Below are positions 1 to 64,000 of a DNA stretch of 64,000 nt, piece after piece. Position 1 is the stretch's first letter. Each line of letters opens with the position of its first letter. Source of the stretch: Alkalibacillus aidingensis. Its GTDB lineage: Bacteria > Bacillota > Bacilli > Bacillales > Alkalibacillaceae. Below the pieces are notes generated by a model that saw only the letters and a list, made by a program, of their open reading frames with translations, was not told the DNA's origin and did no database searches. The DNA lies in NCBI RefSeq assembly GCF_014595945.1, contig NZ_JABXWU010000001.1, forward strand, positions 434,001 through 498,000. The letters are read 5' to 3'. The translations under genes were made by a program, and so were the position numbers.

Positions 1-157
1 GCACCTTTTTGTATTTTTCTATCGAATAAGAAGGTTTCCGATGTAATTTTTCATAGGCCTTATTTAGTTTCCTGTACCTTTTCTTAAGATCATTTTCAAA
101 ACCAATAAGTTCTTTATGAAGACTATCATTCTTGTTAACTTCATCAAAAAAACCCAT
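1..157 (-). CDS. Hypothetical protein, N-terminal fragment cut by the window edge
   Basis: The first 52 residues of a minus-strand gene are visible. It starts at an ATG (155–157) behind a G-rich ribosome binding site (161–170) and has no stop before the window edge. It begins MGFFDEVNKND and continues as a charged, Lys-rich, probably helical segment (KKRYRKLNKAYEKL). No signal peptide or membrane segment is seen. I do not recognise the family, and the missing C-terminus prevents a functional call. Confidence 0.6.
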   Translation of the reverse strand, partial: MGFFDEVNKNDSLHKELIGFENDLKKRYRKLNKAYEKLHRKPSYSIEKYKKV

Positions 158-462
158 TAATCCCACCCCCTATTATGATTCAAAATCAAACAGATTCTTC
201 TAGATTAAATACGACATATAGTAAATTAATTCCTTTTCCAATTCAAAAAACTTCATAAAAATTTGACTAAAGACATTCTTAATTCCAATCATTTCATTAT
301 ATTCAATGATCATCATGTTTATGTTGGACGAGTCTATAACTGTCTAGACGGGAAACAGGCCTTTGATTAGTAATTTATACAAGCTAAACTAAACAAACGC
401 CCTGGCACACAAAATTGTGATACATACATTAGTGGTGTAAACACAAATAAGGAGGAATTCAA
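158..462. other. 305-bp intergenic region upstream of a YjcZ-like gene
   Basis: This AT-rich spacer separates two divergent genes. Near its right end, CATACATTA (423–431) fits the CATANNNTA −10 of the mother-cell sigma factors SigE/SigK, which would suit the spore-type gene that follows. No matching −35 element (AC about 17 bp upstream) is present, so the promoter call is weak. I see no hairpin, repeat or further ORF with a ribosome binding site. Confidence 0.35.
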
Positions 463-567
463 ATGACTAAAGCTGGATATGGATATGGCGGCGGCTTTGC
501 GTTAGTCGTTGTATTATTCATTTTACTAATTATTATTGGTGCTTCTTGGGGTTATGGTGGTTACTAA
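463..567 (+). CDS. YjcZ/SscA-like small sporulation protein (34 aa)
   Basis: A 34-residue ORF sits 12 nt behind a strong GGAGGA site (451–456). The product has a Gly/Tyr-rich head ([12 protein letters not shown]), a single hydrophobic helix (about residues 12–27, [13 protein letters not shown]) and a Gly/Tyr tail. This is the architecture of the YjcZ family, tiny membrane-inserted spore proteins of Bacillaceae; family members such as SscA affect spore-coat assembly. A second copy of 29 residues lies at 42745–42834. A strong terminator follows directly, so the gene is monocistronic. Function beyond the family assignment is inference. Confidence 0.8.
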
Positions 568-579
568 GTTTTAAATGTA

Positions 580-617
580 AAAAAGTAGCCAGTTTTAGAT
601 TACTGGCTACTTTTTTT
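580..617. terminator. Bidirectional rho-independent terminator
   Basis: A perfect stem with left arm AAGTAGCCAGT and right arm ACTGGCTACTT is flanked by A-rich sequence on the left and seven T on the right. It ends the small plus-strand gene and lies just past the stop of the convergent oxidoreductase at 623. Confidence 0.9.
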
Positions 618-622
618 GATCA

Positions 623-1624
623 TTAATTTCCATCAACTATATCCTTTAATATTTCGTAGGATCGCTTCTGTTTATTAGGGTCATAAATATAGGAAACAGC
701 CATTAGCTCTTGAACATCATACTTCTCTTGAAATCTTGTTAACTGCTTCTTCACCGTTTCCTTGCTGCCTAGAAGCGTCATGCTCGACATTGAAGTAGCT
801 GCGATCCTTTCTCGCTCTGACCAAAGTCCATCCATACTTTCAACAGGGGGACTTAATGGATTTTGTGAACCTCGAACGACATTTAGAAAGAATTGCTGCA
901 TCGTTGTAGATTCAAATTCCGCTTCCTCATCACTTTCAGCAGCTATGACATTCAAACAAACCATCATGTAAGGTGACTCTAGATACTTAGACGGCTGAAA
1001 TTGCTGACGATAGATAGAGATGGCCTCTTCCATAAATCTCGGTGCAAAATGAGATGCAAATACATAAGGTAAGCCTAATTGTGCAGCTAGGCGAGCAGAG
1101 TCTGGTGACGAACCAAGAATATAAATAGGGACTTTTGTATTTACACCAGGATAAGCTTTAACATAGCCTTGCTTATCCTCTGGCCCGAAATACTTTAATA
1201 GCTCATTGACGTCATCTGGAAATGCATATACAGAATCATTTTGTGATCTTCTAATTGCACTTGCTGTTAATTGGTCAGTACCAGGGGCCCTTCCTAACCC
1301 CAAATCTAAACGATCTGGATAAATTGTTGCCATCGTGCCAAACTGCTCAGCAACAATTAATGGTGAGTGATTAGGTAACATGACTCCACCTGAGCCAATT
1401 CGCATATGATTCGTATTCTCTAAAGTATGTTTAATTAAAATAGACGTTGCTGAGCTAACTAACGTTGGCGAATTGTGGTGTTCTGCAATCCAATAGCGTG
1501 AATAACCCATATTTTCAGTCGCTTGGGCTAGATCAACCATAGCATCAATTGCTTCTTTTGATCCTTGACCTTTTCTAATTGGAGCAAGATTTAAAACAGA
1601 GACTGGAATGTTTGTATTTGCCAT
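623..1624 (-). CDS. LLM-class (luciferase-like) flavin-dependent oxidoreductase
   Basis: A 333-residue bacterial-luciferase-fold protein of the single-component LLM group, which uses FMN (or F420 in other phyla). Family hallmarks are SRYWIAEHH near residue 45, RIGSGGVMLPNHSPLIVAEQF, the Asp-Leu-Gly-Leu-Gly-Arg segment (RLDLGLGRAPG) and a C-terminal loop (LLGSKETVKKQL). I chose the ATG at 1624 because the ATG six codons upstream lies within the AAAGGAATT ribosome binding site. The substrate is unknown. A paralogue lies at 2448–3509 with a DUF421 gene between them. The convergent neighbour shares its terminator. Confidence 0.85.
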   Translation of the reverse strand: MANTNIPVSVLNLAPIRKGQGSKEAIDAMVDLAQATENMGYSRYWIAEHHNSPTLVSSATSILIKHTLENTNHMRIGSGGVMLPNHSPLIVAEQFGTMATIYPDRLDLGLGRAPGTDQLTASAIRRSQNDSVYAFPDDVNELLKYFGPEDKQGYVKAYPGVNTKVPIYILGSSPDSARLAAQLGLPYVFASHFAPRFMEEAISIYRQQFQPSKYLESPYMMVCLNVIAAESDEEAEFESTTMQQFFLNVVRGSQNPLSPPVESMDGLWSERERIAATSMSSMTLLGSKETVKKQLTRFQEKYDVQELMAVSYIYDPNKQKRSYEILKDIVDGN

Positions 1625-1719
1625 GTTAATAATTCCTTTCATGTTGTGAATTCATAATTTATCGTATCAGTTTAGGAAAGATTAACAAACTTAAATGCTT
1701 ACTATTAATTAGGGCCAAT

Positions 1720-2418
1720 TTAATTAGTCATTCGGTCATCCTTTTTATCAATATATAGTGAACCATCTTGTTGGATCTCCCCGTAAAACACTTGGTCAAT
1801 CGTTTGAATCCCTTTATTTTCTAACTGTTTTAATAACCATTTGTGGTCCAGGTTTAATCTCTTAAGGTTATTTTTATTTATTAACCCATCAGTAATAACT
1901 TCAGTTGCTGCTGGATAAACTTTTTCTTTAATAGCAATATTCAAATCCTCTTTTGTAACAGATTGTCTAAGATCCTTCTTCAACACAGACAATTGACCAC
2001 TAGTTTCAAAAACCGCATAATCAACATCCTTAATACTGAATACGCCCTTCTGTCTTAATAGCGTAGTAAGAGAGTCTATGTCAAGTCGAGTTGATTGAAG
2101 TGAATTCTCCATAATCTTCCCATCCTTGATAACTATGATCGGTTCACCTGTTGTGATTTTCCTAGCTTTTTTCGACTTGATATCAATATATCCCATTAAT
2201 AAGGTGAAAATAGTCCATCCCATCAAGGCAATAATGCCGTTTCTAATACTAAGACTTGAGTCCACTGCTAAACTAGCTGTAATCGAACCAATTGAAATAG
2301 CTGAAACAAAGTTAAAAAACGTCATTTGACTAATTTCTTTTCTTCCCATGATTCTAGCAAGAATGAATAAGATTACGAACGCAACAGTGATTCTAATGAT
2401 TAATTCGGTAAGTTCCAT
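1720..2418 (-). CDS. DUF421 (YetF-type) membrane protein
   Basis: A 232-residue protein with about three N-terminal membrane helices (from MELTELIIRITVAFVILF) containing the family segment RIMGRKEISQMTFFNFVSAISIGS. A cytoplasmic DUF421 region follows (EPIIVIKDGKIMENSL, LDIDSLTTLLRQKGVFS, DYAVFETSG). It resembles the long YetF form. The ATG at 2418 has a good GGAAGG site; an upstream in-frame ATG at 2451 would overlap the preceding gene. The gap to the oxidoreductase stop is 29 bp, so the two are probably cotranscribed. The biochemical role of DUF421 proteins is unsettled. A shorter paralogue is at 22817–23407. Confidence 0.8.
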   Translation of the reverse strand: MELTELIIRITVAFVILFILARIMGRKEISQMTFFNFVSAISIGSITASLAVDSSLSIRNGIIALMGWTIFTLLMGYIDIKSKKARKITTGEPIIVIKDGKIMENSLQSTRLDIDSLTTLLRQKGVFSIKDVDYAVFETSGQLSVLKKDLRQSVTKEDLNIAIKEKVYPAATEVITDGLINKNNLKRLNLDHKWLLKQLENKGIQTIDQVFYGEIQQDGSLYIDKKDDRMTN

Positions 2419-2447
2419 GACTACCTTCCTTCCTAATTCCCATATAC

Positions 2448-3509
2448 TCATTTAATGGTTAAATCCATTGAGTATATTTTAACCATAATAGGAAGTATTA
2501 TATATTTGTTATGAGAAAGTGAGAAAGCTTCAGCTATTAATTGATATGAACGAACCTTGGCATCAAAATCGTCAATATGGGTGATGATTAAAAATTCGTC
2601 TACTTGATACATGTTAATATATTTGATTAACTGTTCCTTAACCTGTGCAGGTGTACCAATAATCGCCCTCTTTCTATTTTCCTTCATAACATGAATGTCC
2701 TCTTCATTTAACGCACGCTGTCTCACCTCATTAATGGATGGAACGACGGTATCCCTTCCCTTTCCAACATTTAATAGCCAGAGGTCTTGGCTGAGTGCAA
2801 GCTCTTCTGCTTCGTCTTGTGTATCAGCACAGACCACAAAAATACAGACGTTCGTTTGTGGTTGACTCAAGCCAGTAGATGGTTTAAACCTTTTACGATA
2901 CTCGTTGATGGCCTTAATCCCTTGATTAGGATTAATGAAATGTCCATATGTAAACCCTATTCCTAGACTTGCTGCATGTTTTGCCGAACGTTCGGATAAC
3001 CCTAATACCCACATATCAGGCACAGCCTCAACTCTTGGTCCTGCTTTTACCGTTCGATACGGGTGATCCTGATCAAGCGAATTATGTAAAAATCCTTGTA
3101 AATCCTTTAATTGTCTCGGAAATGAACCAAGATTTGAGGACTTACCATCTGTCAATGCTAGTCTTACTTTCTCTGGACCTCCTGGTGATCTGCCAATACC
3201 CAAATCGATTCTTCCTGGGTAAAATGCAGATAACATTTTAAAATTCTCCGCTACTTTTAGTGGGCTATATTGTGGTAGAAGTACACCACCAGAACCCACT
3301 CGTATCTCATTGGTATGTGCGGCAACTTGACCAATCAGCAATTCTGGCGCAGTTGCAGCCAGGCCATTAGTACTATGGTGTTCGGCTATCCAATAGCGAT
3401 AATAGCCAAGCTGCTCTGTTATTTTGGCTAATTCAACAGTATGATTTAATGCTTCTTGAGCAGTACTTCCCCTTGATATAGGAGATTGGTCGAGTACACT
3501 TAATTTCAT
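2448..3509 (-). CDS. LLM-class flavin-dependent oxidoreductase, second copy
   Basis: A 353-residue luciferase-fold protein with the same landmarks as the 623–1624 paralogue: YRYWIAEHHS near residue 40, RVGSGGVLLPQYSPLKVAENF and RIDLGIGRSPGGPEKVR. It carries an extra, poorly conserved hydrophobic tail of about 25 residues (YIILPIMVKIYSMDL) that the paralogue lacks, perhaps from loss of an earlier stop. It is the first gene of a probable three-gene unit (this gene, the DUF421 gene, the second oxidoreductase). A small-molecule or flavin-dependent detoxification role is possible but not shown. Confidence 0.85.
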   Translation of the reverse strand: MKLSVLDQSPISRGSTAQEALNHTVELAKITEQLGYYRYWIAEHHSTNGLAATAPELLIGQVAAHTNEIRVGSGGVLLPQYSPLKVAENFKMLSAFYPGRIDLGIGRSPGGPEKVRLALTDGKSSNLGSFPRQLKDLQGFLHNSLDQDHPYRTVKAGPRVEAVPDMWVLGLSERSAKHAASLGIGFTYGHFINPNQGIKAINEYRKRFKPSTGLSQPQTNVCIFVVCADTQDEAEELALSQDLWLLNVGKGRDTVVPSINEVRQRALNEEDIHVMKENRKRAIIGTPAQVKEQLIKYINMYQVDEFLIITHIDDFDAKVRSYQLIAEAFSLSHNKYIILPIMVKIYSMDLTIK

Positions 3510-3605
3510 TGTTGATTCCTCTCATTCATTGATGGTTGTGATTTTTATCTTATCATCTTCTACTACGATCCTTAACTAAAGCGCATAGAATTCAAATCAC
3601 TTTGA

Positions 3606-4493
3606 TTAACTACTCGTCATAACACCCCCATTGACATGAATAATTTGACCAGTAACATAGTTTGAATCATCACTTGCTAAATAAACATACGCTGGTGCTA
3701 ACTCATAAGGCTGACCGGCTCTTTTTAAAGGAGTGTTGTATCCAAACGTTTTCATATCCTCTGCAGGAAAACTTGCCGGAATAATCGGTGTCCAAACCGG
3801 ACCTGGTGCTACACCGTTTACGCGTATACCATAATCAGCTAAGTCTAAAGCTAATGATCGAGTAAATGTAGTATTGGCCCCTTTGGATGTTGAATAATCC
3901 AAATTACCCTTCTGGCCCTCATAAGCAACTGCTGAAGTCGTATTAATGATCGAACTCCCTGCTTTTAGATAAGGTAATGCTGCCTTTGATAGGAAAAAAT
4001 AGGAGTATACATTGGATTGAAATACCCTTTGAAGTTGTTCGGCTGTGATATCTGTTAACATATTTTGAGGATACGCCTCTGCACAGTTATTGACGACAAC
4101 ATCAATCTTTCCAAATGTTGAAAGCGTTTGGCTGACTACATAGTTACTCGTTTCTTCTTGCCCTAGATCCCCAGGTATTGCTATGCAACGTTGGCCTATC
4201 TCCTCTATTCGTTGTTTGGTCTGTTCGGCATCTTTATGTTCATTTAAATAAATGATTACAATATTAGCGCCTTCCTTGGCAAACGCATAAGCAGTCGCTC
4301 TTCCGATACCACTATCTCCTCCTGAAATAATAGCTACCTTGTCCTTTAATTTTCCCGTTGGTTGAACATAAGGGGATTCTGATATAGGTCTAGGTTCCAT
4401 TAAATATTCAAGTCCCGGATGGTATTTTTGATGTTGTGCTGGAAACTGAACGGGAATTCTCTCCACCTTTTCAACGTATTCATCCTGATTCAT
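3606..4493 (-). CDS. Short-chain dehydrogenase/reductase, stress-type (YdaD/YhdF-like)
   Basis: A 295-residue SDR with an N-terminal extension of about 45 residues (KYHPGLEYLMEPRP) typical of the general-stress SDR branch. The cofactor motif GGDSGIGRA follows near residue 58. NNCAEAYP is a variant of NNAG. The active site is Ser (TTSAVAYEG) plus YSTSKG (Tyr and Lys). The C-terminus ends with VTGQIIHVNGG. It should be a cytoplasmic NAD(P)-dependent oxidoreductase; the substrate cannot be read from sequence. It stands alone, 96 bp from the oxidoreductase gene. Confidence 0.85.
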   Translation of the reverse strand: MNQDEYVEKVERIPVQFPAQHQKYHPGLEYLMEPRPISESPYVQPTGKLKDKVAIISGGDSGIGRATAYAFAKEGANIVIIYLNEHKDAEQTKQRIEEIGQRCIAIPGDLGQEETSNYVVSQTLSTFGKIDVVVNNCAEAYPQNMLTDITAEQLQRVFQSNVYSYFFLSKAALPYLKAGSSIINTTSAVAYEGQKGNLDYSTSKGANTTFTRSLALDLADYGIRVNGVAPGPVWTPIIPASFPAEDMKTFGYNTPLKRAGQPYELAPAYVYLASDDSNYVTGQIIHVNGGVMTSS

Positions 4494-4553
4494 ACTCGAT
4501 CTCCTTTATATATTAGTGTAAGTACTGCTTTACAATATGTGATTCAACTTATT

Positions 4554-4928
4554 TTATTGACTCTCACGCTTCAAATAATCCACGAGCTTCGTTCCAACTC
4601 CGACAAATGTTTCCAGAATTGCTTGCGCTCCTGCAATGGATAGAACAAATATTACTGGGAGCGCAATATTGGGTATAAGTAGATAACCAATCGCAATAAA
4701 AATAGCACTCCAAACACCTGCACACCAATAACAATTTAATAAATAGCCGAATTTGGATGTTGGTACCTTCTTGACTTTCTCAAGCCCATAGTCATCTTTA
4801 ATCTTTTTTCTCTTTAAAAAAGGTTCCCTAATAAATTCGGTTATTTTGTCAAATACAATTAAATGTGTAAATCGATAACTCGCTAATATGATCATTAAAT
4901 AAGTCATCCAATCAAGTTGTTCTAACAT
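4554..4928 (-). CDS. DUF1360 (YngL-like) membrane protein
   Basis: A 124-residue protein with a hydrophobic N-terminus (TYLMIILASYRFTHLIVFD), the family signature SYRFTHLIVFDKITEFIREPF, a conserved CYWCAGVW motif near residue 66 and two more membrane helices. DUF1360 proteins such as B. subtilis YngL are small integral membrane proteins associated with sporulation in some Bacilli, with no known activity. The gene is apparently monocistronic, with its start at 4928 behind AAAGGAGC. Confidence 0.75.
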   Translation of the reverse strand: MLEQLDWMTYLMIILASYRFTHLIVFDKITEFIREPFLKRKKIKDDYGLEKVKKVPTSKFGYLLNCYWCAGVWSAIFIAIGYLLIPNIALPVIFVLSIAGAQAILETFVGVGTKLVDYLKRESQ

Positions 4929-4998
4929 AAGAAAGCTCCTTTTAACTTAGTATTTATTAATTTTTAACTAAACTTAAACTTCATGCACCTTAAACAGA

Positions 4999-5030
4999 AA
5001 AAACACGACCCCAATTGGAATCGTGTTTTT
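4999..5030 (-). terminator. Rho-independent terminator of nirK
   Basis: An inverted repeat AAAAACACGA / TCGTGTTTTT lies 24 bp past the nirK stop. On the minus strand the stem is followed by a T-rich run. Confidence 0.8.
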
Positions 5031-5053
5031 AATAACCTTTCTAGATACTTTAA

Positions 5054-6091
5054 TTATTCAGTTACCTCTAAAAGAGCAGCCGCTCCTTTTTCGACATGGT
5101 CAAATTGGTGAGTAACAACTTTGTATGTTCCTGCTTCTTCTACAGTGAATTCAACAACCGCTCCTCCACTAGCTGGGAGTGTCACTGTTTGTAACCCTTT
5201 CATATGGTTCTCTGGATTACCATCAATGTAAACGTCATCTAGGACGGTGCCAACAACATGGAATGAACTTATTTCATTTGGTCCCACATTGTTAATATAC
5301 ATTCTAATGGTTTCTCCCACTTTGGCTTGTAATGGCTCATCTTTTAGAGCTTTAGTGGTACCGTTAGTATTAATATCATCTTCATTTAGTGCTTTTGCTG
5401 AGAAAACGACTTGTGTTGGCTCTTCATTCATCATTGCATCTAAATCATCATAGGGATACCATTCGTTTTGAATTAACGCAAATTCACGGTCTACCTGATC
5501 ATCAGTTGGATAACCATCTTCCGGCATAACAATGATCACGCCATGCATCCCGTTAGCTATATGTCTTAATACAGAGTCTGTTCCACAATGATACATAAAT
5601 ACACCAGGACTATCTGCCGTATAGGTGAATGTACCTTCTTCGTTAGGCATCACGTTGGCAAATTTTTTATCCGGTGCCGCTTTAACAGCGTGGAAATCCA
5701 TGCTATGTGGTACGGCAGGGTCTAAATTTTCTAGTGTGAAATTAATCGTATCACCTTCATTAACTACCACTAATGGGCCAGGTGCTTCCCCATTAAATGT
5801 CCAAGCTTTGTAATTAACACCTTTATCGATCTCAATGTCCGTTATTTGTGAAGTCATTTTAATATTGACTTCATCTTCACTTACTCTTTCCATTTCAACA
5901 GGAACTGGTTCTTGATTCAACCCTTCGTGAGGTTCAAAGGTATTCGGTTCATCCTGCTCATCAGTTTCTTCAGTTTCACTTTGATTCACATCGTCATTCT
6001 TCGCATCATCATTACTTTGAAATCCATAGATACTTACCATAACCACAAGGACAGAGACAGTTAATAATAAAATAAATAGTCCCTTTTTCAT
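5054..6091 (-). CDS. nirK: Copper-containing nitrite reductase (NirK type)
   Basis: A 345-residue membrane-anchored exported protein with one N-terminal helix (residues 5–23) and an acidic linker, followed by two cupredoxin domains. It would reduce nitrite to NO outside the membrane. All expected residues are present: type 1 copper H129, C169, H177, M182; type 2 copper H134, H168, H328; catalytic D132 (PHSMDFH) and H278 (SSFHVVG). Val280 replaces the Ile seen next to the catalytic His in proteobacterial NirK; from memory Geobacillus NirK shares this. The spacing H-x2-D-x-H and C-x7-H-x4-M fits the family. An FNR-like box precedes it. It is divergent from a putative NO reductase operon. A different multicopper oxidase activity is unlikely given the intact nitrite site. 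Confidence 0.88.
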   Translation of the reverse strand: MKKGLFILLLTVSVLVVMVSIYGFQSNDDAKNDDVNQSETEETDEQDEPNTFEPHEGLNQEPVPVEMERVSEDEVNIKMTSQITDIEIDKGVNYKAWTFNGEAPGPLVVVNEGDTINFTLENLDPAVPHSMDFHAVKAAPDKKFANVMPNEEGTFTYTADSPGVFMYHCGTDSVLRHIANGMHGVIIVMPEDGYPTDDQVDREFALIQNEWYPYDDLDAMMNEEPTQVVFSAKALNEDDINTNGTTKALKDEPLQAKVGETIRMYINNVGPNEISSFHVVGTVLDDVYIDGNPENHMKGLQTVTLPASGGAVVEFTVEEAGTYKVVTHQFDHVEKGAAALLEVTE

Positions 6092-6145
6092 CTTGATCCC
6101 TCCAACTTAGTTATTAGTAAGAGAAGGAAGTATGCTCCCTTTTCT

Positions 6146-6197
6146 TACTTTTATCTTAAGAGAGAACAGGGTTTGTATTTGTGAAATAGTTCACAAA
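6146..6197 (-). promoter_or_regulatory. FNR-type promoter of nirK
   Basis: A perfect palindrome TGTGA-N6-TCACA (6180–6195, extended by TT/AA to 6178–6197) matches the B. subtilis FNR consensus. On the minus strand a −10-like TAAGAT occupies 6153–6158, which places the start near 6146 and the dyad centre at −41.5, the classic class II activator position. No −35 is needed in such promoters. It implies activation under oxygen limitation; a CRP-family NO sensor would fit equally. Confidence 0.75.
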
Positions 6198-6345
6198 TTA
6201 AGAGCTATTCTTTGTCTAAATAGTGAAATATCTTAAAAAGTGATTTATTCCGTCCGTTTTCGTTTATTTTACGTTTTCTTTCATAATGTTGTTGTCCTAG
6301 TAAAGACTATATAAAGATAAATGAACTTATTTAGGAGGAACAAAT

Positions 6346-6600
6346 ATGAGTGAGGAACTACGTGACTATATAAGTGTTGAAGATGAAGACGGTAATGAAA
6401 GGGAATTTTCAGTAGAAGCTATGTTTGATATGAATGAAGAATCTTACGCATTATTAAAAGATGAGAACGAAATATTCGTCATGAGGGTTGAAGATGAAGG
6501 TGATGATCAGTATTTGGTCCCGATTACTGACGATACAGAAAAAGAATCGATACTGGATGCCTATGAGGTGGCTATAGCTACAGAATTGGACGAGGAATAA
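6346..6600 (+). CDS. DUF1292 (YrzB-like) acidic protein
   Basis: An 84-residue, strongly acidic protein (YISVEDEDGNEREFSVEAMFDM near the start, a DEDGNE-type opening typical of DUF1292). It lies behind a good AGGAGGAAC site. It is cytoplasmic, with no membrane segment. The usual DUF1292 gene YrzB sits beside the Holliday-junction resolvase YrrK, so this is a stand-alone copy. It is separated by only 3 bp from the following unknown gene and is probably cotranscribed with it. Function is unknown. Confidence 0.75.
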   Translation: MSEELRDYISVEDEDGNEREFSVEAMFDMNEESYALLKDENEIFVMRVEDEGDDQYLVPITDDTEKESILDAYEVAIATELDEE

Positions 6601-6603
6601 TCG

Positions 6604-6984
6604 ATGGATCGAGAAAAATTAATTGAAACACTCCCTTCTCACATCAAACAGAAGTACATGAAAGAAGTTGAAGGAATGACATTCACCAAGAACTTTCGCT
6701 CAGCTACTGCTGAAGAGTGGTATATTTTTTTACCTAACTATCAGGATCCTATTAACTCTGGTGCAGCCGGTAAAGCCATTATTCATTATGACTTATTCGG
6801 AAATCGGGATGTTTTTATTAATACGACGATTATTTTCGATGATCCAAATCTTTATAACTCAGAGCTACATTCTCTTGTTTATTTGATTGCAGATGAAATT
6901 GTTAATCGTCTTGTGGGATATGCTGACACACTCCTCTCTGTCCATTCAGGCGAGAATTCCTTTCGAGCTGAATATATTCAATGA
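6604..6984 (+). CDS. Conserved-looking hypothetical protein (126 aa)
   Basis: I do not recognise this protein. It is a 126-residue soluble mixed alpha/beta sequence with a central stretch GAAGKAIIHYDLFGNRDVFINTTIIFDD and a helical C-terminal half (HSLVYLIADEIVNRLVGYADTLL). It has no Cys, signal peptide or membrane helix. It follows the DUF1292 gene by 3 bp and shares its transcription unit, between nirK and the NO reductase-like operon. Whether it has any role in nitrogen-oxide metabolism cannot be told from sequence. Confidence 0.6.
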   Translation: MDREKLIETLPSHIKQKYMKEVEGMTFTKNFRSATAEEWYIFLPNYQDPINSGAAGKAIIHYDLFGNRDVFINTTIIFDDPNLYNSELHSLVYLIADEIVNRLVGYADTLLSVHSGENSFRAEYIQ

Positions 6985-7012
6985 GTTGTGGTTTTATCTA
7001 CAGCTCATTGAT
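6979..7012 (+). terminator. Possible weak terminator
   Basis: An imperfect stem CAATGAGTTGT / ACAGCTCATTG overlaps the stop of the preceding gene. The T-tract after it is poor (ATTCCTCTCT), so termination is only probable. Confidence 0.4.
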
Positions 7013-7053
7013 TCCTCTCTCCCCTTCTATATTTTCTTAATTAATGAAATATT

Positions 7054-7105
7054 TTGACTAACAGTGACCTGGCTCACTTATAATTTAGGGTCAATTTGGT
7101 AAACT
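7054..7105 (+). promoter_or_regulatory. Promoter/operator of the NO reductase-like operon
   Basis: A dyad AGTGA-N6-TCACT (7063–7078) can be read in two ways. First, it sits inside the 19-bp spacer between TTGACT (7054–7059) and a perfect TATAAT (7079–7084), an operator position typical of MerR-family control or of repression. Second, its centre (7070.5) is exactly 41.5 bp upstream of a start at 7112 served by TAAACT (7100–7105), the same geometry as the FNR box of nirK. The dyad differs from the FNR consensus only at the two outer bases. Confidence 0.6.
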
Positions 7106-7145
7106 TCCTTTGAAATGTATTGAAAACAAAGGGGGTACTTAATTA

Positions 7146-8012
7146 TTGATTAAATATTTAGCTGGTTTTTCTATTTTGCTGACGTACATATTAATCGTTT
7201 TTGGTGGATATGTAGCTTCATCTGAGTCGGGAATGGGATGTGGACCTGAATGGCCACTTTGTAATGGAAAGGTTATTCCCACTTTGGAGGGTGAAACACT
7301 TATTGAATTTGGCCATAGGTTTGTCGGATTAATTCTAGTCTTTCTCATCGGGTTATTATTCATTCGTCTTCGTAAAGAATCACATAGTCAATTGATGTTA
7401 AAAGCTGCGAATTGGATGGTTGTCCTCCTTACAATTCAAGTGTTAGCTGGGGCGATTGTAGTTATTTTAGACCTTCCTCCGATCGTTGTAACACTTCACT
7501 TATTGGTAGCGATGTTATTTATTTCAATACTCATTTGGGTGTTTAGACAAGAACAACAAAGGAGAATCCATCTACCCTTCCAATTAGAGCGTCAATCTAT
7601 TAAAAGGAAATTAAATCTATTAATCTTCTTAGTCTTTTTAACAATTGGTTTAGGAGCTTATATTAAGCATCAGACATTCGGATTATCTTGTCATTGGTTA
7701 TATTGTGGAGATACTTTACTTCCTAGAGAGTTCCCTCAGTTACTACAGACACTCCACCGTTTTCTTGCTCTCGTGACACTACTCTATATATTCTATTTCT
7801 GCTTAATTTCCTACGCTAAGAAAATGGGAGCCTTTTTGAAAAGACGCTCCTTACTAATGGTCTTAGTCATTTTATTACAGTTATTAAGTGGAGTCTTGAC
7901 GATTGTTACAAGTATCAGCATCTCATGGGCCGTGATTCATTTAGCGATTGGAACCTTATTACTACTCGTGATCGTGGATACACGGATTCTACTAAACTCA
8001 CCTAATGAATAA
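7146..8012 (+). CDS. ctaA: Heme A synthase-like membrane protein (COX15/CtaA family)
   Basis: A 288-residue protein with about eight membrane helices in two four-helix halves. It begins at TTG behind a GGGGG site. It keeps the CtaA marks: an extracytoplasmic Cys pair in the first loop (C32 and C39, GMGCGPEWPLC), the catalytic E-x2-H-R (E54, H57, R58 in IEFGHR), heme-ligand His in each half (TLHLL, TLHRFLA, VIHLAIG) and a second Cys pair (LSCHWLYC). CtaA converts heme O to heme A in the membrane. It is the first gene of a tight five-gene operon, which suggests that the terminal enzyme encoded here carries an A-type heme. No ctaB gene is in the window. Confidence 0.8.
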   Translation: MIKYLAGFSILLTYILIVFGGYVASSESGMGCGPEWPLCNGKVIPTLEGETLIEFGHRFVGLILVFLIGLLFIRLRKESHSQLMLKAANWMVVLLTIQVLAGAIVVILDLPPIVVTLHLLVAMLFISILIWVFRQEQQRRIHLPFQLERQSIKRKLNLLIFLVFLTIGLGAYIKHQTFGLSCHWLYCGDTLLPREFPQLLQTLHRFLALVTLLYIFYFCLISYAKKMGAFLKRRSLLMVLVILLQLLSGVLTIVTSISISWAVIHLAIGTLLLLVIVDTRILLNSPNE

Positions 8013-8027
8013 AAGGAGGAATCGAAT

Positions 8028-8093
8028 GTGGCACAACCTGCATGGATGATTACATTAAATGTGCAACAACCTGCATGGATTATCACATTACTA
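8028..8093 (+). repeat. 33-bp tandem duplication at the start of subunit II
   Basis: Codons 1–11 (encoding V/M-AQPAWMITLN) and 12–22 (VQQPAWIITLL) are two copies of one 33-bp unit with a few substitutions. Both units begin with GTG, but only the first has a ribosome binding site, so the duplication lengthens the region before the first membrane helix by 11 residues. Confidence 0.85.
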
Positions 8094-8576
8094 GTCAGTT
8101 CTCTAGTGTTTATTGTCTTTTGGTTTATTTTGAAAAACTCTAAAGATCGGGAAGAAGATTACGATGGGATTAAGAAAAAAGGATTCAAGATACGAAATGT
8201 CTACTTTGTGATTCTTTTTTCAGTACTCTTAGGAGCTACATTCTATACTATAACAGATTTGCCTTATGACCGGCCTCCTGAATTTGTCAATGCAACTGAA
8301 GTTGAAGTTGAAGCCTTACAATTCGGTTGGGATTTTTCACAAGAGGAGTTTGAGGTTGGAGAAAAATACGCATTTCATGTCACCAGCCAGGATGTGAACC
8401 ATGGAATCGGGTTTTATGATGAAGACATGATGCTACTTACGCAAACTCAGGCGATGCCAGATTATACTAACACGGTCTATGTGGAATTTGAAGAGCCAGG
8501 TACGTACCAAATTTTATGTTTAGAGTACTGTGGTGCGGCTCACCACCTAATGATTCATGAGATTGAAGTCAAATAA
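8028..8576 (+). CDS. CuA-containing subunit II of a B-family heme-copper reductase
   Basis: A 182-residue protein with two membrane helices (about residues 15–36 and 57–75) and an extracytoplasmic cupredoxin domain. The CuA site is complete: H125 (DVNHGIGFY), then C164-x3-C168-x3-H172-x2-M175 (LCLEYCGAAHHLM). It would accept electrons from cytochrome c and pass them to subunit I. The start is GTG behind AAAAGGAGGAATCGAAT; an ATG two bases upstream is out of frame and stops after seven codons. The first 22 codons are a tandem duplication (separate entry). It lies 15 bp after ctaA and 21 bp before subunit I. Confidence 0.85.
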   Translation: MAQPAWMITLNVQQPAWIITLLVSSLVFIVFWFILKNSKDREEDYDGIKKKGFKIRNVYFVILFSVLLGATFYTITDLPYDRPPEFVNATEVEVEALQFGWDFSQEEFEVGEKYAFHVTSQDVNHGIGFYDEDMMLLTQTQAMPDYTNTVYVEFEEPGTYQILCLEYCGAAHHLMIHEIEVK

Positions 8577-8597
8577 CTTAAAAGGGGTTGAAATCAT

Positions 8598-10082
8598 ATG
8601 GACAATCCACTTGTCAAAATAAATCCAATGACCAAACGATTGGTCACATTTCCAGTCTTAATGAGTGGTCTTTTCATCTTTTTAATGATGGCTTTTGGAG
8701 TTATCATGTTATTAAATCAAGCTAATATGATCCAAATTAATATGGGAATGTTTTATCAACTTATGACCATACATGGTACTGGAATGATTGGTTTTGCTGC
8801 CTTAGGTGCTGCCGGGATTATGTGGTATTTTCTAAGTCAGTATGTTGAATTGAACCGTCGTGTATTTCAAATCAATCTTATTCTATTTTTGCTCGGTGTT
8901 GTTAGTGTATTAGTAGGAATATTTAAATATGATTTTGCTGGAGGATGGACTTTCTTATATCCACTACCGGCTATGTCTGGTGGTATGTGGGCTGAAGCAG
9001 GAGCAACCCTTTACCTAGGAGGAATGCTTCTGATTGGATGTGGTTTCCTATTATTATTTCTAGAAGTTTCCCGTGCGATCATTTCTAAGTATGGAAGCTT
9101 TGCACAATCACTGGGTTGGCCCCACATTTTTGGATTAAGGAAAGAGGAAGATGCGCCACCTCCTACAGTTGTAGCGAGCACAATGGTTTCAATTGTTAAT
9201 ATTACAGCTCTAATTGCCGGCGCAGCAATATTAGTAATGAGTTTAATCAACTTATACAATCCTTCTTTTACGATTGATCCGTTATTAGCTAAGAATCTTA
9301 TTTATGCATTTGGTCATATTTTTGCGAACTCAATTATCTATATGGGCGTTATACTTGTCTATGAAATGTTACCTAGATATACAGGTAGACCATGGAAGTC
9401 TTATAAAATCTTTTTAATCGCTTGGACGCTATCAACTATTTTCACGATTATCATTTATCCACACCATCTATTAATGGATTTTGTCATGCCAAATTGGATG
9501 TTAATTATCGGTCAAGTTTTATCATATATGAACGGACTTCCCGTACTAATTGTTACGGCTTATGGAGCTTTAATGATTGTTTATCGCTCAGGTATTAAGT
9601 GGGATGTGACATCAAGTTTTATTATGTTATCTATGTTTGGCTGGGTGATTGGGGTTATTCCAGCTATCATAGATGCTACGATTATTGTAAACCAGGTTAT
9701 GCACAATACTCAGTGGGTTCCAGGACATTTCCATTTATACATGGGTATTGGGGCAACCGCGATGATTATCGGTTTTATGTTTTACCTAACGAAGTTTGAT
9801 GCGAATCGGACAGATCAGGAAATTGATCGAGCTAGTTTTTGGTCATTTATCATCGGGATCCTTGGCCTCTCAGCATCCTTCCTCTATTCTGGTCAAATAA
9901 GCACCCCTAGAAGATGGGCTGAGCATGTACCAGAGTGGATTGCACCAAATATAATTGGCGTCATTTTCGGTACGATAGCTACTTTGGCGATGCTAGTTTT
10001 CGTATTTCGGTTCATTGTCATCAGTCATAAAATTGGTAAATCAGAAACTAGCTTTGATGAGTCAACTAGGAAGATCTCATGA
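8598..10082 (+). CDS. B-family heme-copper subunit I, probable nitric oxide reductase
   Basis: A 494-residue, 12-helix membrane protein. The metal ligands are complete: low-spin heme H59 and H379, high-spin heme H377 (WVPGHFHL), CuB H240 (FGH) and H289/H290 (YPHH). The 49-residue spacing H240–H289 equals that of Thermus ba3 oxidase and WVPGHFHL is a B-family signature. Four residues after H240, where oxidases have the cross-linked Tyr (HPxVY), this protein has Asn (HIFAN, N244). Loss of that Tyr is known from NO-reducing members of the superfamily, so NO reduction to N2O is inferred rather than O2 reduction. Of the ba3 K-channel tyrosines the first is Val and the second is kept (Y255). Overlap with sco is 4 bp. 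Confidence 0.8.
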   Translation: MDNPLVKINPMTKRLVTFPVLMSGLFIFLMMAFGVIMLLNQANMIQINMGMFYQLMTIHGTGMIGFAALGAAGIMWYFLSQYVELNRRVFQINLILFLLGVVSVLVGIFKYDFAGGWTFLYPLPAMSGGMWAEAGATLYLGGMLLIGCGFLLLFLEVSRAIISKYGSFAQSLGWPHIFGLRKEEDAPPPTVVASTMVSIVNITALIAGAAILVMSLINLYNPSFTIDPLLAKNLIYAFGHIFANSIIYMGVILVYEMLPRYTGRPWKSYKIFLIAWTLSTIFTIIIYPHHLLMDFVMPNWMLIIGQVLSYMNGLPVLIVTAYGALMIVYRSGIKWDVTSSFIMLSMFGWVIGVIPAIIDATIIVNQVMHNTQWVPGHFHLYMGIGATAMIIGFMFYLTKFDANRTDQEIDRASFWSFIIGILGLSASFLYSGQISTPRRWAEHVPEWIAPNIIGVIFGTIATLAMLVFVFRFIVISHKIGKSETSFDESTRKIS

Positions 10083-10687
10083 GCAAAAAGGAAGGCAAAT
10101 TATCTTTTATCATTGTGGTTATTGGCCTGACTATTCTCTTCATAGCAACTGATTCTTTTCAAGCCTTTACGGCCGAACAAGCTAGAAGAGTTCAAATAGA
10201 AAAGACTCAGCCACAACTTAAAGATGTGACTTTTGAGGATAGTGAATCAGAAACATTCAGGTTAGGCGAGAGCGAAGATGTTTATACAATTGTAACATTT
10301 ATATACACTAGATGTGGTGATATTTGCCCTGCCATATCGATGAATTTTCGGGATTTATATGAAGACATTCCAAGTGAATTTCTAGACGAAAAGCTCCAGT
10401 TACTAACGGTAAGCTTTGACCCTGAATATGATACGCCTGATCAGTTGACTATGTATCAACAATCGATCGGTGCAGATGGTGAAACATGGAGAATTGTCCG
10501 TATTGAAGATCAACAAGAGCTTCAACAGTTTCTCAATCAAGCAGGTGTCATTGTCATACCTAACGAAGAAGGTGGATTCGCTCATAATGCGGCTTTTTAC
10601 CTTATAGACCCTAATGGACGTCTAATTAACATTTTTGATTATGACCAGCCTGAAAGTGTTGTAAATCATTTAGAGAAGATCTTTTAA
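10079..10687 (+). CDS. SCO1/SenC-family copper chaperone
   Basis: A 202-residue thioredoxin-fold protein anchored by one N-terminal helix (residues 9–23), with the domain outside the membrane. The copper site is C79-x3-C83 (YTRCGDICP) plus H169 (GGFAHNAAF), as in SCO/YpmQ proteins that load or reduce the CuA centre. Its start overlaps the subunit I stop (ATGA), so translation is coupled. This supports assembly of the CuA site of the upstream subunit II. Confidence 0.88.
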   Translation: MSKKEGKLSFIIVVIGLTILFIATDSFQAFTAEQARRVQIEKTQPQLKDVTFEDSESETFRLGESEDVYTIVTFIYTRCGDICPAISMNFRDLYEDIPSEFLDEKLQLLTVSFDPEYDTPDQLTMYQQSIGADGETWRIVRIEDQQELQQFLNQAGVIVIPNEEGGFAHNAAFYLIDPNGRLINIFDYDQPESVVNHLEKIF

Positions 10688-10701
10688 AGGGTGCAGAGAA
10701 T

Positions 10702-11286
10702 ATGAAAACGATCAAGTTTCTGTTATACAGCATAACCTTATTTCTTATTTTAACCATCTCACCTGTCAGTCAATTTCTAGAGTCAAGCATGGTCGGACTC
10801 ATGCTTATTCAAATACCTGGCTTGACTCTAAGTGGATATTGGTTAGGTAAATGGTTAAAGATGAATCATTTAGTTATTTTTAAGTCTTACAATCATTCAG
10901 GTATTCCCGGAATCTTGATTGCTATCTTCACTAGTATTTATTGGATTCTACCAAGAATGGTTGATGGTGCATTAACAGAACCAATCTTGATGGTAGCCAA
11001 ATATATAACCATTCCTATCCTAATAGGCTTACCTATTGCATGGAGTTGGAAATCACTTCATAGTGTAGCGAAATGGTTTATTATCACTAATGGGATCTCA
11101 ATGCTTTTTGTAATGGGATGGCTTTATCTTAATACGAATATTCGTGTCTGTAACAACTTTCTGATCTCACAGCAACAACTATTAGGAAATATTTTATTTT
11201 ATGGATCCATTAGTATCTTTTTAATTCTTGTTTTATTTGCATTCATGGGCCCAGCTCAATTGAGTCGTGAGAAACCTCAACTCTAG
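10702..11286 (+). CDS. Unrecognised membrane protein, last gene of the NO reductase-like operon
   Basis: A 194-residue protein with about five or six membrane helices (LLYSITLFLILTISP, SGIPGILIAIFTSIYW, YITIPILIGLPIAW, ISMLFVMGWLYL and a last one near residues 160–183). It contains a few conserved-looking polar spots (QIPGLTLSGYWLGKW, NIRVCNNFLISQQQ). It starts 14 bp after sco and ends in the operon terminator. I cannot assign a family. Its position suggests an assembly factor or accessory subunit of the heme-copper enzyme, which is inference from context only. Confidence 0.65.
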   Translation: MKTIKFLLYSITLFLILTISPVSQFLESSMVGLMLIQIPGLTLSGYWLGKWLKMNHLVIFKSYNHSGIPGILIAIFTSIYWILPRMVDGALTEPILMVAKYITIPILIGLPIAWSWKSLHSVAKWFIITNGISMLFVMGWLYLNTNIRVCNNFLISQQQLLGNILFYGSISIFLILVLFAFMGPAQLSREKPQL

Positions 11287-11300
11287 GGTTGAGGTTTTCT
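11272..11300 (+). terminator. Terminator of the NO reductase-like operon
   Basis: A perfect 10-bp stem AAACCTCAAC / GTTGAGGTTT, with loop TCTAGG carrying the stop codon of the last gene, is followed by a short T-rich run. Confidence 0.85.
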
Positions 11301-11399
11301 TATGCTTAATGTGATCCAAATTTTCACACTTAGACAACTTACCAAAATGCCTTTTTATGTCATATACATAGGATGATGACTAAAAGGAGGTAATTCGTT

Positions 11400-12341
11400 T
11401 TGAATGATGAAGCAATAAGGCATTTTATAGAAGAGTTGGATGAGTGGATTTCAGAGTTAGAAGACAAATGGTCTCGCTTCTTAGCTTCACACGAGGGTGA
11501 TCTGCGGGAACAAGATGAATGTGTTTCTTTTAACCAATTGCTACAATCCGTAATCCTACAGATTGATGATCTAAAAGCCAATCCAGAGACTATTACCAGT
11601 CAGACAGCGCGAGAATTACAAAGTCAAGCATCTGAACTTTTTGGGCGCTGGAATAAACTGATCCATACTCAACCTTTGAAAGAATCATCCAATAATAATA
11701 AGAATGAGGCTCGCTCTGTTCCAATCGGTGGCCATGAACTTCCTCCCCTTCCCTATGACTATGATTCTCTTGAGCCACATATAAGTGGACGGATTATGCG
11801 TCTACATCATCAGGACCATCACCAAAGCTATGTCGATGGGTTAAATAAAGCCGAAAAGGAAATGCAAAAAGCCCGTAAGAAAAACGACTTTGATTTAATT
11901 AAACATTGGGAACGTGAAGCAGCCTTCAACGGAGCTGGTCACTACCTTCACACTATTTTCTGGAATGTCATGTCTCCAGATGGTGGTGGTGAGCCAGGTG
12001 GGGAATTGTTAGATGAATTTAACCAATCATTCGGTAGCTTTGACGCCTTTAAGAACCATTTTACCGAAGCAGCCAATCATGTTGAAGGAGTTGGTTGGGC
12101 GATATTGGTATGGGCACCACGATCTCATCGCCTTGAAATTCTACAGGCAGAAAAACACCAAAACCTTTCCCAATGGGACGTCATCCCTTTATTAGTTTTA
12201 GACGTCTGGGAGCACGCATACTATTTACAGTATGAAAATAAGCGTGGAGACTATGTAGATAACTGGTGGAATGTGGTTAATTGGGATGAGGTTGAAAAGA
12301 GATATTTAGCAGCAAAGGATGTTAAATGGAAGGCCTATTAA
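11400..12341 (+). CDS. sodF: Fe/Mn superoxide dismutase with N-terminal extension (SodF-like)
   Basis: A 313-residue protein. The first 110 residues are a charged helical region (EELDEWISELEDKW) absent from classic SOD. The rest is a Fe/Mn SOD with metal ligands in LHHQDHHQSYVDG (His), GHYLHTIFW (His) and LVLDVWEHAYYLQY (Asp, His). This layout matches B. subtilis SodF. It starts at TTG, 9 nt behind AAAAGGAGG; no ATG is nearby. It dismutates superoxide in the cytoplasm. The metal cannot be read from sequence with certainty. Confidence 0.88.
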   Translation: MNDEAIRHFIEELDEWISELEDKWSRFLASHEGDLREQDECVSFNQLLQSVILQIDDLKANPETITSQTARELQSQASELFGRWNKLIHTQPLKESSNNNKNEARSVPIGGHELPPLPYDYDSLEPHISGRIMRLHHQDHHQSYVDGLNKAEKEMQKARKKNDFDLIKHWEREAAFNGAGHYLHTIFWNVMSPDGGGEPGGELLDEFNQSFGSFDAFKNHFTEAANHVEGVGWAILVWAPRSHRLEILQAEKHQNLSQWDVIPLLVLDVWEHAYYLQYENKRGDYVDNWWNVVNWDEVEKRYLAAKDVKWKAY

Positions 12342-12356
12342 CTTATTAATCAGTAA

Positions 12357-12395
12357 AAGGCTGGGACTAAATAGCAATAAATAGGTCCCAGCCTT
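12357..12395. terminator. Terminator between convergent genes
   Basis: A 12-bp stem AAGGCTGGGACT / GGTCCCAGCCTT with one G·T pair and a 15-nt loop. Convergent genes end on both sides. Confidence 0.85.
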
Positions 12396-12413
12396 AATTA
12401 ATTTCGACCACCC

Positions 12414-13505
12414 TTAACTTGACATTGGAACTTGGTCAAGTACTCGGCCTTCTATTCGTTCAAAAATATCATCAAGACTTCGCCCGGTTATCGTTAAGCC
12501 ATGATTCTTAAGTCCAATAATTGCTCGTGATGGGTCTTCTTCATTCCTAATTAAATCTGCTACTGTTTCGGCTAGCTGAATGGTTCCACAAGGGTAATTG
12601 ATTTCGGTCGCTTGTATACCTTCAATCCAAGCATGAATATGAACAATTGCTCCGACATCAGGGTGTTCTTTATAAATCATCCAGTGCTCAATCGCATCTA
12701 CAGAAGCCCGTTTCGGCGCCACATTAGGTGGAATGCTAATCTCCATGGCATTCTTCTCTTTATTAAATCCTTTAATATATAGCATGTCTTTGCCAATTTC
12801 TTTCATGTTAGCTTTATTAATTCCACTTGCGCTCATCCAAAAGCTACTTTCATCGTGTCTTGTGCTAAGGTTTCCATAACTAAGGCCACCGATACCATAT
12901 AACTTCTTAAGATGTCTCATATCACGCTTAGATAAGTACTTCTCTAATGGAAATGGTGCAGGGAGTAGGTTCATCTCATCTAATCTTTTGCCTGAAAAAG
13001 CTAACCTTTCCGTAGCTTCGTTTCCATTCCATAACTCTTCATCAAGATCTTCGTTAAACTCATTGTTAATAACGAGTTGTGATGAGGCAACTGGTTCTAA
13101 CCTTTTGTACACTTTATTGAAGAATTCCTCTTCTTCACCTTTCTGATAGCCTATATTATAAAAGCCTTGCTCTGGTGTAACAAAATATACTTCAATACGT
13201 CTACCATCATTAACAATATATAATAAATGGTTTGCCAATGAACGAATCAGATAAGGGTAGGCTGATTGGAATGTGTTTGTTGGTTTTTCATTTTTCTCCA
13301 TCACTGAAATCACAAATGTTGCTTGCGCTTGTCTTCTAAAAGGTCTTGGTTTCTCTGGGTCAAGAACATTAAAAACCACTCTTAAATCATCTTCTGATGA
13401 ATCACAGAATTCATAATCTCTTTGAGAAAATTGCTTTTTCAACCCTTCCGTAAACCATGTTAAAAAGTCACTTCTTTCGGCTCCAGTAATTGTAAAGCGT
13501 TTCAT
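12414..13505 (-). CDS. Class II aldolase/adducin-family protein with unknown N-terminal domain
   Basis: A 363-residue protein. Residues 1–160 are an unrecognised domain (RPFRRQAQATFVISV). The C-terminal half is a class II aldolase/adducin domain with YGNLSTR, a phosphate-binding ASGINKANM-like segment, a zinc-type H-x-H (IVHIHAW) and a third His in GLKNHGLTITG. Such domains cleave or epimerise sugar phosphates. It is the second gene of a pair with the upstream MDR dehydrogenase (14-bp gap, good AAGGAGGAATAAAAC site), so sugar or polyol catabolism is plausible. The substrate is unknown. Confidence 0.75.
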   Translation of the reverse strand: MKRFTITGAERSDFLTWFTEGLKKQFSQRDYEFCDSSEDDLRVVFNVLDPEKPRPFRRQAQATFVISVMEKNEKPTNTFQSAYPYLIRSLANHLLYIVNDGRRIEVYFVTPEQGFYNIGYQKGEEEEFFNKVYKRLEPVASSQLVINNEFNEDLDEELWNGNEATERLAFSGKRLDEMNLLPAPFPLEKYLSKRDMRHLKKLYGIGGLSYGNLSTRHDESSFWMSASGINKANMKEIGKDMLYIKGFNKEKNAMEISIPPNVAPKRASVDAIEHWMIYKEHPDVGAIVHIHAWIEGIQATEINYPCGTIQLAETVADLIRNEEDPSRAIIGLKNHGLTITGRSLDDIFERIEGRVLDQVPMSS

Positions 13506-13519
13506 GTTTTATTCCTCCT

Positions 13520-14749
13520 TCATGTCTTTGGTTCAAACACTACTTTTAGTGCAGAATGGTTCCCCTTGTTAGTGGCGGTTTGAAGAGCATGTCTATATTT
13601 TTCTAGAGGGTATCTATGGGTAACTAATGGTGATAAGTCCACTTTTCCTTGCTTCATTAAATCAATAGCTATGTCAAACGTCCTTCGCTGTTCCCCTTTG
13701 TATTCCTCAGTGCTATAAGCAAAGCATCCCTTGATATCCAATTCATTCAACCATACATTAGTCCAGTCAATCCCATCCATAATGCCAGCTAAACCGAGCA
13801 AGACAACTTCCCCACCATTTTTAGTAAAACGTAGAGAATCATGGATACTTTTCTTCCTACCGACGCATTCAAACACCTGATCAGCTCCACCTTGAATGAC
13901 TGTTGGTCCGAAAATTGGTTTTAAAATTTTGGCATTTAGTGATTCTGCCAAATTCTGTTCATAGCTCGATCTTCTTAATGGGATGACTTGATCAGCGCCA
14001 AAATTATCGGCTAATTGGGCTTGTATGTCATGTTTAACTAGGGCTACTATTTTACAAGGAATTTCCAAAGCCCTAATCGCAGCTATTACACAGATGCCTA
14101 TGACTCCTCCACCGATCACTAATACCGTATCACCTGACTGAGGTGGATTTCTCATCACACTATGTAACGCGCAGCTAAAGGGTTCAACCATCACACCGTT
14201 TAAATCCGTGACACTCTCTGGTAACTTAAAAACTTGACTCTTGTGGGCAACTACTCTAGAACTCCAGCCTCCACCAGTATCACGACAAGAACCTATGAGA
14301 AGACCAGGTGAGATTTCTCCGTCTGCTTTATGAATGCATAAACTATAGTTACCATTACGACATTCAGAGCACATATCTTTAATCCCTCTTTGTTCACACG
14401 ATAAGATTGGGTCGATCACTACTCGATCACCAATATTTAAATGCTCTGTTTCCTTCCCTATTTCAGTGATTTCACCTACAATTTCATGACCTATAGTAAA
14501 TGGGAATGATGCAAATGGTGACGTAGCAGGACTGTCATTTAATGATAGTAAATTTAAATCACTACCACAGATTCCACCATATTTCACTTTTACTTTGACC
14601 CATTTACCATTTGGTAGCTTTGGCTCTCTTTGTTCCCCAAATCGAAGACACGACGTTTTTGAATTCCAGTAAAGTGATGGCCAAAACCTCCCTGCTACTT
14701 TACTAATTAAATAACGTGATAACTTATAATCAAACTGTAACTCCTTCAT
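13520..14749 (-). CDS. Zinc-dependent MDR alcohol/sugar dehydrogenase
   Basis: A 409-residue medium-chain dehydrogenase. A non-standard N-terminal stretch of about 50 residues precedes the GroES-like domain, with catalytic zinc ligands C (GGICGSD) and H-E (GHEIVGE). The structural zinc loop is altered: cysteines appear in SCEQRGIKDMCSECRNGNYSLC. The NAD-binding Gly motif is VLVIGGGVIGICVIAA. The start at ATG 14749 has AGGTGA upstream; GTG three bases earlier is possible. First gene of an operon with the class II aldolase-like gene; the two probably act on one carbohydrate-type substrate. Confidence 0.8.
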   Translation of the reverse strand: MKELQFDYKLSRYLISKVAGRFWPSLYWNSKTSCLRFGEQREPKLPNGKWVKVKVKYGGICGSDLNLLSLNDSPATSPFASFPFTIGHEIVGEITEIGKETEHLNIGDRVVIDPILSCEQRGIKDMCSECRNGNYSLCIHKADGEISPGLLIGSCRDTGGGWSSRVVAHKSQVFKLPESVTDLNGVMVEPFSCALHSVMRNPPQSGDTVLVIGGGVIGICVIAAIRALEIPCKIVALVKHDIQAQLADNFGADQVIPLRRSSYEQNLAESLNAKILKPIFGPTVIQGGADQVFECVGRKKSIHDSLRFTKNGGEVVLLGLAGIMDGIDWTNVWLNELDIKGCFAYSTEEYKGEQRRTFDIAIDLMKQGKVDLSPLVTHRYPLEKYRHALQTATNKGNHSALKVVFEPKT

Positions 14750-14866
14750 CACACATCACCTGACCCTTCCAGTCTATAAAACGACTAATTATATTATGTC
14801 CACCAACACGTTGGATTAACCACAAATTTCCAAAATCCGTAAGAAAGGGTGTTATGATTTTAGTTC

Positions 14867-14971
14867 TTACTTGTTATTCTGCTCTTTTAACGCCTCTTCA
14901 TAATCGAATTCAACAAGGGCAATAATCATCTTCTCAATTTCCTCAAAAAAATTTTTAATCATTTTAACCAT
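14867..14971 (-). CDS. Small hypothetical protein (34 aa)
   Basis: The ORF MVKMIKNFFEEIEKMIIALV… ends FDYEEALKEQNNK. It sits behind a near-perfect AAGGAGGT site (14981–14988); the start is ATG 14971 or the adjacent TTG 14974. The product would form one amphipathic helix with an acidic tail. It has its own 395-bp intergenic region between two unrelated genes. The strong ribosome binding site is the main evidence that it is real. Function is unknown. Confidence 0.55.
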   Translation of the reverse strand: MVKMIKNFFEEIEKMIIALVEFDYEEALKEQNNK

Positions 14972-15147
14972 CAAACCGTTACCTCCTTCCTTACCCTATG
15001 CGTCTATATTTACTTGTAGTTTTCGCTTAAACAGGGCATTTATGCAAAAAGAGTCGGTAAATATTCATACAATATGAATTTATTAACCATACTAGGCAGG
15101 GAGGAATAATTATAGAACAAAGACCTAAAAAGAATGGTGGATTCGTC

Positions 15148-15771
15148 ATGCTATATCATTTATTAAAGACACTTGCCAAAGTATGGATTCGTACTAAATT
15201 CAAAGTGGAGGTAGAAGGAAAAGAGAACATTCCAAGTCATGACCGGTTTATTCTTGCAGCTAACCATCTAAGCAATTATGACGCCATTGTTTTAACATGT
15301 GTGTTAAATAAAAGAATTTATTATTTAGCTAAGATTGAGTTGTTTAAAAACAAGCTTTGTCACTGGTTTTTCTCATTAGTAAAAGCCATCCCGGTCGATC
15401 GCAAAAGTGGGCAAGTGATTAGACCGATCAGAGCAGCATTAAGAGTAATTGAAAATGGAGAGACTTTCGGGATATTTCCAGAGGGAACAAGATGCAAGAA
15501 TAAACAGAATGTCAAACCTAAAAAAGGAGTTGCTTTTCTCGCGTTAAAAAGTCAGACCCCCGTTTTACCGGTTTCTATTGTTTATGATGAGGAAGTAAAA
15601 TTTAGAAAACGGGTCAGAGTGGTCATTGCCCCAACCCTTATACACCCTAGTGAGCTACCAACTGACTACGAAAAGGGAGCTAATCAAATTATGGAGCAAG
15701 TCCGAGAGTTAAAAACCAAGGAAAAGACAGTTCCTGAAACTAACTTAGTTAATAAATTATCAAACCCATAA
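15148..15771 (+). CDS. 1-acyl-glycerol-3-phosphate acyltransferase family (PlsC-like)
   Basis: A 207-residue membrane-associated acyltransferase with the catalytic NH-x4-D motif (AANHLSNYDAI, about residue 50), FPEGTR (GIFPEGTRC) and VPVDR/FLAL motifs. It would transfer an acyl chain to lysophosphatidate or a related glycerolipid. The start needs care: ATG 15148 has only a weak GGTGG site, while a strong GGGAGG (15099–15104) lies 4–7 nt before in-frame ATT (15109) and ATA (15112), which would add 12–13 residues. A diacylglycerol-kinase-like gene follows at once. Confidence 0.85.
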   Translation: MLYHLLKTLAKVWIRTKFKVEVEGKENIPSHDRFILAANHLSNYDAIVLTCVLNKRIYYLAKIELFKNKLCHWFFSLVKAIPVDRKSGQVIRPIRAALRVIENGETFGIFPEGTRCKNKQNVKPKKGVAFLALKSQTPVLPVSIVYDEEVKFRKRVRVVIAPTLIHPSELPTDYEKGANQIMEQVRELKTKEKTVPETNLVNKLSNP

Positions 15772-15795
15772 GATGGTTTTAAGGAGGTGGAAAAC

Positions 15796-16683
15796 ATGTA
15801 TTACTTTATTGTTAATTATTATTCAGGTAGTGGTATATCAAGGAAGATTTGGAGAGAAATTGAATTGATATTACAAACGAGAGGTATTAATTATAAGTCC
15901 GTCTTTACTAATTATCAAAATCATGCGACAGAACTTGTTAAGGAACTAAAAGAGAAGAAAAACATCACAGCTGTTGTAGCGGTTGGTGGTGATGGGACCG
16001 TTAATGAAGTGATCAACGGGTTAACTGGTACTTCTATTCCCTTAGGCGTTATTCCAACAGGCTCTGGCAATGATTTTTGTCGCGCAATGGGCATCCCTTT
16101 AAGGTATGAACTAGCTCTCGAAAGAATTCTAAAAGGTGAATTAAAAGAGATTGATATTGGACGGGTGAATGATAAGTATTTTGCAACCATTGTTGGAGTT
16201 GGCTTTGATGGACAAGTTGCCCAGCAAACAAACCGGTCTAAACATAAAAAGCTCTATAACCTAACTAAAATTGGTAGTCTTTCGTATATTATTAGCCTTT
16301 TTAAAGTCATATTTATGTACAAACCGTCGCAAGTAGAGCTACATATTGACTCTTATCAAACAACACAAGAAAAAGTCTGGTTAATCGCGATTGCTAATTC
16401 CCCTTGTTATGCCGGGGGCATGATGATTTGTCCTGATGCTAAGAATAATGATGAGACTTTTGATATCTGTATAGTTAAAGGGATTTCTAGATGGAGTTTG
16501 CTGAGAATTTTTCCGTCTGTATTTAAAGGAAAACACATCCTACATCCAGCAGTGACCACATTAAAAGCAAAAAAAGTGCAAATTTCATCTAAACAATCTT
16601 TAGTTGCGCATGCAGATGGTGAAATAATTGGTAAAACTCCTTTTGATGTGACTATACAACCATCCTCATTAACGGTTTTATAA
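15796..16683 (+). CDS. Diacylglycerol/lipid kinase family protein (YegS/DagK type)
   Basis: A 295-residue soluble kinase with the DAGK catalytic signature GGDGTVNEVINGL (about residue 62), IPTGSGNDFCRAM and a C-terminal beta domain containing AHADGEIIG. It phosphorylates a diacylglycerol-like or related lipid with ATP. I placed the start at ATG 15796, 8 nt after AAGGAGG; the in-frame GTG at 15787 lies inside that site. Its neighbours are an acyltransferase upstream and a glycolipid glycosyltransferase further on, so recycling of diacylglycerol during membrane or polymer synthesis is likely. It could be DgkB-like or the YegS/BmrU branch. Confidence 0.85.
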   Translation: MYYFIVNYYSGSGISRKIWREIELILQTRGINYKSVFTNYQNHATELVKELKEKKNITAVVAVGGDGTVNEVINGLTGTSIPLGVIPTGSGNDFCRAMGIPLRYELALERILKGELKEIDIGRVNDKYFATIVGVGFDGQVAQQTNRSKHKKLYNLTKIGSLSYIISLFKVIFMYKPSQVELHIDSYQTTQEKVWLIAIANSPCYAGGMMICPDAKNNDETFDICIVKGISRWSLLRIFPSVFKGKHILHPAVTTLKAKKVQISSKQSLVAHADGEIIGKTPFDVTIQPSSLTVL

Positions 16684-16768
16684 CAAATATTGTTATCTGA
16701 AGGTTTATGAGTATATGCATATTGCCACCTTTTATAATTAAACTAAAGATAAGAAAGGAGTATATGCC

Positions 16769-17368
16769 ATGAATCACTTTAAGTTAATTATTACAAAATG
16801 TATCGCATCATTAATCCTGTTATACGCTATCTTAGGCTTTGTTTATGATGTTACATTTATGAATGTATTGTTAATCACTCTGGTATTAGGAGCCATTTCT
16901 TATATTATTGGTGACTTATTTATTTTACTTCGTACCAATAATACAGTGGCCACAATATCTGATTTTATCTTATCCTTTGTAGTTGTTTACTTCATGTTAA
17001 GCTTCATGATTCCGGGAGGACCACTCTTTGGAGCATCATTATTTGCAGCAATCGGTGTAACAGTCTTTGAACTGTTCTTCCACATGTTTGTGAAATCTGA
17101 CCATGAACAGGAAGAACGAGAACGCCCAACAGAAAGAGATACGAGAAAACCCAACAACTATCGCTTACAAACGGAGGCATCAGAAGAATTGAGACCTGAT
17201 TATAAACGAAATGACAAGCCCCCTCAAAATCGTGAGGTTAGAAATGAAATGGCTGATGAATTAAATCCGGACGATTTCGATCAACTAAATGGACGTCCTA
17301 GAAACCAGCAAGCACATGACGACATAACTGATGAACTAAATCCTGATGATTTCGAGGATAGAAAATAA
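16769..17368 (+). CDS. DUF2512 (YndM-like) membrane protein with acidic C-terminal repeats
   Basis: A 199-residue protein. Four membrane helices fill residues 8–112 (the DUF2512 region, including GDLFILLRTNN and a PGG loop). The cytoplasmic tail is highly polar and contains three degenerate repeats: EASEELRPDY, NEMADELNPDDF and DDITDELNPDDF. It starts behind AGAAAGGAG. YndM-type proteins of Bacilli have no assigned function. The tail repeats could bind a partner protein, which is inference. Confidence 0.75.
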   Translation: MNHFKLIITKCIASLILLYAILGFVYDVTFMNVLLITLVLGAISYIIGDLFILLRTNNTVATISDFILSFVVVYFMLSFMIPGGPLFGASLFAAIGVTVFELFFHMFVKSDHEQEERERPTERDTRKPNNYRLQTEASEELRPDYKRNDKPPQNREVRNEMADELNPDDFDQLNGRPRNQQAHDDITDELNPDDFEDRK

Positions 17369-17373
17369 TAATA

Positions 17374-17404
17374 GGCTCCTGGTAAAAGTACCAGGAGCCC
17401 TTTT
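17374..17404. terminator. Rho-independent terminator
   Basis: A perfect 11-bp stem GGCTCCTGGTA / TACCAGGAGCC with loop AAAG, followed by CTTTTA. Confidence 0.9.
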
Positions 17405-17415
17405 ATTTACGAGTT

Positions 17416-17440
17416 ATTTCCTGGGCAAGCGCAGAAAACG
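17416..17440. repeat. Short dispersed repeat, copy 1
   Basis: The core ATTTCCTGGGCAAGCGCAG with a following AAAA run recurs almost exactly at 42536–42560, also in an intergenic region. Both copies are imperfect inverted repeats (TTTCCTG … CAGGAAA in the other copy). Confidence 0.6.
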
Positions 17441-17495
17441 ACCTTTTGTGACTGGATTTTATAATAAAACGACAAAATTATCCAATGTAGTTCAA

Positions 17496-18965
17496 TTATA
17501 TCATTTCCCCCACTATATTTCGGATGATCACCTCTTTTACATTAACTAATCGGGAATACTCTGGACCATCATCTACTCCAGTGATTAGACACGGAATTAA
17601 CGATTCTTGTTTGTGAAGCGAACCATGACAAGCCCCAGCCAAATGAAATGGCGTAGACTGTGCTCGAAATTCAGTACCTGGCTTAGCATTGACAACAATA
17701 AATCTCCCTACATGTGAATTCAATGCCCCATATAACCTAGCTAATGCATCTGGGAAATCATCATAGGTTAATCGTTCATCCTTCCTTCTTTTTATGTTTA
17801 ATATATCAAGGTCACCTTCAACATTCCAAGACTGATTATATACATCGACTTCATTTCCACCAGGAGTAAATTTAAGTCTTCCTTTTTTTGTACCAGACAT
17901 GACTATGTGGTCTTCCCCTTCCTTCCAAGCGATCACATCAATCCGTTTGTCAGTTTTAAGTTGGCCAGCAATTTGAGATAGAGGAATCCTTTCGTCAAGG
18001 ACATAAATGTATGCCATACGTTGATTAACTGAAAGCACGATTTGGTCTTTTGAATGGACGGGACTTTGTATTTTATTAACTCGCAGCCCTTTAAGTATCT
18101 TTCTAAGATTAATTGTCACTTGATTATAATTCCAACTTGTTTTCGATTGACCATTATCTCCAATAACGATCCAGATGTTTTTCTCAATCGCCTCTTCCCA
18201 ACTACTATAGAGGTTGAGTGTTTTTTGAATTTCTTTATCTATTTTGGAAATCCCCTTCAAATCGTATGGACCTTTGAAATGAACTCTAAAATCCATGTCT
18301 TGAAAAATACAAAAAGTGAATGACGGGAGTAGTCCACGACGGATCAAATACCTTAATTCCCTCCCAGCAAATTTATAATTACCACTTAACATTTGAGGCG
18401 CATATCCCCACCTTCTAAGTCTTGTAAACCCTCCTAAGGAGAACAAAGGTGGGGCACTAGTTGTTATCTGTTGGTCTAATTTAGATATTGATCGCAATAA
18501 TGAAGGTACAGTCATATCTTGCTTGATGTTTCCTCTGTATACAAACGAATTTATAGATGCACTGGTTAAGCCATGCTGATTTAAATCTTCGTATATTGTT
18601 GTGACTTTCTTACTTAAGTCTTGATTATTTAATCGATAAAACATATTAGTTAACGAATCAGTGAAGCCTAATCTTACCGTTTCTCTAATACCTGTACCGT
18701 AGTTAACCATCTTCTTACGGTTCCAATCAAACCAATTTAATCCAGGAATTTGATGCTGATCTGGATAAGTACCTGTTAATAAAGTACTATCGATTGTAAC
18801 TGACATAGTAGGAAAAGAACTGACCATGTCTGGAATGAAGTGTCCTTTCTCCATTAAGAAATGAAGTGCTGGCGCCTTTCCTGTTTGGATAGCAACCTGT
18901 AATGGTTCAGCCAACAAACTATCGATATTTAAAAAAATGATTGGCTTCTTAACTTGTTTTTTCAT
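17496..18965 (-). CDS. Alkaline-phosphatase-superfamily phosphodiesterase-like protein
   Basis: A 489-residue protein of the nucleotide pyrophosphatase/phosphodiesterase fold with no signal peptide. Landmarks: first Asp in FLNIDSLL; nucleophile region SSFPTMSVTIDSTLLTGTYP, where the usual Thr position is Ser; metal pair D-x3-H (DFRVHFKGP); IGDNGQS, where the usual Asp-His pair is Asp-Asn; terminal His in CHGSLH. The start ATG 18965 follows AAGGGTG; longer starts are possible. It is divergent from a glycolipid glycosyltransferase and has a membrane-anchored paralogue at 23485–25056. The substrate is unknown, perhaps a phosphodiester or lipid head group. Confidence 0.75.
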   Translation of the reverse strand: MKKQVKKPIIFLNIDSLLAEPLQVAIQTGKAPALHFLMEKGHFIPDMVSSFPTMSVTIDSTLLTGTYPDQHQIPGLNWFDWNRKKMVNYGTGIRETVRLGFTDSLTNMFYRLNNQDLSKKVTTIYEDLNQHGLTSASINSFVYRGNIKQDMTVPSLLRSISKLDQQITTSAPPLFSLGGFTRLRRWGYAPQMLSGNYKFAGRELRYLIRRGLLPSFTFCIFQDMDFRVHFKGPYDLKGISKIDKEIQKTLNLYSSWEEAIEKNIWIVIGDNGQSKTSWNYNQVTINLRKILKGLRVNKIQSPVHSKDQIVLSVNQRMAYIYVLDERIPLSQIAGQLKTDKRIDVIAWKEGEDHIVMSGTKKGRLKFTPGGNEVDVYNQSWNVEGDLDILNIKRRKDERLTYDDFPDALARLYGALNSHVGRFIVVNAKPGTEFRAQSTPFHLAGACHGSLHKQESLIPCLITGVDDGPEYSRLVNVKEVIIRNIVGEMI

Positions 18966-19112
18966 GCGCATCACCCTTGGTTTAGGCTCATCTCCCACTA
19001 TTTTTCATCTTTTAGTTAAAATATATTCTTACTACTTGTAACTTGTATGTTATCCAGTTAATTGCAAAAACTGGATATAAGGAAAATAAATCAGTAGGTG
19101 GTCTGAACTAAC

Positions 19113-20234
19113 ATGGGTAAAGTATTATTTCTCCCCTTTCTACAAATAAAGACTGGGCATCATCACGTAGCAGAAGCACTGTCTGAGGGGCTTAAACAGA
19201 TTGATCCACAAATTGAGTGTGTTACTAAAGAAGTTTTACATGATCGTTTTGGGAATTTAGAAAAGATCGTATCAGAAACTTATCTAAGCTGGATTCACCA
19301 TTTCCCTAATTCTTATAACTGGCTTTATCACCAAATCGTTTATCGCAATCTTAACAAAGAAACCCGATATTACTTCTTTGAGTTACTTTTTTTAAATAAA
19401 ATAAAAGAAATCATTAACAATGAAAAGCCAGACTTAATCGTATGTACCCATGCTCTTCCCTCTTATATGGTACATATTTTAAAGAAGACCCGACAGATCA
19501 CGATGCCGGTGGTTAATGTATATACCGATTTCTTTGTTCATAAGTTATGGGGAACGACAAGTATTGACTATCATTTTGTTGCTACTAATCAGATGAAAGA
19601 ATATCTTACTCAAAGACGAGTTCATCCTTCAAAAATTTTCATCACCGGTATCCCAACGCACCCGGAAATCAGAAGCAAAAAACCATCAAGCCTTAATCAA
19701 CAGATACGAAATATCCTAATAGCTGGTGGAAATTTAGGGCTTGGTTGTGAAGAGTCTCTAACCACACTACCTGAAACGTTTAATTACACGATCCTATGTG
19801 GTCGAAATCATAAGTTCTATCAGGCCTTAAAACAGCTTAACCAATCGAATTTGACACCGTTAACCTATATAGATTCTAAGAGTGAGATGAACAAGATTTA
19901 TGACCAATCGGATATTATTATTACAAAACCGGGTGGAGTAACGATTAGTGAGTGTTTAATTAAACGAATCCCAGTCTTTGTTAACCAATCACTTCCAGGT
20001 CAGGAGCAAATTAATTTACATGAACTTGATCAATTAGGTCTTATATTTAGGTGTAAAAATTGGTCAGAGGATCTTGAACATATTCTAAATCAAAAAGACG
20101 AAATTAAAGCCTACTATTATAACCTCCAAAAATATCATGAACAAACTATAAATGAAACTCCTTTCCAATTACTTTATCGAATCTTAAAAGGAAATGATTT
20201 TCATCTATCACAATCCCATACTTCTTTACCTTAA
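19113..20234 (+). CDS. MGDG synthase/UgtP-like glycosyltransferase (GT28 fold)
   Basis: A 373-residue GT-B enzyme. The N-terminal MGDG-synthase domain opens with FLPFLQIKTGHHHVAEAL, the family's G-x-GHx2A helix. The C-terminal UDP-sugar site contains IIITKPGGVTISECLIKRIPVFV and PGQEQIN. Relatives transfer glucose or galactose to diacylglycerol at the inner membrane face (UgtP makes the glycolipid anchor of lipoteichoic acid). Nearby acyltransferase, lipid kinase and phosphodiesterase genes fit lipid work. Sugar and acceptor are not determined. Confidence 0.82.
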   Translation: MGKVLFLPFLQIKTGHHHVAEALSEGLKQIDPQIECVTKEVLHDRFGNLEKIVSETYLSWIHHFPNSYNWLYHQIVYRNLNKETRYYFFELLFLNKIKEIINNEKPDLIVCTHALPSYMVHILKKTRQITMPVVNVYTDFFVHKLWGTTSIDYHFVATNQMKEYLTQRRVHPSKIFITGIPTHPEIRSKKPSSLNQQIRNILIAGGNLGLGCEESLTTLPETFNYTILCGRNHKFYQALKQLNQSNLTPLTYIDSKSEMNKIYDQSDIIITKPGGVTISECLIKRIPVFVNQSLPGQEQINLHELDQLGLIFRCKNWSEDLEHILNQKDEIKAYYYNLQKYHEQTINETPFQLLYRILKGNDFHLSQSHTSLP

Positions 20235-20270
20235 GAACTGTTGCTCAACCATAGCAACAGTTCTTATTTT
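20233..20270 (+). terminator. Rho-independent terminator
   Basis: A 13-bp perfect stem AAGAACTGTTGCT / AGCAACAGTTCTT, loop CAACCAT, followed by ATTTT. Confidence 0.9.
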
Positions 20271-20373
20271 ACCCACTTAAAGTCTGAATATTTAGGTAAT
20301 TATCTTAATAGGTATAAGTGTGAGGGCTTGTGTCTAAAGCAATGAAAAAATATTGAAAAAAGGAGGAAGGAAA

Positions 20374-21705
20374 ATGCTAAAAGGACTTACATCAGCCTGC
20401 GATCGCTTTGTTCAACGTTTTCTACCAGATGCTTTTTTATTTGCCATTTTACTAACGATCATTGTTTTCTTATTTGGAATGATATTTACCGGAAGCTCAC
20501 CTGTCCAAATGGTCGAATATTGGGGACAAGGATTTTGGGATTTACTAGAATTTGCGATGCAGATGTCTTTAATAGTGATTACCGGTTACATCCTCGCCAA
20601 CACCCCTTTAGTTAAAGGATTTTTATCAAATTTAAGTAATATCGCCAAAACACCAGGTCAGGCTATTGTCTTAGTTACCGTCGTTGCTTCTATTGCCTGT
20701 TTAATTAATTACGGTTTTGGATTAGTTGTTGGCGCTTTACTCGCCATTCATGTTGCAAAACGAATTCCATCGGTAGATTATCGTATCCTGATCGCAGCTG
20801 CTTATAGTGGATTCTTATTATGGCACGGTGGACTTTCTGGGTCTGTCCCACTAACTATAGCGACAGACGATCATTTTCTAGCCGACCTAATCGGGCAAGT
20901 ACCAATTACTGAAACTTTACTCAGTGAACTCAATTTATTTATTGTCTTTATACTTCTCATTACACTACCTATCTTGAATTGGATGCTTTTTAGGTCGAAG
21001 GAAACAACGAGCAGTATTGATCCTGAGCTACTACAAATTCATGCAGAAACCAACGAAGAAAAACAACCTAAAAAAGAAGATTTAACACCTGCAGAGAGGT
21101 TGGAGCATAGTTCATTAATCTCACTTCTTATTGGGATACTAGGTCTGATTTTTATTCTCTACCACTTTATTCAAAACGGTCTTGACTTAAATATTAATAT
21201 TGTTAACTTTATCTTTTTATTCTTAGGCATTCTTTTTCATAAAACACCTAGGAAATTTTTAAACAGTGTTAGTGATGCCGTTAAAAATGCTGGTGGAATC
21301 ATTATTCAATTCCCTTTTTATGCTGGAATAATGGGCATGATGGTTGCTTCTGGTCTATCTGAGCAAATGTCTAATATGTTTGTAAATATATCAAATGAAG
21401 TAACATTCCCACTTTTTGCGTTCCTAAGCGCAGGAATAGTTAATTTCTTCGTCCCATCCGGGGGTGGCCAATGGGCTGTTCAAGCTCCGATCATGATACC
21501 TGCTGCCATGGAGATTGGCGTCGATACGGCTAAGACTGCTATGGCTGTTGCTTGGGGTGATGCTTGGACTAATATGATTCAGCCGTTCTGGGCTTTACCT
21601 TTATTAGCTATTGCCGGACTTAAAGTTAAGGATATTATGGGCTTTTGTATGATTATATTAATTTGGAGTTTTATCCCTATTGCCATTGGGTTATTGCTCT
21701 TTTAA
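20374..21705 (+). CDS. Short-chain fatty acid transporter family (AtoE, TIGR00366-like)
   Basis: A 443-residue integral membrane protein with about 12 helices. Family features are the N-terminal FVQRFLPDAFLFAILLT, INYGFGLVVGALLA, the GGLSGSVPLTIA loop and FVPSGGGQWAVQAPIM. It is expected to import short-chain fatty acids such as butyrate or acetoacetate. Start ATG 20374 follows AAAAAAGGAGGAAGG; an upstream in-frame TTG lies before this site. No CoA-transferase gene is beside it, unlike the E. coli ato operon. Confidence 0.8.
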   Translation: MLKGLTSACDRFVQRFLPDAFLFAILLTIIVFLFGMIFTGSSPVQMVEYWGQGFWDLLEFAMQMSLIVITGYILANTPLVKGFLSNLSNIAKTPGQAIVLVTVVASIACLINYGFGLVVGALLAIHVAKRIPSVDYRILIAAAYSGFLLWHGGLSGSVPLTIATDDHFLADLIGQVPITETLLSELNLFIVFILLITLPILNWMLFRSKETTSSIDPELLQIHAETNEEKQPKKEDLTPAERLEHSSLISLLIGILGLIFILYHFIQNGLDLNINIVNFIFLFLGILFHKTPRKFLNSVSDAVKNAGGIIIQFPFYAGIMGMMVASGLSEQMSNMFVNISNEVTFPLFAFLSAGIVNFFVPSGGGQWAVQAPIMIPAAMEIGVDTAKTAMAVAWGDAWTNMIQPFWALPLLAIAGLKVKDIMGFCMIILIWSFIPIAIGLLLF

Positions 21706-21710
21706 GACAC

Positions 21711-21762
21711 AAAGGGCTGTCGCTTGCGTCAATTTTTATGACTTTTGCGACAGCCCCTTTTT
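21711..21762. terminator. Terminator hairpin, copy 1 of a conserved stem-loop type
   Basis: A long stem (AAAGGGCTGTCGC with GCGACAGCCC then CTTTTT) encloses an inner GTCA / TGAC stem. It resembles the hairpin at 60039–60089 over about 46 nt, with paired changes in the stem. It also encodes the last residues of the convergent EamA gene. Confidence 0.85.
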
Positions 21763-22689
21763 AATTTTTTGATAACCTGTCGCCATTATGATGCCTATTA
21801 TTATCAATAGCGAACCAATAGTGACACTAGCCGTTAATTGTTCATCTAATAAGAACCATCCAAAAACCAACCCAAAAACAGGCACTAATAGTGTTGAGAT
21901 TGTAGCTGTCACCATATCGATTACACTCAACAAAATAAACCAAATGGTAAAACAAAGCGCCGAAGCAAACAATCCAGTAAATAATATGTAATAAACGCTT
22001 TGAAGGTTGATGACAATCGAGTCACCCCCTTCTACAATCAATGACACTAAAATAATTCCAATCGTGCCAAATAACATTTGATAACTATTCACTTGTAATT
22101 GCGATAATTCTTTTAACCTCATACGGTAATAGACATTTGAGGCTCCCCATGAAATGGCTGCTAAAACTATCATAAACTCACCAAAGACAATTTTAGCATT
22201 TTGACTTAGCCAAAGATCCCAACCTAGAATAGTCATTAAGCCGAGTAATCCAATGCTTAGGCCAATGACTTTTGGGTAAGGGATTTTTTCTTTTAATAAC
22301 ATTGCTGCTAATAAACTACTCCATATTGGCATGGAGTACAGTAGTACAGAGGATTTTCCTGCATCAACAAATTTTAATCCATACATCACTAGTAAAAAAA
22401 CGACTGATGTTTGCAAAATGCCAACGACAACTAGATGAGCCAACTGCTTCTTAGTAGGTCGACTAATTTTAAAATAAACCAGAATGAGAAGCATAGTGAT
22501 AGTCCCTACCCCAAAGCGAAATGCTGAGAAAGTGAATGGGCCCATAAATTCTAAGGCAGCCTTCATCAAAGCCCAAGAGTATCCCCATAATAGCGTCGTT
22601 AATAAAATTAACAGACCAACAAACCATCTATTTTCGCTAATCCAATTTATAAATAATCGGTTTTCAAATTTTATCTTACTCTCCCCCAT
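21736..22689 (-). CDS. EamA/DMT-family transporter
   Basis: A 317-residue protein with ten membrane helices in two EamA repeats (first from WGYSWALMKAALEFMGPFTFSAFRFG, second from SWGASNVYYRMRL). Such carriers usually export amino acids or metabolites. The start at 22689 is set by AAGGA seven nt upstream; the ATG five codons earlier overlaps that site. The last eight codons (KGLSQKS, stop) are formed by the right arm of the shared terminator, so the C-terminus has probably drifted. Confidence 0.85.
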   Translation of the reverse strand: MGESKIKFENRLFINWISENRWFVGLLILLTTLLWGYSWALMKAALEFMGPFTFSAFRFGVGTITMLLILVYFKISRPTKKQLAHLVVVGILQTSVVFLLVMYGLKFVDAGKSSVLLYSMPIWSSLLAAMLLKEKIPYPKVIGLSIGLLGLMTILGWDLWLSQNAKIVFGEFMIVLAAISWGASNVYYRMRLKELSQLQVNSYQMLFGTIGIILVSLIVEGGDSIVINLQSVYYILFTGLFASALCFTIWFILLSVIDMVTATISTLLVPVFGLVFGWFLLDEQLTASVTIGSLLIIIGIIMATGYQKIKKGLSQKS

Positions 22690-22816
22690 TTTCAATTCCT
22701 TCATAAATGTATAGTAACCCAGAAGCTTTGATCTTGAAAATATAAAAAGTATAAAATATATATTTATTTAAAAAATAACTATTAAACATAAACATTTTCG
22801 TTAAACGGAGGTTATT

Positions 22817-23407
22817 ATGAACATTGCTGTTGAATCGTTGATCATGGTTATTGCTGGATTATTATTGCTCCGTCTAGCAGGTAGAAAGTCTATTTCCCAA
22901 ATGACCTTAGCTCAAACCGTTGTGATGATTTCGATAGGCTCTATCATTATCCAACCAATCGTTCAGACAAGCTTATGGAAAACTGGAATCGCTGCATTTG
23001 TGTTTGTTTTTACTTTAGTCATACTTGAATACTTACAGGTCAAGTTCAATGCGTTCGAAAACTTTATTACTGGGAAATCAAAAGTGGTAATAGAAAATGG
23101 ACTTCTTCAAGAGAAAAATTTAAAAAGATTACGTTTTACCGTTGATCAACTCGAAATGCGATTACGTCAACAAGGCATTACCAATATTAGTGATGTCAAA
23201 ATAGCTACTTTGGAACCTAACGGCCAATTAGGTTATGAACTTATGCCGGATGCTAAGCCATTAACTGTTAAGGAATTTAAACAATTTATGCATAATTATA
23301 TGAATAATCAAACTCAAATGCCCACTAACCTACAACAACAGAAACATAACATCTTTGATGAGGTTTCTAAAAACAAACATGCTGATCACCCCGATCATCT
23401 TAAATGA
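22817..23407 (+). CDS. DUF421 membrane protein, short form
   Basis: A 196-residue paralogue of the protein at 1720–2418 but lacking its C-terminal part. About three helices come first, with LRLAGRKSISQMTLAQTVVMISIGS. The cytoplasmic half contains KVVIENGLLQEKNLKRLRFTVDQLEMRLRQQG and ATLEPNGQ. A Gln/Asn/His-rich tail (NNQTQMPTNLQQQKHN) follows. It lies behind ACGGAGG. Function is unknown. Confidence 0.8.
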   Translation: MNIAVESLIMVIAGLLLLRLAGRKSISQMTLAQTVVMISIGSIIIQPIVQTSLWKTGIAAFVFVFTLVILEYLQVKFNAFENFITGKSKVVIENGLLQEKNLKRLRFTVDQLEMRLRQQGITNISDVKIATLEPNGQLGYELMPDAKPLTVKEFKQFMHNYMNNQTQMPTNLQQQKHNIFDEVSKNKHADHPDHLK

Positions 23408-23484
23408 ATAGTTTCTAAGGTGTTATAGCATAATGAAAGTCTAATCAACAAAACACAACCAATAATCTTGGTTAGGATGATTCA

Positions 23485-25056
23485 ATGCTATTAAGAACAA
23501 TTGTTGTTTTCAGTATGGTGATGATGTTGTTGATTGGAGGCTACTGGCTTAGTTTTGTGACACCAACAGAGGAACTAGAAGAAGTAACATTTCCCTCATC
23601 TAAACCTGTTGTATTAATGATTGTTGATTCACTTATGGATGAACCACTACAAGAAATATTAGATACTGAAGAACTTCCTGCATTAGAATTTTTAATAAAC
23701 GAAGGAGAATATATCCCTGATTTAATAAGTTCTTATCCAACTATGTCTGTTTCAATTGATAGTACATTGCTGACAGGGCATTACCCTGATCAACATAAGT
23801 TGCCAGGGTTGATATGGATGAATCAGAAGGAAAATCGCGTTGTTAACTATGGTACAGGAATCAGTGAAATCTTAGCTACTGGATTTAGACAAGTTACAAC
23901 TGACAACCTGTTTCATATTAACCAAAACCACTTAAGTCCTGACACAACAACAATTTTTGAAGAACTTCAACAAAATGGACAATCTACAGCCTCCATTAAC
24001 GGGATCATTTATCGTGGCAATCAAAACCACGAATTGAATACCCCTAGAATATTAAGTTTGTTGAACTTATTACCCAAAGAGCTATCAGTTAAGGGGCCAG
24101 AAATTCTCTCTTTAGGGGCATTACATCGTATTAATAATGACAACAGGCGTTATTCGCACCCTTGGAGTCGATTTGGAATAAACGATGAGTTTACGACCAA
24201 TGAATTAACACATTTAATAAAGGAAAAACAATTACCTCAATTTACGTTAGCTTATCTACCTACATTGGATCAATCCGTTCATGCTGATGGTCCTGAAGCA
24301 AATGAAGGAATTCATGAAGTGGACCAACATCTTCAAACGATCTTAAGCAGTTTTCCATCATGGGAGGAGGCACTTGAAGAGGTCACTTGGGTTATTATTG
24401 GTGATAGTGGACAAACCAAGGTGCTTGAGAATGAGAAAGACGCATTGATTCCTCTTCATGACTTACTCACTAATTATGATGTTGCAGATAGTACTGAGCC
24501 AATTCAAGATGAACACGATATGGTTTTAGCGGTTAATCAGAGGATGGCTTATATTTATTTAATGAACGATGAGATTGATTATTTAGAAGTCGCAACCAAA
24601 CTAAATAAAGACTCAAGAATTGACTTTTTATCCTGGCACCAAGACGGGGAAAACATCGTTGTGAATGGGGATTCTAAAGACGCTCTAGAATTTAAACCAG
24701 GTACTGAGTTCACTGATCAATTTGATCAATCTTGGAATGTTAGTGGAGACAGTACCGTACTAGACATGAATGTAAAGAACGACACAATCCATTTCGGTCA
24801 GTACCCAGATGCATTATCAAGGTTACATGGTGCGCTTCACTCCCATGAAGGTCGAATCTTAATAGTTGATGCCAAACCAGGTTATGAGTTTGTGGGTGAT
24901 CATTCACCTACTCATTTAGATGGTGGTAATCACGGATCTCTTCATGAACAGGATTCATTAACTGCAATGATCATAGCAGGAACCGAATCCAAACCTGAAT
25001 ATCATAGAATTGTCGATCTTAAGAACTGGATCCTAGAACTAACAAAGACAAGGTAA
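23485..25056 (+). CDS. Membrane-anchored alkaline-phosphatase-superfamily protein
   Basis: A 523-residue paralogue of the protein at 17496–18965, with an added N-terminal membrane helix (VVFSMVMMLLIGGYWLSFV) that puts the enzyme outside the cell. Shared landmarks: MIVDSLMDEPLQ, SSYPTMSVSIDSTLLTGHYP with Ser at the nucleophile position, DQSVHADGP (D-x3-H), IGDSGQT where a His ligand is expected after Asp, and NHGSLHEQDS. It is a phosphodiesterase or phosphatase by fold; the substrate is unknown. It starts at ATG behind AGGATG. Confidence 0.75.
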   Translation: MLLRTIVVFSMVMMLLIGGYWLSFVTPTEELEEVTFPSSKPVVLMIVDSLMDEPLQEILDTEELPALEFLINEGEYIPDLISSYPTMSVSIDSTLLTGHYPDQHKLPGLIWMNQKENRVVNYGTGISEILATGFRQVTTDNLFHINQNHLSPDTTTIFEELQQNGQSTASINGIIYRGNQNHELNTPRILSLLNLLPKELSVKGPEILSLGALHRINNDNRRYSHPWSRFGINDEFTTNELTHLIKEKQLPQFTLAYLPTLDQSVHADGPEANEGIHEVDQHLQTILSSFPSWEEALEEVTWVIIGDSGQTKVLENEKDALIPLHDLLTNYDVADSTEPIQDEHDMVLAVNQRMAYIYLMNDEIDYLEVATKLNKDSRIDFLSWHQDGENIVVNGDSKDALEFKPGTEFTDQFDQSWNVSGDSTVLDMNVKNDTIHFGQYPDALSRLHGALHSHEGRILIVDAKPGYEFVGDHSPTHLDGGNHGSLHEQDSLTAMIIAGTESKPEYHRIVDLKNWILELTKTR

Positions 25057-25162
25057 TATACCAACTTGTAGCTTGAACACCATCTTAAAATGATACATGT
25101 ATATTTTTATTAGTTTAAATAAATATAAGGATGTATCTATTCTCAAATGAGGAGTGGTTTGA

Positions 25163-25537
25163 TTGGAAAATAACTATGATGAAATGGAAAACTTTTTTGA
25201 TGATATTCTTCTTCATTATAAAGAGGGAACTCAGTCTCTAAAAGAACATCTGCCCAAAGTCACAGAGGGATACTTTGACTTTACAGAAGCGGCTTTTGAA
25301 GATGGATCAATCGACAAAAAACATAAACAATTAATTGCCTTAGGAATCAGTATTTATGCCCAAGACGAATATTGTATTATCTATCATATGAAAGGCGCTG
25401 TTGTGAATGGGGCTTCAAAAGAAGAGGTTTTAGAGGCAATAGGAATTAGCTCAGCATTAGGTGGTGGAGCTGCATTCGCACAAGCTGTCACATTAGCACT
25501 AGATGCTTACGACCATTTTGCAAACAAAAAAGAATAA
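25163..25537 (+). CDS. Carboxymuconolactone decarboxylase/AhpD-like protein
   Basis: A 124-residue helical protein of the CMD fold, with core EYCIIYHMKGAVVNGASKEEVLEAIG. In AhpD the core carries C-x2-C-x3-H; here the second Cys is Tyr (C-I-I-Y-H), so thiol-disulphide peroxidase chemistry through a Cys pair is not expected. It starts at TTG behind GAGGAG. Monocistronic with its own terminator. The role is unknown. Confidence 0.8.
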   Translation: MENNYDEMENFFDDILLHYKEGTQSLKEHLPKVTEGYFDFTEAAFEDGSIDKKHKQLIALGISIYAQDEYCIIYHMKGAVVNGASKEEVLEAIGISSALGGGAAFAQAVTLALDAYDHFANKKE

Positions 25538-25542
25538 AAAAT

Positions 25543-25573
25543 AAAGCCCCTCGCTTTTTATAGGAGGGGCTTT
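25543..25573. terminator. Bidirectional terminator
   Basis: Stem AAAGCCCCTC / GAGGGGCTTT between convergent genes, with A-rich left and TTTGATT right flanks. Confidence 0.88.
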
Positions 25574-25590
25574 GATTATGTACCTTCAGT

Positions 25591-25797
25591 TTATTTAGCT
25601 CTTGACTCATCTTCAAATCCGATAGACTTATGGGTGCCATCACAGAATGGTTTATTTTTCGACTGTCCACAACGGCACAAAGAAAATGCGGGCTTTGTTT
25701 CGTATTCATTACCTTCTGCATCTAATAGCTGAACATCCCCTTTAACTAAAATCGAACCATTGTCTCTAACTTGAATAATTGGTTTCTGTTCACTCAT
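25591..25797 (-). CDS. CDGSH-type iron-sulphur protein
   Basis: A 68-residue protein with one CDGSH motif, C-R-C-x9-C-D-G-T-H (SLCRCGQSKNKPFCDGTH), which binds a labile [2Fe-2S] cluster with three Cys and one His. The start at 25797 follows GGGGGAGA; an in-frame ATG 15 codons upstream lacks a ribosome binding site. Small single-motif bacterial CDGSH proteins are common in Bacilli; the physiological role is not established. Confidence 0.88.
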   Translation of the reverse strand: MSEQKPIIQVRDNGSILVKGDVQLLDAEGNEYETKPAFSLCRCGQSKNKPFCDGTHKSIGFEDESRAK

Positions 25798-25993
25798 GTC
25801 TAATCTCCCCCTAACAAAATTTATCATTATGATAACATGCATAAAATTAAAGTCAAATCACTTTTTAATTTACATAATAATATTATGGGTTACCAAATAA
25901 ATATTGTTTAAGTCAAAAAAGTATAGTAGATTTATTAATAGATTAACTCGTTATATATTAAAATATACAAACCAATATAAAGGGAGATATTAT

Positions 25994-26917
25994 ATGAAGA
26001 AGACCACTCAAAAAAAGAATATCAAAAAACCTTTTTCTGTTGGATTAACTGTATTAGGAGCGATTTATATCCTTCTATACCTAATCCCCGTCCACTCAGT
26101 AGCGCCGGCGCCTTTTTTTGAAAATGACGATCCTTTAGTTATAGCCCATCAAGGTGGGGAGCATTTAGCACCTTCAAGTACGATGGTTGCATTTGAGAAT
26201 TCAGTTCAATTAGGTGTTGATGCGTTGGAAACTGATATACATATGTCTAAGGATGGTCACTTAATTAATATTCATGATCCATCAGTTGATCGTACGACAG
26301 ATGGTTCTGGCTATGTCTCAGATATGACACTAGAAGAGCTAAAATCTTTGGATGCAGGTTATTATTTTGAAGATGAACAAGGTCAGCATCCATTTCGAGG
26401 GCAAGGAATTGAACTCATCACTCTAAAAGAACTGTTTGAAGCGTTCCCTGATATGCGCTTTATGATAGAGATTAAGGATACAAACCCTGAAGAGATGATC
26501 AGTGATATCATTTTAAGACTATCCATGCTAATTGAAGAATACGACATGGCTGACCAAGTCTTGATTGCTTCTTTTGACCATGATATTATCACAGCTTTTA
26601 AGGAATACGACGATCAAGGGGTTGCCGTTTCGGGTGGTAGACAAAACATACGTAATTTTGTTATTTTTCATAAACTATATATGAGGAATTTATATATTCC
26701 AACTGTTAATGCTATTCAGATTCCAACTTCAGAAAGTGGATTTGATCTAACAACCAATGATGTGATCAATGGTGCTGAACGTATGGGGTTAAATCTTTAT
26801 TACTGGACGATTAATGACCAAGAGACCATGCGCGAACTATTAGAAGCAGGAGCAGATGGTATAATTACAGACCGTCCAGATTTACTAATAGAAGTTATAG
26901 AAAGTATGAAAAATTAA
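25994..26917 (+). CDS. Glycerophosphodiester phosphodiesterase, membrane-anchored
   Basis: A 307-residue GDPD enzyme. One N-terminal helix (VGLTVLGAIYILLYLIP) anchors an extracellular TIM-barrel domain. Catalytic elements: IAHQGGE (the usual HR is HQ), ALETDIHMSKDG (E-x-D) and IHDPSVDRTTDG (second His). It hydrolyses glycerophosphodiesters to glycerol-3-phosphate. The ATG at 25994 follows AAGGGAG. Part of a region rich in lipid genes. The His-Gln variant is shared, from memory, by a Gram-positive subgroup. Confidence 0.85.
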   Translation: MKKTTQKKNIKKPFSVGLTVLGAIYILLYLIPVHSVAPAPFFENDDPLVIAHQGGEHLAPSSTMVAFENSVQLGVDALETDIHMSKDGHLINIHDPSVDRTTDGSGYVSDMTLEELKSLDAGYYFEDEQGQHPFRGQGIELITLKELFEAFPDMRFMIEIKDTNPEEMISDIILRLSMLIEEYDMADQVLIASFDHDIITAFKEYDDQGVAVSGGRQNIRNFVIFHKLYMRNLYIPTVNAIQIPTSESGFDLTTNDVINGAERMGLNLYYWTINDQETMRELLEAGADGIITDRPDLLIEVIESMKN

Positions 26918-26931
26918 GATTTTAATATTTA

Positions 26932-26980
26932 CGCTCTGTTAAAGTTTAGTGTTGATGATCCAACAGACTTTAACAGAGCG
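26932..26980. repeat. 49-bp hairpin repeat, possible mobile-element remnant
   Basis: Perfect 14-bp inverted ends CGCTCTGTTAAAGT / ACTTTAACAGAGCG enclose 21 bp. The left 25 bp recur exactly at 30339–30363 without the right end. It has no poly-T run and lies in a gene-free gap, so it looks like a miniature element or insertion-sequence end rather than a terminator. Confidence 0.6.
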
Positions 26981-27115
26981 AATATATAATAAAGCGGTAA
27001 GGACCATCGTGAGCTGCACCCTATAAAGTGGAGAATCTTAAAAACTGGTCACTAAAAGATTAACTTTTGATATTTGTTTCGGGGAATGGTTCATCGACAT
27101 CATTCCAATTTGTTA

Positions 27116-29158
27116 TTAATGCTGCTCAAAGAACAGTTTACTTAACTCTATTGTAACACCACTTCCACCACGATCACCGACATCCTCGACGATGATACCT
27201 AACAGTAAATCTGGTTGGGCCTGATCATAAGCAAAGAAAATCCCATTTTCGGCATCATTATCGTCATCATGACTAGCCTTAAGTTCGGCAGTACCCGTCT
27301 TACCTGCCATCTCTCGACCTGAAATGTCAATAGATTGTGCAGTGCCTTCAGATACAACAAGCCGTAAATACTCTTGAAGTAGCTCAACTTCTTCTTCACT
27401 CGCTAATTGATTGTACCAAATAGATGATGATTCATCCTGCAATAAGCGTGGTGTCATGACGGTTCCATCATTAGCTATCCCACCGTAAATACTAGATAGG
27501 TGAATAATATTAACTAATACTTCACCTTGACCAAACGAAGTATCCGCAATTTGCCCTTCAGACTGTAGTTGACCATTATTTGAAATCTGTGATTTTGTAA
27601 CAGGATAAGTAAATGGGATTGACTCTTCAAAGCCTAATTGTTTTAACCCTTCTACGAATCGATCACCACCAATAGCTAATCCAAGCATAGCAAAATATAT
27701 ATTATCGGAGTGCTTAAGCGCTGCCTCTAAATCAATATCGGTATATTGATCATATAAACGAGTCACCCTGTAATCACTCCAGCCTTCCTTCTGCCAGTGT
27801 TTTCCTTCAATATTGATCACTTCATCTGGATCTAATTCTTGAGTATCAAAACCAATGAGTGAAGTTAATAATTTCATCGTAGACCCTGGTGAATAGGTCG
27901 ATGCAAAACGATTAACTGTTGGTAAATGCTCATTACTCATTAACTCTTCATGCTGTGTATTAGACATCCCTAATACAAATTGATTAGGATCAAATGATGG
28001 AAAGCTTAATAGTGCGTTAACCTCACCAGTTTGTGGGTTTAAGGCAACGGCTGTTCCCGATTCCTCCTTAGCAATATCATATAGCGATTCTTGAATTTCG
28101 ATATCTATGGTTAATTGAATATCTTCTCCATCTTGTTCTTCTTGTTTAACAACAGTTTCAGTTGCTCCACTATTCTTTTCGATATAAATTTCGACTCCAT
28201 CTTCACCTTTAAGTCTAGATTCAAATAATTGTTCTAAGCCTCGTTTCCCAATTCGGTCTGCCGACGTATAACCTTCATCAGCTCGTTCTTCTAACTCTTC
28301 TTGCGAAATTGGCGCTATATAACCAACTAAATGGGCGGCTGCCTCATCATAGGGGTATACGCGATCGAGAATGATTCGAGAAGATACACCATCTATACTC
28401 ACGGCTTGATCGCGAATATCTTCATCAGTAATTTGAACATTTCTAATAGGCACAAAGTGATGTGGTTCTACCCAATTTTGCTGGTATTTATTTTCAATGT
28501 AATCCTCTGTTAAATTCAATATTTCGGCTAAGTTAGATAATTGACTTTCATTAAAAGCTTCTGGTGTCACTCCAATTTCATAAACCTCACCAGTAGTGGC
28601 TAAAAAGTTACCATGTCGGTCAAGTATATCACCACGATTTGCAGTTAGCGTGTCAATCCAAACCTCTTCACCAGGCTCTAAACCTGGTAATATAAATGAT
28701 GGATCCCACTCAACTAACCATTTTTCTATCGCAAGCTGTCCATCGTCATCCTCAACTTCTAATTTTTCTAAAGATACCTCTTGTTCATAATCAACAGAAC
28801 CTGCGAGCGTTTCAAAACTAATGTGAATCGGTATAGTATAATCACTAATTTCTTTTAACTGTTCTAATTGCTCCTCTGTCATCTCCGACTGTTCGGTTAT
28901 TTCCACGGAAAAATCTTCAACCTCTAACGTTTCATACAAACTTTCGTAACGCTCACCATAATCCTCATATGTAAACTGTTCTCTAGTTGATTCAGTTAGA
29001 TGATCTTCATAAATGATTTCATAATTTCCTTCTTCCCATAAGGATAAGAATTCTTTCATGGAATCGTATGGCGTCACCAGCTCTTCCTCTTCTTCATCTT
29101 CAGAGCAGGCCACCAATAAAGAAAGAATAACAAACAATAAAATTCCAAGCTTCTTCAC
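27116..29158 (-). CDS. pbpC: Class B penicillin-binding transpeptidase, PbpC/MecA-like lipoprotein
   Basis: A 680-residue lipoprotein with lipobox LLVAC (Cys18). Domains: MecA_N/NTF2-like (about 30–150), PBP dimerisation domain (from NRGDILDRHGN, about 180) and transpeptidase with SxxK in SPGSTMKLL, SxN in KHSDNIYFA and KTG in AGKTGTAEL. It cross-links peptidoglycan outside the membrane. The NTF2-like head and length match B. subtilis PbpC (PBP3). The mature N-terminus is very acidic. It is a single gene. Confidence 0.88.
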   Translation of the reverse strand: MKKLGILLFVILSLLVACSEDEEEEELVTPYDSMKEFLSLWEEGNYEIIYEDHLTESTREQFTYEDYGERYESLYETLEVEDFSVEITEQSEMTEEQLEQLKEISDYTIPIHISFETLAGSVDYEQEVSLEKLEVEDDDGQLAIEKWLVEWDPSFILPGLEPGEEVWIDTLTANRGDILDRHGNFLATTGEVYEIGVTPEAFNESQLSNLAEILNLTEDYIENKYQQNWVEPHHFVPIRNVQITDEDIRDQAVSIDGVSSRIILDRVYPYDEAAAHLVGYIAPISQEELEERADEGYTSADRIGKRGLEQLFESRLKGEDGVEIYIEKNSGATETVVKQEEQDGEDIQLTIDIEIQESLYDIAKEESGTAVALNPQTGEVNALLSFPSFDPNQFVLGMSNTQHEELMSNEHLPTVNRFASTYSPGSTMKLLTSLIGFDTQELDPDEVINIEGKHWQKEGWSDYRVTRLYDQYTDIDLEAALKHSDNIYFAMLGLAIGGDRFVEGLKQLGFEESIPFTYPVTKSQISNNGQLQSEGQIADTSFGQGEVLVNIIHLSSIYGGIANDGTVMTPRLLQDESSSIWYNQLASEEEVELLQEYLRLVVSEGTAQSIDISGREMAGKTGTAELKASHDDDNDAENGIFFAYDQAQPDLLLGIIVEDVGDRGGSGVTIELSKLFFEQH

Positions 29159-29211
29159 TTACGTCCACCTCCATTACACTCTTGGCTGACTAATTGATAC
29201 GACAAAAATGA

Positions 29212-29541
29212 CTAAAGATAACTCTTTAATACGTTTTGTAGCTTTAAAGCATATGTCAAATCCCCTTTGACTTTAAGTTTCCCCATCATAAATGCAGATG
29301 TAGTATTCAGTTCACCGTCTAACAGTTTTTCGAAATTTTTTTCATTCATTGTTAACTGGCAGTTTGGATTGTCTAATACACTGTTTGTCAATTCAACAGA
29401 TTGACCATCAACGATTACACTGCTGTTTAATCCTTCTTGATCAGTTATATTAAATGTAAAACTGGCCTGTAATTCATCTATTCCTTCTGGTTCTTTATTC
29501 ATCCTATTTACTAACAGTTCTAACTTTTCTTGTACGCTCAT
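29212..29541 (-). CDS. SCP2 sterol-carrier-fold protein
   Basis: A 109-residue SCP2-domain protein, recognisable from the pattern CQLTMNEKNFEKLLDGELNTTSAFMMGKLKVKGDLTYALKL. It is a small soluble lipid-binding fold; the bacterial role is not defined. It lies 53 bp upstream of pbpC on the same strand, with start ATG 29541 behind AAAGGGGGATAGGAT. Confidence 0.85.
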   Translation of the reverse strand: MSVQEKLELLVNRMNKEPEGIDELQASFTFNITDQEGLNSSVIVDGQSVELTNSVLDNPNCQLTMNEKNFEKLLDGELNTTSAFMMGKLKVKGDLTYALKLQNVLKSYL

Positions 29542-29699
29542 TTATCCTATCCCCCTTTTCTTCTCTTCTATTCTTATTTTACCAAATATCACTGACCGTG
29601 AGTGAGAATAGTTGACTTTTCTGACAACAAACAAAATGGTTCCCTTTATTTAATGATAATTGATATAATGACATCATCATCTAAAGGAGCTGATCAAAT

Positions 29700-30227
29700 A
29701 TGAATCATCGTTTAGAACGAGCTACGTTTGCAGGAGGATGTTTTTGGTGCATGGTGAAGCCTTTCGATCAATGGGAAGGTGTTCATTCTGTGGTTTCTGG
29801 TTATACAGGTGGATATATAGAAAATCCATCATATGAGCAGGTGAAAAAGGGAAAATCAGGCCATTATGAGGCCGTACAAATTACATATAATCCTGATATT
29901 ATTAGTTATGAAACGATACTCGACTTATATTGGAAGCAAATAGACCCTACTGATCCTGATGGACAATTCCATGATCGGGGTTCACAATATCGAACAGCTA
30001 TTTTTTATCATAACGATAAACAAAAAATTCTTGCTGAAGATAGTAAACGGCAACTAGAGCAGTCTGGTCTATTTAGTCAACCCGTTGTTACTGAAATTAA
30101 ACAAGCAGAGACCTTCTATCCAGCTGAGGATTATCATCAAGACTTTTATCAAAAAAGCCCCGAAGAATACCAAGAAGACCGCGAAAAATCAGGTCGTGAC
30201 GAATTCATTGAAAAGTATTGGCAATAA
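29700..30227 (+). CDS. msrA: Peptide-methionine (S)-S-oxide reductase MsrA
   Basis: A 175-residue MsrA with the catalytic motif GGCFWC (nucleophilic first Cys) at residues 12–17, and GYTGGYIENPSYEQV, DPTDPDGQFHDRGSQYR and YHQDF. It repairs methionine-S-sulphoxide in proteins. No MsrB is attached, but an MsrA–MsrB fusion is encoded at 40319–41272, so this is a second MsrA. Start ATG 29700 follows AAAGGAG. Confidence 0.92.
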   Translation: MNHRLERATFAGGCFWCMVKPFDQWEGVHSVVSGYTGGYIENPSYEQVKKGKSGHYEAVQITYNPDIISYETILDLYWKQIDPTDPDGQFHDRGSQYRTAIFYHNDKQKILAEDSKRQLEQSGLFSQPVVTEIKQAETFYPAEDYHQDFYQKSPEEYQEDREKSGRDEFIEKYWQ

Positions 30228-30295
30228 ACAATCCTTACGTTGTAAAAAATATATTCTTTCCTTCACCTCAAATAAGCCGGGATAAAAGATTCATG

Positions 30296-30333
30296 GGTAG
30301 TCAACATATTTAAAAATGTTAACTACCTTTTTT
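30296..30333 (+). terminator. Rho-independent terminator of msrA
   Basis: Stem GGTAGTCAACAT / ATGTTAACTACC with one mismatch, followed by a seven-T run. Confidence 0.88.
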
Positions 30334-30338
30334 ATAAT

Positions 30339-30363
30339 CGCTCTGTTAAAGTTTAGTGTTGAT
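30339..30363. repeat. Partial copy of the 26932–26980 repeat
   Basis: Twenty-five bases beginning CGCTCTGTTAAAGT are identical to the left end of the repeat at 26932. The complementary right end is missing here. Confidence 0.65.
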
Positions 30364-30387
30364 AATAATAAGATTTTCGCAGGTTAT

Positions 30388-30849
30388 TTAATCTTCAATC
30401 TTAGCAACTCCCAACGCAAGGTGTTCCCAAAGATCCGCCTCTACTTTCTCAGCTAGTTCATGTGAGCAGTTCACAACAAGAACCACTTCCGACTTCTTAC
30501 CCTTTAGGATTCTTTTCCTTTTATGGACAACTTTAAAAATAAAGAAGTCGATTAAAAATCCAATGATAAACCCGACCACAGCGCCGATTATCCCCCAATA
30601 AATTGGGCCCCACTCCAATACAAATCCAACACTTGCACCGACAACAGATAAGGCTGTTGCAATTGCTGCACCCTTATCAAAAAGACTTACGCCATCTGCT
30701 CGATGAAGTGTGTCAAACAGTCGTCTTTCCTCAACTCTATTATTAAGTGGTACAGCGAGAATATTCTCTTTCTTTACCCCAGCTTTCTCCAATGCGGTTA
30801 TATCTAACTCAAGATATGCCGAATGTTCGAAAGTAGAAAAAATTTGCAT
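30388..30849 (-). CDS. Hypothetical membrane protein (153 aa)
   Basis: An N-terminal soluble part (FSTFEHSAYLELDITALEKAGV, NRVEERRLFDTLHRADG) is followed by two Gly-rich membrane helices (about residues 62–105) and a basic/acidic C-terminal domain (KKSEVVLVVNCSHELAEKVEADLWEHLALGVAKIED). The start at ATG 30849 follows GAGGTG; the in-frame GTG three codons upstream lies in that site. I do not recognise a family. It is cotranscribed with the disrupted gene upstream (14-bp gap). Confidence 0.65.
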   Translation of the reverse strand: MQIFSTFEHSAYLELDITALEKAGVKKENILAVPLNNRVEERRLFDTLHRADGVSLFDKGAAIATALSVVGASVGFVLEWGPIYWGIIGAVVGFIIGFLIDFFIFKVVHKRKRILKGKKSEVVLVVNCSHELAEKVEADLWEHLALGVAKIED

Positions 30850-30863
30850 TGGTTGCACCTCAT

Positions 30864-31639
30864 TTATTTACATGGTAATTTAACGCGATATTGTTGATAA
30901 CGATCTTTTAGGAAGTTTCGCTGTTCACTTTCAAATAATTTGTTATTTTCAACCGTATTAACATAAGAGTCATATATCGCAAAGCCAAAATGAGAAGGTA
31001 TGAACATAAACCATTGTGGATCGATAACTTGATTTGCTTGTGCTAGTTCGCCCACAAAAAGTAAATGAATAGTCACAAGCACATTCGAAAAATAAACAAA
31101 TGCAATCATAAAACCCATGGTGAAAATAGCTGTAATGACTCGATGGATGTATAATTGCCCTAAACCTGGTGTGAATATGGACCATACTACGGCCATCAAC
31201 GGTCTTCTTTTGTCTAAATAATTAATTTCGATAGCATGAATTGTGTACGAATTAAATTTGGCATTTTCTCGGTCCGCTAGTAGGTAAACTTTATTCATAT
31301 CAACAGATGATCGATAACTATCCCAAATACCATAAATATAGACAGGGATATATAACAATAGCCAGTTTGTATCTAAAACTTCTTTTGCCATATCAATATT
31401 TCCTGTAAATGAATATACCATGGCATGATTTAAATTAGCCATATTGTTAATAAGGATTTCCCAAATAAAAAGCGCATACCCTCTTAAATATTTTGATAAA
31501 AGCAGATGACCAAAGCCTGGAAATGCTGCTGACCACTATGCAATTATATATGGATTTCTCAGGTGTAGTTGTGTAGTACCAACAGGAGTAACGTGAGCTT
31601 TAAACCGACGTTCCTTGTTCGTTTGATATAATTATCCAT
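30864..31639 (-). pseudogene. Disrupted TM2-like membrane protein gene
   Basis: The reading frame continues upstream of the longest open part (30864–31442). It starts at ATG 31637–31639 behind GAGGGA and encodes MDNYIKR. A one-base loss near 31617–31622 then shifts into NKERRFKAHVTPVGTTQ…NPYIIA. A TAG at 31536–31538 stands where TGG would be expected, followed by WSAAFPGFGHLLLSKYLRG and the intact remainder with three or four helices and SIFTPGLGQLYIHR. The total length of 776 nt is one short of a whole number of codons. Two independent lesions argue for decay. A shorter protein from 31442 might still be made. Confidence 0.75.
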
Positions 31640-31778
31640 AGCTTCCCTCAGATTTTTAATATTAAAGTCATCTTCAATTAAGTTTCACCAAATTATAGAA
31701 AAATAATCATAGGTATAGATCAATCGGACTTAATCATGAGCATCACGTAGAGTCACTTTTAATCAAATTAACAAGAAA

Positions 31779-31804
31779 AGCGTTAACCCTATTGGATTAA
31801 CGCT
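31779..31804 (-). terminator. Terminator of the S9 peptidase gene
   Basis: Stem AGCGTTAA / TTAACGCT; on the minus strand it is followed by TTTTCTTGTT. It lies 61 bp after the stop. Confidence 0.65.
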
Positions 31805-31864
31805 CAACTGATCACACTTATCTGTGTAAAACTACAAATTTAACTTTAATAATCATTTACGATC

Positions 31865-33844
31865 TTAACTTAGATATTGATTAAACCAACCAATAATATG
31901 ATTTAACCGTTCAATACGGAGATTTGGCTTGCCGGTACGTGATAGATTATGATCTGATTCTGGGAAGCGTACAAACTCGGTCGCTTTTTCTTGGTACTTT
32001 AAAGCAATATAAAGCTGTTCTGCTTGTTCGATCGGACAGCGAAAATCAAGCTCGTTATGAATGATCTTAAGTGGTGTTTCAATTTGGTCCACATAAGCGA
32101 TCGGTGAATGTTTCCATAACTTCTCAACATCGCTTAAATCCGCTTGAATCTGCCAGTCATTAAAGTAATAACCAATATCACTAACCCCACGAAAACTAAT
32201 CCAATTTGATATACTACGTTGGGTAACTGCTGCTTTAAATTTATTCGTATGACCAACAATCCAGTTTGTCATAAATCCACCATAGCTACCACCTGTTACT
32301 CCTAAACGATCCTCATCAACCCAGTCATACCGCTTCAAGATATAGTCAACGCCATTCATAATATCCTCGTAATCCCCGTGACCATAATCACCTCTTACAG
32401 CGTCAACAAACTCTTGTCCATAGCTATGACTACCTCTCGGATTTACGTACAGAACAGCATATCCGTTAGCAGCTAGATACTGCATTTCGTGGAAAAATGT
32501 ATTCCCGTAAAACGCATGTGGCCCACCATGGATATTTACTACCATTGGGTATTGAGTGCCCTCTTTAAAGTTAGCCGGTTTCATAAACCAACCGTGCACG
32601 GACCAATCATCCTTACTAGAATAAGAGATAGCTTCAGGTTCAACTAGCTCCACCTCATTGATAAAAGACTCATTAAAACGGGTTACTTGTTCGAGTTTAC
32701 CTGTTGTGATCTCTAATTCGTATAATTCACTTGGGTTAGTTGGCTTACTTATAGTCAATAGAGCTTTTTGTTCTTTAGCATCTAGGTCAAACCCATATAC
32801 ATGAAGATCTTCATTGATGGCAGGATATAAACTACCATCTATATGACCGTAGTATAATACGACATTTCCGTGATTTGATACAGGCAAATAAAACTCCTCA
32901 TTACTTGCCCAAATAACAGGTCGTAACACGGGTTGTTGCTGAGTATCGGCTACGACAAAATCTCCGACTGGTGCATCTAACCCTTCAGTTAAACAAGCCG
33001 TCACACCAGAAGATAAATGATAAGCATAAACCTCCATGTGGGTTGCATTTTTATATGTACGCCCCATGTGCGCAAATAACAAATGTTCTCCATTAGGTGA
33101 CGGTGTAAAACCTGATGCATACCCTTCTTCAGTAAATAGTTTTAAATCGCTTTGTGATTTTAAGTGATAAATGTAGACTTCATGGTTGAAATTAAAATCT
33201 TGATTTTCTTCTTCATCTGTAGAATAAACGAATTGTTGGTCGTTTATCCATGTTTGAAATGCATAGTTTTGCTTACCTTGTTTAATGACTTCTACTTCTT
33301 CATTATTAAGGTCAAGTAGCTTTATTTGCTGGAATTTTTCCTCTAAAACGCCAGCACCATCTGCCTTATATTTCATACGGTTAATCACCGTAGGTTTAGG
33401 TAGTTGATCTTTTTCTTCTTCATCCGATGAATCTGCTTCTAGTTCTGATAATTTAATTGAGGTTTGTAAGGCAATACGTGTACCATCCGGTGAAAATTCA
33501 GCTCTTGATACGCCATGTTCTTCATCTGTTATCTGCTTTGCCTCACCACCGTGTCGAGACATCAAGTAAAGCTGATTCTTCTCATCACGATTAGACAAGA
33601 AAATGATACTGTTCCCATCAGGAGACCATCTAGGATTAGAAACTCGATCTTTACCAAACGTCCATTGAGTCGTTTGTTTAGTATTTACATCATAATGATA
33701 GAGATTAGAAAAATACTTATTATCTTTTTCGTCAATTTCAGTCTTAACAAATAAAGCCTCACTGCGATCGGGTGAATATCTCGGGTCTGTTAAGGAACTG
33801 ATATGAAAAATATCTTGTGCCTCTACTAGTCTAGTTTTGCTCAT
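31865..33844 (-). CDS. S9 family prolyl-oligopeptidase/acylaminoacyl-peptidase
   Basis: A 659-residue cytoplasmic serine peptidase. An N-terminal beta-propeller (TolB-like repeats such as NPRWSPDGNSIIFLS and RAEFSPDGTRIALQT) covers about residues 1–390. A C-terminal alpha/beta hydrolase domain carries Ser in GGSYGGF, Asp in HNELDFRCP and His in ESDHNLSR. It cleaves short peptides. It is a single gene upstream of dynA's 3' end. Typical family length. Confidence 0.9.
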   Translation of the reverse strand: MSKTRLVEAQDIFHISSLTDPRYSPDRSEALFVKTEIDEKDNKYFSNLYHYDVNTKQTTQWTFGKDRVSNPRWSPDGNSIIFLSNRDEKNQLYLMSRHGGEAKQITDEEHGVSRAEFSPDGTRIALQTSIKLSELEADSSDEEEKDQLPKPTVINRMKYKADGAGVLEEKFQQIKLLDLNNEEVEVIKQGKQNYAFQTWINDQQFVYSTDEEENQDFNFNHEVYIYHLKSQSDLKLFTEEGYASGFTPSPNGEHLLFAHMGRTYKNATHMEVYAYHLSSGVTACLTEGLDAPVGDFVVADTQQQPVLRPVIWASNEEFYLPVSNHGNVVLYYGHIDGSLYPAINEDLHVYGFDLDAKEQKALLTISKPTNPSELYELEITTGKLEQVTRFNESFINEVELVEPEAISYSSKDDWSVHGWFMKPANFKEGTQYPMVVNIHGGPHAFYGNTFFHEMQYLAANGYAVLYVNPRGSHSYGQEFVDAVRGDYGHGDYEDIMNGVDYILKRYDWVDEDRLGVTGGSYGGFMTNWIVGHTNKFKAAVTQRSISNWISFRGVSDIGYYFNDWQIQADLSDVEKLWKHSPIAYVDQIETPLKIIHNELDFRCPIEQAEQLYIALKYQEKATEFVRFPESDHNLSRTGKPNLRIERLNHIIGWFNQYLS

Positions 33845-33936
33845 CGTCTCCCCCTAATTCATCTTTTAGTTTCACTAGTTAAACGCCCATTAATGACTAT
33901 AAAACTAGGTAATCATATCATAAAACAACTTATTTG

Positions 33937-33960
33937 AATTGTCGAATAAAAACGACAATT
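33937..33960 (-). terminator. Possible terminator of dynA
   Basis: Stem AATTGTCG / CGACAATT with an A/T loop lies directly after the stop, but no good T-tract follows on the minus strand. Confidence 0.35.
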
Positions 33961-33961
33961 T

Positions 33962-36900
33962 CTATAAATTTTTTAAATATTTATTGAGTTCACTTAATCT
34001 CTCTTTTTGTTCTTCATCTTGATATATTTGCTCTTTTGAATCAATCATGAAATTAATACTATTTATATATTCAGAGACCATCTTTTCAAAATAATGATTA
34101 AATTGCTTACTGAAATGACTAGTAAAAGCTTGCTTGAATTGATCAGCTATAGACTTTAAGTGGTCATTAATTTGTTTTTGGCTCAGCTCAAATACTGCTT
34201 TGATGGCGTTTTGCTCAAAGAAATCTTTCTTATTCTTAAACATTCCAGCGATTGCTTTTAAATCAACGTATTCAGTTGAATCTATACTTCTTGGTACTTC
34301 AGCATTAGGTAATTTAATTTCTTCAAAATAAATATCATCAAACTTGGTATGTTGATGAATATAATGATTAATCTGTTCAACTAACGATTGAGCAACATGA
34401 TTAAAGTGGTAATCTAACAGGATGTTAGTTGAATGAAACTCCTTCGATAACCGCTGATTAACATCAACAACTAATTGTTTGATAGCCGTTTTAAGCTCAT
34501 CTTGACCTTTTTTACCATTTGACTGGATGGTGGCAGGATTAATCACTTCTTTCATCAGATCGGTTAGTTGAATATTCGTTCTTTCTTGAACGTAATAAGT
34601 TAATTCTTCAATTTGTTGTTCGATTTGTTGAACAAAGATAGATCGATCCAAAGAAGAGACAAAGTCTGTAAGGTTATTTAGATCTTGTTTATACTCATTA
34701 ATTAATTGCTGCTGTTGATCTTTATTTTGCTCAACTTCATTTAATGTCTGATCGACAAAAGTGTTCATTGAGTCAATCTCATGCTGTAAATTATTCGCTA
34801 CCATTAATTTAGCATCATGCTTAATAAAATCATTAAAACGATTGAAAAAATACTCTGCTTCTTGATCAACACCAGATTGCTCGACTAAACGTTTACTCGA
34901 CAATGGATAGATATTAGGTTTTGTAATACCATACTGCTGCAACTGATCGTTTAAATAATCCTTAACCATTGATAATTCGGTGTCTGATGCTGCGAGATCT
35001 GAAGCATTTAATATGAAAAACATCTTATCCATCGTAAAGGCATTCTTTACTCGTCCAAGCTGCTTTAAGAACTCGCGATCTGCACGAGCAAAAGCGTGAT
35101 TATAATAATTAACATAAACTAAGACATCTGAATGCTTTACGTAGTGCATAGATACATTTGTATGTCTAGCGTGGATCGAATCTGCACCTGGTGTATCAAC
35201 TAACGTGACTCCAGCTCGTGTTAAATCACAGTCATAATAAACAGCGATTTCTTCCACAAAGCATGACAAACGTTCCTCAGTCACATAAGGTTTAAATGAA
35301 TCAAGTGTGATCTGTTTATCATCTCCCAATTTTCGTTCACATTCCTTAAAGCCTGATAAGAACGCTTCTAGGAATGATGCATCGGTTTTAGATAATTGTG
35401 TACTAAGGCTTTTTAAGTTTTTCTTTAAATATTTATTAACTTCCTGTAGGCCTTTAAATTCCTCGTTAATGTAAGGTGCAATAAGTTGATTGATCTGATA
35501 AAGCATGGTTTTGGGAGATTTAAAGGTAACAACTACGTCCTTGTGCTGATATGGTTCAAATACCGGACAGATTTTGTTAATAGCTGCGGTAGTAGGGTTA
35601 GGTGAAACAGGCAAAATGTCATCACCAATCCATGCATTTGCAAAGGAAGACTTTCCGGCACTAAATGCCCCAAATAGAGCAACCGTGAAAGTCATATGTT
35701 TTAATTTTTCATGCTTATGGTTGATTTGCTCCTGATAATTCTTCAGAATTGGAAATCGTTTAATCTGGTGTTGAAGATGATCAACCTGGTTTAACAGATG
35801 GTCAATAGATAGATTTTCACTTGGTATTGGTCGTTCTTTCGTTCCATCTCCTTCAGACATCAAGTTCTTTTCTTTAGTTGTTTTTTTCAATACATCTTTA
35901 ATGTTAACCTTTTGAAACTTGTTGAGATAACTTTGAAGCGCTTCTTCTATGAACTGATGATGGTTTGATTCACAGAATGTTTGAGAAATTAGTTCTTTTT
36001 GTAGCTGATCTTTATTTTGTTGATCTTCTTTAAGACCTTTAACGTCATCTAGGTTTGATACTAGTTGCTCTTTTTGCTGATGAAGGGACTTGATTCGCTC
36101 TTTAATGTGATCATTGAGAGAACTCGCCAAGTGGTCCAGATCAGGATTTATCTGCTCTTTAACTAAACGTGCCAGTGATTTCTGTAAATCTCGACTAAAA
36201 ATTAGAACATAATCACCTGTCACTTCAGCAGAAGGATTAACGACCTGCTTGACATCATGTTCATCTATCATCAATTCAAACTTTTGAAACCTTTTAATTA
36301 ACTCAGAATCATGTATATTATAAGTTTCCATTTCTGATTGAAATAACTCACGAACATGCCAATTGATTTGGCTATTGATTTGTTCATTAATCACCTTTAA
36401 GAATTGTTCTTTCCGATCTTTTTTCTCTTGTTCAGTTTTCTTTTTCGTTAAAAAGGTTCCCACTTTGAATTTAGGTTGAATTGATTCTAGGTACAACCTA
36501 GCAAGTTCCCGTGTTTCAAAGGTCATTAAATAGGCTTGATCAACTAACTGAGTTAACTCCTTTTGATAATAGCCTTTTAACGACTGACTTCTCTCCATTA
36601 ATTCAGCTATTTCTTCTTGTAAGCGATGAAGCTTCTCTTCTAAAATTAAATAATCCTCTATGGCATTGCTTTCATTCAGGTGATCAAACCGTTCATCAAC
36701 CAACTCTTGTATAATTTGATGTAATTCAGCTGTTAGGCCCTTATCAATATAATGCTCTTTTTGATTCATGATAGATTGAATATAGTCAATCAGTAACTCT
36801 AATTGATTAGTAGGGTGATCTAATTCTTTTAATGAAGTATAAAAAATAGCTTCCGGAGCTAAACCCCAATTTTGACAGCTTTGCTTAAGAGCTTCATCAT

Positions 36901-37531
36901 AAGCTGACATAGATAATTCATTAGGATTATGCTTGTCGATTTGATTCACAACAATTATATAAGGTACCTGTTTCTTCTCTAATTCACTCAGAAAAGCGAA
37001 GTTTACCTCAGATTGCACATGGTTATAATCAACGACATAGACGAAATAATCAATGAGGTAAACTTTAGCTAAGGTCCGATTGAATTCCTCATCATCAGCT
37101 GAATCAATACCAGGTGTATCCATTAAGGTTACATTTTCCATAAATGGCAATTGTTTAGAGATTGTTAGAGATTCTACTTCTTGTCCATTCTTAGAAAGTG
37201 TTTGAATTTGGTTAATATCTATATCATGCTCGATTGCGTATTCCTTGTTATTAAAGTGATAGACTACCTGCTCTTGTCCATGTTTAATCTCAACGATATT
37301 GGCACTTGTTGGTATTGGGCTTGAAGGCAATAGCGTTTCTCCAACAATTGTATTAATTAAAGATGACTTTCCAGCTGAGAAATGCCCAGTAAAACCAATC
37401 ATTGCCTCCTGTTTTTTCCACTTATTATATAATTGTAATAATTTTTTAGTCTGTAAATCCTGACGATTCTCTTTTACTGCTAACAGTAGTTGATCAAAAT
37501 TAAGTTCTGTTTTAACTTCTGTTGTCACCAT
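33962..37531 (-). CDS. dynA: Dynamin-like GTPase with two GTPase modules (DynA)
   Basis: A 1189-residue double dynamin. The first module has the P-loop GHFSAGKSS (about residue 41) with DTPG and NQID motifs; the second has GAFSAGKSS (about residue 615) with VDTPGADS and NASD. Long coiled-coil stretches follow each. This is the DynA (YpbR) layout of Bacilli, which fuses and repairs membranes on the cytoplasmic face after pore damage or phage attack. The start at 37531 follows AGGGGAATT; an in-frame ATG 12 codons upstream has no site. Confidence 0.9.
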   Translation of the reverse strand: MVTTEVKTELNFDQLLLAVKENRQDLQTKKLLQLYNKWKKQEAMIGFTGHFSAGKSSLINTIVGETLLPSSPIPTSANIVEIKHGQEQVVYHFNNKEYAIEHDIDINQIQTLSKNGQEVESLTISKQLPFMENVTLMDTPGIDSADDEEFNRTLAKVYLIDYFVYVVDYNHVQSEVNFAFLSELEKKQVPYIIVVNQIDKHNPNELSMSAYDEALKQSCQNWGLAPEAIFYTSLKELDHPTNQLELLIDYIQSIMNQKEHYIDKGLTAELHQIIQELVDERFDHLNESNAIEDYLILEEKLHRLQEEIAELMERSQSLKGYYQKELTQLVDQAYLMTFETRELARLYLESIQPKFKVGTFLTKKKTEQEKKDRKEQFLKVINEQINSQINWHVRELFQSEMETYNIHDSELIKRFQKFELMIDEHDVKQVVNPSAEVTGDYVLIFSRDLQKSLARLVKEQINPDLDHLASSLNDHIKERIKSLHQQKEQLVSNLDDVKGLKEDQQNKDQLQKELISQTFCESNHHQFIEEALQSYLNKFQKVNIKDVLKKTTKEKNLMSEGDGTKERPIPSENLSIDHLLNQVDHLQHQIKRFPILKNYQEQINHKHEKLKHMTFTVALFGAFSAGKSSFANAWIGDDILPVSPNPTTAAINKICPVFEPYQHKDVVVTFKSPKTMLYQINQLIAPYINEEFKGLQEVNKYLKKNLKSLSTQLSKTDASFLEAFLSGFKECERKLGDDKQITLDSFKPYVTEERLSCFVEEIAVYYDCDLTRAGVTLVDTPGADSIHARHTNVSMHYVKHSDVLVYVNYYNHAFARADREFLKQLGRVKNAFTMDKMFFILNASDLAASDTELSMVKDYLNDQLQQYGITKPNIYPLSSKRLVEQSGVDQEAEYFFNRFNDFIKHDAKLMVANNLQHEIDSMNTFVDQTLNEVEQNKDQQQQLINEYKQDLNNLTDFVSSLDRSIFVQQIEQQIEELTYYVQERTNIQLTDLMKEVINPATIQSNGKKGQDELKTAIKQLVVDVNQRLSKEFHSTNILLDYHFNHVAQSLVEQINHYIHQHTKFDDIYFEEIKLPNAEVPRSIDSTEYVDLKAIAGMFKNKKDFFEQNAIKAVFELSQKQINDHLKSIADQFKQAFTSHFSKQFNHYFEKMVSEYINSINFMIDSKEQIYQDEEQKERLSELNKYLKNL

Positions 37532-37597
37532 ATGAATTCCCCTAGTTATCTTTATTTCTAAACTCAATTAATAACATTTTATTTAGAATAGCACTTA

Positions 37598-38644
37598 CTA
37601 CTTAAATGTCCCATCAAAGATTGCTTGTCCTCTACCCTTTTGTTTCGCAAGTTGTAGGCATTCTTCAGCTCTTTTCAATAGACTGTCTCGATTGTCAGAC
37701 TCAATTAGATTGACGACACCATAACTCATTGTCATTTGTTTTCCCTGTAATTCCTCAAGTAATTGAATATGTTCATTAAAATAATTATTCCAGCGTGTTA
37801 TATGTTGTTTGATTGTTTTCTTATTGGTATTAAATAAGATGATCGCAAACTGATCGCCACTTACACGGAAACAATATCCCTCGCGTTTATCGACCCAGAA
37901 CACAAATGTTTTACCTAAAATCGATAACACTCGATCCCCGGTTGTATGTCCATATTGATCATTTAAGGCTTTAAAATCATCAATATCAATTAGTACAATA
38001 GAGATTGGTTTTTGTCCCTGGATCAGTTTATACAGCGTGTTTTGAAAAGAACGATGATTATATAATCCCGTAATATAATCCATTAGCGCATCTTCTTGGT
38101 AATTAATATTTTCCGGGTATAGGTTTCTAACTTGACGACTAACTATTAGTCCAATCATCAATCCAGTAATAACCATTAGACTGACAGTTGACACATATGT
38201 CCAAACGGCGTCCCCGTTAAACTGTTCTAAAATGACCCCTGTTGTTGTATAACCCACTAATGCTAAAATAATCGCTATTAATAAACCTTTAGTCTTAAAG
38301 GAATTAGCAATATGTAACAGCCATACCAATGTTAAAAAAACTAACGGACTATAGACGCCGCCGGTTATTCCGATTAATCCAAAAAACAAAATAAAATCCA
38401 TTAAATAACTTACCCACTTAAGGGAGCTTTGCATTTTCTGAAATCGCTTAAAGATATACATCCCTAACTGTATAACCAAGCTATAAATAGCACCATAAGT
38501 GAGTATATAGGTAAAAGTATCTAAATCGACAGTAAAGAAGGCTCGGTCTTCAACTAAAAAATATAGGCCGGCCACACCAATCAATAAAATCCAACGAAAC
38601 CAAGCAAAAACTTGTTCGATATTTGCTTCACTTTTATTATACAT
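37598..38644 (-). CDS. Membrane GGDEF-domain protein with degenerate signature
   Basis: A 348-residue protein with five or six N-terminal membrane helices (about residues 10–175) and a C-terminal GGDEF domain. The first metal Asp region (VLIDIDDFKALNDQYGHTTGDRVL) is intact, but the signature reads SGDQF instead of GGDEF, losing one Gly and the Glu. No clear RxxD inhibitory site is seen. The diguanylate cyclase activity expected of the fold may be reduced or lost. The start ATG 38644 is 8 nt from AGGGG. It lies between dynA and fer, apparently unlinked. Confidence 0.8.
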   Translation of the reverse strand: MYNKSEANIEQVFAWFRWILLIGVAGLYFLVEDRAFFTVDLDTFTYILTYGAIYSLVIQLGMYIFKRFQKMQSSLKWVSYLMDFILFFGLIGITGGVYSPLVFLTLVWLLHIANSFKTKGLLIAIILALVGYTTTGVILEQFNGDAVWTYVSTVSLMVITGLMIGLIVSRQVRNLYPENINYQEDALMDYITGLYNHRSFQNTLYKLIQGQKPISIVLIDIDDFKALNDQYGHTTGDRVLSILGKTFVFWVDKREGYCFRVSGDQFAIILFNTNKKTIKQHITRWNNYFNEHIQLLEELQGKQMTMSYGVVNLIESDNRDSLLKRAEECLQLAKQKGRGQAIFDGTFK

Positions 38645-38689
38645 CTGCATTCCCCTATTATCATTATTTCATTTTACATATATGAAGAA

Positions 38690-38719
38690 AAAAGAGACTG
38701 AATAAATATCCAGTCTCTT
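38690..38719 (-). terminator. Terminator of the ferredoxin gene
   Basis: A 9-bp stem AAGAGACTG / CAGTCTCTT; on the minus strand TTTTTTC follows. Confidence 0.88.
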
Positions 38720-38731
38720 CTAGGCGCATGA

Positions 38732-38968
38732 TTATTCTTGGAAGAATTTACGATTTATTTCGATATATTCCTTTTCTTCCTCAGGAAGCTCGTCTTCGTG
38801 GTAGATCGCCTCTACCGGACAAACAGCTTCGCATGCTCCACAATCGATACAAATATCTGGATCTATATAGAACATGTCTTTACCCTCTTCAATACAGTCA
38901 ACCGGACATACATCTACGCACTCCGCAGCTTTTTCATCTTTACATGGTGAAGATATTACGAATGCCAA
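38732..38968 (-). CDS. fer: Ferredoxin, 7Fe type ([3Fe-4S][4Fe-4S])
   Basis: A 78-residue acidic ferredoxin with cysteines C9, C17, C21, C25 and C40-x2-C43-x2-C46-x3-C50, the spacing of Bacillus schlegelii 7Fe ferredoxin. B. subtilis Fer, the short 4Fe form, lacks part of this set. It is a soluble electron carrier. Start ATG 38968 is 8 nt behind AAAGGAGGGG; it has its own terminator. Confidence 0.9.
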   Translation of the reverse strand: MAFVISSPCKDEKAAECVDVCPVDCIEEGKDMFYIDPDICIDCGACEAVCPVEAIYHEDELPEEEKEYIEINRKFFQE

Positions 38969-39134
38969 GCTAACCCCTCCTTTTATTATTTCTTATTTAA
39001 AATCATATCACTAATTTCCACGAATAACTACGTCTTAGCAGAAATTCTATCCAACATTATAATGACTTTTCATAAAATGTGCAAATTCACTCACTCATTA
39101 ACATACATTTTATTGAATGGGGAGGGAAAATGCT

Positions 39135-40034
39135 GTGAAGAGAAATCGGATTATTAATGATCAACAACTTTATACATTTCGTCGAATGGAAGAGGATTTA
39201 TATAAGCTCCAAGCTGCTTATCCACTCTTTTCTTTAAACGAAATTGGTCAATCGATTGCTGGTAAACCCATCTATGAGGTTGTAATTGGGAATGGAGAGC
39301 AACATATCCATGCTAATGCATCAATTCATGCTCACGAATCGATAACCACCTCTGTTATCATGCGTTTCATCGATGATTATTTATATGCTCTTACCAATAA
39401 TCAGCCGATACGTGGTCTGAATATGCACCATTACTTTCAAGAGATCACGCTTAGTTTGGTTCCCATGGTCAATCCAGATGGAGTAGATTTACTTAATGAA
39501 GGGCTTCCTGAAGACCCTAATCTACGCGATTTAGTATTAGACATTAATCAACAACAATTAGATTTTAGCGGATGGAAAGCAAACATACGTGGTGTTGATT
39601 TAAATAATCAATTTCCCGCTAATTGGAATATCGAAAGTGCTCGCAAACCTAAACAACCTGCGCCTCGTGATTTTCCAGGTTATGGTCCACTAACCGAACC
39701 AGAAGCCCTGGCCATTTATAACTTGACACTTGCAAAAGATTTCGATCGAGTATTAGCATTACACACACAGGGAGAAATTATTTTTTGGGGATATGAAGGA
39801 TTAGAACCTCCGATCTCACAAACCATAGCTAGTGAATACGGACGTGTAAGTGGTTACCACCCGATCAGGTATGTTGATAGCCATGCAGGATATAAAGATT
39901 GGTTTATACAGGACTTCAGAAGGCCTGGGTTTACGATCGAGTTAGGCAGTGGTGTGAATCCTTTGTCGGTTAGCCAATTAGATGAGTTGTATGAAAAAAT
40001 GTTAGGAATCTTTTTAGTTAATCAATCTATTTAA
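39135..40034 (+). CDS. M14 zinc carboxypeptidase, cell-wall endopeptidase I-like
   Basis: A 299-residue peptidase of family M14. Zinc ligands H-x2-E in SIHAHESIT and a third His in LALHTQGE; the substrate-binding RGVDLNNQFP; catalytic Glu in FTIELGSG. It resembles the catalytic domain of gamma-D-glutamyl-L-diamino acid endopeptidase I (YqgT, Lysinibacillus ENP1), but the LysM repeats are absent and there is no signal peptide. The GTG start at 39135 is 8 nt after GGGGAGGG; the ATG at 39117 overlaps that site. Confidence 0.82.
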   Translation: MKRNRIINDQQLYTFRRMEEDLYKLQAAYPLFSLNEIGQSIAGKPIYEVVIGNGEQHIHANASIHAHESITTSVIMRFIDDYLYALTNNQPIRGLNMHHYFQEITLSLVPMVNPDGVDLLNEGLPEDPNLRDLVLDINQQQLDFSGWKANIRGVDLNNQFPANWNIESARKPKQPAPRDFPGYGPLTEPEALAIYNLTLAKDFDRVLALHTQGEIIFWGYEGLEPPISQTIASEYGRVSGYHPIRYVDSHAGYKDWFIQDFRRPGFTIELGSGVNPLSVSQLDELYEKMLGIFLVNQSI

Positions 40035-40036
40035 AA

Positions 40037-40072
40037 AAGTGGCGAATCTTCAAAACGATTCGCCACTTCTTC
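40037..40072. terminator. Bidirectional terminator
   Basis: A perfect 12-bp stem AAGTGGCGAATC / GATTCGCCACTT between convergent genes, with A run left and TCTTCTT right. Confidence 0.9.
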
Positions 40073-40076
40073 TTAT

Positions 40077-40280
40077 TTAAATCACTTCAAAATAATCTTT
40101 GTAAAAGCCAGCCATTTTTCCAAGGTCATCAATGACAAAGTAGAACTCCTCTGATTCATTCTTGACCTCATATGTTTTCCCCGGGGTTAAAACATTTTCC
40201 ACTGTAAACTTCTTAGCATCCGTGTGAACACATTTAATCTGTTTCATTGTTTCATTGTTTTCCCATGTTTTATGAATCAT
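40077..40280 (-). CDS. DUF6501-like small protein
   Basis: A 67-residue soluble protein with a beta-rich pattern (CVHTDAKKFTVENVLTPGKTYEVKNESEEFYFVIDDLGKMAGFYKDYFE) that matches the small DUF6501 family of Bacillaceae as I remember it. No motif suggests an activity. The start ATG at 40280 follows a weak AAGGTGATAA site. It sits 38 bp after the msrAB stop and may be cotranscribed. Confidence 0.7.
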   Translation of the reverse strand: MIHKTWENNETMKQIKCVHTDAKKFTVENVLTPGKTYEVKNESEEFYFVIDDLGKMAGFYKDYFEVI

Positions 40281-40318
40281 CTGTTATCACCTTTCTCTTA
40301 ATTTAAACAAACGTTTGA

Positions 40319-41272
40319 TTAATTATTAAATAACTGCTTATATTTTCCATAACCTTCTTCTTCAAGACGTTCTTTGGGGATAAACCTCAGAGCAGCTGAG
40401 TTAATACAGTATCTCATACCACCTTGGTCTTTAGGGCCATCATCAAAAACATGTCCTAAATGTGAATCGGCATGTTGGCTTCTAACCTCTATTCTTCGCA
40501 TTCCAAATGATGTATCTAATTCTTCTTCTAAGGGAGCAATTGGCTTCGTAAAGCTTGGCCAACCACAGCCAGCATCGTATTTATCTTGGGAAGAGAACAG
40601 TGGTTCACCGCTAACAATATCTACATATATCCCCTCTTCTTCGTGATCCCAGTATTCATTTTGAAAAGGAGGTTCTGTAGCATCTTCTTGAGTTACCTTA
40701 TACTGTATATCTGTCAGATGTTCTCTCAGTTGTTCAATGTCTTGGTTATTAGACCAATGCTTGTTGATAAAATCTTGGCGACCAGAGCCCTTTTTATATA
40801 GTTTGTAGTGAAAGGTATTCTTTTTATAGTAATCTTGATGCCCTTCCTCAGCTGGATAAAACTTGGTTGCCTCTCTAATTTCAACAACAATAGGTTTAGA
40901 AAATTTACCACTATTCTCTAGCGCTTGCTTGGATTGTTCTGCTAATTCTCTTTGTTCTTGATCATGATAGAAAATAGCTGGCTTGTACGATTCTCCTCGA
41001 TCATTAAACTGCCCACCGTTATCGGTCGGATCGATTTGTTGCCAGTATAGCTCTAATAGCTGGTCATATGGAAAAACATCAGGATCGTACGTAATTTGTA
41101 CTGCTTCCAAATGACCTGTCGTATTAGAGCAAACTTCTTCGTAGGTTGGATTTTCTGTATGTCCACCCGTATAACCAGAGACCACTTCATAAATTCCCGG
41201 ACGGCGGTCAAAGGGTTCGACCATACACCAGAAACACCCACCAGCAAAGGTCGCTTTCTTTAATTGACTCAT
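40319..41272 (-). CDS. msrAB: Fused methionine sulphoxide reductase MsrA–MsrB
   Basis: A 317-residue two-domain enzyme. MsrA (residues 1–165) carries GGCFWC and [13 protein letters not shown]. MsrB (about 175–317) carries zinc-type Cys in [10 protein letters not shown] and the catalytic Cys in [13 protein letters not shown]. It repairs both S and R diastereomers of methionine sulphoxide. The start at 41272 follows AGGAGTG; a longer frame upstream runs through the non-coding gap and into the preceding gene and is not credible. A separate MsrA is at 29700–30227. Confidence 0.93.
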
Positions 41273-41297
41273 TGAATCACTCCTAGGAGTACATGAT

Positions 41298-41783
41298 TTA
41301 AATATATAGCTTAGGTTTTGGTAAACCTTGCAACTCATCTTGTTTGGATTGAGATGAACGACGAGTTGTTTCTTTCGTTTGTTTGGAAGTTTGCGAAACC
41401 GAATGCATTGCTGTTGTGGAATTATCCTCAACCTTTTTTGGTTGTTCATTGGTTTCAGCTTCTGACAATTCATCTTCAGTCATCATTAATTTTACCATAT
41501 CTATGAACATCGGTGCATTTTTAATCAACGGAGCATATTGCTTCCATATTGGGAGAAACTGCTGCACCATCCCTAATCCTTTTTGTACATGATTTAAGGT
41601 CTCATGTAAAGTCTGATAATTATTGATTCCATGTTGAACAGGGCCTGCACCAAATTGAAATGGGTCGGTGGGCTGCTTAGATCCTTTAAATTTTGATACA
41701 ATCTGATCGATTACTGATGGCTTTGGATGAAAAGGGTTTCCTCTTGGTGGTTGATTCCACGGATTTGGTCGTACAGGATACAT
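41298..41783 (-). CDS. YqfQ/VrrA-family protein
   Basis: A 161-residue protein with a Pro/Asn-rich N-terminus ([18 protein letters not shown]), a central helical segment [31 protein letters not shown] typical of YqfQ/VrrA, and a polar Ser/Thr/Gln tail. In Bacilli this family is associated with spore outer layers. No enzymatic motif is present. The start follows AAGGAGGAATGA. It is just upstream of msrAB. Confidence 0.7.
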
Positions 41784-41850
41784 CCTTCATTCCTCCTTCA
41801 ATCAACTATTATAGTGTACGGGATGAAAGCATATCCTGTATAGGCAAATA

Positions 41851-42513
41851 TTATATACACCAATTAATGGGCTCTTGCCCGTTTTGTATTAAATTGTGAT
41901 TCGTTTGACTAAACGGCTTACTCCCAAAAAATCCTCGGTAAGCTGATAAGGGGCTAGGGTGTGGACCGTGTATAATCGTATGTCTCGTTTGATCAATAAA
42001 TTTCTGCTTCTCTAAGGCTTGTTTTCCCCAAAGAATGAAAACCACATGGTCTTTGTAATTGCTTAACAACTCAATGATTTGATTAGTTAACTCTTCCCAC
42101 CCTAATAATTTATGAGAATTAGGCTTCCCATCTTCAACAGTTAAAATCGTATTTAATAACAGAACTCCTTCTGTAGCCCAATGAGTCAAGTCTCCATGTT
42201 CAGGAATGTCACATCCAATATCTTCTGCCAACTCTTTATAAATATTTTTTAAAGATGGTGGGATTTTAGTTCCTTGGTTAACAGAAAAGCTAAGGCCATT
42301 CGCTTGTTTTTCCCCATGGTATGGATCTTGGCCTAGGATAACTACTTTAGTATCCTTAAAAGAGGTTAAGTTGAGGGCTCTAAAGATCTGATTATATGGT
42401 GGGTAAATAACCTTTGATTGATATAATTGTTTTAGTGAACCTTCAAGTTCCCTAAACCATTTGCTTTTAATTTCGTCATTTAATAAGCTGTTCCAATCCG
42501 TATGTAGCTCCAT
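41851..42513 (-). CDS. ung: Uracil-DNA glycosylase
   Basis: A 220-residue family 1 UDG with the water-activating motif GQDPYH (VVILGQDPYHGEKQANGLSFSV), LLLNTILTVE and the DNA-intercalation loop HPSPLSAYRGFFGSKPFS. It removes uracil from DNA. The second of two adjacent ATG codons (42513) has the better distance from GGAGGAG. Typical family length. Confidence 0.95.
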   Translation of the reverse strand: MELHTDWNSLLNDEIKSKWFRELEGSLKQLYQSKVIYPPYNQIFRALNLTSFKDTKVVILGQDPYHGEKQANGLSFSVNQGTKIPPSLKNIYKELAEDIGCDIPEHGDLTHWATEGVLLLNTILTVEDGKPNSHKLLGWEELTNQIIELLSNYKDHVVFILWGKQALEKQKFIDQTRHTIIHGPHPSPLSAYRGFFGSKPFSQTNHNLIQNGQEPINWCI

Positions 42514-42535
42514 CATTCTCCTCCATTATCAATCT

Positions 42536-42560
42536 ATTTCCTGGGAAAGCGCAGGAAATC
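42536..42560. repeat. Short dispersed repeat, copy 2
   Basis: ATTTCCTGGGAAAGCGCAG followed by GAAAT. It differs from the copy at 17416–17440 by a few bases and forms a 7-bp inverted repeat TTTCCTG / CAGGAAA. Confidence 0.6.
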
Positions 42561-42684
42561 ACTATTTTCGCCATTAAGATCCCAAATTCCTGTCATATAT
42601 TGTTATTTTATAATATGATTTTAACTTTTTTAAAGGTTATCATATCAACCGTTATCTAACATTCAATATGATCTAATAGCCCAT

Positions 42685-42712
42685 ACGCATATCACCTAAC
42701 CTGCATAACTTA
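42685..42712 (+). promoter_or_regulatory. Likely SigK-type promoter of a YjcZ-like gene
   Basis: AC (42685–42686), 17 bp, then CATAACTTA (42704–42712) fits the late mother-cell SigK consensus AC-N17-CATANNNTA, about 30 bp before the ORF. This suits a spore-coat-associated product. Confidence 0.5.
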
Positions 42713-42744
42713 ACAATGAAACCCCCTATGAGGAGGTATGCCAA

Positions 42745-42834
42745 ATGAGTAAAGGATACTACGGTGGTGGATTTACACTTATCGTTGTACTATTCATTCT
42801 GTTAATTATAGTAGGTAGCGCCTACGTTTGCTAG
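42745..42834 (+). CDS. YjcZ/SscA-like small sporulation protein (29 aa)
   Basis: The ORF MSKGYYGGGFTLIVVLFILL… ends IIVGSAYVC. It has a Gly/Tyr head, one hydrophobic helix and a short tail ending in Cys, clearly related to the 34-residue protein at 463–567. It lies behind AGGAGG (42731–42736) and is followed by a strong terminator. It is probably expressed in the mother cell during sporulation, given the upstream SigK-like promoter. Confidence 0.82.
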   Translation: MSKGYYGGGFTLIVVLFILLIIVGSAYVC

Positions 42835-42851
42835 TCTGCCTCCATGTAAAG

Positions 42852-42880
42852 AAGCCAGGTGAATGATCACCTGGCTTTTT
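42852..42880 (+). terminator. Rho-independent terminator
   Basis: An 11-bp stem AAGCCAGGTGA / TCACCTGGCTT, loop ATGA, then TTT. Confidence 0.92.
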
Positions 42881-42930
42881 AAATACACATTTAAGTCATG
42901 ACATTTGTGACTGTTTACCTGACCGAATCA

Positions 42931-43143
42931 CTACGCTTGATATTCATTCCAAAGTTCATCAAAAATCCTTAAGGCTTCCGGAAACGGACTATTCATCTCC
43001 AAATAGCTAGTAAGCTCATCATAATTACTTGACTGTTTGGGAAAATCGTGGTCGTGAAACATCCAGTCAGCTAATTGTTTACGATAATCACTTTTTTCAT
43101 GAATACCACGATAACGCATCACATAATGGTAAAACGATCGCAT
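42931..43143 (-). CDS. yozE: YozE/UPF0346 family protein
   Basis: A 70-residue SAM-like helical protein with the family pattern MRSFYHYVMRYRG…LADWMFHDHDFPKQS and YLEMNSPFPEALRIFDELWNEY. It is common in Bacilli and its function is unknown. It lies 15 bp downstream of tatC on the same strand. Confidence 0.9.
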   Translation of the reverse strand: MRSFYHYVMRYRGIHEKSDYRKQLADWMFHDHDFPKQSSNYDELTSYLEMNSPFPEALRIFDELWNEYQA

Positions 43144-43158
43144 AATAACACCTGCTTT

Positions 43159-43923
43159 TTAAGAATCCTGATTGTCTTCCTCATTTAATTTTTCAAGTTT
43201 CTTCTTCCTCTTACGGTAAACAAATCCAGACATGATAATGGCTAGTTCGTATAAAGCGATTAATGGTGCAGCCACCACTAACTGGAGGATAAAATCTGGT
43301 GGTGATAGCATCGTACCTATTATCACTAAGATTAGATAAGCAAATTTACGAGTTCTCTTCATAAACTCTGGTGTTAAGATTCCTAGGCTAGTCAAGAACA
43401 TTACAATTAAAGGAACCTCAAAGAAGAATGCAAAAGGAATAGTAATTTGCATAATAAATCGAAAATAATTATTAACTGTGAACATTTCATTAACTAATCC
43501 ATCACTTAGGTTTAGTAAAAAGTTCAACACCAAATCTTTAATGACAAAATAACCAAAAGCTAAACCTAACATGAATAATAAAAATATAGCTGGTACATAA
43601 AGTAAACTCACTCGTTTTTCATGTTTAGTTAAGCCCGGTTTAATAAATAACCAAAGTTGGAACGCTAAAAACGGAATCGTAACAATGAGTCCTGCCATAA
43701 CACCAATAATCACGTAAACCCAAATTATATCGAAAGGGCTAAGTACCGTTAATTGAAATGGAACGTCCTGTTCAATATATAAATAAATTTCTTCTCGAAA
43801 GAAAAAGCCCACACCAAAAGCTAATACAAAGATTAGCATACTCCAGAAGAAACGTTTCCTTAATTCACCTAAATGTTCTGTCCAATCCATCTCTTCTTGA
43901 TGGCTCAATTGTTCATTCGTCAT
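43159..43923 (-). CDS. tatC: Twin-arginine translocase subunit TatC
   Basis: A 254-residue, six-helix TatC with the cytoplasmic N-terminal MDWTEHLGELRKRFFWS (the signal-recognition patch including E and R), LTVLSPFDIIWVY, FVIKDLVLNFLL and ILTPEFMKRTRKFAYL. It recognises Tat signal peptides of folded exported proteins. Start ATG 43923 is 7 nt after GAGGGTG. It is preceded by two tatA genes. Confidence 0.93.
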   Translation of the reverse strand: MTNEQLSHQEEMDWTEHLGELRKRFFWSMLIFVLAFGVGFFFREEIYLYIEQDVPFQLTVLSPFDIIWVYVIIGVMAGLIVTIPFLAFQLWLFIKPGLTKHEKRVSLLYVPAIFLLFMLGLAFGYFVIKDLVLNFLLNLSDGLVNEMFTVNNYFRFIMQITIPFAFFFEVPLIVMFLTSLGILTPEFMKRTRKFAYLILVIIGTMLSPPDFILQLVVAAPLIALYELAIIMSGFVYRKRKKKLEKLNEEDNQDS

Positions 43924-43982
43924 TTCCTTCACCCTCTTGTATCAAACCACAAAAAAACAGATTATGATAACCGTCATAAAAG

Positions 43983-44009
43983 AAGATGTAAGGGACTCCC
44001 TTACATCTT
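43983..44009 (-). terminator. Hairpin between tatA and tatC
   Basis: A perfect 12-bp stem AAGATGTAAGGG / CCCTTACATCTT with a 3-nt loop, followed on the minus strand by CTTTTATG. It could end most tatA transcripts before tatC and so set a TatA excess. Confidence 0.75.
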
Positions 44010-44020
44010 GACATGCAAGC

Positions 44021-44221
44021 TTATTGGTTATGTGTGTCGGAATCTTTCTTGTTTGTATTTGATGTATCATCACTCATAAGATCGTTCGTTGCTTTTTTAA
44101 ACTCTTTTAAAGATGATCCAAACGCCTTACCAATCTCCGGTAATTTAGACGGACCAAATACTAACAAAAGCACAATAAGTATTAATATTAAACCTGGTAA
44201 ACCAATACTACCAAAAGGCAT
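44021..44221 (-). CDS. tatA: TatA/E family subunit, copy 2
   Basis: A 66-residue protein: one helix ([24 protein letters not shown]) with the conserved [10 protein letters not shown] hinge, amphipathic helix [15 protein letters not shown] and an acidic polar tail. The start ATG 44221 follows GGAGTG. It forms the protein-conducting part of the Tat system with TatC. It lies 41 bp after the first tatA. Confidence 0.9.
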
Positions 44222-44262
44222 AAAATCACTCCAATACATTAGAGGTTAGTAAGATCTAACCG

Positions 44263-44433
44263 TTACTTTTTAGGTTGATCTTCTTGCTCGTTCGTTAACT
44301 CGTTAGTTGATTTTTTAAATTCTTTTAAAGTTTGACCTAATGCTTGACCTAACTCAGGTAATTTCTTAGGTCCGAATATAATTAAAAGGATTAATATAAT
44401 TAAAATTAAGCCTGGAATACCTACCGTCATCAT
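44263..44433 (-). CDS. tatA: TatA/E family subunit, copy 1
   Basis: A 56-residue protein: helix [27 protein letters not shown], amphipathic helix [14 protein letters not shown] and a charged tail. The start is one of two adjacent ATG codons behind AGGTG; upstream in-frame TTG is possible. It is a close paralogue of the next gene, so two TatA forms may share one TatC. Confidence 0.88.
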
Positions 44434-44525
44434 AACACCTGCCAATCGTTACTATCCTACGCTTATTGTCGCTTATTTCATTCATTTTTGCAAACATAAA
44501 TCAGTTATGTTATAAAATGTTCAAT

Positions 44526-45008
44526 TTATTTTCTATCATATACGTAAAACGTATGCCCGTAAACATTTTTTTCATCACGTTCACCACGAATTTTCTTGAC
44601 AAGATTCCACTCTGAAAAGTCAACCTCTGGAAAATAAGTATCTGCAGGAAATTGTTCATGAATCACTGTTAGATACATTCGACTGACGTGGGGCATGGCT
44701 ATTTGAAACAATTCTGAACCCCCGATAATAAAAACTTCATTTTCATCCGTCACAACTTCCTTTAGTTGGTCCCAACTATGAATGATGGTACACCCTTCTT
44801 GCTGGTATTGTGGATCTCTTGTCATGATGATATTGTGTCGCTTGGGAAGTGGTCTGCCAATTGATTCAAAGGTTTTACGTCCCATGACAATAGGATGCCC
44901 TTGGGTTACTTCTTTAAAATATTTTAGATCATTGGGTAAATGCCACGGCATACCTTTGTTATATCCGATTGCCTGGTTCTCATCCATCGCCACAATTAAT
45001 GAATACAT
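44526..45008 (-). CDS. dfrA: Dihydrofolate reductase
   Basis: A 160-residue DHFR: MDENQAIGYNKGMPWHLPNDLKYFKEVT (the active-site acidic residue Asp follows the Trp-His-Leu-Pro segment), MGRKTFESIGRPLP and VFIIGGSELF. It regenerates tetrahydrofolate, needed because thymidylate synthase ThyA, encoded 17 bp upstream, oxidises methylene-THF to DHF. Confidence 0.95.
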   Translation of the reverse strand: MYSLIVAMDENQAIGYNKGMPWHLPNDLKYFKEVTQGHPIVMGRKTFESIGRPLPKRHNIIMTRDPQYQQEGCTIIHSWDQLKEVVTDENEVFIIGGSELFQIAMPHVSRMYLTVIHEQFPADTYFPEVDFSEWNLVKKIRGERDEKNVYGHTFYVYDRK

Positions 45009-45025
45009 AAGCTTGCTCCTCCTTA

Positions 45026-45985
45026 TTACACGGCTACAGGTGCTTTAATGGCTGGGTGTGGTTGATAACCCTCTATTGACAGGTCATCAACCGTAAAAGA
45101 AAATATGTCAGATTTAGAGTCATTTAGTGTTAGAGTCGGAGCTTGTCTAGGGGTTCTAGACAATTGCTCTTTAATTTGATCAAAATGATTGTGATAAATA
45201 TGAGCATCACCCAGGGTATGAATAAACTCCCCTACTTCTAATCCACATTCTTTTGCTATTAAGTGAGTTAACAGTGCATAACTAGCGATATTAAACGGAA
45301 TTCCTAAAAACAAATCACCACTACGTTGGTATAGTTGACATGATAACTGACCGTCTTGAACATAAAACTGAAATAGTGTATGACACGGTGGTAGAGCCAT
45401 AGTTGGAATATCTTCTGGATTCCATGCAGATACGATTAATCGTCTCGATTGTGGATTCTTTTTAATATCTTCTATAACTTGACTTATTTGATCAATTGTT
45501 TCACCTTGAGTACTTTTCCAATGTCGCCATTGCTTTCCGTAAACATCTCCAAGATGACCATATTTATCAGCAAATGAATCATCTTCTAAAATTCTTAGTT
45601 TAAACTCCTTCATCTGCTCTTGGTACAGTTGATTAAACTCTTCATCTTGTTGAGCACGAATACCAAAATTGCTCATATCAGGACCAGAGTACTCATCACT
45701 TTCTACCCAGTTTTTAAAGGCCCATTCATTCCATATATTGTTATTGTGTTTTAATAAATAACGAATGTTGGTATCCCCTTTCAAAAACCAAAGTAGCTCG
45801 CTAGCAATTAATCGGAAGGGAACTTTTTTGGTCGTTAAGAGTGGAAATCCCTCCTTGAGATTGAACTTCATTTGATAGCCGAATATAGACCTAGTCCCCA
45901 CTCCCGTTCGATCTTGTCGGTCAATACCATTAGTAAGGACGTAACGGCATAATTCAAGGTAAGCAGGTTCATTTTTAATACTCAT
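45026..45985 (-). CDS. thyA: Thymidylate synthase (ThyA, long form)
   Basis: A 319-residue ThyA with [14 protein letters not shown], a 50-residue insert typical of the long Lactobacillus/Staphylococcus form, catalytic Cys in [32 protein letters not shown] and the C-terminal PVAV. It makes dTMP from dUMP. The start ATG 45985 follows GGGGTGA. First gene of the thyA-dfrA operon. Confidence 0.95.
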
Positions 45986-46085
45986 ATAATTCACCCCATA
46001 TGTTTATTACAATTTTTTAATACATAAATGATTTATATAAACCATATAAATTTATATCGAACAATAATGAAAAGGTGTTGATAAA

Positions 46086-47081
46086 GTGGTCAAACGGAAA
46101 CGTGCAAGAAATGTCATGATTAGTGCAATGGCTGGAAGCTTAGCCTTAAGCTCTCCGTTTGTATTCCATGTACCGACTGATGCATACACTAAAGAACAAA
46201 TAAAAGAACTTCAACAGCTCTCTTATGGTGATCACGGTGAATCCGTCGTCCAATTACATAGGAAATTAAAAACTGTCGACTATTATCCTGGAGAAGTCAC
46301 TGATCATTATAATGCCTTAACTGAATATGCAGTCAAAAGCTTTCAAGTCGATCAAAACATCAAGGCAAACGGTGAATTAAATCAGGAGACCATGCAGTTA
46401 ATTGACCATATGGTACATGACAAATACATTAGCTTAATTGAAAAGCACGGTGAGCAAATCGCTTTTGGTGAACAATCAAGTAAAGTTAAGCAAATTCAAC
46501 AAGCACTAAGCTTTCTCGGTCTTTACCATGACAATGTAGATGGTCATGTGGGTCAAAATACTAAAAAGGCTCTAAAGGCATTTAATCAAATATCTGATCA
46601 GTCGATGGACTTATCTAATTTAGATGCTATTGCAACATCCCAGACAACCACAAATAATCAAAATTCAGGCACACAAAATCAATCAAATCAGTCATCAATT
46701 CAACTAACAACTGCTTCAGTATCTCACGATAACGTGATCGCAACAGCCAAAGAGTATCTAGGTACCCCTTATAGATGGGGTGGGCAATCACCTAGTGGCT
46801 TTGATTGCAGTGGGTTTTTACAATATGTATTTTCACAGCATGATATCTCAGTACCTAGAACAGTGAATGATATTTGGAATGTCACATCTCCAGTCTCACA
46901 GCCAAGTGTGGGTGATCTCGTCTTTTTTGAAACTTACAAACCCGGACCTTCACATGCCGGTATCTATATTGGAGACGGACAGTTTATCCATGCTGGGTTA
47001 TCTAACGGTGTAACAATCAGCAATATGTCAGAGCAATATTGGGATTCCCGGTACCTAGGTGCAAGATCCGTCAACCAGTAA
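46086..47081 (+). CDS. Secreted NlpC/P60 peptidoglycan hydrolase with two peptidoglycan-binding repeats
   Basis: A 331-residue protein with a signal peptide (basic start, then MISAMAGSLALSSPFVF), two PG_binding_1 repeats (about residues 45–100 and 115–165), a Gln/Asn/Ser linker and a C-terminal NlpC/P60 domain with Cys in FDCSGFLQYVF, His in PSHAGIYIGDG and His in QFIHAG. It would cleave D-gamma-Glu–diamino acid bonds of cell-wall peptides outside the cell. It starts at GTG behind AAAAGGTG. Resembles LytE/CwlS-type or CwlO-type autolysins without LysM. Confidence 0.88.
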   Translation: MVKRKRARNVMISAMAGSLALSSPFVFHVPTDAYTKEQIKELQQLSYGDHGESVVQLHRKLKTVDYYPGEVTDHYNALTEYAVKSFQVDQNIKANGELNQETMQLIDHMVHDKYISLIEKHGEQIAFGEQSSKVKQIQQALSFLGLYHDNVDGHVGQNTKKALKAFNQISDQSMDLSNLDAIATSQTTTNNQNSGTQNQSNQSSIQLTTASVSHDNVIATAKEYLGTPYRWGGQSPSGFDCSGFLQYVFSQHDISVPRTVNDIWNVTSPVSQPSVGDLVFFETYKPGPSHAGIYIGDGQFIHAGLSNGVTISNMSEQYWDSRYLGARSVNQ

Positions 47082-47082
47082 A

Positions 47083-47940
47083 TTAACCGTCAGAAAATAA
47101 GTCAATTTGTTTAGGATTAAGCTCTTCATAAGAAATATTCAACATTTGTTGCAGAGTTTTTGCATTTTGATACGCATGCCCACCAGAGTTGTTATTAAAT
47201 AATATGGATAACTGGTCTACCTGTTGTTTAAGTTGATGAATTCGATCAACCCATTCGGATAGTTCAGCAATCGAATAATTATATAAAAACCGAACCTCTC
47301 GCCAGTTTTCCTGCCCATTATGATTCCAGCCATAAACATTTCGGCCGTGGAATCGAATTAAAGCCTGCTGCGGATTGGTAACCTCTAGGACAGTCGGAAT
47401 TGAACCAACACCTGCTTGAGGTTCATCACAGATGGTATGAATCCATTGATTTTCATTTAGAAAATCAATGGTCTTTTTTCTTATACGCTTATCATACCAA
47501 GTTCTGTTACGAAACTCTATAGCAATTGGATAATCTTTAAAATGCTCACGTATAAATTTTAAGCGATTAATATGAGTGGAGTTAAGATCAAACCAAGGTG
47601 GAAATTGAAACAATATGCATTGTAATTTTCCAGCATCTCGCAATGGTTCAAGATTTGCCTGATAGTCATTAAACAAACTTTTCATTTCTTTTCGTGTATA
47701 CATTTTCCGATCATGACCCGTAAATGCTTGATAAGCCTTGACCACAAACGAAAAGTTTGACGGTGTTTGATCTAACCATTTTTCGTATTGCTCTTTTTTT
47801 ATAATACTGTAAAAAGCACTATCTAATTCAACGACAGGAAAATGTGCAGCATATGCTTCTAATTTATGTCGTTTATTTATTTCGGCTTGATGAATATCTT
47901 GATGATCTCCCCAGCCTGTTAAACCAATTAACGTCAACAC
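47083..47940 (-). CDS. DUF72 (YunF-like) protein
   Basis: A 285-residue TIM-barrel-fold protein: LTGWGDH…, ELDSAFYSI, FVVKAYQAFTGH, QFPPWF, IAIEFRNRTWY, IRFHGRN and LFNNNSGGHAYQNA, all standard DUF72 segments. Function is unknown in Bacilli. The start GTG 47940 (or TTG 47937) is 7 nt from GGGGGGAA; the longer frame starting at ATG 47961 overlaps this site. It is convergent with the NlpC/P60 gene, with no terminator seen between. Confidence 0.85.
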   Translation of the reverse strand: MLTLIGLTGWGDHQDIHQAEINKRHKLEAYAAHFPVVELDSAFYSIIKKEQYEKWLDQTPSNFSFVVKAYQAFTGHDRKMYTRKEMKSLFNDYQANLEPLRDAGKLQCILFQFPPWFDLNSTHINRLKFIREHFKDYPIAIEFRNRTWYDKRIRKKTIDFLNENQWIHTICDEPQAGVGSIPTVLEVTNPQQALIRFHGRNVYGWNHNGQENWREVRFLYNYSIAELSEWVDRIHQLKQQVDQLSILFNNNSGGHAYQNAKTLQQMLNISYEELNPKQIDLFSDG

Positions 47941-47990
47941 ACAAATTCCCCCCTTAAACATATATTAGTGTTATTGGAAATAGTTCTAGC

Positions 47991-48019
47991 TTGACTCACT
48001 ACATTAAATTAAGTATACT
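47991..48019 (+). promoter_or_regulatory. SigA promoter of the cold-shock gene
   Basis: TTGACT (47991–47996), 17 bp, TATACT (48014–48019). The start would be near 48026, giving a leader of about 168 nt. Confidence 0.75.
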
Positions 48020-48025
48020 GAAATT

Positions 48026-48193
48026 GCAATGAAGATGTGAAGTATCATAAAGAAAGTCACGTAACTTCTATAGAAGTGAAAGGTGTAATTTGTGATCCTT
48101 CATTTCTTAAGAAGTTATTTTTTTATCCATTTCACATCTGAGTTGTGAAATAAAACACCTTTTAAGGTGGCAGTTTTTAGGAGGATTTTTAAA
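48026..48193 (+). promoter_or_regulatory. Structured 5' leader of the cold-shock gene
   Basis: The leader contains several inverted repeats: ACTTCTATAGAAGT near 48065, ATTTCACA / TGTGAAAT (48129–48151) and CACCTTTTAAGGTG (48155–48168), the last ending just before the AGGAGG site. Long foldable leaders that control translation with temperature are typical of cspA/cspB-type genes. Confidence 0.55.
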
Positions 48194-48394
48194 ATGCAAA
48201 ACGGCGTAGTAAAGTGGTTTAACGCAGAGAAAGGTTATGGTTTTATCCAGGTAGAAGGTGGAGACGATGTATTCGTACACTACTCTGCTATTAATCAGGA
48301 TGGTTTCAAGACTTTAGACGAAGGACAAGAGGTTAACTTCGAAATCGTTGAAGGTGACCGTGGTCCACAAGCATCTAACGTAACTAAAAAATAA
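48194..48394 (+). CDS. CspA/CspB-family cold-shock protein
   Basis: A 66-residue single OB-fold nucleic-acid chaperone: [17 protein letters not shown] (RNP1 KGYGFI), DVFVHYSAI (RNP2 VFVHYS), GPQASNVT at the end. It binds single-stranded RNA/DNA and helps translation at low temperature. ATG 48194 follows TAGGAGGAT; a longer frame from 48167 would run through the leader hairpin. It has its own promoter and terminator. Confidence 0.93.
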
Positions 48395-48425
48395 TTGAAC
48401 TAACAAATATTAAAAACCAAAATAA

Positions 48426-48459
48426 ATTCGGCAATCACTTATGTGGTTGCCGATTTTTT
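48426..48459 (+). terminator. Terminator of the cold-shock gene
   Basis: Stem ATTCGGCAATCAC / GTGGTTGCCGAT with one G·T-type pair, then six T. Confidence 0.88.
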
Positions 48460-48520
48460 GCATTCACCCTCATTTCTGGCTCTATACTAAATGTGATGTG
48501 CCGTCTATTGTTACAACTGT

Positions 48521-48740
48521 CATGTTGAAAATTGAACTTGGTTAGGTGAGCAGTACTAGGTGGAATCAACATGCGTAGATTACTAGTCGGTGAAAAAAGC
48601 CACGTTCTGTGGCATCACCGACACTTGTCCGTCCTGTCCATCGTGAGAATAGCACGAGCTGAAGTTTCACTTGGGAAGTGCTTTTTCTTCCCAAGTTAGC
48701 TGAAGCCGTGCCCATGGAAAGCGAAGCATGTTAATGAAGT
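48521..48740. ncRNA. Unrecognised highly structured element, candidate non-coding RNA
   Basis: A gene-free stretch folds in nested helices. Outer helix: 48566–48574 with 48726–48734 (9 bp). A competing outer helix uses 48521–48528 with the same middle strand. Hairpin A: GTCGGTGA / TCACCGAC (48586–48622) enclosing GCCAC-GTTCT-GTGGC. Hairpin B: GCACG…CGTGC (about 48651–48711) enclosing the 10-bp ACTTGGGAAG / CTTCCCAAGT. On the minus strand, GCCACAGAACGTGGC followed by six T is a good terminator, so the RNA may run on that strand, downstream of the rhodanese gene. A plus-strand TATACT lies at 48483–48488. I do not recognise the family. Confidence 0.5.
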
Positions 48741-48744
48741 GACA

Positions 48745-49569
48745 TTAAAGTGTACTTACCTCATTTTGGTCGTTAGAAATCCAATCGCTAAAACTTCCGA
48801 CATACAATTTAACGTTTGAAAACCCACACTGCCATAAAGCTAACACATTTGGTGCTGCGGTAACTCCTGAACCACAATATACAATGATTTGGTTGGCACC
48901 AGCTAAATCTTTAAAATAATTCATTAACTCCTTAGTTGATTTGAAATACCCTTTTTCAAATAAATTTTGCCAATCATAGTTCTTAGCTGTTGGAATATGT
49001 CCTGCCTTATGATCAATCGGTTCAAACTGACCGGAGAACCTCTCGTAACTTCTTGAGTCAATAATGGCAACACCTTTTTCATTTATACTTTTAAATACCT
49101 CTTCTTGAACAGCTATTATTTCTCGATTAACTTCAAACGGACCGTAATGACCTTTAGCTGAGTTTACTGGTTGTTCATCGGTGGTTGGATAACCAGCTTC
49201 TTTCCAAGCATTAAACCCACCATTAATGAGATAAATCGTCTTATGCCTTATCAATTTCATCAGCCAATAAAACCTTGAAGCAAAGGCGTAATTATTATCA
49301 TATACAATTAATGTTGAATCAGGTGTAATCCCGCTAGCCGCTAATTTATTTGTAAACGACTCTAAATTAGGCAGTGGATGACGTCCTCCTCTTTCCCCAA
49401 CTGGACCACTAAGATCCTCTTCTAAATCAAAATAAATTGAATTTGGTAAATGCTCTTGTTCAAATAAGCCCCTTCCTTTTGATGAGTCTTGTAAATCAAA
49501 GCGACAATCAACAAATATGACCTCTCCATCTTTCGATTTGGAGTAGGCCTCTGTAGCTGAAATAATCAC
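48745..49569 (-). CDS. Two-domain rhodanese (sulphurtransferase)
   Basis: A 274-residue tandem rhodanese: N-terminal inactive domain (VIFVDCRFDLQDSSKGRGLF, HLPNSIYFDLEEDLSG) and C-terminal active domain with the catalytic loop VYCGSGVTA. The CGSGVTA loop is typical of 3-mercaptopyruvate- or thiosulphate-type sulphurtransferases. It starts at GTG behind GGGAGGGG; the overlapping ATG is followed at once by TGA. Cytoplasmic. The structured element follows its stop directly. Confidence 0.88.
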   Translation of the reverse strand: MIISATEAYSKSKDGEVIFVDCRFDLQDSSKGRGLFEQEHLPNSIYFDLEEDLSGPVGERGGRHPLPNLESFTNKLAASGITPDSTLIVYDNNYAFASRFYWLMKLIRHKTIYLINGGFNAWKEAGYPTTDEQPVNSAKGHYGPFEVNREIIAVQEEVFKSINEKGVAIIDSRSYERFSGQFEPIDHKAGHIPTAKNYDWQNLFEKGYFKSTKELMNYFKDLAGANQIIVYCGSGVTAAPNVLALWQCGFSNVKLYVGSFSDWISNDQNEVSTL

Positions 49570-49596
49570 ATTTTCCCCTCCCGTTTATCATTATCT

Positions 49597-50106
49597 TCAA
49601 CTTAGGTATCGCCTCAACGCCTCGTTTTCTACCGGGATGCGCTTTAACATTAGTAATACATGTAATACTGGGAAAACCATCGCAGTCCAATAAGCAGAAA
49701 ACAATAGTGGGATAAATACTAATTCCAGAAACACGATCCAATAGTTCGGATGTTTGATATAACGATATAACCCATTTCTAACTAAAAGACCCTCATTTGG
49801 ATTGACAATCACCTTAGTATTCCATGCTCTCCCTAAAGATAAAATCACCCAGATTCGCAACAGTTGTAAGGTCACAAAAATCAGAAAAAAGGTAATTGAA
49901 AATGGAGTCTCAAACCCATGCGAAAGATAGGACTCACTAATCAAGCTGATTAAAAATAGAATATGAGTTAAGACAATCAAGGGATAATATGACTCCTTAA
50001 TCTCAACCCCTCCTCTTTCTACTTGATAGCGTGCATTTGATTTCGCAATCATTAGCTCCAATAGTCTTAAACTAATTAAATAAATAATTATTAGCATGTA
50101 AATCAT
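49597..50106 (-). CDS. bpsB: Alkylpyrone O-methyltransferase, ICMT family (BpsB-like)
   Basis: A 169-residue integral membrane methyltransferase with about four or five helices and the ICMT signature NGLYRYIKHPNYWIVFLEL followed by PVENEALRRYL. In B. subtilis the equivalent protein (YpbQ/BpsB) methylates alkylpyrones made by the type III polyketide synthase BpsA. The gene starts 3 bp after bpsA, with its GGAGGTGG site inside the end of bpsA, so the two are translationally linked. Confidence 0.88.
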   Translation of the reverse strand: MIYMLIIIYLISLRLLELMIAKSNARYQVERGGVEIKESYYPLIVLTHILFLISLISESYLSHGFETPFSITFFLIFVTLQLLRIWVILSLGRAWNTKVIVNPNEGLLVRNGLYRYIKHPNYWIVFLELVFIPLLFSAYWTAMVFPVLHVLLMLKRIPVENEALRRYLS

Positions 50107-50109
50107 CGG

Positions 50110-51168
50110 TTAAACCACCTCCAGAAGAAGTAGTTCCGAAGAGAATCCTGGTCCTAATGCCGATAATATAGCATGACCTTTATCAATCGAAGGTCGTTTT
50201 AACACTTCATTTAAAACAAAAAGAACCGTTGGTGAGGACATATTACCAAACTGCTTTAAGGTCATCCTTGAATATGACAATTTGGTTGGATTCACTATTT
50301 GTCCCACTTCTTCGATTACCTTTCTACCACCAGGGTGTACAATCAAATATGCTAATTGATCTGGATCTATCCCATGCTTTTGCATTAACTCTTTGAAGTG
50401 TGGCTGCCAAAATGGTTTGATCAATTGTGGAATAACCTTATCAAAAACAACGTGGAATCCATCATTACCTACTTCCCACCCCATAACATCCATGGAATGA
50501 TGTTTGGTTCTAGAACTAGCATCTCTAATCAGCATGGTTCTTTCTAAAATCTTTCGTTTAGAATGCTTTTCCCCTAACAGTAAAACAGCAGCCGCTCCAT
50601 CACCAAAAAGCGCCGAAGCTACAATTTCTTTAGTATCTAAACAATCCGGATGAAAAGCCACTGACGCTAATTCCACTGCCACTAAAAGGACGCTTTGATC
50701 TGGATAAGCCTTTAGGAATTCAAAAGCACGCGCCAACCCATTTGCACCACCAGCACAACCTAATCCAAAAAGTGGCGTCCGTTTAATGTCCTCTCTCAAC
50801 TCTAAACGATTTAATAAATAAGCATCTAAAGATGGAGTGAGGATCCCTGTACTGGTAATAGAAATAATCGCATCAATATCCTTGAACGAAAAACCTGTCA
50901 CTTGGTTTATACATTTTTCAGCAGAGGTAACAGCTAACTCAACACCTTGATCGACCCATAGTTGGTTTTTCATTCTGAAAGGTTGAGGAAGTTTTAACCA
51001 GGCAGAATCAGCCACAAAATACCTTTGTTCAATCTGTGCTTCATCAAATACGGTTAAATATTTATGTAATTGTGGGTCGGAGATTAAACTTTTGATTAAT
51101 TGCTTAACCTCAGCTTGCTCCATTTTATGTGGTGGTACTGCCGTTCCTACTGAAGAAATAATGGCCAT
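50110..51168 (-). CDS. bpsA: Type III polyketide synthase (BpsA-like)
   Basis: A 352-residue chalcone/stilbene-synthase-fold enzyme. Catalytic Cys in GLGCAGGANGL, His in IVHPGGRKVIEE and Asn in FGNMSSPTVLFVL. Bacillus BpsA condenses long-chain acyl-CoA with malonyl-CoA to alkylpyrones in the membrane; the next gene encodes the methyltransferase. Start ATG 51168 follows AAGGATG. An SDR gene is 54 bp upstream on the same strand and may join the operon. Confidence 0.92.
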   Translation of the reverse strand: MAIISSVGTAVPPHKMEQAEVKQLIKSLISDPQLHKYLTVFDEAQIEQRYFVADSAWLKLPQPFRMKNQLWVDQGVELAVTSAEKCINQVTGFSFKDIDAIISITSTGILTPSLDAYLLNRLELREDIKRTPLFGLGCAGGANGLARAFEFLKAYPDQSVLLVAVELASVAFHPDCLDTKEIVASALFGDGAAAVLLLGEKHSKRKILERTMLIRDASSRTKHHSMDVMGWEVGNDGFHVVFDKVIPQLIKPFWQPHFKELMQKHGIDPDQLAYLIVHPGGRKVIEEVGQIVNPTKLSYSRMTLKQFGNMSSPTVLFVLNEVLKRPSIDKGHAILSALGPGFSSELLLLEVV

Positions 51169-51222
51169 TCATGACATCCTTTTTTTAATTACCATAACCA
51201 TAATCTGTTATCTTATGCTAAT

Positions 51223-52002
51223 CTAAAATCCATAAATCGTCATACCACCATCAACCATTAGGGTTTGACCTGTAATATAATCACTGGCATCTGATGCAAG
51301 GAATACAGCAGGACCAGCAATCTCTTCAAGTTCCCCTACTCTTCCAAGAGGCGTACGTTCTTTTATTTCTTTCACATATTGTTCATTCTGTAACAACTTC
51401 TCAGTCAAGGCTGTAGGAAAGTACCACGGTCCGATTGCATTAATATTGATTCCATATTTCCCCCATTCAATAGCGAGTGTTTTGGTCATTTGAATGAGAC
51501 TTGCTTTTGTCATACCATAAACAACCCCGGTTCTTAATGCTGTTTGACCGGCAACCGATGTCACAGAAAGAATCTTTCCTGAAACACGATGTTCGTACAT
51601 TTTACGTGCTACATACTGTGTTAAGAAAAAGGCACTTTTCATATTCGTATCCACAATTCTGGACCATTCCAGCTCACTGACGTCAAAAGCTTCTGACCGA
51701 ATATTCATACCAGCATTATTGACCAAAATATCAATGGATTGAGTTTCAAATAATTGATCTAGCTTTTCCGTGATCACTTGATGGTCAGTAACAGATGCTG
51801 CAATGTATTGTGCCGAGACATTAAAATCATTTTCAATTTGGTTACACAATGTCTTCAGATCATCTTCTGATCGTGAAATTAGGACAACATTAGCTCCGGC
51901 TTCTGCATAAGCTAACGTTATGGCTCGTCCAATTCCTTTAGTCGCTCCTGTTACAACTGCATTCTTTCCTGTTAAATTAAAGCTAGGTAAATATGATTCC
52001 AT
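51223..52002 (-). CDS. Short-chain dehydrogenase/reductase (FabG-like)
   Basis: A 259-residue classical SDR: TGATKGIGRA (cofactor loop), NNAGMNIRS, active Ser in SVTSVAG, VVYGMTKASL (Tyr and Lys), ITGQTLMVDGG. The start ATG 52002 follows AGGGAGAG. The substrate is unknown. It lies upstream of bpsA on the same strand, so it could modify a polyketide or its acyl precursor, but gluconate-type sugar substrates are equally possible from sequence. Confidence 0.82.
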   Translation of the reverse strand: MESYLPSFNLTGKNAVVTGATKGIGRAITLAYAEAGANVVLISRSEDDLKTLCNQIENDFNVSAQYIAASVTDHQVITEKLDQLFETQSIDILVNNAGMNIRSEAFDVSELEWSRIVDTNMKSAFFLTQYVARKMYEHRVSGKILSVTSVAGQTALRTGVVYGMTKASLIQMTKTLAIEWGKYGININAIGPWYFPTALTEKLLQNEQYVKEIKERTPLGRVGELEEIAGPAVFLASDASDYITGQTLMVDGGMTIYGF

Positions 52003-52031
52003 AAATTTCTCTCCCTTTTTAAACATATAAC

Positions 52032-52068
52032 AAAGAAGACTATTCTGTTGGTTGAATAGCCTTCTTGT
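52032..52068 (-). terminator. Terminator of the THUMP methyltransferase gene
   Basis: Stem AAGAAGACTATTC / GAATAGCCTTCTT with one mismatch; TTTGTTAT follows on the minus strand. Confidence 0.75.
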
Positions 52069-52077
52069 TGTGAGTAT

Positions 52078-53208
52078 TTATTTCTTGCCAAAAAATTGGT
52101 AGTAATCTGTTCGAATAAACCCGTTAAAGAGTTTTCTCTTCTTAGAAGCTTTTTTCCCATAAAGCTTTTCAAAGCCCGGATGTGAGGTCATAATATACAC
52201 GCTCCATTGTGGGTAGTCTTTCATAATCTCACCTAGACTGCGATATATACTTTCAACCTCTTCTTTCTCGCTTAACCTTTCACCATACGGTGGATTACCC
52301 ACAAGATAACCAGAATCTGTCTTCGGTTTGAAATCCTTTACCTGCATCTGCTTCCAGGTAATAAGATCAGCTAGTCCAGCCTCCATTGCATTTTCAGTAG
52401 CCATCTCTACGGCTTGATGGCTGATATCAGTTCCGGTAATATCAAGTGGTTGATCATAATTCGCTAAATCCTCAGCCTCTTCTAATGCACGATCCCATAT
52501 AGATTGTGGAATCACATCCCACTCTTCTGCAGAAAATTCACGATTAAATCCGGGAGCAATATTTTGTCCAATTAGTGCAGCTTCGATCGGAATCGTTCCT
52601 GAACCGGCAAAGGGATCAACAAAAGGTTGATCAGGTGTCCAATTCGTTAATTTAATTAATGAAGCAGCTAATGTTTCTTTAAGTGGCGCCTCTCCCTGCG
52701 ATACTCGATATCCACGCTTATGCAATCCAACTCCTGTTGTATCAATCGTCATGGTAACTCGATCTTTATGAATGGCCACTTCTATTTTATATCTCGTCCC
52801 TGACTCTTCTAACCTCGTATGAACATGATAAGCATCTTGAAGTCTTGATACAATCGCTTTTTTAACAATCGATTGACAATCGGGAACGGAGTACAATGTC
52901 GACTTATGTGATTTCCCAACGACATGAATGAATGCATCTTCAGGTAACCAATCTTCCCACGGTAAAGCCTTAGTTTGCTCAAATAGCTCATCAAACGTAT
53001 AAGCAGGAAATTCTTTCATCAAAAGTTTGATTCGGTCTGCCGTTCTTAACCATAAATTACATCTAGCAATACCCGATATATCTGAGTTAAAAATAACTTT
53101 ACCATTATCCGTTGTTACATCTGTATAACCTAAATCGATGACCTCGTCTCTGACTAATGCTTCTAGTCCCATTGCTGCAGTAGCTATTAATGTCACTTGG
53201 TTCGTCAT
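52078..53208 (-). CDS. ypsC: THUMP-domain class I RNA methyltransferase (YpsC/RlmL type)
   Basis: A 376-residue protein: ferredoxin-like/THUMP N-terminal half (about 1–165, TLIATAAMGLEALVRDEV) and UPF0020 methyltransferase domain with FVDPFAGSGTIPIEAAL (SAM site) and catalytic VGNPPYGER. It should make m2G in 23S rRNA, as the RlmL N-terminal module does. Start ATG 53208 follows AAAGGAATG. Next to rnpB, as in B. subtilis. Confidence 0.9.
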   Translation of the reverse strand: MTNQVTLIATAAMGLEALVRDEVIDLGYTDVTTDNGKVIFNSDISGIARCNLWLRTADRIKLLMKEFPAYTFDELFEQTKALPWEDWLPEDAFIHVVGKSHKSTLYSVPDCQSIVKKAIVSRLQDAYHVHTRLEESGTRYKIEVAIHKDRVTMTIDTTGVGLHKRGYRVSQGEAPLKETLAASLIKLTNWTPDQPFVDPFAGSGTIPIEAALIGQNIAPGFNREFSAEEWDVIPQSIWDRALEEAEDLANYDQPLDITGTDISHQAVEMATENAMEAGLADLITWKQMQVKDFKPKTDSGYLVGNPPYGERLSEKEEVESIYRSLGEIMKDYPQWSVYIMTSHPGFEKLYGKKASKKRKLFNGFIRTDYYQFFGKK

Positions 53209-53250
53209 ACACACATTCCTTTCGAACGACGACTCAAAATATGTATAAAT

Positions 53251-53688
53251 TCAGGCATAAGTAAGAATTGACCCATAAATGTCTCATAAGCCATGTTCTG
53301 TTCCTTCGTACTACAAACGGTGGTCAACCTCGTACTCCAGCCATAATCATCTATCTACAAGCCATAAGACTTGTCTTTTTGCTAGGTTGAATTCCCTGCA
53401 AAAAGTGCCCCTACCATATTTTGGGTTGCTCACTCGTGGGGTTTACCGCGTTCCACCTTAATTGTTTCCAATTAAGTTCGTCACTGTGGCACTTTAAAGG
53501 TAATCCAGTCATATCCTAAAGGACTTAGACTGTTTCCCTGCCGTAAGCTTTTTAAAAAGCTCCCTTGACTTATGGTTTCGTCAAGCACGAACACTACGAG
53601 CATCTCAGCCCGTGTGAGCATGGACTTTCCTCTCAAGCAAATGCTTGAGCGATTATGTTGACATTTATGTTTCCTTACTTATGCCTGA
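53251..53688 (-). ncRNA. rnpB: RNase P RNA, type B
   Basis: The minus strand reads GAGAGGAAAGTCCATGCTC near its 5' part (conserved P4 strand and CR-I) and GGAACAAAACAT-like sequence near the 3' part (seen as AGAACATGGCTTATG). A 15-bp terminal helix joins the two ends (53251–53265 with 53674–53688). Position between ypsC and gpsB matches B. subtilis. It is the catalytic RNA that matures tRNA 5' ends. End coordinates are accurate to a few bases. Confidence 0.93.
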
Positions 53689-53695
53689 GTTAAGT

Positions 53696-53725
53696 ATTAT
53701 AGCACATACACCTTTACATGGCCAA
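53696..53725 (-). promoter_or_regulatory. rnpB promoter
   Basis: On the minus strand TTGGCC (53720–53725), 18 bp, perfect TATAAT (53696–53701). A start near 53689 fits the 5' end of the RNA inferred from the terminal helix. Confidence 0.75.
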
Positions 53726-53740
53726 TGCAATATTTGCCAA

Positions 53741-54034
53741 TTAGTTTGAGTGTTTCCTTCCAAACACTGCTTTTTCTAAGTTCGACAAACGTTGTAAAAT
53801 ATCAGAATTTACTGGCCCACGTGTTTGTGATGATTGCGCATTTGAGCCTGTAGCGTTTTTTATTCTTTCTAATTCTTCATTCAACCGTTTTATTTCCTTT
53901 TGAAATTGTTCATAATCTTGGATGACCACATCTAAAAATTCATCAACCTCATCTTGATTATATCCTCTTATTGAGGTTTTAAACTCTTTGTCTAAAATTT
54001 CTTGACTTGATAAATTTGTTTTCTTCATTTCCAC
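53741..54034 (-). CDS. gpsB: Cell-cycle protein GpsB
   Basis: A 97-residue DivIVA-like coiled-coil protein: [37 protein letters not shown] (membrane-binding, PBP1-binding N-terminal domain) and a C-terminal trimerisation segment [11 protein letters not shown]. It coordinates PBP1 (PonA, also in this window) between septum and side wall. The start is GTG 54034 at 6 nt from AGGGGG, or ATG 54028. Confidence 0.95.
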
Positions 54035-54049
54035 TGAATCCCCCTTACA

Positions 54050-54613
54050 TCAGTTATTCCAATATCCTGATTCCTGCAAATCACGAGCCACCTCATCTAA
54101 TTCAAAAGCGTCAAGCACGATTATTTCATACAAATGATGATCTTGATAGGTTAAGGCTGTTTGATAAAAAAATTTTGGTGACCCGCCGTGTTCTTCTTCA
54201 AACAGTATTAAACAACCATCCGTCTTCTCAACCATCCAGCGATTTTTTGTCTGATACTGCTTTGGACTTACATATTCTTTCTCACTAAGTGGCTTTGAAA
54301 AATCAGCACCGTTAAGTAGTTGTTGATATCTTAATTGTTTGTCCTCTTTCCATACTTTTTCTTGATTTGAAAAAGGTGGAATTACAGCAATTTTAACCGA
54401 ATAGTTCTCCTTAAGTGACTGAATCACATCAAAGGCCCACGTTTCAACACCTGGCTGTCCAGAAATAACAACCCATTCTAACCCATCTTCTAACAACGGT
54501 AAAAGCTTCTTTTTAAGCGCTTCTTTGATTACGTCGATTTTGGTATCCTTTTCTTTAAATATGTTCAGTTCATGCGGTTTATAACCAGTAATGGCAATTG
54601 ATTTTATACTCAT
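54050..54613 (-). CDS. ypsA: YpsA, SLOG-family protein (DUF1273)
   Basis: A 187-residue Rossmann-like SLOG protein: SIAITGYKPHELNIF, WVVISGQPGVETWAFDVI, IAVIPPFSNQEKVW, TDGCLILFEEEHGGSPKFFYQTA. In B. subtilis YpsA affects cell division together with the neighbouring gpsB. It precedes gpsB by 15 bp, so the pair is an operon. The ligand is unknown, presumed to be nucleotide-derived. Confidence 0.93.
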   Translation of the reverse strand: MSIKSIAITGYKPHELNIFKEKDTKIDVIKEALKKKLLPLLEDGLEWVVISGQPGVETWAFDVIQSLKENYSVKIAVIPPFSNQEKVWKEDKQLRYQQLLNGADFSKPLSEKEYVSPKQYQTKNRWMVEKTDGCLILFEEEHGGSPKFFYQTALTYQDHHLYEIIVLDAFELDEVARDLQESGYWNN

Positions 54614-54633
54614 ATGTATAGTATATCAAAAAA

Positions 54634-54660
54634 AGAGCTAGTTTTAACTAGCTCTTCTAA
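54634..54660 (-). terminator. Terminator of cdd
   Basis: Stem AAGAGCTAGTT / AACTAGCTCTT, followed on the minus strand by TTTTTTGAT. Confidence 0.85.
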
Positions 54661-54700
54661 ATTCATTTTAAAAAAACTATCTAACACAGCCAAATAATAC

Positions 54701-55111
54701 TTATGACTGTCTACCCTTTTCTAAATCCTCTGGAGTAAACGAAAAAGGTAAAAGTTCTTCAACAGTTGTACTTTTTACTTCCATATCCTTACTAGTAATA
54801 TAAACAGACATATCTGGTGAAAAGAATTCACTCATCACTTGTCTACACGCCCCACAAGGAGGAACTGGTCGGTCTGTATTAGCAATAACTGCTAACGCTT
54901 CAAAGTCACGTTCACCTTCTGAAACCGCTTTAAAAATAGCTACGCGTTCAGCACAGCAAGTTACAGGATAAGCTGCATTTTCAATATTGCAACCTTGATA
55001 AACTTTACCGTCCTTTGTTAACAAAGCCGCACCTACTGGAAACTTTGAATAGGGTACAAATGCACGGTCTAACATATCTTTAGCTGCATTAACTAATTGA
55101 TCCTTGTTCAT
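54701..55111 (-). CDS. cdd: Cytidine deaminase
   Basis: A 136-residue homotetramer-type Cdd: zinc site TCCAERVA (Cys ligand, catalytic Glu) and PPCGACRQ (two Cys ligands), with GCNIENAAYP substrate binding. It converts cytidine and deoxycytidine to uridine forms in pyrimidine salvage. Its C-terminus ends LLPFSFTPEDL. Single gene with terminator. Confidence 0.95.
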   Translation of the reverse strand: MNKDQLVNAAKDMLDRAFVPYSKFPVGAALLTKDGKVYQGCNIENAAYPVTCCAERVAIFKAVSEGERDFEALAVIANTDRPVPPCGACRQVMSEFFSPDMSVYITSKDMEVKSTTVEELLPFSFTPEDLEKGRQS

Positions 55112-55169
55112 CTATTTCTCACCTCAAATGATGTGTCGTATCTCTATTATAATCATAACTTAATGAATT

Positions 55170-55523
55170 TCAAGATGATGTTTCTTGATTTAACACAATG
55201 TCCAAATTATACATAACTGAATGGTATAACTCCATGAACCGTTTCTTTCTTACATCGTGAAAATAGCTATGAAGAATCATAATCTCTAGATTATCTTTCG
55301 TATTTTGAATTTGGTTTGGAAAAATAGGCAGTTTATGAACGATTGCTTGAGCGTCTTCTTCCCAGGTTTCGATTTTTTCAAATAATGGTTTGGTTTCTTC
55401 TTTAATATAATAAAAATGATCGTAGTTTTTACGGTCATATTTCTGCCCGTGCTCATATCGATCCAAACAACCCTCTAAGATTTCTTCTCTTAATTCTACT
55501 GTTAGTTGCATAAACTCATTCAT
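55170..55523 (-). CDS. yppE: YppE (DUF1798) protein
   Basis: A 117-residue helical-bundle protein: LTVELREEILEGCLDRYE, HFYYIKEETKPLFEKIETWEEDA, HSYFHDVRKKRFMELYHSVMYNLD. It fits the DUF1798 family of which B. subtilis YppE is the type. Function is unknown. Start ATG 55523 follows AAGGGTGAT; an in-frame ATG three codons upstream lies too close to it. Position matches B. subtilis. Confidence 0.88.
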   Translation of the reverse strand: MNEFMQLTVELREEILEGCLDRYEHGQKYDRKNYDHFYYIKEETKPLFEKIETWEEDAQAIVHKLPIFPNQIQNTKDNLEIMILHSYFHDVRKKRFMELYHSVMYNLDIVLNQETSS

Positions 55524-55580
55524 TATAATCACCCTTCTACTTTAATGTATCACGAATTTATGCAACTGACTATCGTTTCA

Positions 55581-55706
55581 CTACTTTTTCTCATATACAT
55601 CTTGTACACGATCTTTCAATTGATCTAACGCCATCTCTAATTTGCCAAATGAATGGATTAATTTCTCCTTATTCGAATATTGATGATTCAACTTAACTGA
55701 ACTCAC
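55581..55706 (-). CDS. Small protein at the yppD position (41 aa)
   Basis: A GTG-started ORF 7 nt behind AAAGGGGG encodes a mostly helical, Lys-rich peptide (SSVKLNHQYSNKEK at the start, LEMALDQLKDRVQDVYEKK at the end). It lies between yppE and yppC, where B. subtilis has yppD, but it is too short for me to claim homology. A strong ribosome binding site and correct context support it as a real gene. Confidence 0.55.
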   Translation of the reverse strand: MSSVKLNHQYSNKEKLIHSFGKLEMALDQLKDRVQDVYEKK

Positions 55707-55804
55707 CCGTATTCCCCCTTTCTACCGTCTAAGTTTGCTATTGATACATTGATATCCTTCACACTTGACAAAACTAGAATGTAATAGGCAAAACCTCTAG
55801 CTAT

Positions 55805-56770
55805 CTACTGTTTTTCGACAGGGGTATCTTTATATTTTGTCTTAATACCGGCAAGCTCGTTAAGCTGTTCTCTTTTATGGTAAAAGGATGATCCAATAGG
55901 TTCAATTTCTCTTAGCTTAGGCTCTTTCCACCAACTACGTTTGATTTTAGTCTTTCTTGACCAATCTTCTCTAGACTCAGTAATTACATGATCTGTATTT
56001 CGATATAATTCCATAAGTGGTCGAGTAGCTAATTTAGTATGATGGTCCATAAATTGTTCATACTCTTCACGACTCCCTGTAACGTCAACATGATAGGCGA
56101 AATCATGGAATAAAGGATATAAATAAGGATAAAAGAGAATGGCAGCTATCTTTTTTCCAAATTTAATCCTTTTTTTCGCAGGTGTAAAATGAGGTACAAA
56201 TTCACCGTAAAGCTTCCCATGCTCAGTCGGTAACAAAACAGCATTAAGATGTAGAATCTCTTGAAGCCGATAAGGTAATGAACGAAATACAGATTGACGA
56301 TAAGGGTTATTAGTAATAATCGGTTGTTGAATTAATTGTTGTTCATTGATAATTTGTGAATACATCAATCGATTCTTATCTCGCTTTTGATAAAATGCAT
56401 ACCATTCCCTCTCCATAATCGACGAGATATGAAAATGTTTAAACAAGAAAAATAATGGCTTGTTTTGTTGCTTAGAAAGTTTATATATCAGTAATTGAGG
56501 GAAGGCATCTTGAAAGATAAACCAATTGATGCTTTCATATGTTAAATAGAGTGACTTCAATTGCTGTTTACTTAGCATTGACTCAAACGATTGAGACTGT
56601 AGGTCGGTCATGTTCCACCCTGTATTTCTTGAAACAAAGCTTGCCAAAAACGACCACTTTACTTCTGGATGTTCTTGGTAAAAGTCTAGGTAAGCTTTCG
56701 TTCTAGTCACATTATTTTGATTATGTTTATAGGTTTGTTCTTTAATGTAATTAACCAAAAGAGGTATCAT
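55805..56770 (-). CDS. yppC: YppC (DUF2515) protein
   Basis: A 321-residue mostly helical protein: LLVNYIKEQTYKHNQNNVTRTKAYLDFYQEHPEVKW, SFLASFVSRNTGWNM, AFPQLLIYKLSK, ILFYPYLYPLFHDFAYHVDVTGSREEYEQF. This is the DUF2515 pattern of B. subtilis YppC. Start ATG 56770 follows AAAGGATGG; a longer frame to 56878 would overlap the divergent recU start. Function is unknown. Confidence 0.85.
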   Translation of the reverse strand: MIPLLVNYIKEQTYKHNQNNVTRTKAYLDFYQEHPEVKWSFLASFVSRNTGWNMTDLQSQSFESMLSKQQLKSLYLTYESINWFIFQDAFPQLLIYKLSKQQNKPLFFLFKHFHISSIMEREWYAFYQKRDKNRLMYSQIINEQQLIQQPIITNNPYRQSVFRSLPYRLQEILHLNAVLLPTEHGKLYGEFVPHFTPAKKRIKFGKKIAAILFYPYLYPLFHDFAYHVDVTGSREEYEQFMDHHTKLATRPLMELYRNTDHVITESREDWSRKTKIKRSWWKEPKLREIEPIGSSFYHKREQLNELAGIKTKYKDTPVEKQ

Positions 56771-56851
56771 AATGCCATCCTTTATTTCTGTTATTTTATG
56801 ATCTAGTCTGCTAGTCACAGTATATCCAAATCTTTTTAAATTAAAATTTGC

Positions 56852-56857
56852 TATAAT
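56852..56857 (+). promoter_or_regulatory. −10 element of recU
   Basis: Perfect TATAAT. A start near 56864 lies downstream of the ATG at 56862, which supports the TTG at 56880 as the true recU start. The −35 region is poor. Confidence 0.55.
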
Positions 56858-56879
56858 ATTTATGATAGGGGGAATCACG

Positions 56880-57479
56880 TTGAAGTATCCTAAAGGGAGT
56901 AGACAACCTGATCAACTAGCTAATCAATCCTTTACGCAAAATAAGAAAAAGAAGTCATTTGCTAATAGAGGGATGACCCTCGAAAAGGACATCGTAGAGA
57001 CGAATAACTATTATTTAGAATCGGGTAAAGCCGTCATTCATAAAAAGCCAACCCCGATTCAAGTAGTGCAGGTTGATTATCCAAAAAGAAGTGCTGCTGT
57101 CATTAAGGAAGCCTACTATAGAAGACCTTCAACTACTGACTTTAATGGAATTTATAGTGGCTGGCACATTGATTTTGAGGCTAAAGAAACTAAAAATAAA
57201 CACTCACTACCCTTAACCAATATTCATAGTCACCAGGTTGAACATATGCGTAGAATCGATGAACATGGAGGAATCTGTTTTTTTGTCATCAGATTTTCAT
57301 TAAGGAATGAAACTTTTCTCTTGTTCATTCGTCCATTTTTAAAGGTGTGGCAAGAAGCACAAAACCAAGATGGAAGGAAATCAATACCCTATTCTTTTAT
57401 TAAAGAAAATGGTTATTCGATCCCTTTTAAATTACAAGCAAAAGTTGATTATCTTCAAGTAATTGACGATGTATATTAA
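56880..57479 (+). CDS. recU: Holliday junction resolvase RecU
   Basis: A 199-residue RecU: RGMTLEKDIVETNNYY, HKKPTPIQVVQVDYPKRSAAVIKEAYYRRPSTTDFNGIYSG (the catalytic Asp in STTDFNG), DFEAKETKNKHS (Glu-x-Lys of the nuclease fold). It cleaves Holliday junctions and aids chromosome segregation. TTG 56880 is 6 nt from GGGGGAA. It is 14 bp from ponA, and this recU-ponA order is conserved across Bacilli. Confidence 0.94.
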   Translation: MKYPKGSRQPDQLANQSFTQNKKKKSFANRGMTLEKDIVETNNYYLESGKAVIHKKPTPIQVVQVDYPKRSAAVIKEAYYRRPSTTDFNGIYSGWHIDFEAKETKNKHSLPLTNIHSHQVEHMRRIDEHGGICFFVIRFSLRNETFLLFIRPFLKVWQEAQNQDGRKSIPYSFIKENGYSIPFKLQAKVDYLQVIDDVY

Positions 57480-57493
57480 CGGAGGAGATTCGT

Positions 57494-60037
57494 ATGGCTG
57501 AAGAAGCTAAAAGTCGTAAGAAGAAAAAGCAAGCCAAAAAGAAAAATAAAAAATTAAATTGGAAAAAGATATTTACTACTTTATTAATTATAGGTTTAAT
57601 AGGGTTCGTTGTAGGTATTGGAGTTCTTTATTCATTTATCAAAGATGCACCTGATCTAAACGCTGAAGAACTACAAGTACCAGCATCTACAACGATTTTA
57701 GATCGAAATGGAGACCATGTTGCTGACTTAGGTGCTGAAAACCGTGAAGTTATCGATTATGAGGATTTATCACCTTTATTAGAAGATGCTGTTTTAGCTG
57801 CTGAGGACATCCGATTTTTTGATCACAATGGAATTGATCTTAGACGATTAGGAGGCTCAATCATCGCTAATATTACGGACGGTTACGGGGCTCAGGGAGC
57901 TAGTACGATAACCCACCAGGTCATCAAGAACTTCCTTTTAACTGATGTCAAAAAAATGGAACGCAAAGTTCAGGAACAGTATCTAGCTTTCCAACTAGAA
58001 CGTCAATATTCTAAAGAACAGATTCTTATGATGTATTTAAATAAGATTTATTATTCAAATGGCATCTATGGTGTTCAAAGAGCTTCCGAAGTTTATTTTG
58101 GCAAAGATGATTTAAATGATTTAACAATAGCTGAAGTAGCACTGTTAGCCGGAATCCCACAAAGGCCGTCTGCTTACGATCCAATTAAGAATCCAGATCT
58201 AGCTGAAAGTAGACGTAACACTGTTCTTGATTTAATGGTTCGACATGATAAGATATCTGAAGACGAGGCTGAAGAGGCTAAAGAAATTCCGGTTGAAGAT
58301 ATGATTCATGGTGAATATCAGTCTGAAGTTAAATATGATTCATTTATTGATCGTGTACTAAACGAAGCGGAAGATTTAATCGATGAAGATATGAATGTTG
58401 GAACAGCTGGATTGACCATTCACACAACGCTTGACCCTAAAGCACAAGATCAAGTTGAGTATTTACTAAGTGACGAGAGTCCAATTGATTACCCTGATCA
58501 AGAATTAGAGTCAGGAATTGTTGTTACAGACACAACGACAGGAGAAATTTTAGCCATTGGTGGTGGACGAAACAAAGATGAGGGTGTTGGTGCTGGGTTT
58601 AACTACGCCATAAACCGTGAAGGCAGACAACCTGGATCAGCTATTAAACCTATTATTGTTTATGGACCCGCTATTGAACAAGAGCAAAGGTCCACATACC
58701 ACCAGTATTATGATGACGAGTCAGAGGCCAGGTTCTCTTGGCACGGTGAAGGTGGAGAAGAAGCTAGATTCCAAAACTTTAGAAATCAATACTATGGTTG
58801 GGTATCAATGCGTGAGGCACTGTACCGCTCGTTAAACGTACCAGCTGTTCAGACATTCCAGGAAATCGACCAATCACAGGCTACTGATTTTGCTAAAGAG
58901 TTAGGCATCACTTTTGAAGGTCAAGCAGATGAAAACTTCGCTCTTGGTGGTGGCAGGTTACAAACAAACCCACTAGAAATGAGTGGAGCTTATGCTGCTT
59001 TTGGTAATCAGGGGATCTATAATGAACCTCATTCGATTACTAAAATAGAATATCGCGACGGTGAAACCATTGAGCCTGACTATGAAAATAAACCGGTGAT
59101 GTCCGATTATACAGCGTATATGATTACAGACATGCTCAAAGATACAGTTAATAATTCAGGTGGAACAGCCAGTGGTCTAAACTTCGGTAATTTACCAGTA
59201 GCAGTAAAAACAGGAACAACAAACGATGACCGAGATTCATGGATTGTTGGCTACACGACGAATTATACTGTTTCTATCTGGAATGGATATTCTGATAATA
59301 GACCTGGCGTAACAAGTGTAACGAGACCTATCTTACAAAATCTAATGTCTCATCTATCTGAAGGTACTGAAACATCCGACTTTACCCGACCAAACTCGGT
59401 AGTTGATGTTGATGTTGAAAAAGGGTCCAATCCTGCTCGATTACCTAGCGAATACACACCATCAGACCAAATTGTTACTGAGTTATTTGTTAGTGGCAAT
59501 GAACCCACGGAAATTTCTGAAGAATATGATGTAGTTGACCCGGTCGAACAATTAACCCTTAACTTTGATGATGAAGAGCAGTTAATAGAAGCTAATTGGC
59601 AGCATGCACAAGATGACGATGAACGCGAACTTGCTTTTGAAGTTGATGTATTAATGGATGGTGACGTCATTGAAAATCAAGATGGTCTAACGGAAACTGA
59701 ATATATCTTTGGAAACGTTGAACCTGGCGAAACTTACACATTTGAAATAAGCGTTTACGATCTTGACAATCAAGACAATAGAAGTGAACCTGTTGCTGAA
59801 TCCATTGATATCCCTGATGAAGACTCTGACTTCTGGGACGACTTCTTTGGTGATGATGAAGAAGAAAACGAAGAAGAAGATGAAGAAGCTGAAAATGACG
59901 AAGAAGAAAATGAAGAACAGGAAGAAAATGAGGATGGCAACAATGATGACGATGAGAATGACGATGAAGAGCCTATAGATGATGACGATGAATTTGGTAT
60001 CGACTTACCAGTAGACGAATCAGATGAAGCAGCCTAA
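57494..60037 (+). CDS. ponA: Bifunctional penicillin-binding protein 1A/1B (PonA)
   Basis: An 847-residue class A PBP. Basic Lys-rich cytoplasmic tail, one membrane helix (about 32–54), glycosyltransferase domain (catalytic Glu in AAEDIRFFDHNG; GASTITHQ), transpeptidase domain with SxxK in GSAIK, SxN in RSLNVPA, KTG in VKTGTTND, then an FN3-like domain (about 690–770). The last 65 residues are almost all Asp, Glu and Asn, longer and more acidic than in B. subtilis. It polymerises and cross-links peptidoglycan, and is a partner of GpsB. Confidence 0.95.
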   Translation: MAEEAKSRKKKKQAKKKNKKLNWKKIFTTLLIIGLIGFVVGIGVLYSFIKDAPDLNAEELQVPASTTILDRNGDHVADLGAENREVIDYEDLSPLLEDAVLAAEDIRFFDHNGIDLRRLGGSIIANITDGYGAQGASTITHQVIKNFLLTDVKKMERKVQEQYLAFQLERQYSKEQILMMYLNKIYYSNGIYGVQRASEVYFGKDDLNDLTIAEVALLAGIPQRPSAYDPIKNPDLAESRRNTVLDLMVRHDKISEDEAEEAKEIPVEDMIHGEYQSEVKYDSFIDRVLNEAEDLIDEDMNVGTAGLTIHTTLDPKAQDQVEYLLSDESPIDYPDQELESGIVVTDTTTGEILAIGGGRNKDEGVGAGFNYAINREGRQPGSAIKPIIVYGPAIEQEQRSTYHQYYDDESEARFSWHGEGGEEARFQNFRNQYYGWVSMREALYRSLNVPAVQTFQEIDQSQATDFAKELGITFEGQADENFALGGGRLQTNPLEMSGAYAAFGNQGIYNEPHSITKIEYRDGETIEPDYENKPVMSDYTAYMITDMLKDTVNNSGGTASGLNFGNLPVAVKTGTTNDDRDSWIVGYTTNYTVSIWNGYSDNRPGVTSVTRPILQNLMSHLSEGTETSDFTRPNSVVDVDVEKGSNPARLPSEYTPSDQIVTELFVSGNEPTEISEEYDVVDPVEQLTLNFDDEEQLIEANWQHAQDDDERELAFEVDVLMDGDVIENQDGLTETEYIFGNVEPGETYTFEISVYDLDNQDNRSEPVAESIDIPDEDSDFWDDFFGDDEEENEEEDEEAENDEEENEEQEENEDGNNDDDENDDEEPIDDDDEFGIDLPVDESDEAA

Positions 60038-60038
60038 A

Positions 60039-60089
60039 AAAGGGCTGTCCCTTAAGTCAATCTTTATGACTTTTGGGGCAGCCCTTTAA
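60039..60089. terminator. Terminator hairpin, copy 2 of a conserved stem-loop type
   Basis: Stem AAAGGGCTGTCCC / GGGGCAGCCCTTT with inner AAGTCA / TGACTT. It ends ponA and, from the other side, ypoC. It is close in sequence to the hairpin at 21711–21762. Confidence 0.88.
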
Positions 60090-60090
60090 T

Positions 60091-60435
60091 TTATATTTCG
60101 CCTTTAATTTTACCGGTCACATACTTTTTTTTCATTTCCTTATACAGTTCATTTAATTGAATATATGCATGACGGTGATGTTTGCGCTTTTCGATAAAAT
60201 CTAACCGCTCTGTGACATTTATAGGTGTATACGCGAGTTGATCAAACTGACTAAAATCAACAATATCTTCTGTTTCATAGCCATTACATAGTAGTATAAT
60301 CATCTTTAATTCATCAAGATAAGCGTTAACATATCTTGATACTTCTTGGAAATTTCGATCATTTACATAATTTTCAACTGTTTTAGATACTTGTTCCCAA
60401 GCCTTAAATTTCTCCTCGATCTGTCTATAATCCAT
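60091..60435 (-). CDS. ypoC: YpoC family protein
   Basis: A 114-residue helical soluble protein (IEEKFKAWEQVSKTVENYVNDRNFQEVSRYVNAYLDELKMIILLCNG, APTINVTERLDFIEKRKHHRHAYIQLNELYKEM-type pattern). It matches the position of B. subtilis ypoC between ponA and nth. Function is unknown. It starts 3 bp after the nth stop, so the two are coupled. Confidence 0.8.
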   Translation of the reverse strand: MDYRQIEEKFKAWEQVSKTVENYVNDRNFQEVSRYVNAYLDELKMIILLCNGYETEDIVDFSQFDQLAYTPINVTERLDFIEKRKHHRHAYIQLNELYKEMKKKYVTGKIKGEI

Positions 60436-60438
60436 GTA

Positions 60439-61089
60439 TTATTCCCTCTTTTTCATTCGCTTTTGCCCTTCACGACAAATTTCTAACAACGGACACTCCG
60501 GACAATTGGGTGACTTGGCGCGACAGTGATAACGCCCAAAGAAGATCATCCGATGATGTGTAGCGCTCCATTCATCTTTTGGAACCTTCTTCATTAACGT
60601 CTTCTCGACTTCTAATACAGAATCTTTCCACCTGCAAATACCTAATCGTTTAGAAACACGTTCAACATGTGTATCGACTGCGATGGCTGGCTCACCAAAT
60701 GCTACAGACATGACGACATTAGCCGTTTTTCGCCCTACACCTGCCAAATTCACTAAAGATTCATAATTACTAGGGACTTTCCCATCAAATTTTTCAATTA
60801 AATCAGCTGACAGTTTGCGAATATTTTTAGCCTTATTACGATATAGTCCAATTCGTTTAATATCATTTTGTAATTCTTCTAAGGATACATTTACATAATC
60901 TTCAGGTGACTTATATTTTTTAAATAAATCAGGTGTTACTTTATTAACTAGAGCATCAGTTGCTTGGGCAGATAGTACAACAGCAATTAACAGCTCAAAT
61001 TCATTTGAATGGTTCAATTCACAATCTGCATCAGGATACATCTCTTTTAACGTATCCAGAACGAAACGAATCTCCTTTTTAGTTAACAA
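60439..61089 (-). CDS. nth: Endonuclease III
   Basis: A 216-residue HhH-GPD DNA glycosylase/AP lyase. Helix-hairpin-helix with catalytic Lys (LAGVGRKTANVV), catalytic Asp (AIAVDTHVERV), and a [4Fe-4S] loop C-x6-C-x2-C-x5-C (HCRAKSPNCPECPLLEIC). The TTG at 61089 is 6 nt from GGGGGAGGG; the longer frame to 61233 would overlap dnaD. It removes oxidised pyrimidines. Confidence 0.94.
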   Translation of the reverse strand: MLTKKEIRFVLDTLKEMYPDADCELNHSNEFELLIAVVLSAQATDALVNKVTPDLFKKYKSPEDYVNVSLEELQNDIKRIGLYRNKAKNIRKLSADLIEKFDGKVPSNYESLVNLAGVGRKTANVVMSVAFGEPAIAVDTHVERVSKRLGICRWKDSVLEVEKTLMKKVPKDEWSATHHRMIFFGRYHCRAKSPNCPECPLLEICREGQKRMKKRE

Positions 61090-61102
61090 CTTAGCCCTCC
61101 CC

Positions 61103-61765
61103 CTATTCTTCCAGCCAGTTATAATAAACGGACGTATCGCGTTTTTGTTTAGGTTTTGTTTGTTGTTGTCCTTGTCCTTGATGAGGTTGTTTAACATCTT
61201 TAACAGATCTAATACCTTTTTTCTTCCACTCATTTAAAATTCGATCTATGTAACGAAAGTTTAACTTCCCCATTAGGACAGATTCTCTAAGAGCTGCTTT
61301 GATTAATGGTGGTTTAAACTGATCTTCATCTAACCAGTGACTAATCGTCTCAATCTCTATAGGTGATAGTGCTCTTGCAAATTCTTGTTCAAATAGCTGA
61401 AATAATTTACCTTCTTCTTCTCTTGTAGATGTTTCTGCAACATCGTATAACGCTTCAAACAAAGGGGTTAGTGAATACCACTCATATGTAGCGTTTTCTT
61501 CATCGGTATGTTGTTCAATCAATAAATAGCCATTATTTCTTAGTTTCTTAAGAACATTGGCCACTTCATTAGCAGTTAAAGTCATATAGCTCGAAATTTG
61601 GTCAAACGATGGTAACCATTCACCTAATCTTTGAAGGTTAATAATCTGTAAAATAACTACCATATCATTTTCTTCCAAATGAAGCTCCCGATAACCCATT
61701 AACAACCGACTAGGTATATTCACTTGTTCTGTTAATAACTTTTGGTAGGAAAATGGTAATTGCAT
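61103..61765 (-). CDS. dnaD: Replication restart protein DnaD
   Basis: A 220-residue DnaD: N-terminal winged-helix oligomerisation domain (RLLMGYRELHLEENDMVVILQI, PSFDQISSYMTLT) and C-terminal DnaB-like domain (FEQEFARALSPIEIETISHWLDED, FRYIDRILNEWKKKGI), a Gln/Lys-rich linker and the terminal YYNWLEE. It helps load the replicative helicase with DnaB/DnaI at oriC and stalled forks. It lies 13 bp from nth in the conserved order. Confidence 0.94.
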   Translation of the reverse strand: MQLPFSYQKLLTEQVNIPSRLLMGYRELHLEENDMVVILQIINLQRLGEWLPSFDQISSYMTLTANEVANVLKKLRNNGYLLIEQHTDEENATYEWYSLTPLFEALYDVAETSTREEEGKLFQLFEQEFARALSPIEIETISHWLDEDQFKPPLIKAALRESVLMGKLNFRYIDRILNEWKKKGIRSVKDVKQPHQGQGQQQTKPKQKRDTSVYYNWLEE

Positions 61766-61796
61766 GGCAACCCGTCCTTTTTTATGAATAGAAAGA

Positions 61797-61822
61797 GATG
61801 ACTCAATCGTAAATGAGTCATC
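61797..61822 (-). terminator. Possible terminator of asnS
   Basis: A 9-bp stem GATGACTCA / TGAGTCATC; the following TCTTTCTATTC is a weak T-tract, so readthrough into dnaD is possible. Confidence 0.55.
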
Positions 61823-61834
61823 CCTAGTAGTTTA

Positions 61835-63127
61835 TTATGGGTATAGACGATTAAGCAGGCGCGGAAATGGAATGGTTTCACGAATATGTTCAATACCTGT
61901 AATCCAGGCCACTGTTCGCTCCAACCCTAATCCAAAACCAGAGTGTGGAACTGTACCGTATTTACGTAGTTGTAAATACCACTCATATGCTGGGCCGTCC
62001 AAATCGTGCTCTTTATATCGCTCGGCCATTAGTTCATAATCATCAATACGTTCAGAACCACCAATGATCTCCCCGTAACCTTCTGGAGCAATTAAGTCAG
62101 CGCAAAGAGCTACGTTTGGATTATCTGGGTCAGGCTTCATATAGAAGGCCTTGATTTCTACTGGAAAGTGAGTGATGAAAACCGGTTTGTCATACGCTTC
62201 GGCAATCGCTGTTTCATGTGGTGCACCAAAGTCATCTCCCCAGTCAATATCATTAAACCCTTGATCTTTTAAGAACTGAATAGCATCATCATACGTAATT
62301 CTCGGAAATGGTGCTTGTATATTTTCTAATTTAGAAGTGTCACGATCTAAAGTCTCTAATTCAATCTTACAATTTTTAAGTACAGATTGTACAACGAATG
62401 CAACATACTCCTCTTGCATTTTTAAGCTGTCTTCATGATCCATAAATGCCATTTCAGGTTCAATCATCCAAAACTCAATTAAGTGTCTTCTGGTCTTAGA
62501 CTTTTCGGCGCGAAAAGTAGGGCCGAATGAGAATACTCTTCCTAAAGCCATAGCAGCCGCTTCCATATATAATTGTCCACTCTGAGATAAATAAGCGTCC
62601 TCATCAAAATATTTTGTATGGAATAATTCTGTTGTTCCTTCTGCTGAGGCACCAGTCAAGATCGGTGGATCGACTTTGACAAAACCTTCGTTATTAAAAA
62701 ACTCATAAGTAGAACGGATAATTTCATTACGAACCTTCATAATCGCGTGTTGTTTTTTAGAGCGTAACCATAGATGACGATGGTCCATTAAAAATTCAGT
62801 ACCATGCTCTTTAGGAGTAATTGGATAATCTTCTGCTTCTTGAATGACTTCTAGATCAGTTACTTGAAGCTCATAACCAAGAGGACTACGAGTATCTTCA
62901 ACTACCGTCCCTGTAATATATAGAGATGATTCCTGTGTAATCGTTTTTGCTTGTTCAAACACCTCTTCAGAGACAGCTGATTTGGCTACAACCCCTTGGA
63001 TGAATCCAGTACCATCTCTCAGTTGTAAAAAGGCAATTTTCCCACTTGATCGTTTATTATGTAACCAGACACCAATAGTTACTGTTTCGTTTAGATGTTG
63101 GTTGACATTTGCAATAGTTGTTTTCAC
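61835..63127 (-). CDS. asnS: Asparaginyl-tRNA synthetase
   Basis: A 430-residue class IIb aaRS. An OB-fold anticodon domain ([32 protein letters not shown]) is followed by the catalytic domain with motif 2 ([28 protein letters not shown]) and motif 3 ([15 protein letters not shown]). It charges tRNA-Asn. It starts 12 bp after the aspB stop, so aspB-asnS is an operon linking aspartate/asparagine metabolism and translation. Confidence 0.96.
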
Positions 63128-63139
63128 TGATTCTTCCTC

Positions 63140-64000
63140 CTATCCACTATACTTTTCTACGAATCGTTTTAATCGTTTGGCCGCTTCCTCTAATTGATCT
63201 AGCGAAGTTGCATAGGACAAACGCACATTATCTTCAGCACCGAATCCTGAGCCAGGAACAATAGCTAATTTCTCCTCCTCAAGAAGTTGTTTAACCCATT
63301 CATCAGTTGAATCGAATGGGGAACGCTCAACGATGGTTTTCACGTTTGGAAAAAGATAAAATGCTCCATCTGGCTTAACGCATGATAGATTTGGAATCTC
63401 CAATATCCAATTATACAACTTATTAAGACGTTCTTCAAAAGCTACCTTCATTTGGTTAATCTCTTCTTCAGAATGTTGATAGGCAGCAATTGCTGCGTAT
63501 TGGGCAATGGATGTTGGATTTGACGTCGCATGTGAAGCTAAATTAGTCATGGCTTGGATAATAGATTCATGACCAGCCGCATAACCAATTCGCCACCCCG
63601 TCATTGAGTGTGACTTACTCACACCGTTAATAATAATCGTATGGTCCTTAAGTTCATCTGAAATAGCCGCAATGGATTGATGTTCCTTATCACCGTAAAT
63701 TAACTTTTCGTATATTTCATCAGATACAATGTAAAGGTTATGTTTAAGGGCTACCTCGCCTAAAGCTTCTAATTCATCTTTTGAGTAAAGCACTCCAGTT
63801 GGATTACTAGGTGAATTTAAGATCACAGCTTTAGTATATTCAGTAATAGACTCCTCTAACTGCTTAGGTGTTAATTTAAAACTGTTCTCCTCAGATGCAG
63901 TGACATAAACAGGTTGACCTTCAGCAAGTTTAATCTGCTCCGGATAACTAACCCAATATGGGATCGGAACAATAACCTCGTCTCCTCGATTTAATAAGAC
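63140..64000 (-). CDS. aspB: Aspartate aminotransferase, C-terminal part (cut by window edge)
   Basis: Two hundred and eighty-six residues of a PLP-dependent class I aminotransferase (AspB type); the N-terminus is beyond the window. Seen: IPYWVSYPEQIKLAEG, NSPSNPTGVLYSKDEL (Asn contact to PLP), SDEIYEKLIYGD (Asp, Tyr), the PLP lysine in GVSKSHSMTGWRIGYA and the substrate Arg in VRLSYATS. It interconverts aspartate and oxaloacetate with 2-oxoglutarate. No stop or start is seen at the right edge. Confidence 0.93.
   Translation of the reverse strand, partial: VLLNRGDEVIVPIPYWVSYPEQIKLAEGQPVYVTASEENSFKLTPKQLEESITEYTKAVILNSPSNPTGVLYSKDELEALGEVALKHNLYIVSDEIYEKLIYGDKEHQSIAAISDELKDHTIIINGVSKSHSMTGWRIGYAAGHESIIQAMTNLASHATSNPTSIAQYAAIAAYQHSEEEINQMKVAFEERLNKLYNWILEIPNLSCVKPDGAFYLFPNVKTIVERSPFDSTDEWVKQLLEEEKLAIVPGSGFGAEDNVRLSYATSLDQLEEAAKRLKRFVEKYSG

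Follow-up and report, generated by a model that had tools for sequence, protein, structure and literature searches.

An sNOR-type (qCuANOR type II) gene cluster near nirK in Alkalibacillus aidingensis probably encodes a nitric oxide reductase

INTRODUCTION

The characterized nitric oxide (NO) reductases are cNOR, qNOR, bNOR, and eNOR, while sNOR is a proposed one (PMC11388526). The cluster analyzed here is the “qCuANOR type II” of Heylen and Keltjens (2012), now called sNOR, a type that is not new, having already been described in bacilli (PMC3475470, PMC11388526). In Bacillus (Schinkia) azotoformans LMG 9581 (BAZO_04695-04710) and Geobacillus (GTNG_1516-1520), type II enzymes carry Asn in place of the active-site Tyr of oxidases, and they combine a short subunit I with a two-helix CuA subunit II and with linked genes for an SCO protein and a multihelix membrane protein, in a conserved order (PMC3475470). 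The Geobacillus cluster also includes a linked gene of the heme A synthase type, which we liken to ours by its description (PMC3475470). Silicibacter and Geobacillus are both reported to carry sNOR, and the active-site letter is Gln in eNOR and Asp in gNOR (Table A4, PMC8756737). There is dispute over the substrate of sNOR, NO or O2 (PMC6967387).

RESULTS

Gene order. The window, a 64,000-nucleotide stretch of the A. aidingensis genome, contains nirK followed by genes for heme A synthase, a CuA subunit II, a heme-copper subunit I, an SCO protein, and a membrane protein here called TM194, all at coordinates that correspond to open frames (Table 1). The order from subunit II to TM194 is the same as that in B. 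azotoformans. Transcription of nirK diverges from that of the ctaA-TM194 run, and two small genes lie between them (6346-6984). Both ends of the run, ctaA and TM194, are additions to the initial annotation. The genome has a second copy of ctaA (C1:153549-154391; two copies in total), and the SCO protein in the window is 42% identical to the one in the genome's own bNOR cluster. An Rfam search of positions 4000-12500 gave no match above gathering scores.

TABLE 1 Positions of the features within the window
Feature	Position	Strand	Basis or remark
nirK, copper nitrite reductase, 345 aa	5054..6091	-	Structure alignment and residues; TIGR02376 match below cut-off
Perfect FNR-type palindrome, TGTGA-N6-TCACA	6180..6195	.	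88 bases 5' of nirK start codon
One-mismatch FNR-like palindrome, AGTGA-N6-TCACT	7063..7078	.	67 bases 5' of ctaA start codon; weak
ctaA, heme A synthase, 288 aa	7146..8012	+	PF02628, E 8.3e-40
Subunit II, complete CuA site, two N-terminal hydrophobic segments (by eye), 182 aa	8028..8576	+	
Subunit I, assigned to sNOR / qCuANOR type II, 494 aa	8598..10082	+	Alignment, tree, predicted model
Codon of Asn244, replacing the cross-linked active-site Tyr	9327..9329	+	
SCO/SenC copper chaperone, 202 aa	10079..10687	+	
TM194, six-helix membrane protein	10702..11286	+	No curated family

NirK and its promoter region. Inspection of NirK bore out the initial annotation, which had credited it with every copper and catalytic residue: H129, D132, H134, H168, C169, H177, M182, H278, and H328 are present, so that the type 1 and type 2 copper ligands and the catalytic Asp and His of copper nitrite reductases are all found, with roles as in other NirKs. 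Its best solved-structure match is the nitrite reductase 3x1e_A (E 1.3e-148), from Geobacillus. The match to TIGR02376 has an E value of 2e-59, yet it scores 201.6 bits against a cut-off of 296.3. The palindrome upstream of nirK fits the FNR consensus; exact matches to TGTGA-N6-TCACW number 13 distinct sites genome-wide, this one included. It suggests that nirK, the source of NO, may be expressed anaerobically. The site before ctaA is weak and was set aside, because one-mismatch sites are no commoner in the window than in shuffles.

Residues and fold of subunits I and II. All six metal-ligand histidines attributed to subunit I are in place (H59, H240, H289, H290, H377, and H379), as is the complete CuA site of subunit II (H125, C164, E166, C168, H172, and M175). 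The proposed replacement of the oxidase Tyr by N244 holds in an ungapped alignment with Thermus ba3 (GHIFAN versus GHPIVY). The claimed ba3-like spacing does too, since H240 is 49 and 50 residues from H289 and H290 in both proteins, in one ungapped stretch. Thermus ba3 thus resembles the window enzyme in its six histidines, CuB spacing, and CuA site; it differs in its cross-linked Tyr and in its proton channel, where three of the five positions checked are missing in the window. Because Asn occupies the Tyr position in all 81 rows made up of the window and 80 named sNOR loci, and Tyr occupies it in all six ba3 rows, the exchange goes beyond chance. Asn is also found there in Ruegeria and Thermomicrobium.

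Subunit I has the short, 12-helix form of sNOR (predicted model, pLDDT 84.5), the helices having been counted by hand as 12 long ones after two broken ones were joined. Subunit II has two N-terminal helices by eye, and the SCO and multihelix genes are linked, as in other sNOR / qCuANOR type II clusters. When the model was used for a fold search, the closest solved structures were oxidases, and no NO reductase was among the best 50 matches listed.

Phylogeny and class assignment. In a tree of ba3, bNOR, sNOR, and qNOR rows, subunit I is placed away from the ba3 oxidases that carry Tyr, so that the branching named in the initial annotation as contrary evidence did not appear, in agreement with the earlier proposal of a noncanonical, CuA-bearing NO reductase acting on NO made by NirK, which is still the best reading. 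The window sequence falls in one clade with BAZO_04705 (L049; 58 to 59% identity) and with its counterpart from Ruegeria (Silicibacter), a clade that excludes the bNOR and ba3 rows and has support of 99/99 including Thermomicrobium and 95/99 without it. Of the 80 named sNOR loci, the tree covers 19, and it is flagged because long branches meet in it, among them the sNOR stem and the bNOR/ba3 stem. Rows were identified by coordinates (L049 as BAZO_04705 and L140 as BAZO_06399; Table 2, PMC3475470).

Two other identities, bNOR and qNOR, were rejected. The bNOR of B. azotoformans (type I, BAZO_06394-06409) is like the window cluster in its CuA subunit II, its Asn for Tyr, and its downstream SCO and TM194 homologs; it differs in its place in the tree, where it has a clade of its own next to the ba3 rows with Tyr, in its longer subunit I, and, according to the paper describing it, in its one-helix subunit II. 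The window subunit I lies outside the BAZO_06399 clade, which sets it apart from bNOR, the type I CuA-NOR purified from Bacillus. It is also far from the two qNOR rows and differs from them in its helix VI motif. A ba3 or other B-family oxygen reductase would be expected to have the cross-linked Tyr, which is absent, Asn244 standing in its place. By alignment and tree, the enzyme belongs to the sNOR / qCuANOR type II line, parallel to bNOR.

The sNOR of Ruegeria (Silicibacter) pomeroyi shares the clade, the Asn, and the SCO and TM194 genes with the window. In contrast, it is 47% identical, an Rrf2 regulator and a formate/nitrite transporter adjoin it, and no nirK or ctaA is annotated within the fetched stretch.

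Association with nirK and genome inventory. Counted plainly by genome, with shared ancestry ignored, nirK occurs in 19/22 genomes with sNOR versus 19/375 without it, an odds ratio of 119; the corresponding ratios are 15 (bNOR) and 9 (Tyr-ba3 gene). By genus, nirK is present in 10 of the 12 with sNOR; 3 of the 22 sNOR genomes lack it. In nine of the 80 named sNOR loci, nirK lies 0.9 to 1.9 kb after subunit I on the same strand, while none was found within the fetched stretch in the other 71. The gene adjoins sNOR in the window, whereas it is isolated in B. azotoformans. Formate/nitrite transporter genes were found in 7/80 and Rrf2-type regulators in 4/80 named loci.

Also encoded in the genome are bNOR (C1:832894-834588), a ba3 oxidase that retains the Tyr, caa3, and two NarG proteins; neither qNOR nor cNOR was found among its COX1-family matches. 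A 412-aa protein on contig C7 scored 40.0 bits as COX1 (cut-off, 34.8 bits), with the matching pieces out of order.

DISCUSSION

Given the observed genes, residues, phylogeny, and gene associations, we infer that the run 7146-11286 encodes an NO reductase of the sNOR type (qCuANOR type II), within the B family of heme-copper enzymes, that acts with NirK and NarG, and we assign this reading a probability of about 0.8. Electrons from a c-type cytochrome, or possibly menaquinol, would enter at CuA of subunit II and pass through a low-spin heme held by H59 and H379 to the center formed by a second heme (proximal ligand H377) and CuB (H240, H289, and H290). Oxygen reductases cleave the O-O bond with the help of the Tyr for which Asn244 stands here, so this center would couple two NO molecules to N2O. 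SCO would load copper, and from the presence of ctaA in the run, one or both hemes are probably heme A. Together, NarG, NirK, and sNOR would convert nitrate to N2O, with the bNOR encoded elsewhere sharing the NO step; the pathway would end at N2O, because no NosZ match over the cut-off was found in the genome. NO reduction by sNOR is a proposed activity, and our reading is tempered by the position of nirK, which is divergent and outside the operon in the window, and by the enrichment of the Tyr-ba3 gene with nirK, although that is less strong.

The likely product, N2O, is a greenhouse gas. The Ruegeria homolog is named a cbb3-type cytochrome c oxidase subunit I, and KEGG gives coxA for both bNOR and sNOR (PMC11388526); where such genes are annotated as oxidases, a capacity to produce N2O would be missed.

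A variant within the preferred explanation is that sNOR mainly detoxifies NO under micro-oxic conditions while bNOR performs the respiratory NO step. The presence of bNOR in 19/22 sNOR genomes, including this one, is consistent with such a division, as are the Rrf2-type regulators that adjoin sNOR in a few named loci and in Ruegeria, since NsrR, which senses NO, belongs to this class. However, the perfect FNR-type box suggests anaerobic expression of the NO source, and nirK lies within the sNOR cluster of nine relatives. We regard the variant as possible but rather doubtful.

A more distant alternative is that sNOR reduces O2 with high affinity and withstands NO, and that denitrifiers have kept it because their ordinary oxidases would be poisoned by NO. 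Oxidases came first in our fold search, and a linked ctaA gene, as found here, is usual for oxidases. In Nitrosomonas europaea, sNOR genes were up 2.7- to 10.8-fold at O2 limitation, and a high-affinity terminal oxidase was suggested (PMC6967387). Against this stand the Asn in every sNOR row and the caa3 and Tyr-ba3 genes that the genome already has. TM194, moreover, is common to sNOR and the characterized bNOR yet was found in 0/7 Tyr-ba3 loci, and the association with nirK is far stronger for sNOR than for Tyr-ba3; these two lines of genome evidence are independent of the single Asn. We therefore consider an O2 reductase improbable.

The initial annotation had also raised the filling of the site by a Tyr from another helix, and the least probable reading is that the lost Tyr has a stand-in, either Y248 (helix VI) or Y287 (immediately ahead of the pair of CuB histidines), so that the site would be that of a hidden oxidase, much as cbb3 does with a Tyr from elsewhere. 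Both tyrosines are near CuB ligands along the sequence, and both are conserved in sNOR (81/81 and 80/81 rows, with Leu/Met and Gly there in the four bNOR and six ba3 rows). The helix VII position that holds the cross-linked Tyr of cbb3, six residues before the His pair (as in cbb3 row L128), however, is Thr283 in the window, and every one of the 81 rows has Thr or Val there, which excludes that substitute. We regard this reading as very unlikely.

Returning to the NO reductase reading, we find TM194, a small membrane protein, the most interesting part of the cluster. It is a homolog of BAZO_04695 (cbaC2) and BAZO_06409 (cbaD1), and 72 of 77 TM194 matches lie within 2.5 kb of bNOR (54) or sNOR (18). 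Among the loci examined, it occurs in 4/4 for bNOR. In a tree built from 27 of the 49 named TM194-bearing loci, whose bootstrap is unsettled and whose outgroup does not form one side of a branch, TM194 from bNOR clusters is nested inside that from sNOR clusters, while the catalytic subunits stay apart. We consider it possible, though somewhat less likely than not, that TM194 serves Asn-type CuA NO reductases specifically, as a dedicated factor for their maturation or as a subunit loosely attached to them, and that the bNOR operon, which evolved separately, acquired it from an sNOR operon, the window enzyme being a heme A-containing NO reductase fed by NirK. A role in maturation is more likely than one as a core subunit. 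If the idea is correct, finding TM194 in a genome would help to tell NO reductases apart from oxygen reductases that resemble them. A fold search with TM194 gave no PDB match with E < 0.001, and no mention of Pfam DUF1404 was found in the literature searched. Weak matches to this family were obtained for 10 of 21 TM194 members at E values up to 1 (best, 1.5e-5), the match being below the cut-off in the one member shown with scores.

Gene cluster and enzyme type

The genome that holds the window comprises 2.84 Mb in 25 contigs (completeness 98.95). The initial annotation had described a NirK with all of its copper and catalytic residues, next to a heme-copper subunit I with Asn (N244) in place of the cross-linked Tyr and a complete CuA subunit II; on checking the alignments, all of these residue assignments hold. 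In the window NirK, the hydrophobic segment at the N terminus lacks a Cys, whereas the NirKs of Bacillus azotoformans (Schinkia azotoformans) and Geobacillus are described as lipoproteins in passages of PMC3475470.

Features of the NO reductase (NOR) locus and related loci (plain coordinates, window; G000, the window's genome; C, contig; L, locus scanned)
Feature	Coordinates	Strand	Remark
nirK	5054-6091	minus	copper nitrite reductase
DUF1292 protein	6346-6600		between nirK and NOR run
126-aa protein without family	6604-6984		between nirK and NOR run
ctaA	7146-8012	plus	first gene of run
CuA subunit II	8028-8576	plus	
Heme-copper subunit I	8598-10082	plus	
SCO	10079-10687	plus	
TM194	10702-11286	plus	six-helix protein
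Mn/Fe superoxide dismutase	11400-12341	plus	directly 3' of NOR run; N-terminal extension of ~110 residues
TM194, S. azotoformans type II locus	L049:9086-9670		
TM194, further example	L176:116-688		
412-aa membrane protein	G000:C7:2438-3106 (L005:1084-2322)		
Two exact TGTGA-N6-TCACW boxes	G000:C22:112941-112998		upstream of Tyr-ba3 oxidase genes
Crp/Fnr-family regulator	L002:83-613		upstream of Tyr-ba3 oxidase genes

Two CuA-type NOR clusters were reported in B. azotoformans LMG 9581 by Heylen and Keltjens in 2012 (PMC3475470). According to the passages of that paper on these clusters, the small-subunit N-terminal sequence of type I (BAZO_06394-06409; bNOR) agrees with that of the purified enzyme, and type II (BAZO_04695-04710; sNOR) combines a short 12-helix subunit I that has Asn for Tyr with a two-helix subunit II, a 4-5-helix protein, and a gene for SenC/SCO; a gene converting heme o to heme a is linked to type II in Geobacillus, and the authors suggested heme a. 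The window cluster agrees with these descriptions of qCuANOR type II on every count. In our scan, the subunit I coordinates at locus L049 (contig40 61342-62823) are those of BAZO_04705, which is 58-59% identical to the window subunit I. The bNOR/sNOR naming reportedly originated with Murali et al. 2024. In the relevant parts of Bell et al. 2024 (PMC11388526), both names are used, the KEGG label for the two alike is given as coxA, and sNOR is entered as a proposed type. The window enzyme is a member of this already described, proposed NOR type of putative activity, in a telling place.

Phylogeny and active site of subunit I

As anticipated in the initial annotation, the window subunit I stands apart from the Tyr-bearing ba3 rows in a 44-row tree that included ba3, bNOR, and sNOR sequences. 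It falls in a clade of sNORs from Bacillota, Pseudomonadota, and Nitrospinota, including Ruegeria (support of 99/99 with Thermomicrobium and 95/99 without), while the bNOR rows (BAZO_06399 at L140 and the genome's own copy at L003) group with Tyr-bearing Bacillaceae ba3 rows (100/98). By parsimony, the Tyr-to-Asn replacement happened twice. The sNOR loci L057 and L118, from records titled Arthrobacter and Pseudomonas, resemble Bacillaceae ones and could come from misnamed or contaminated assemblies.

Five proton-channel positions were compared in Thermus residue numbering. The equivalents of Thermus Y244, S309, and T315 are lost in sNOR rows (V251, V316, and G323), and those of Y248 and T312 are kept (Y255 and T320). 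Relative to 4 bNOR and 6 ba3 rows, window residues Y248 (81/81 sNOR rows) and Y287 (80/81) are sNOR specific. The predicted model of subunit I has a pLDDT of 84.5. Around CuB, Y248, Y287, Y310, and E256 of the window protein are near-invariant in sNOR and missing in bNOR and nearly all ba3 rows.

Association of sNOR with nirK

Among 397 genomes of the order to which the window's genome and S. azotoformans belong, with both genes called at E < 1e-60 and ancestry ignored, sNOR occurred in 22, nirK in 38, and both in 19 (odds ratio, 119; p 4e-19). The corresponding counts, likewise ignoring ancestry, were 24 of 61 for nirK in bNOR genomes (odds ratio, 15) and, by hand, 34 of 208 in genomes with Tyr-ba3, the ba3 oxidase that keeps the cross-linked Tyr (odds ratio, 9). 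Within the 61 bNOR genomes, 16 had sNOR and nirK, 3 sNOR only, 8 nirK only, and 34 neither (odds ratio, 23, ancestry ignored). At the genus level, with ancestry again ignored, nirK was present in 10 of 12 sNOR genera and in 21 of 136 genera overall.

Gene neighborhoods were compared in 80 named sNOR loci, the best of 238 confirmed; at least 3.5 kb 3' of subunit I was available in 74. In 9 of these best 80, a same-strand nirK lay 0.9-1.9 kb 3' of subunit I, and the divergent arrangement of the window was seen in 0. Recognized neighbors in the same 80 loci were TM194 (49 loci), SCO (38), a formate/nitrite transporter (7), ctaA (5), and an Rrf2-type regulator (4). Most of L079-L107, a set of loci rich in Neobacillus and Cytobacillus, had no recognized SCO or TM194 gene adjoining subunit I, and a superoxide dismutase gene was recognized in 1 of the 80 (L108). 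Passages of PMC3475470 report nirK clustered with NOR genes in Geobacillus, with the NOR type unspecified. Judging by titles and abstract openings, we found no further literature report of nirK-sNOR linkage or of a partner shared by bNOR and sNOR.

A membrane protein shared by sNOR and bNOR operons

In a smaller sample of 377 genomes, TM194, the protein at the end of the NOR run, gave 77 matches. A bNOR gene was no more than 2.5 kb away in 54 cases and an sNOR gene in 18. The other 5 matches had neither at this distance; one of them is full-length and comes from the fragmented genome G217, and four are partial and come from G205, G281, and G323. bNOR or sNOR was present in 57 of the 60 genomes carrying it. 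TM194 adjoined 17 of 22 sNOR and 54 of 61 bNOR genes, and some misses may reflect genomes outside the 377-genome sample. Among the loci scanned, it stood beside 4/4 bNOR genes and 0/7 Tyr-ba3 genes (L002, L129-L132, L135, and L136).

The window TM194 is 37% identical to BAZO_06409 over 159 residues. PMC3475470 names the two B. azotoformans genes separately, cbaC2 and cbaD1, and its text passages do not state that they are homologous. A 45-row tree of TM194 places all 16 bNOR-type proteins in a single clade (100/99), itself inside a larger clade that also holds 15 sNOR-type proteins (100/100, with inner forks at 98/81 and 98/85); an earlier tree with three bNOR-type rows gave the same picture. 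Unlike TM194, the catalytic subunits of sNOR and bNOR do not mix in the 44-row tree. TM194 seems to have moved between the operons; uptake by the bNOR operon from the sNOR side fits this nesting best, although replacement may have run in the opposite direction. We favor an assembly role for TM194, because the enzyme purified from B. azotoformans is reported in PMC3475470 as two-subunit. Invariant residues include Q37, P39, W81, P84, R85, D88, K100, and C150; in searches with TM194, no curated family scored above its cut-off and the PDB gave no matching fold.

Denitrification genes and putative FNR-type sites

COX1-family matches in the genome were a caa3 oxidase (Tyr), a ba3 oxidase (GHPLVY), a bNOR (GHTLVN), the window sNOR, and a weak 412-aa protein; qNOR and cNOR were not among them. 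The same search recovered both S. azotoformans qNORs at the places given in Table 2 of PMC3475470. The similarity of the 412-aa membrane protein to the family is weak and out of order. The genome has two copies each of NarG and CtaA, and its five NosZ matches all span the cupredoxin end, none over the cut-off. Nitrate to N2O is the route to be expected.

The FNR-type motif TGTGA-N6-TCACA occurs in exact form 88 bases before nirK. A version with one mismatch, AGTGA-N6-TCACT, is found 67 bases before ctaA and is by count not above chance. Genome-wide, TGTGA-N6-TCACW had 13 distinct exact sites (21 strand hits, compared with 6 for the reversed pattern). One of these sites is ~2 kb upstream of a narG, and two, together with a Crp/Fnr-family regulator gene, immediately precede the Tyr-ba3 oxidase genes.
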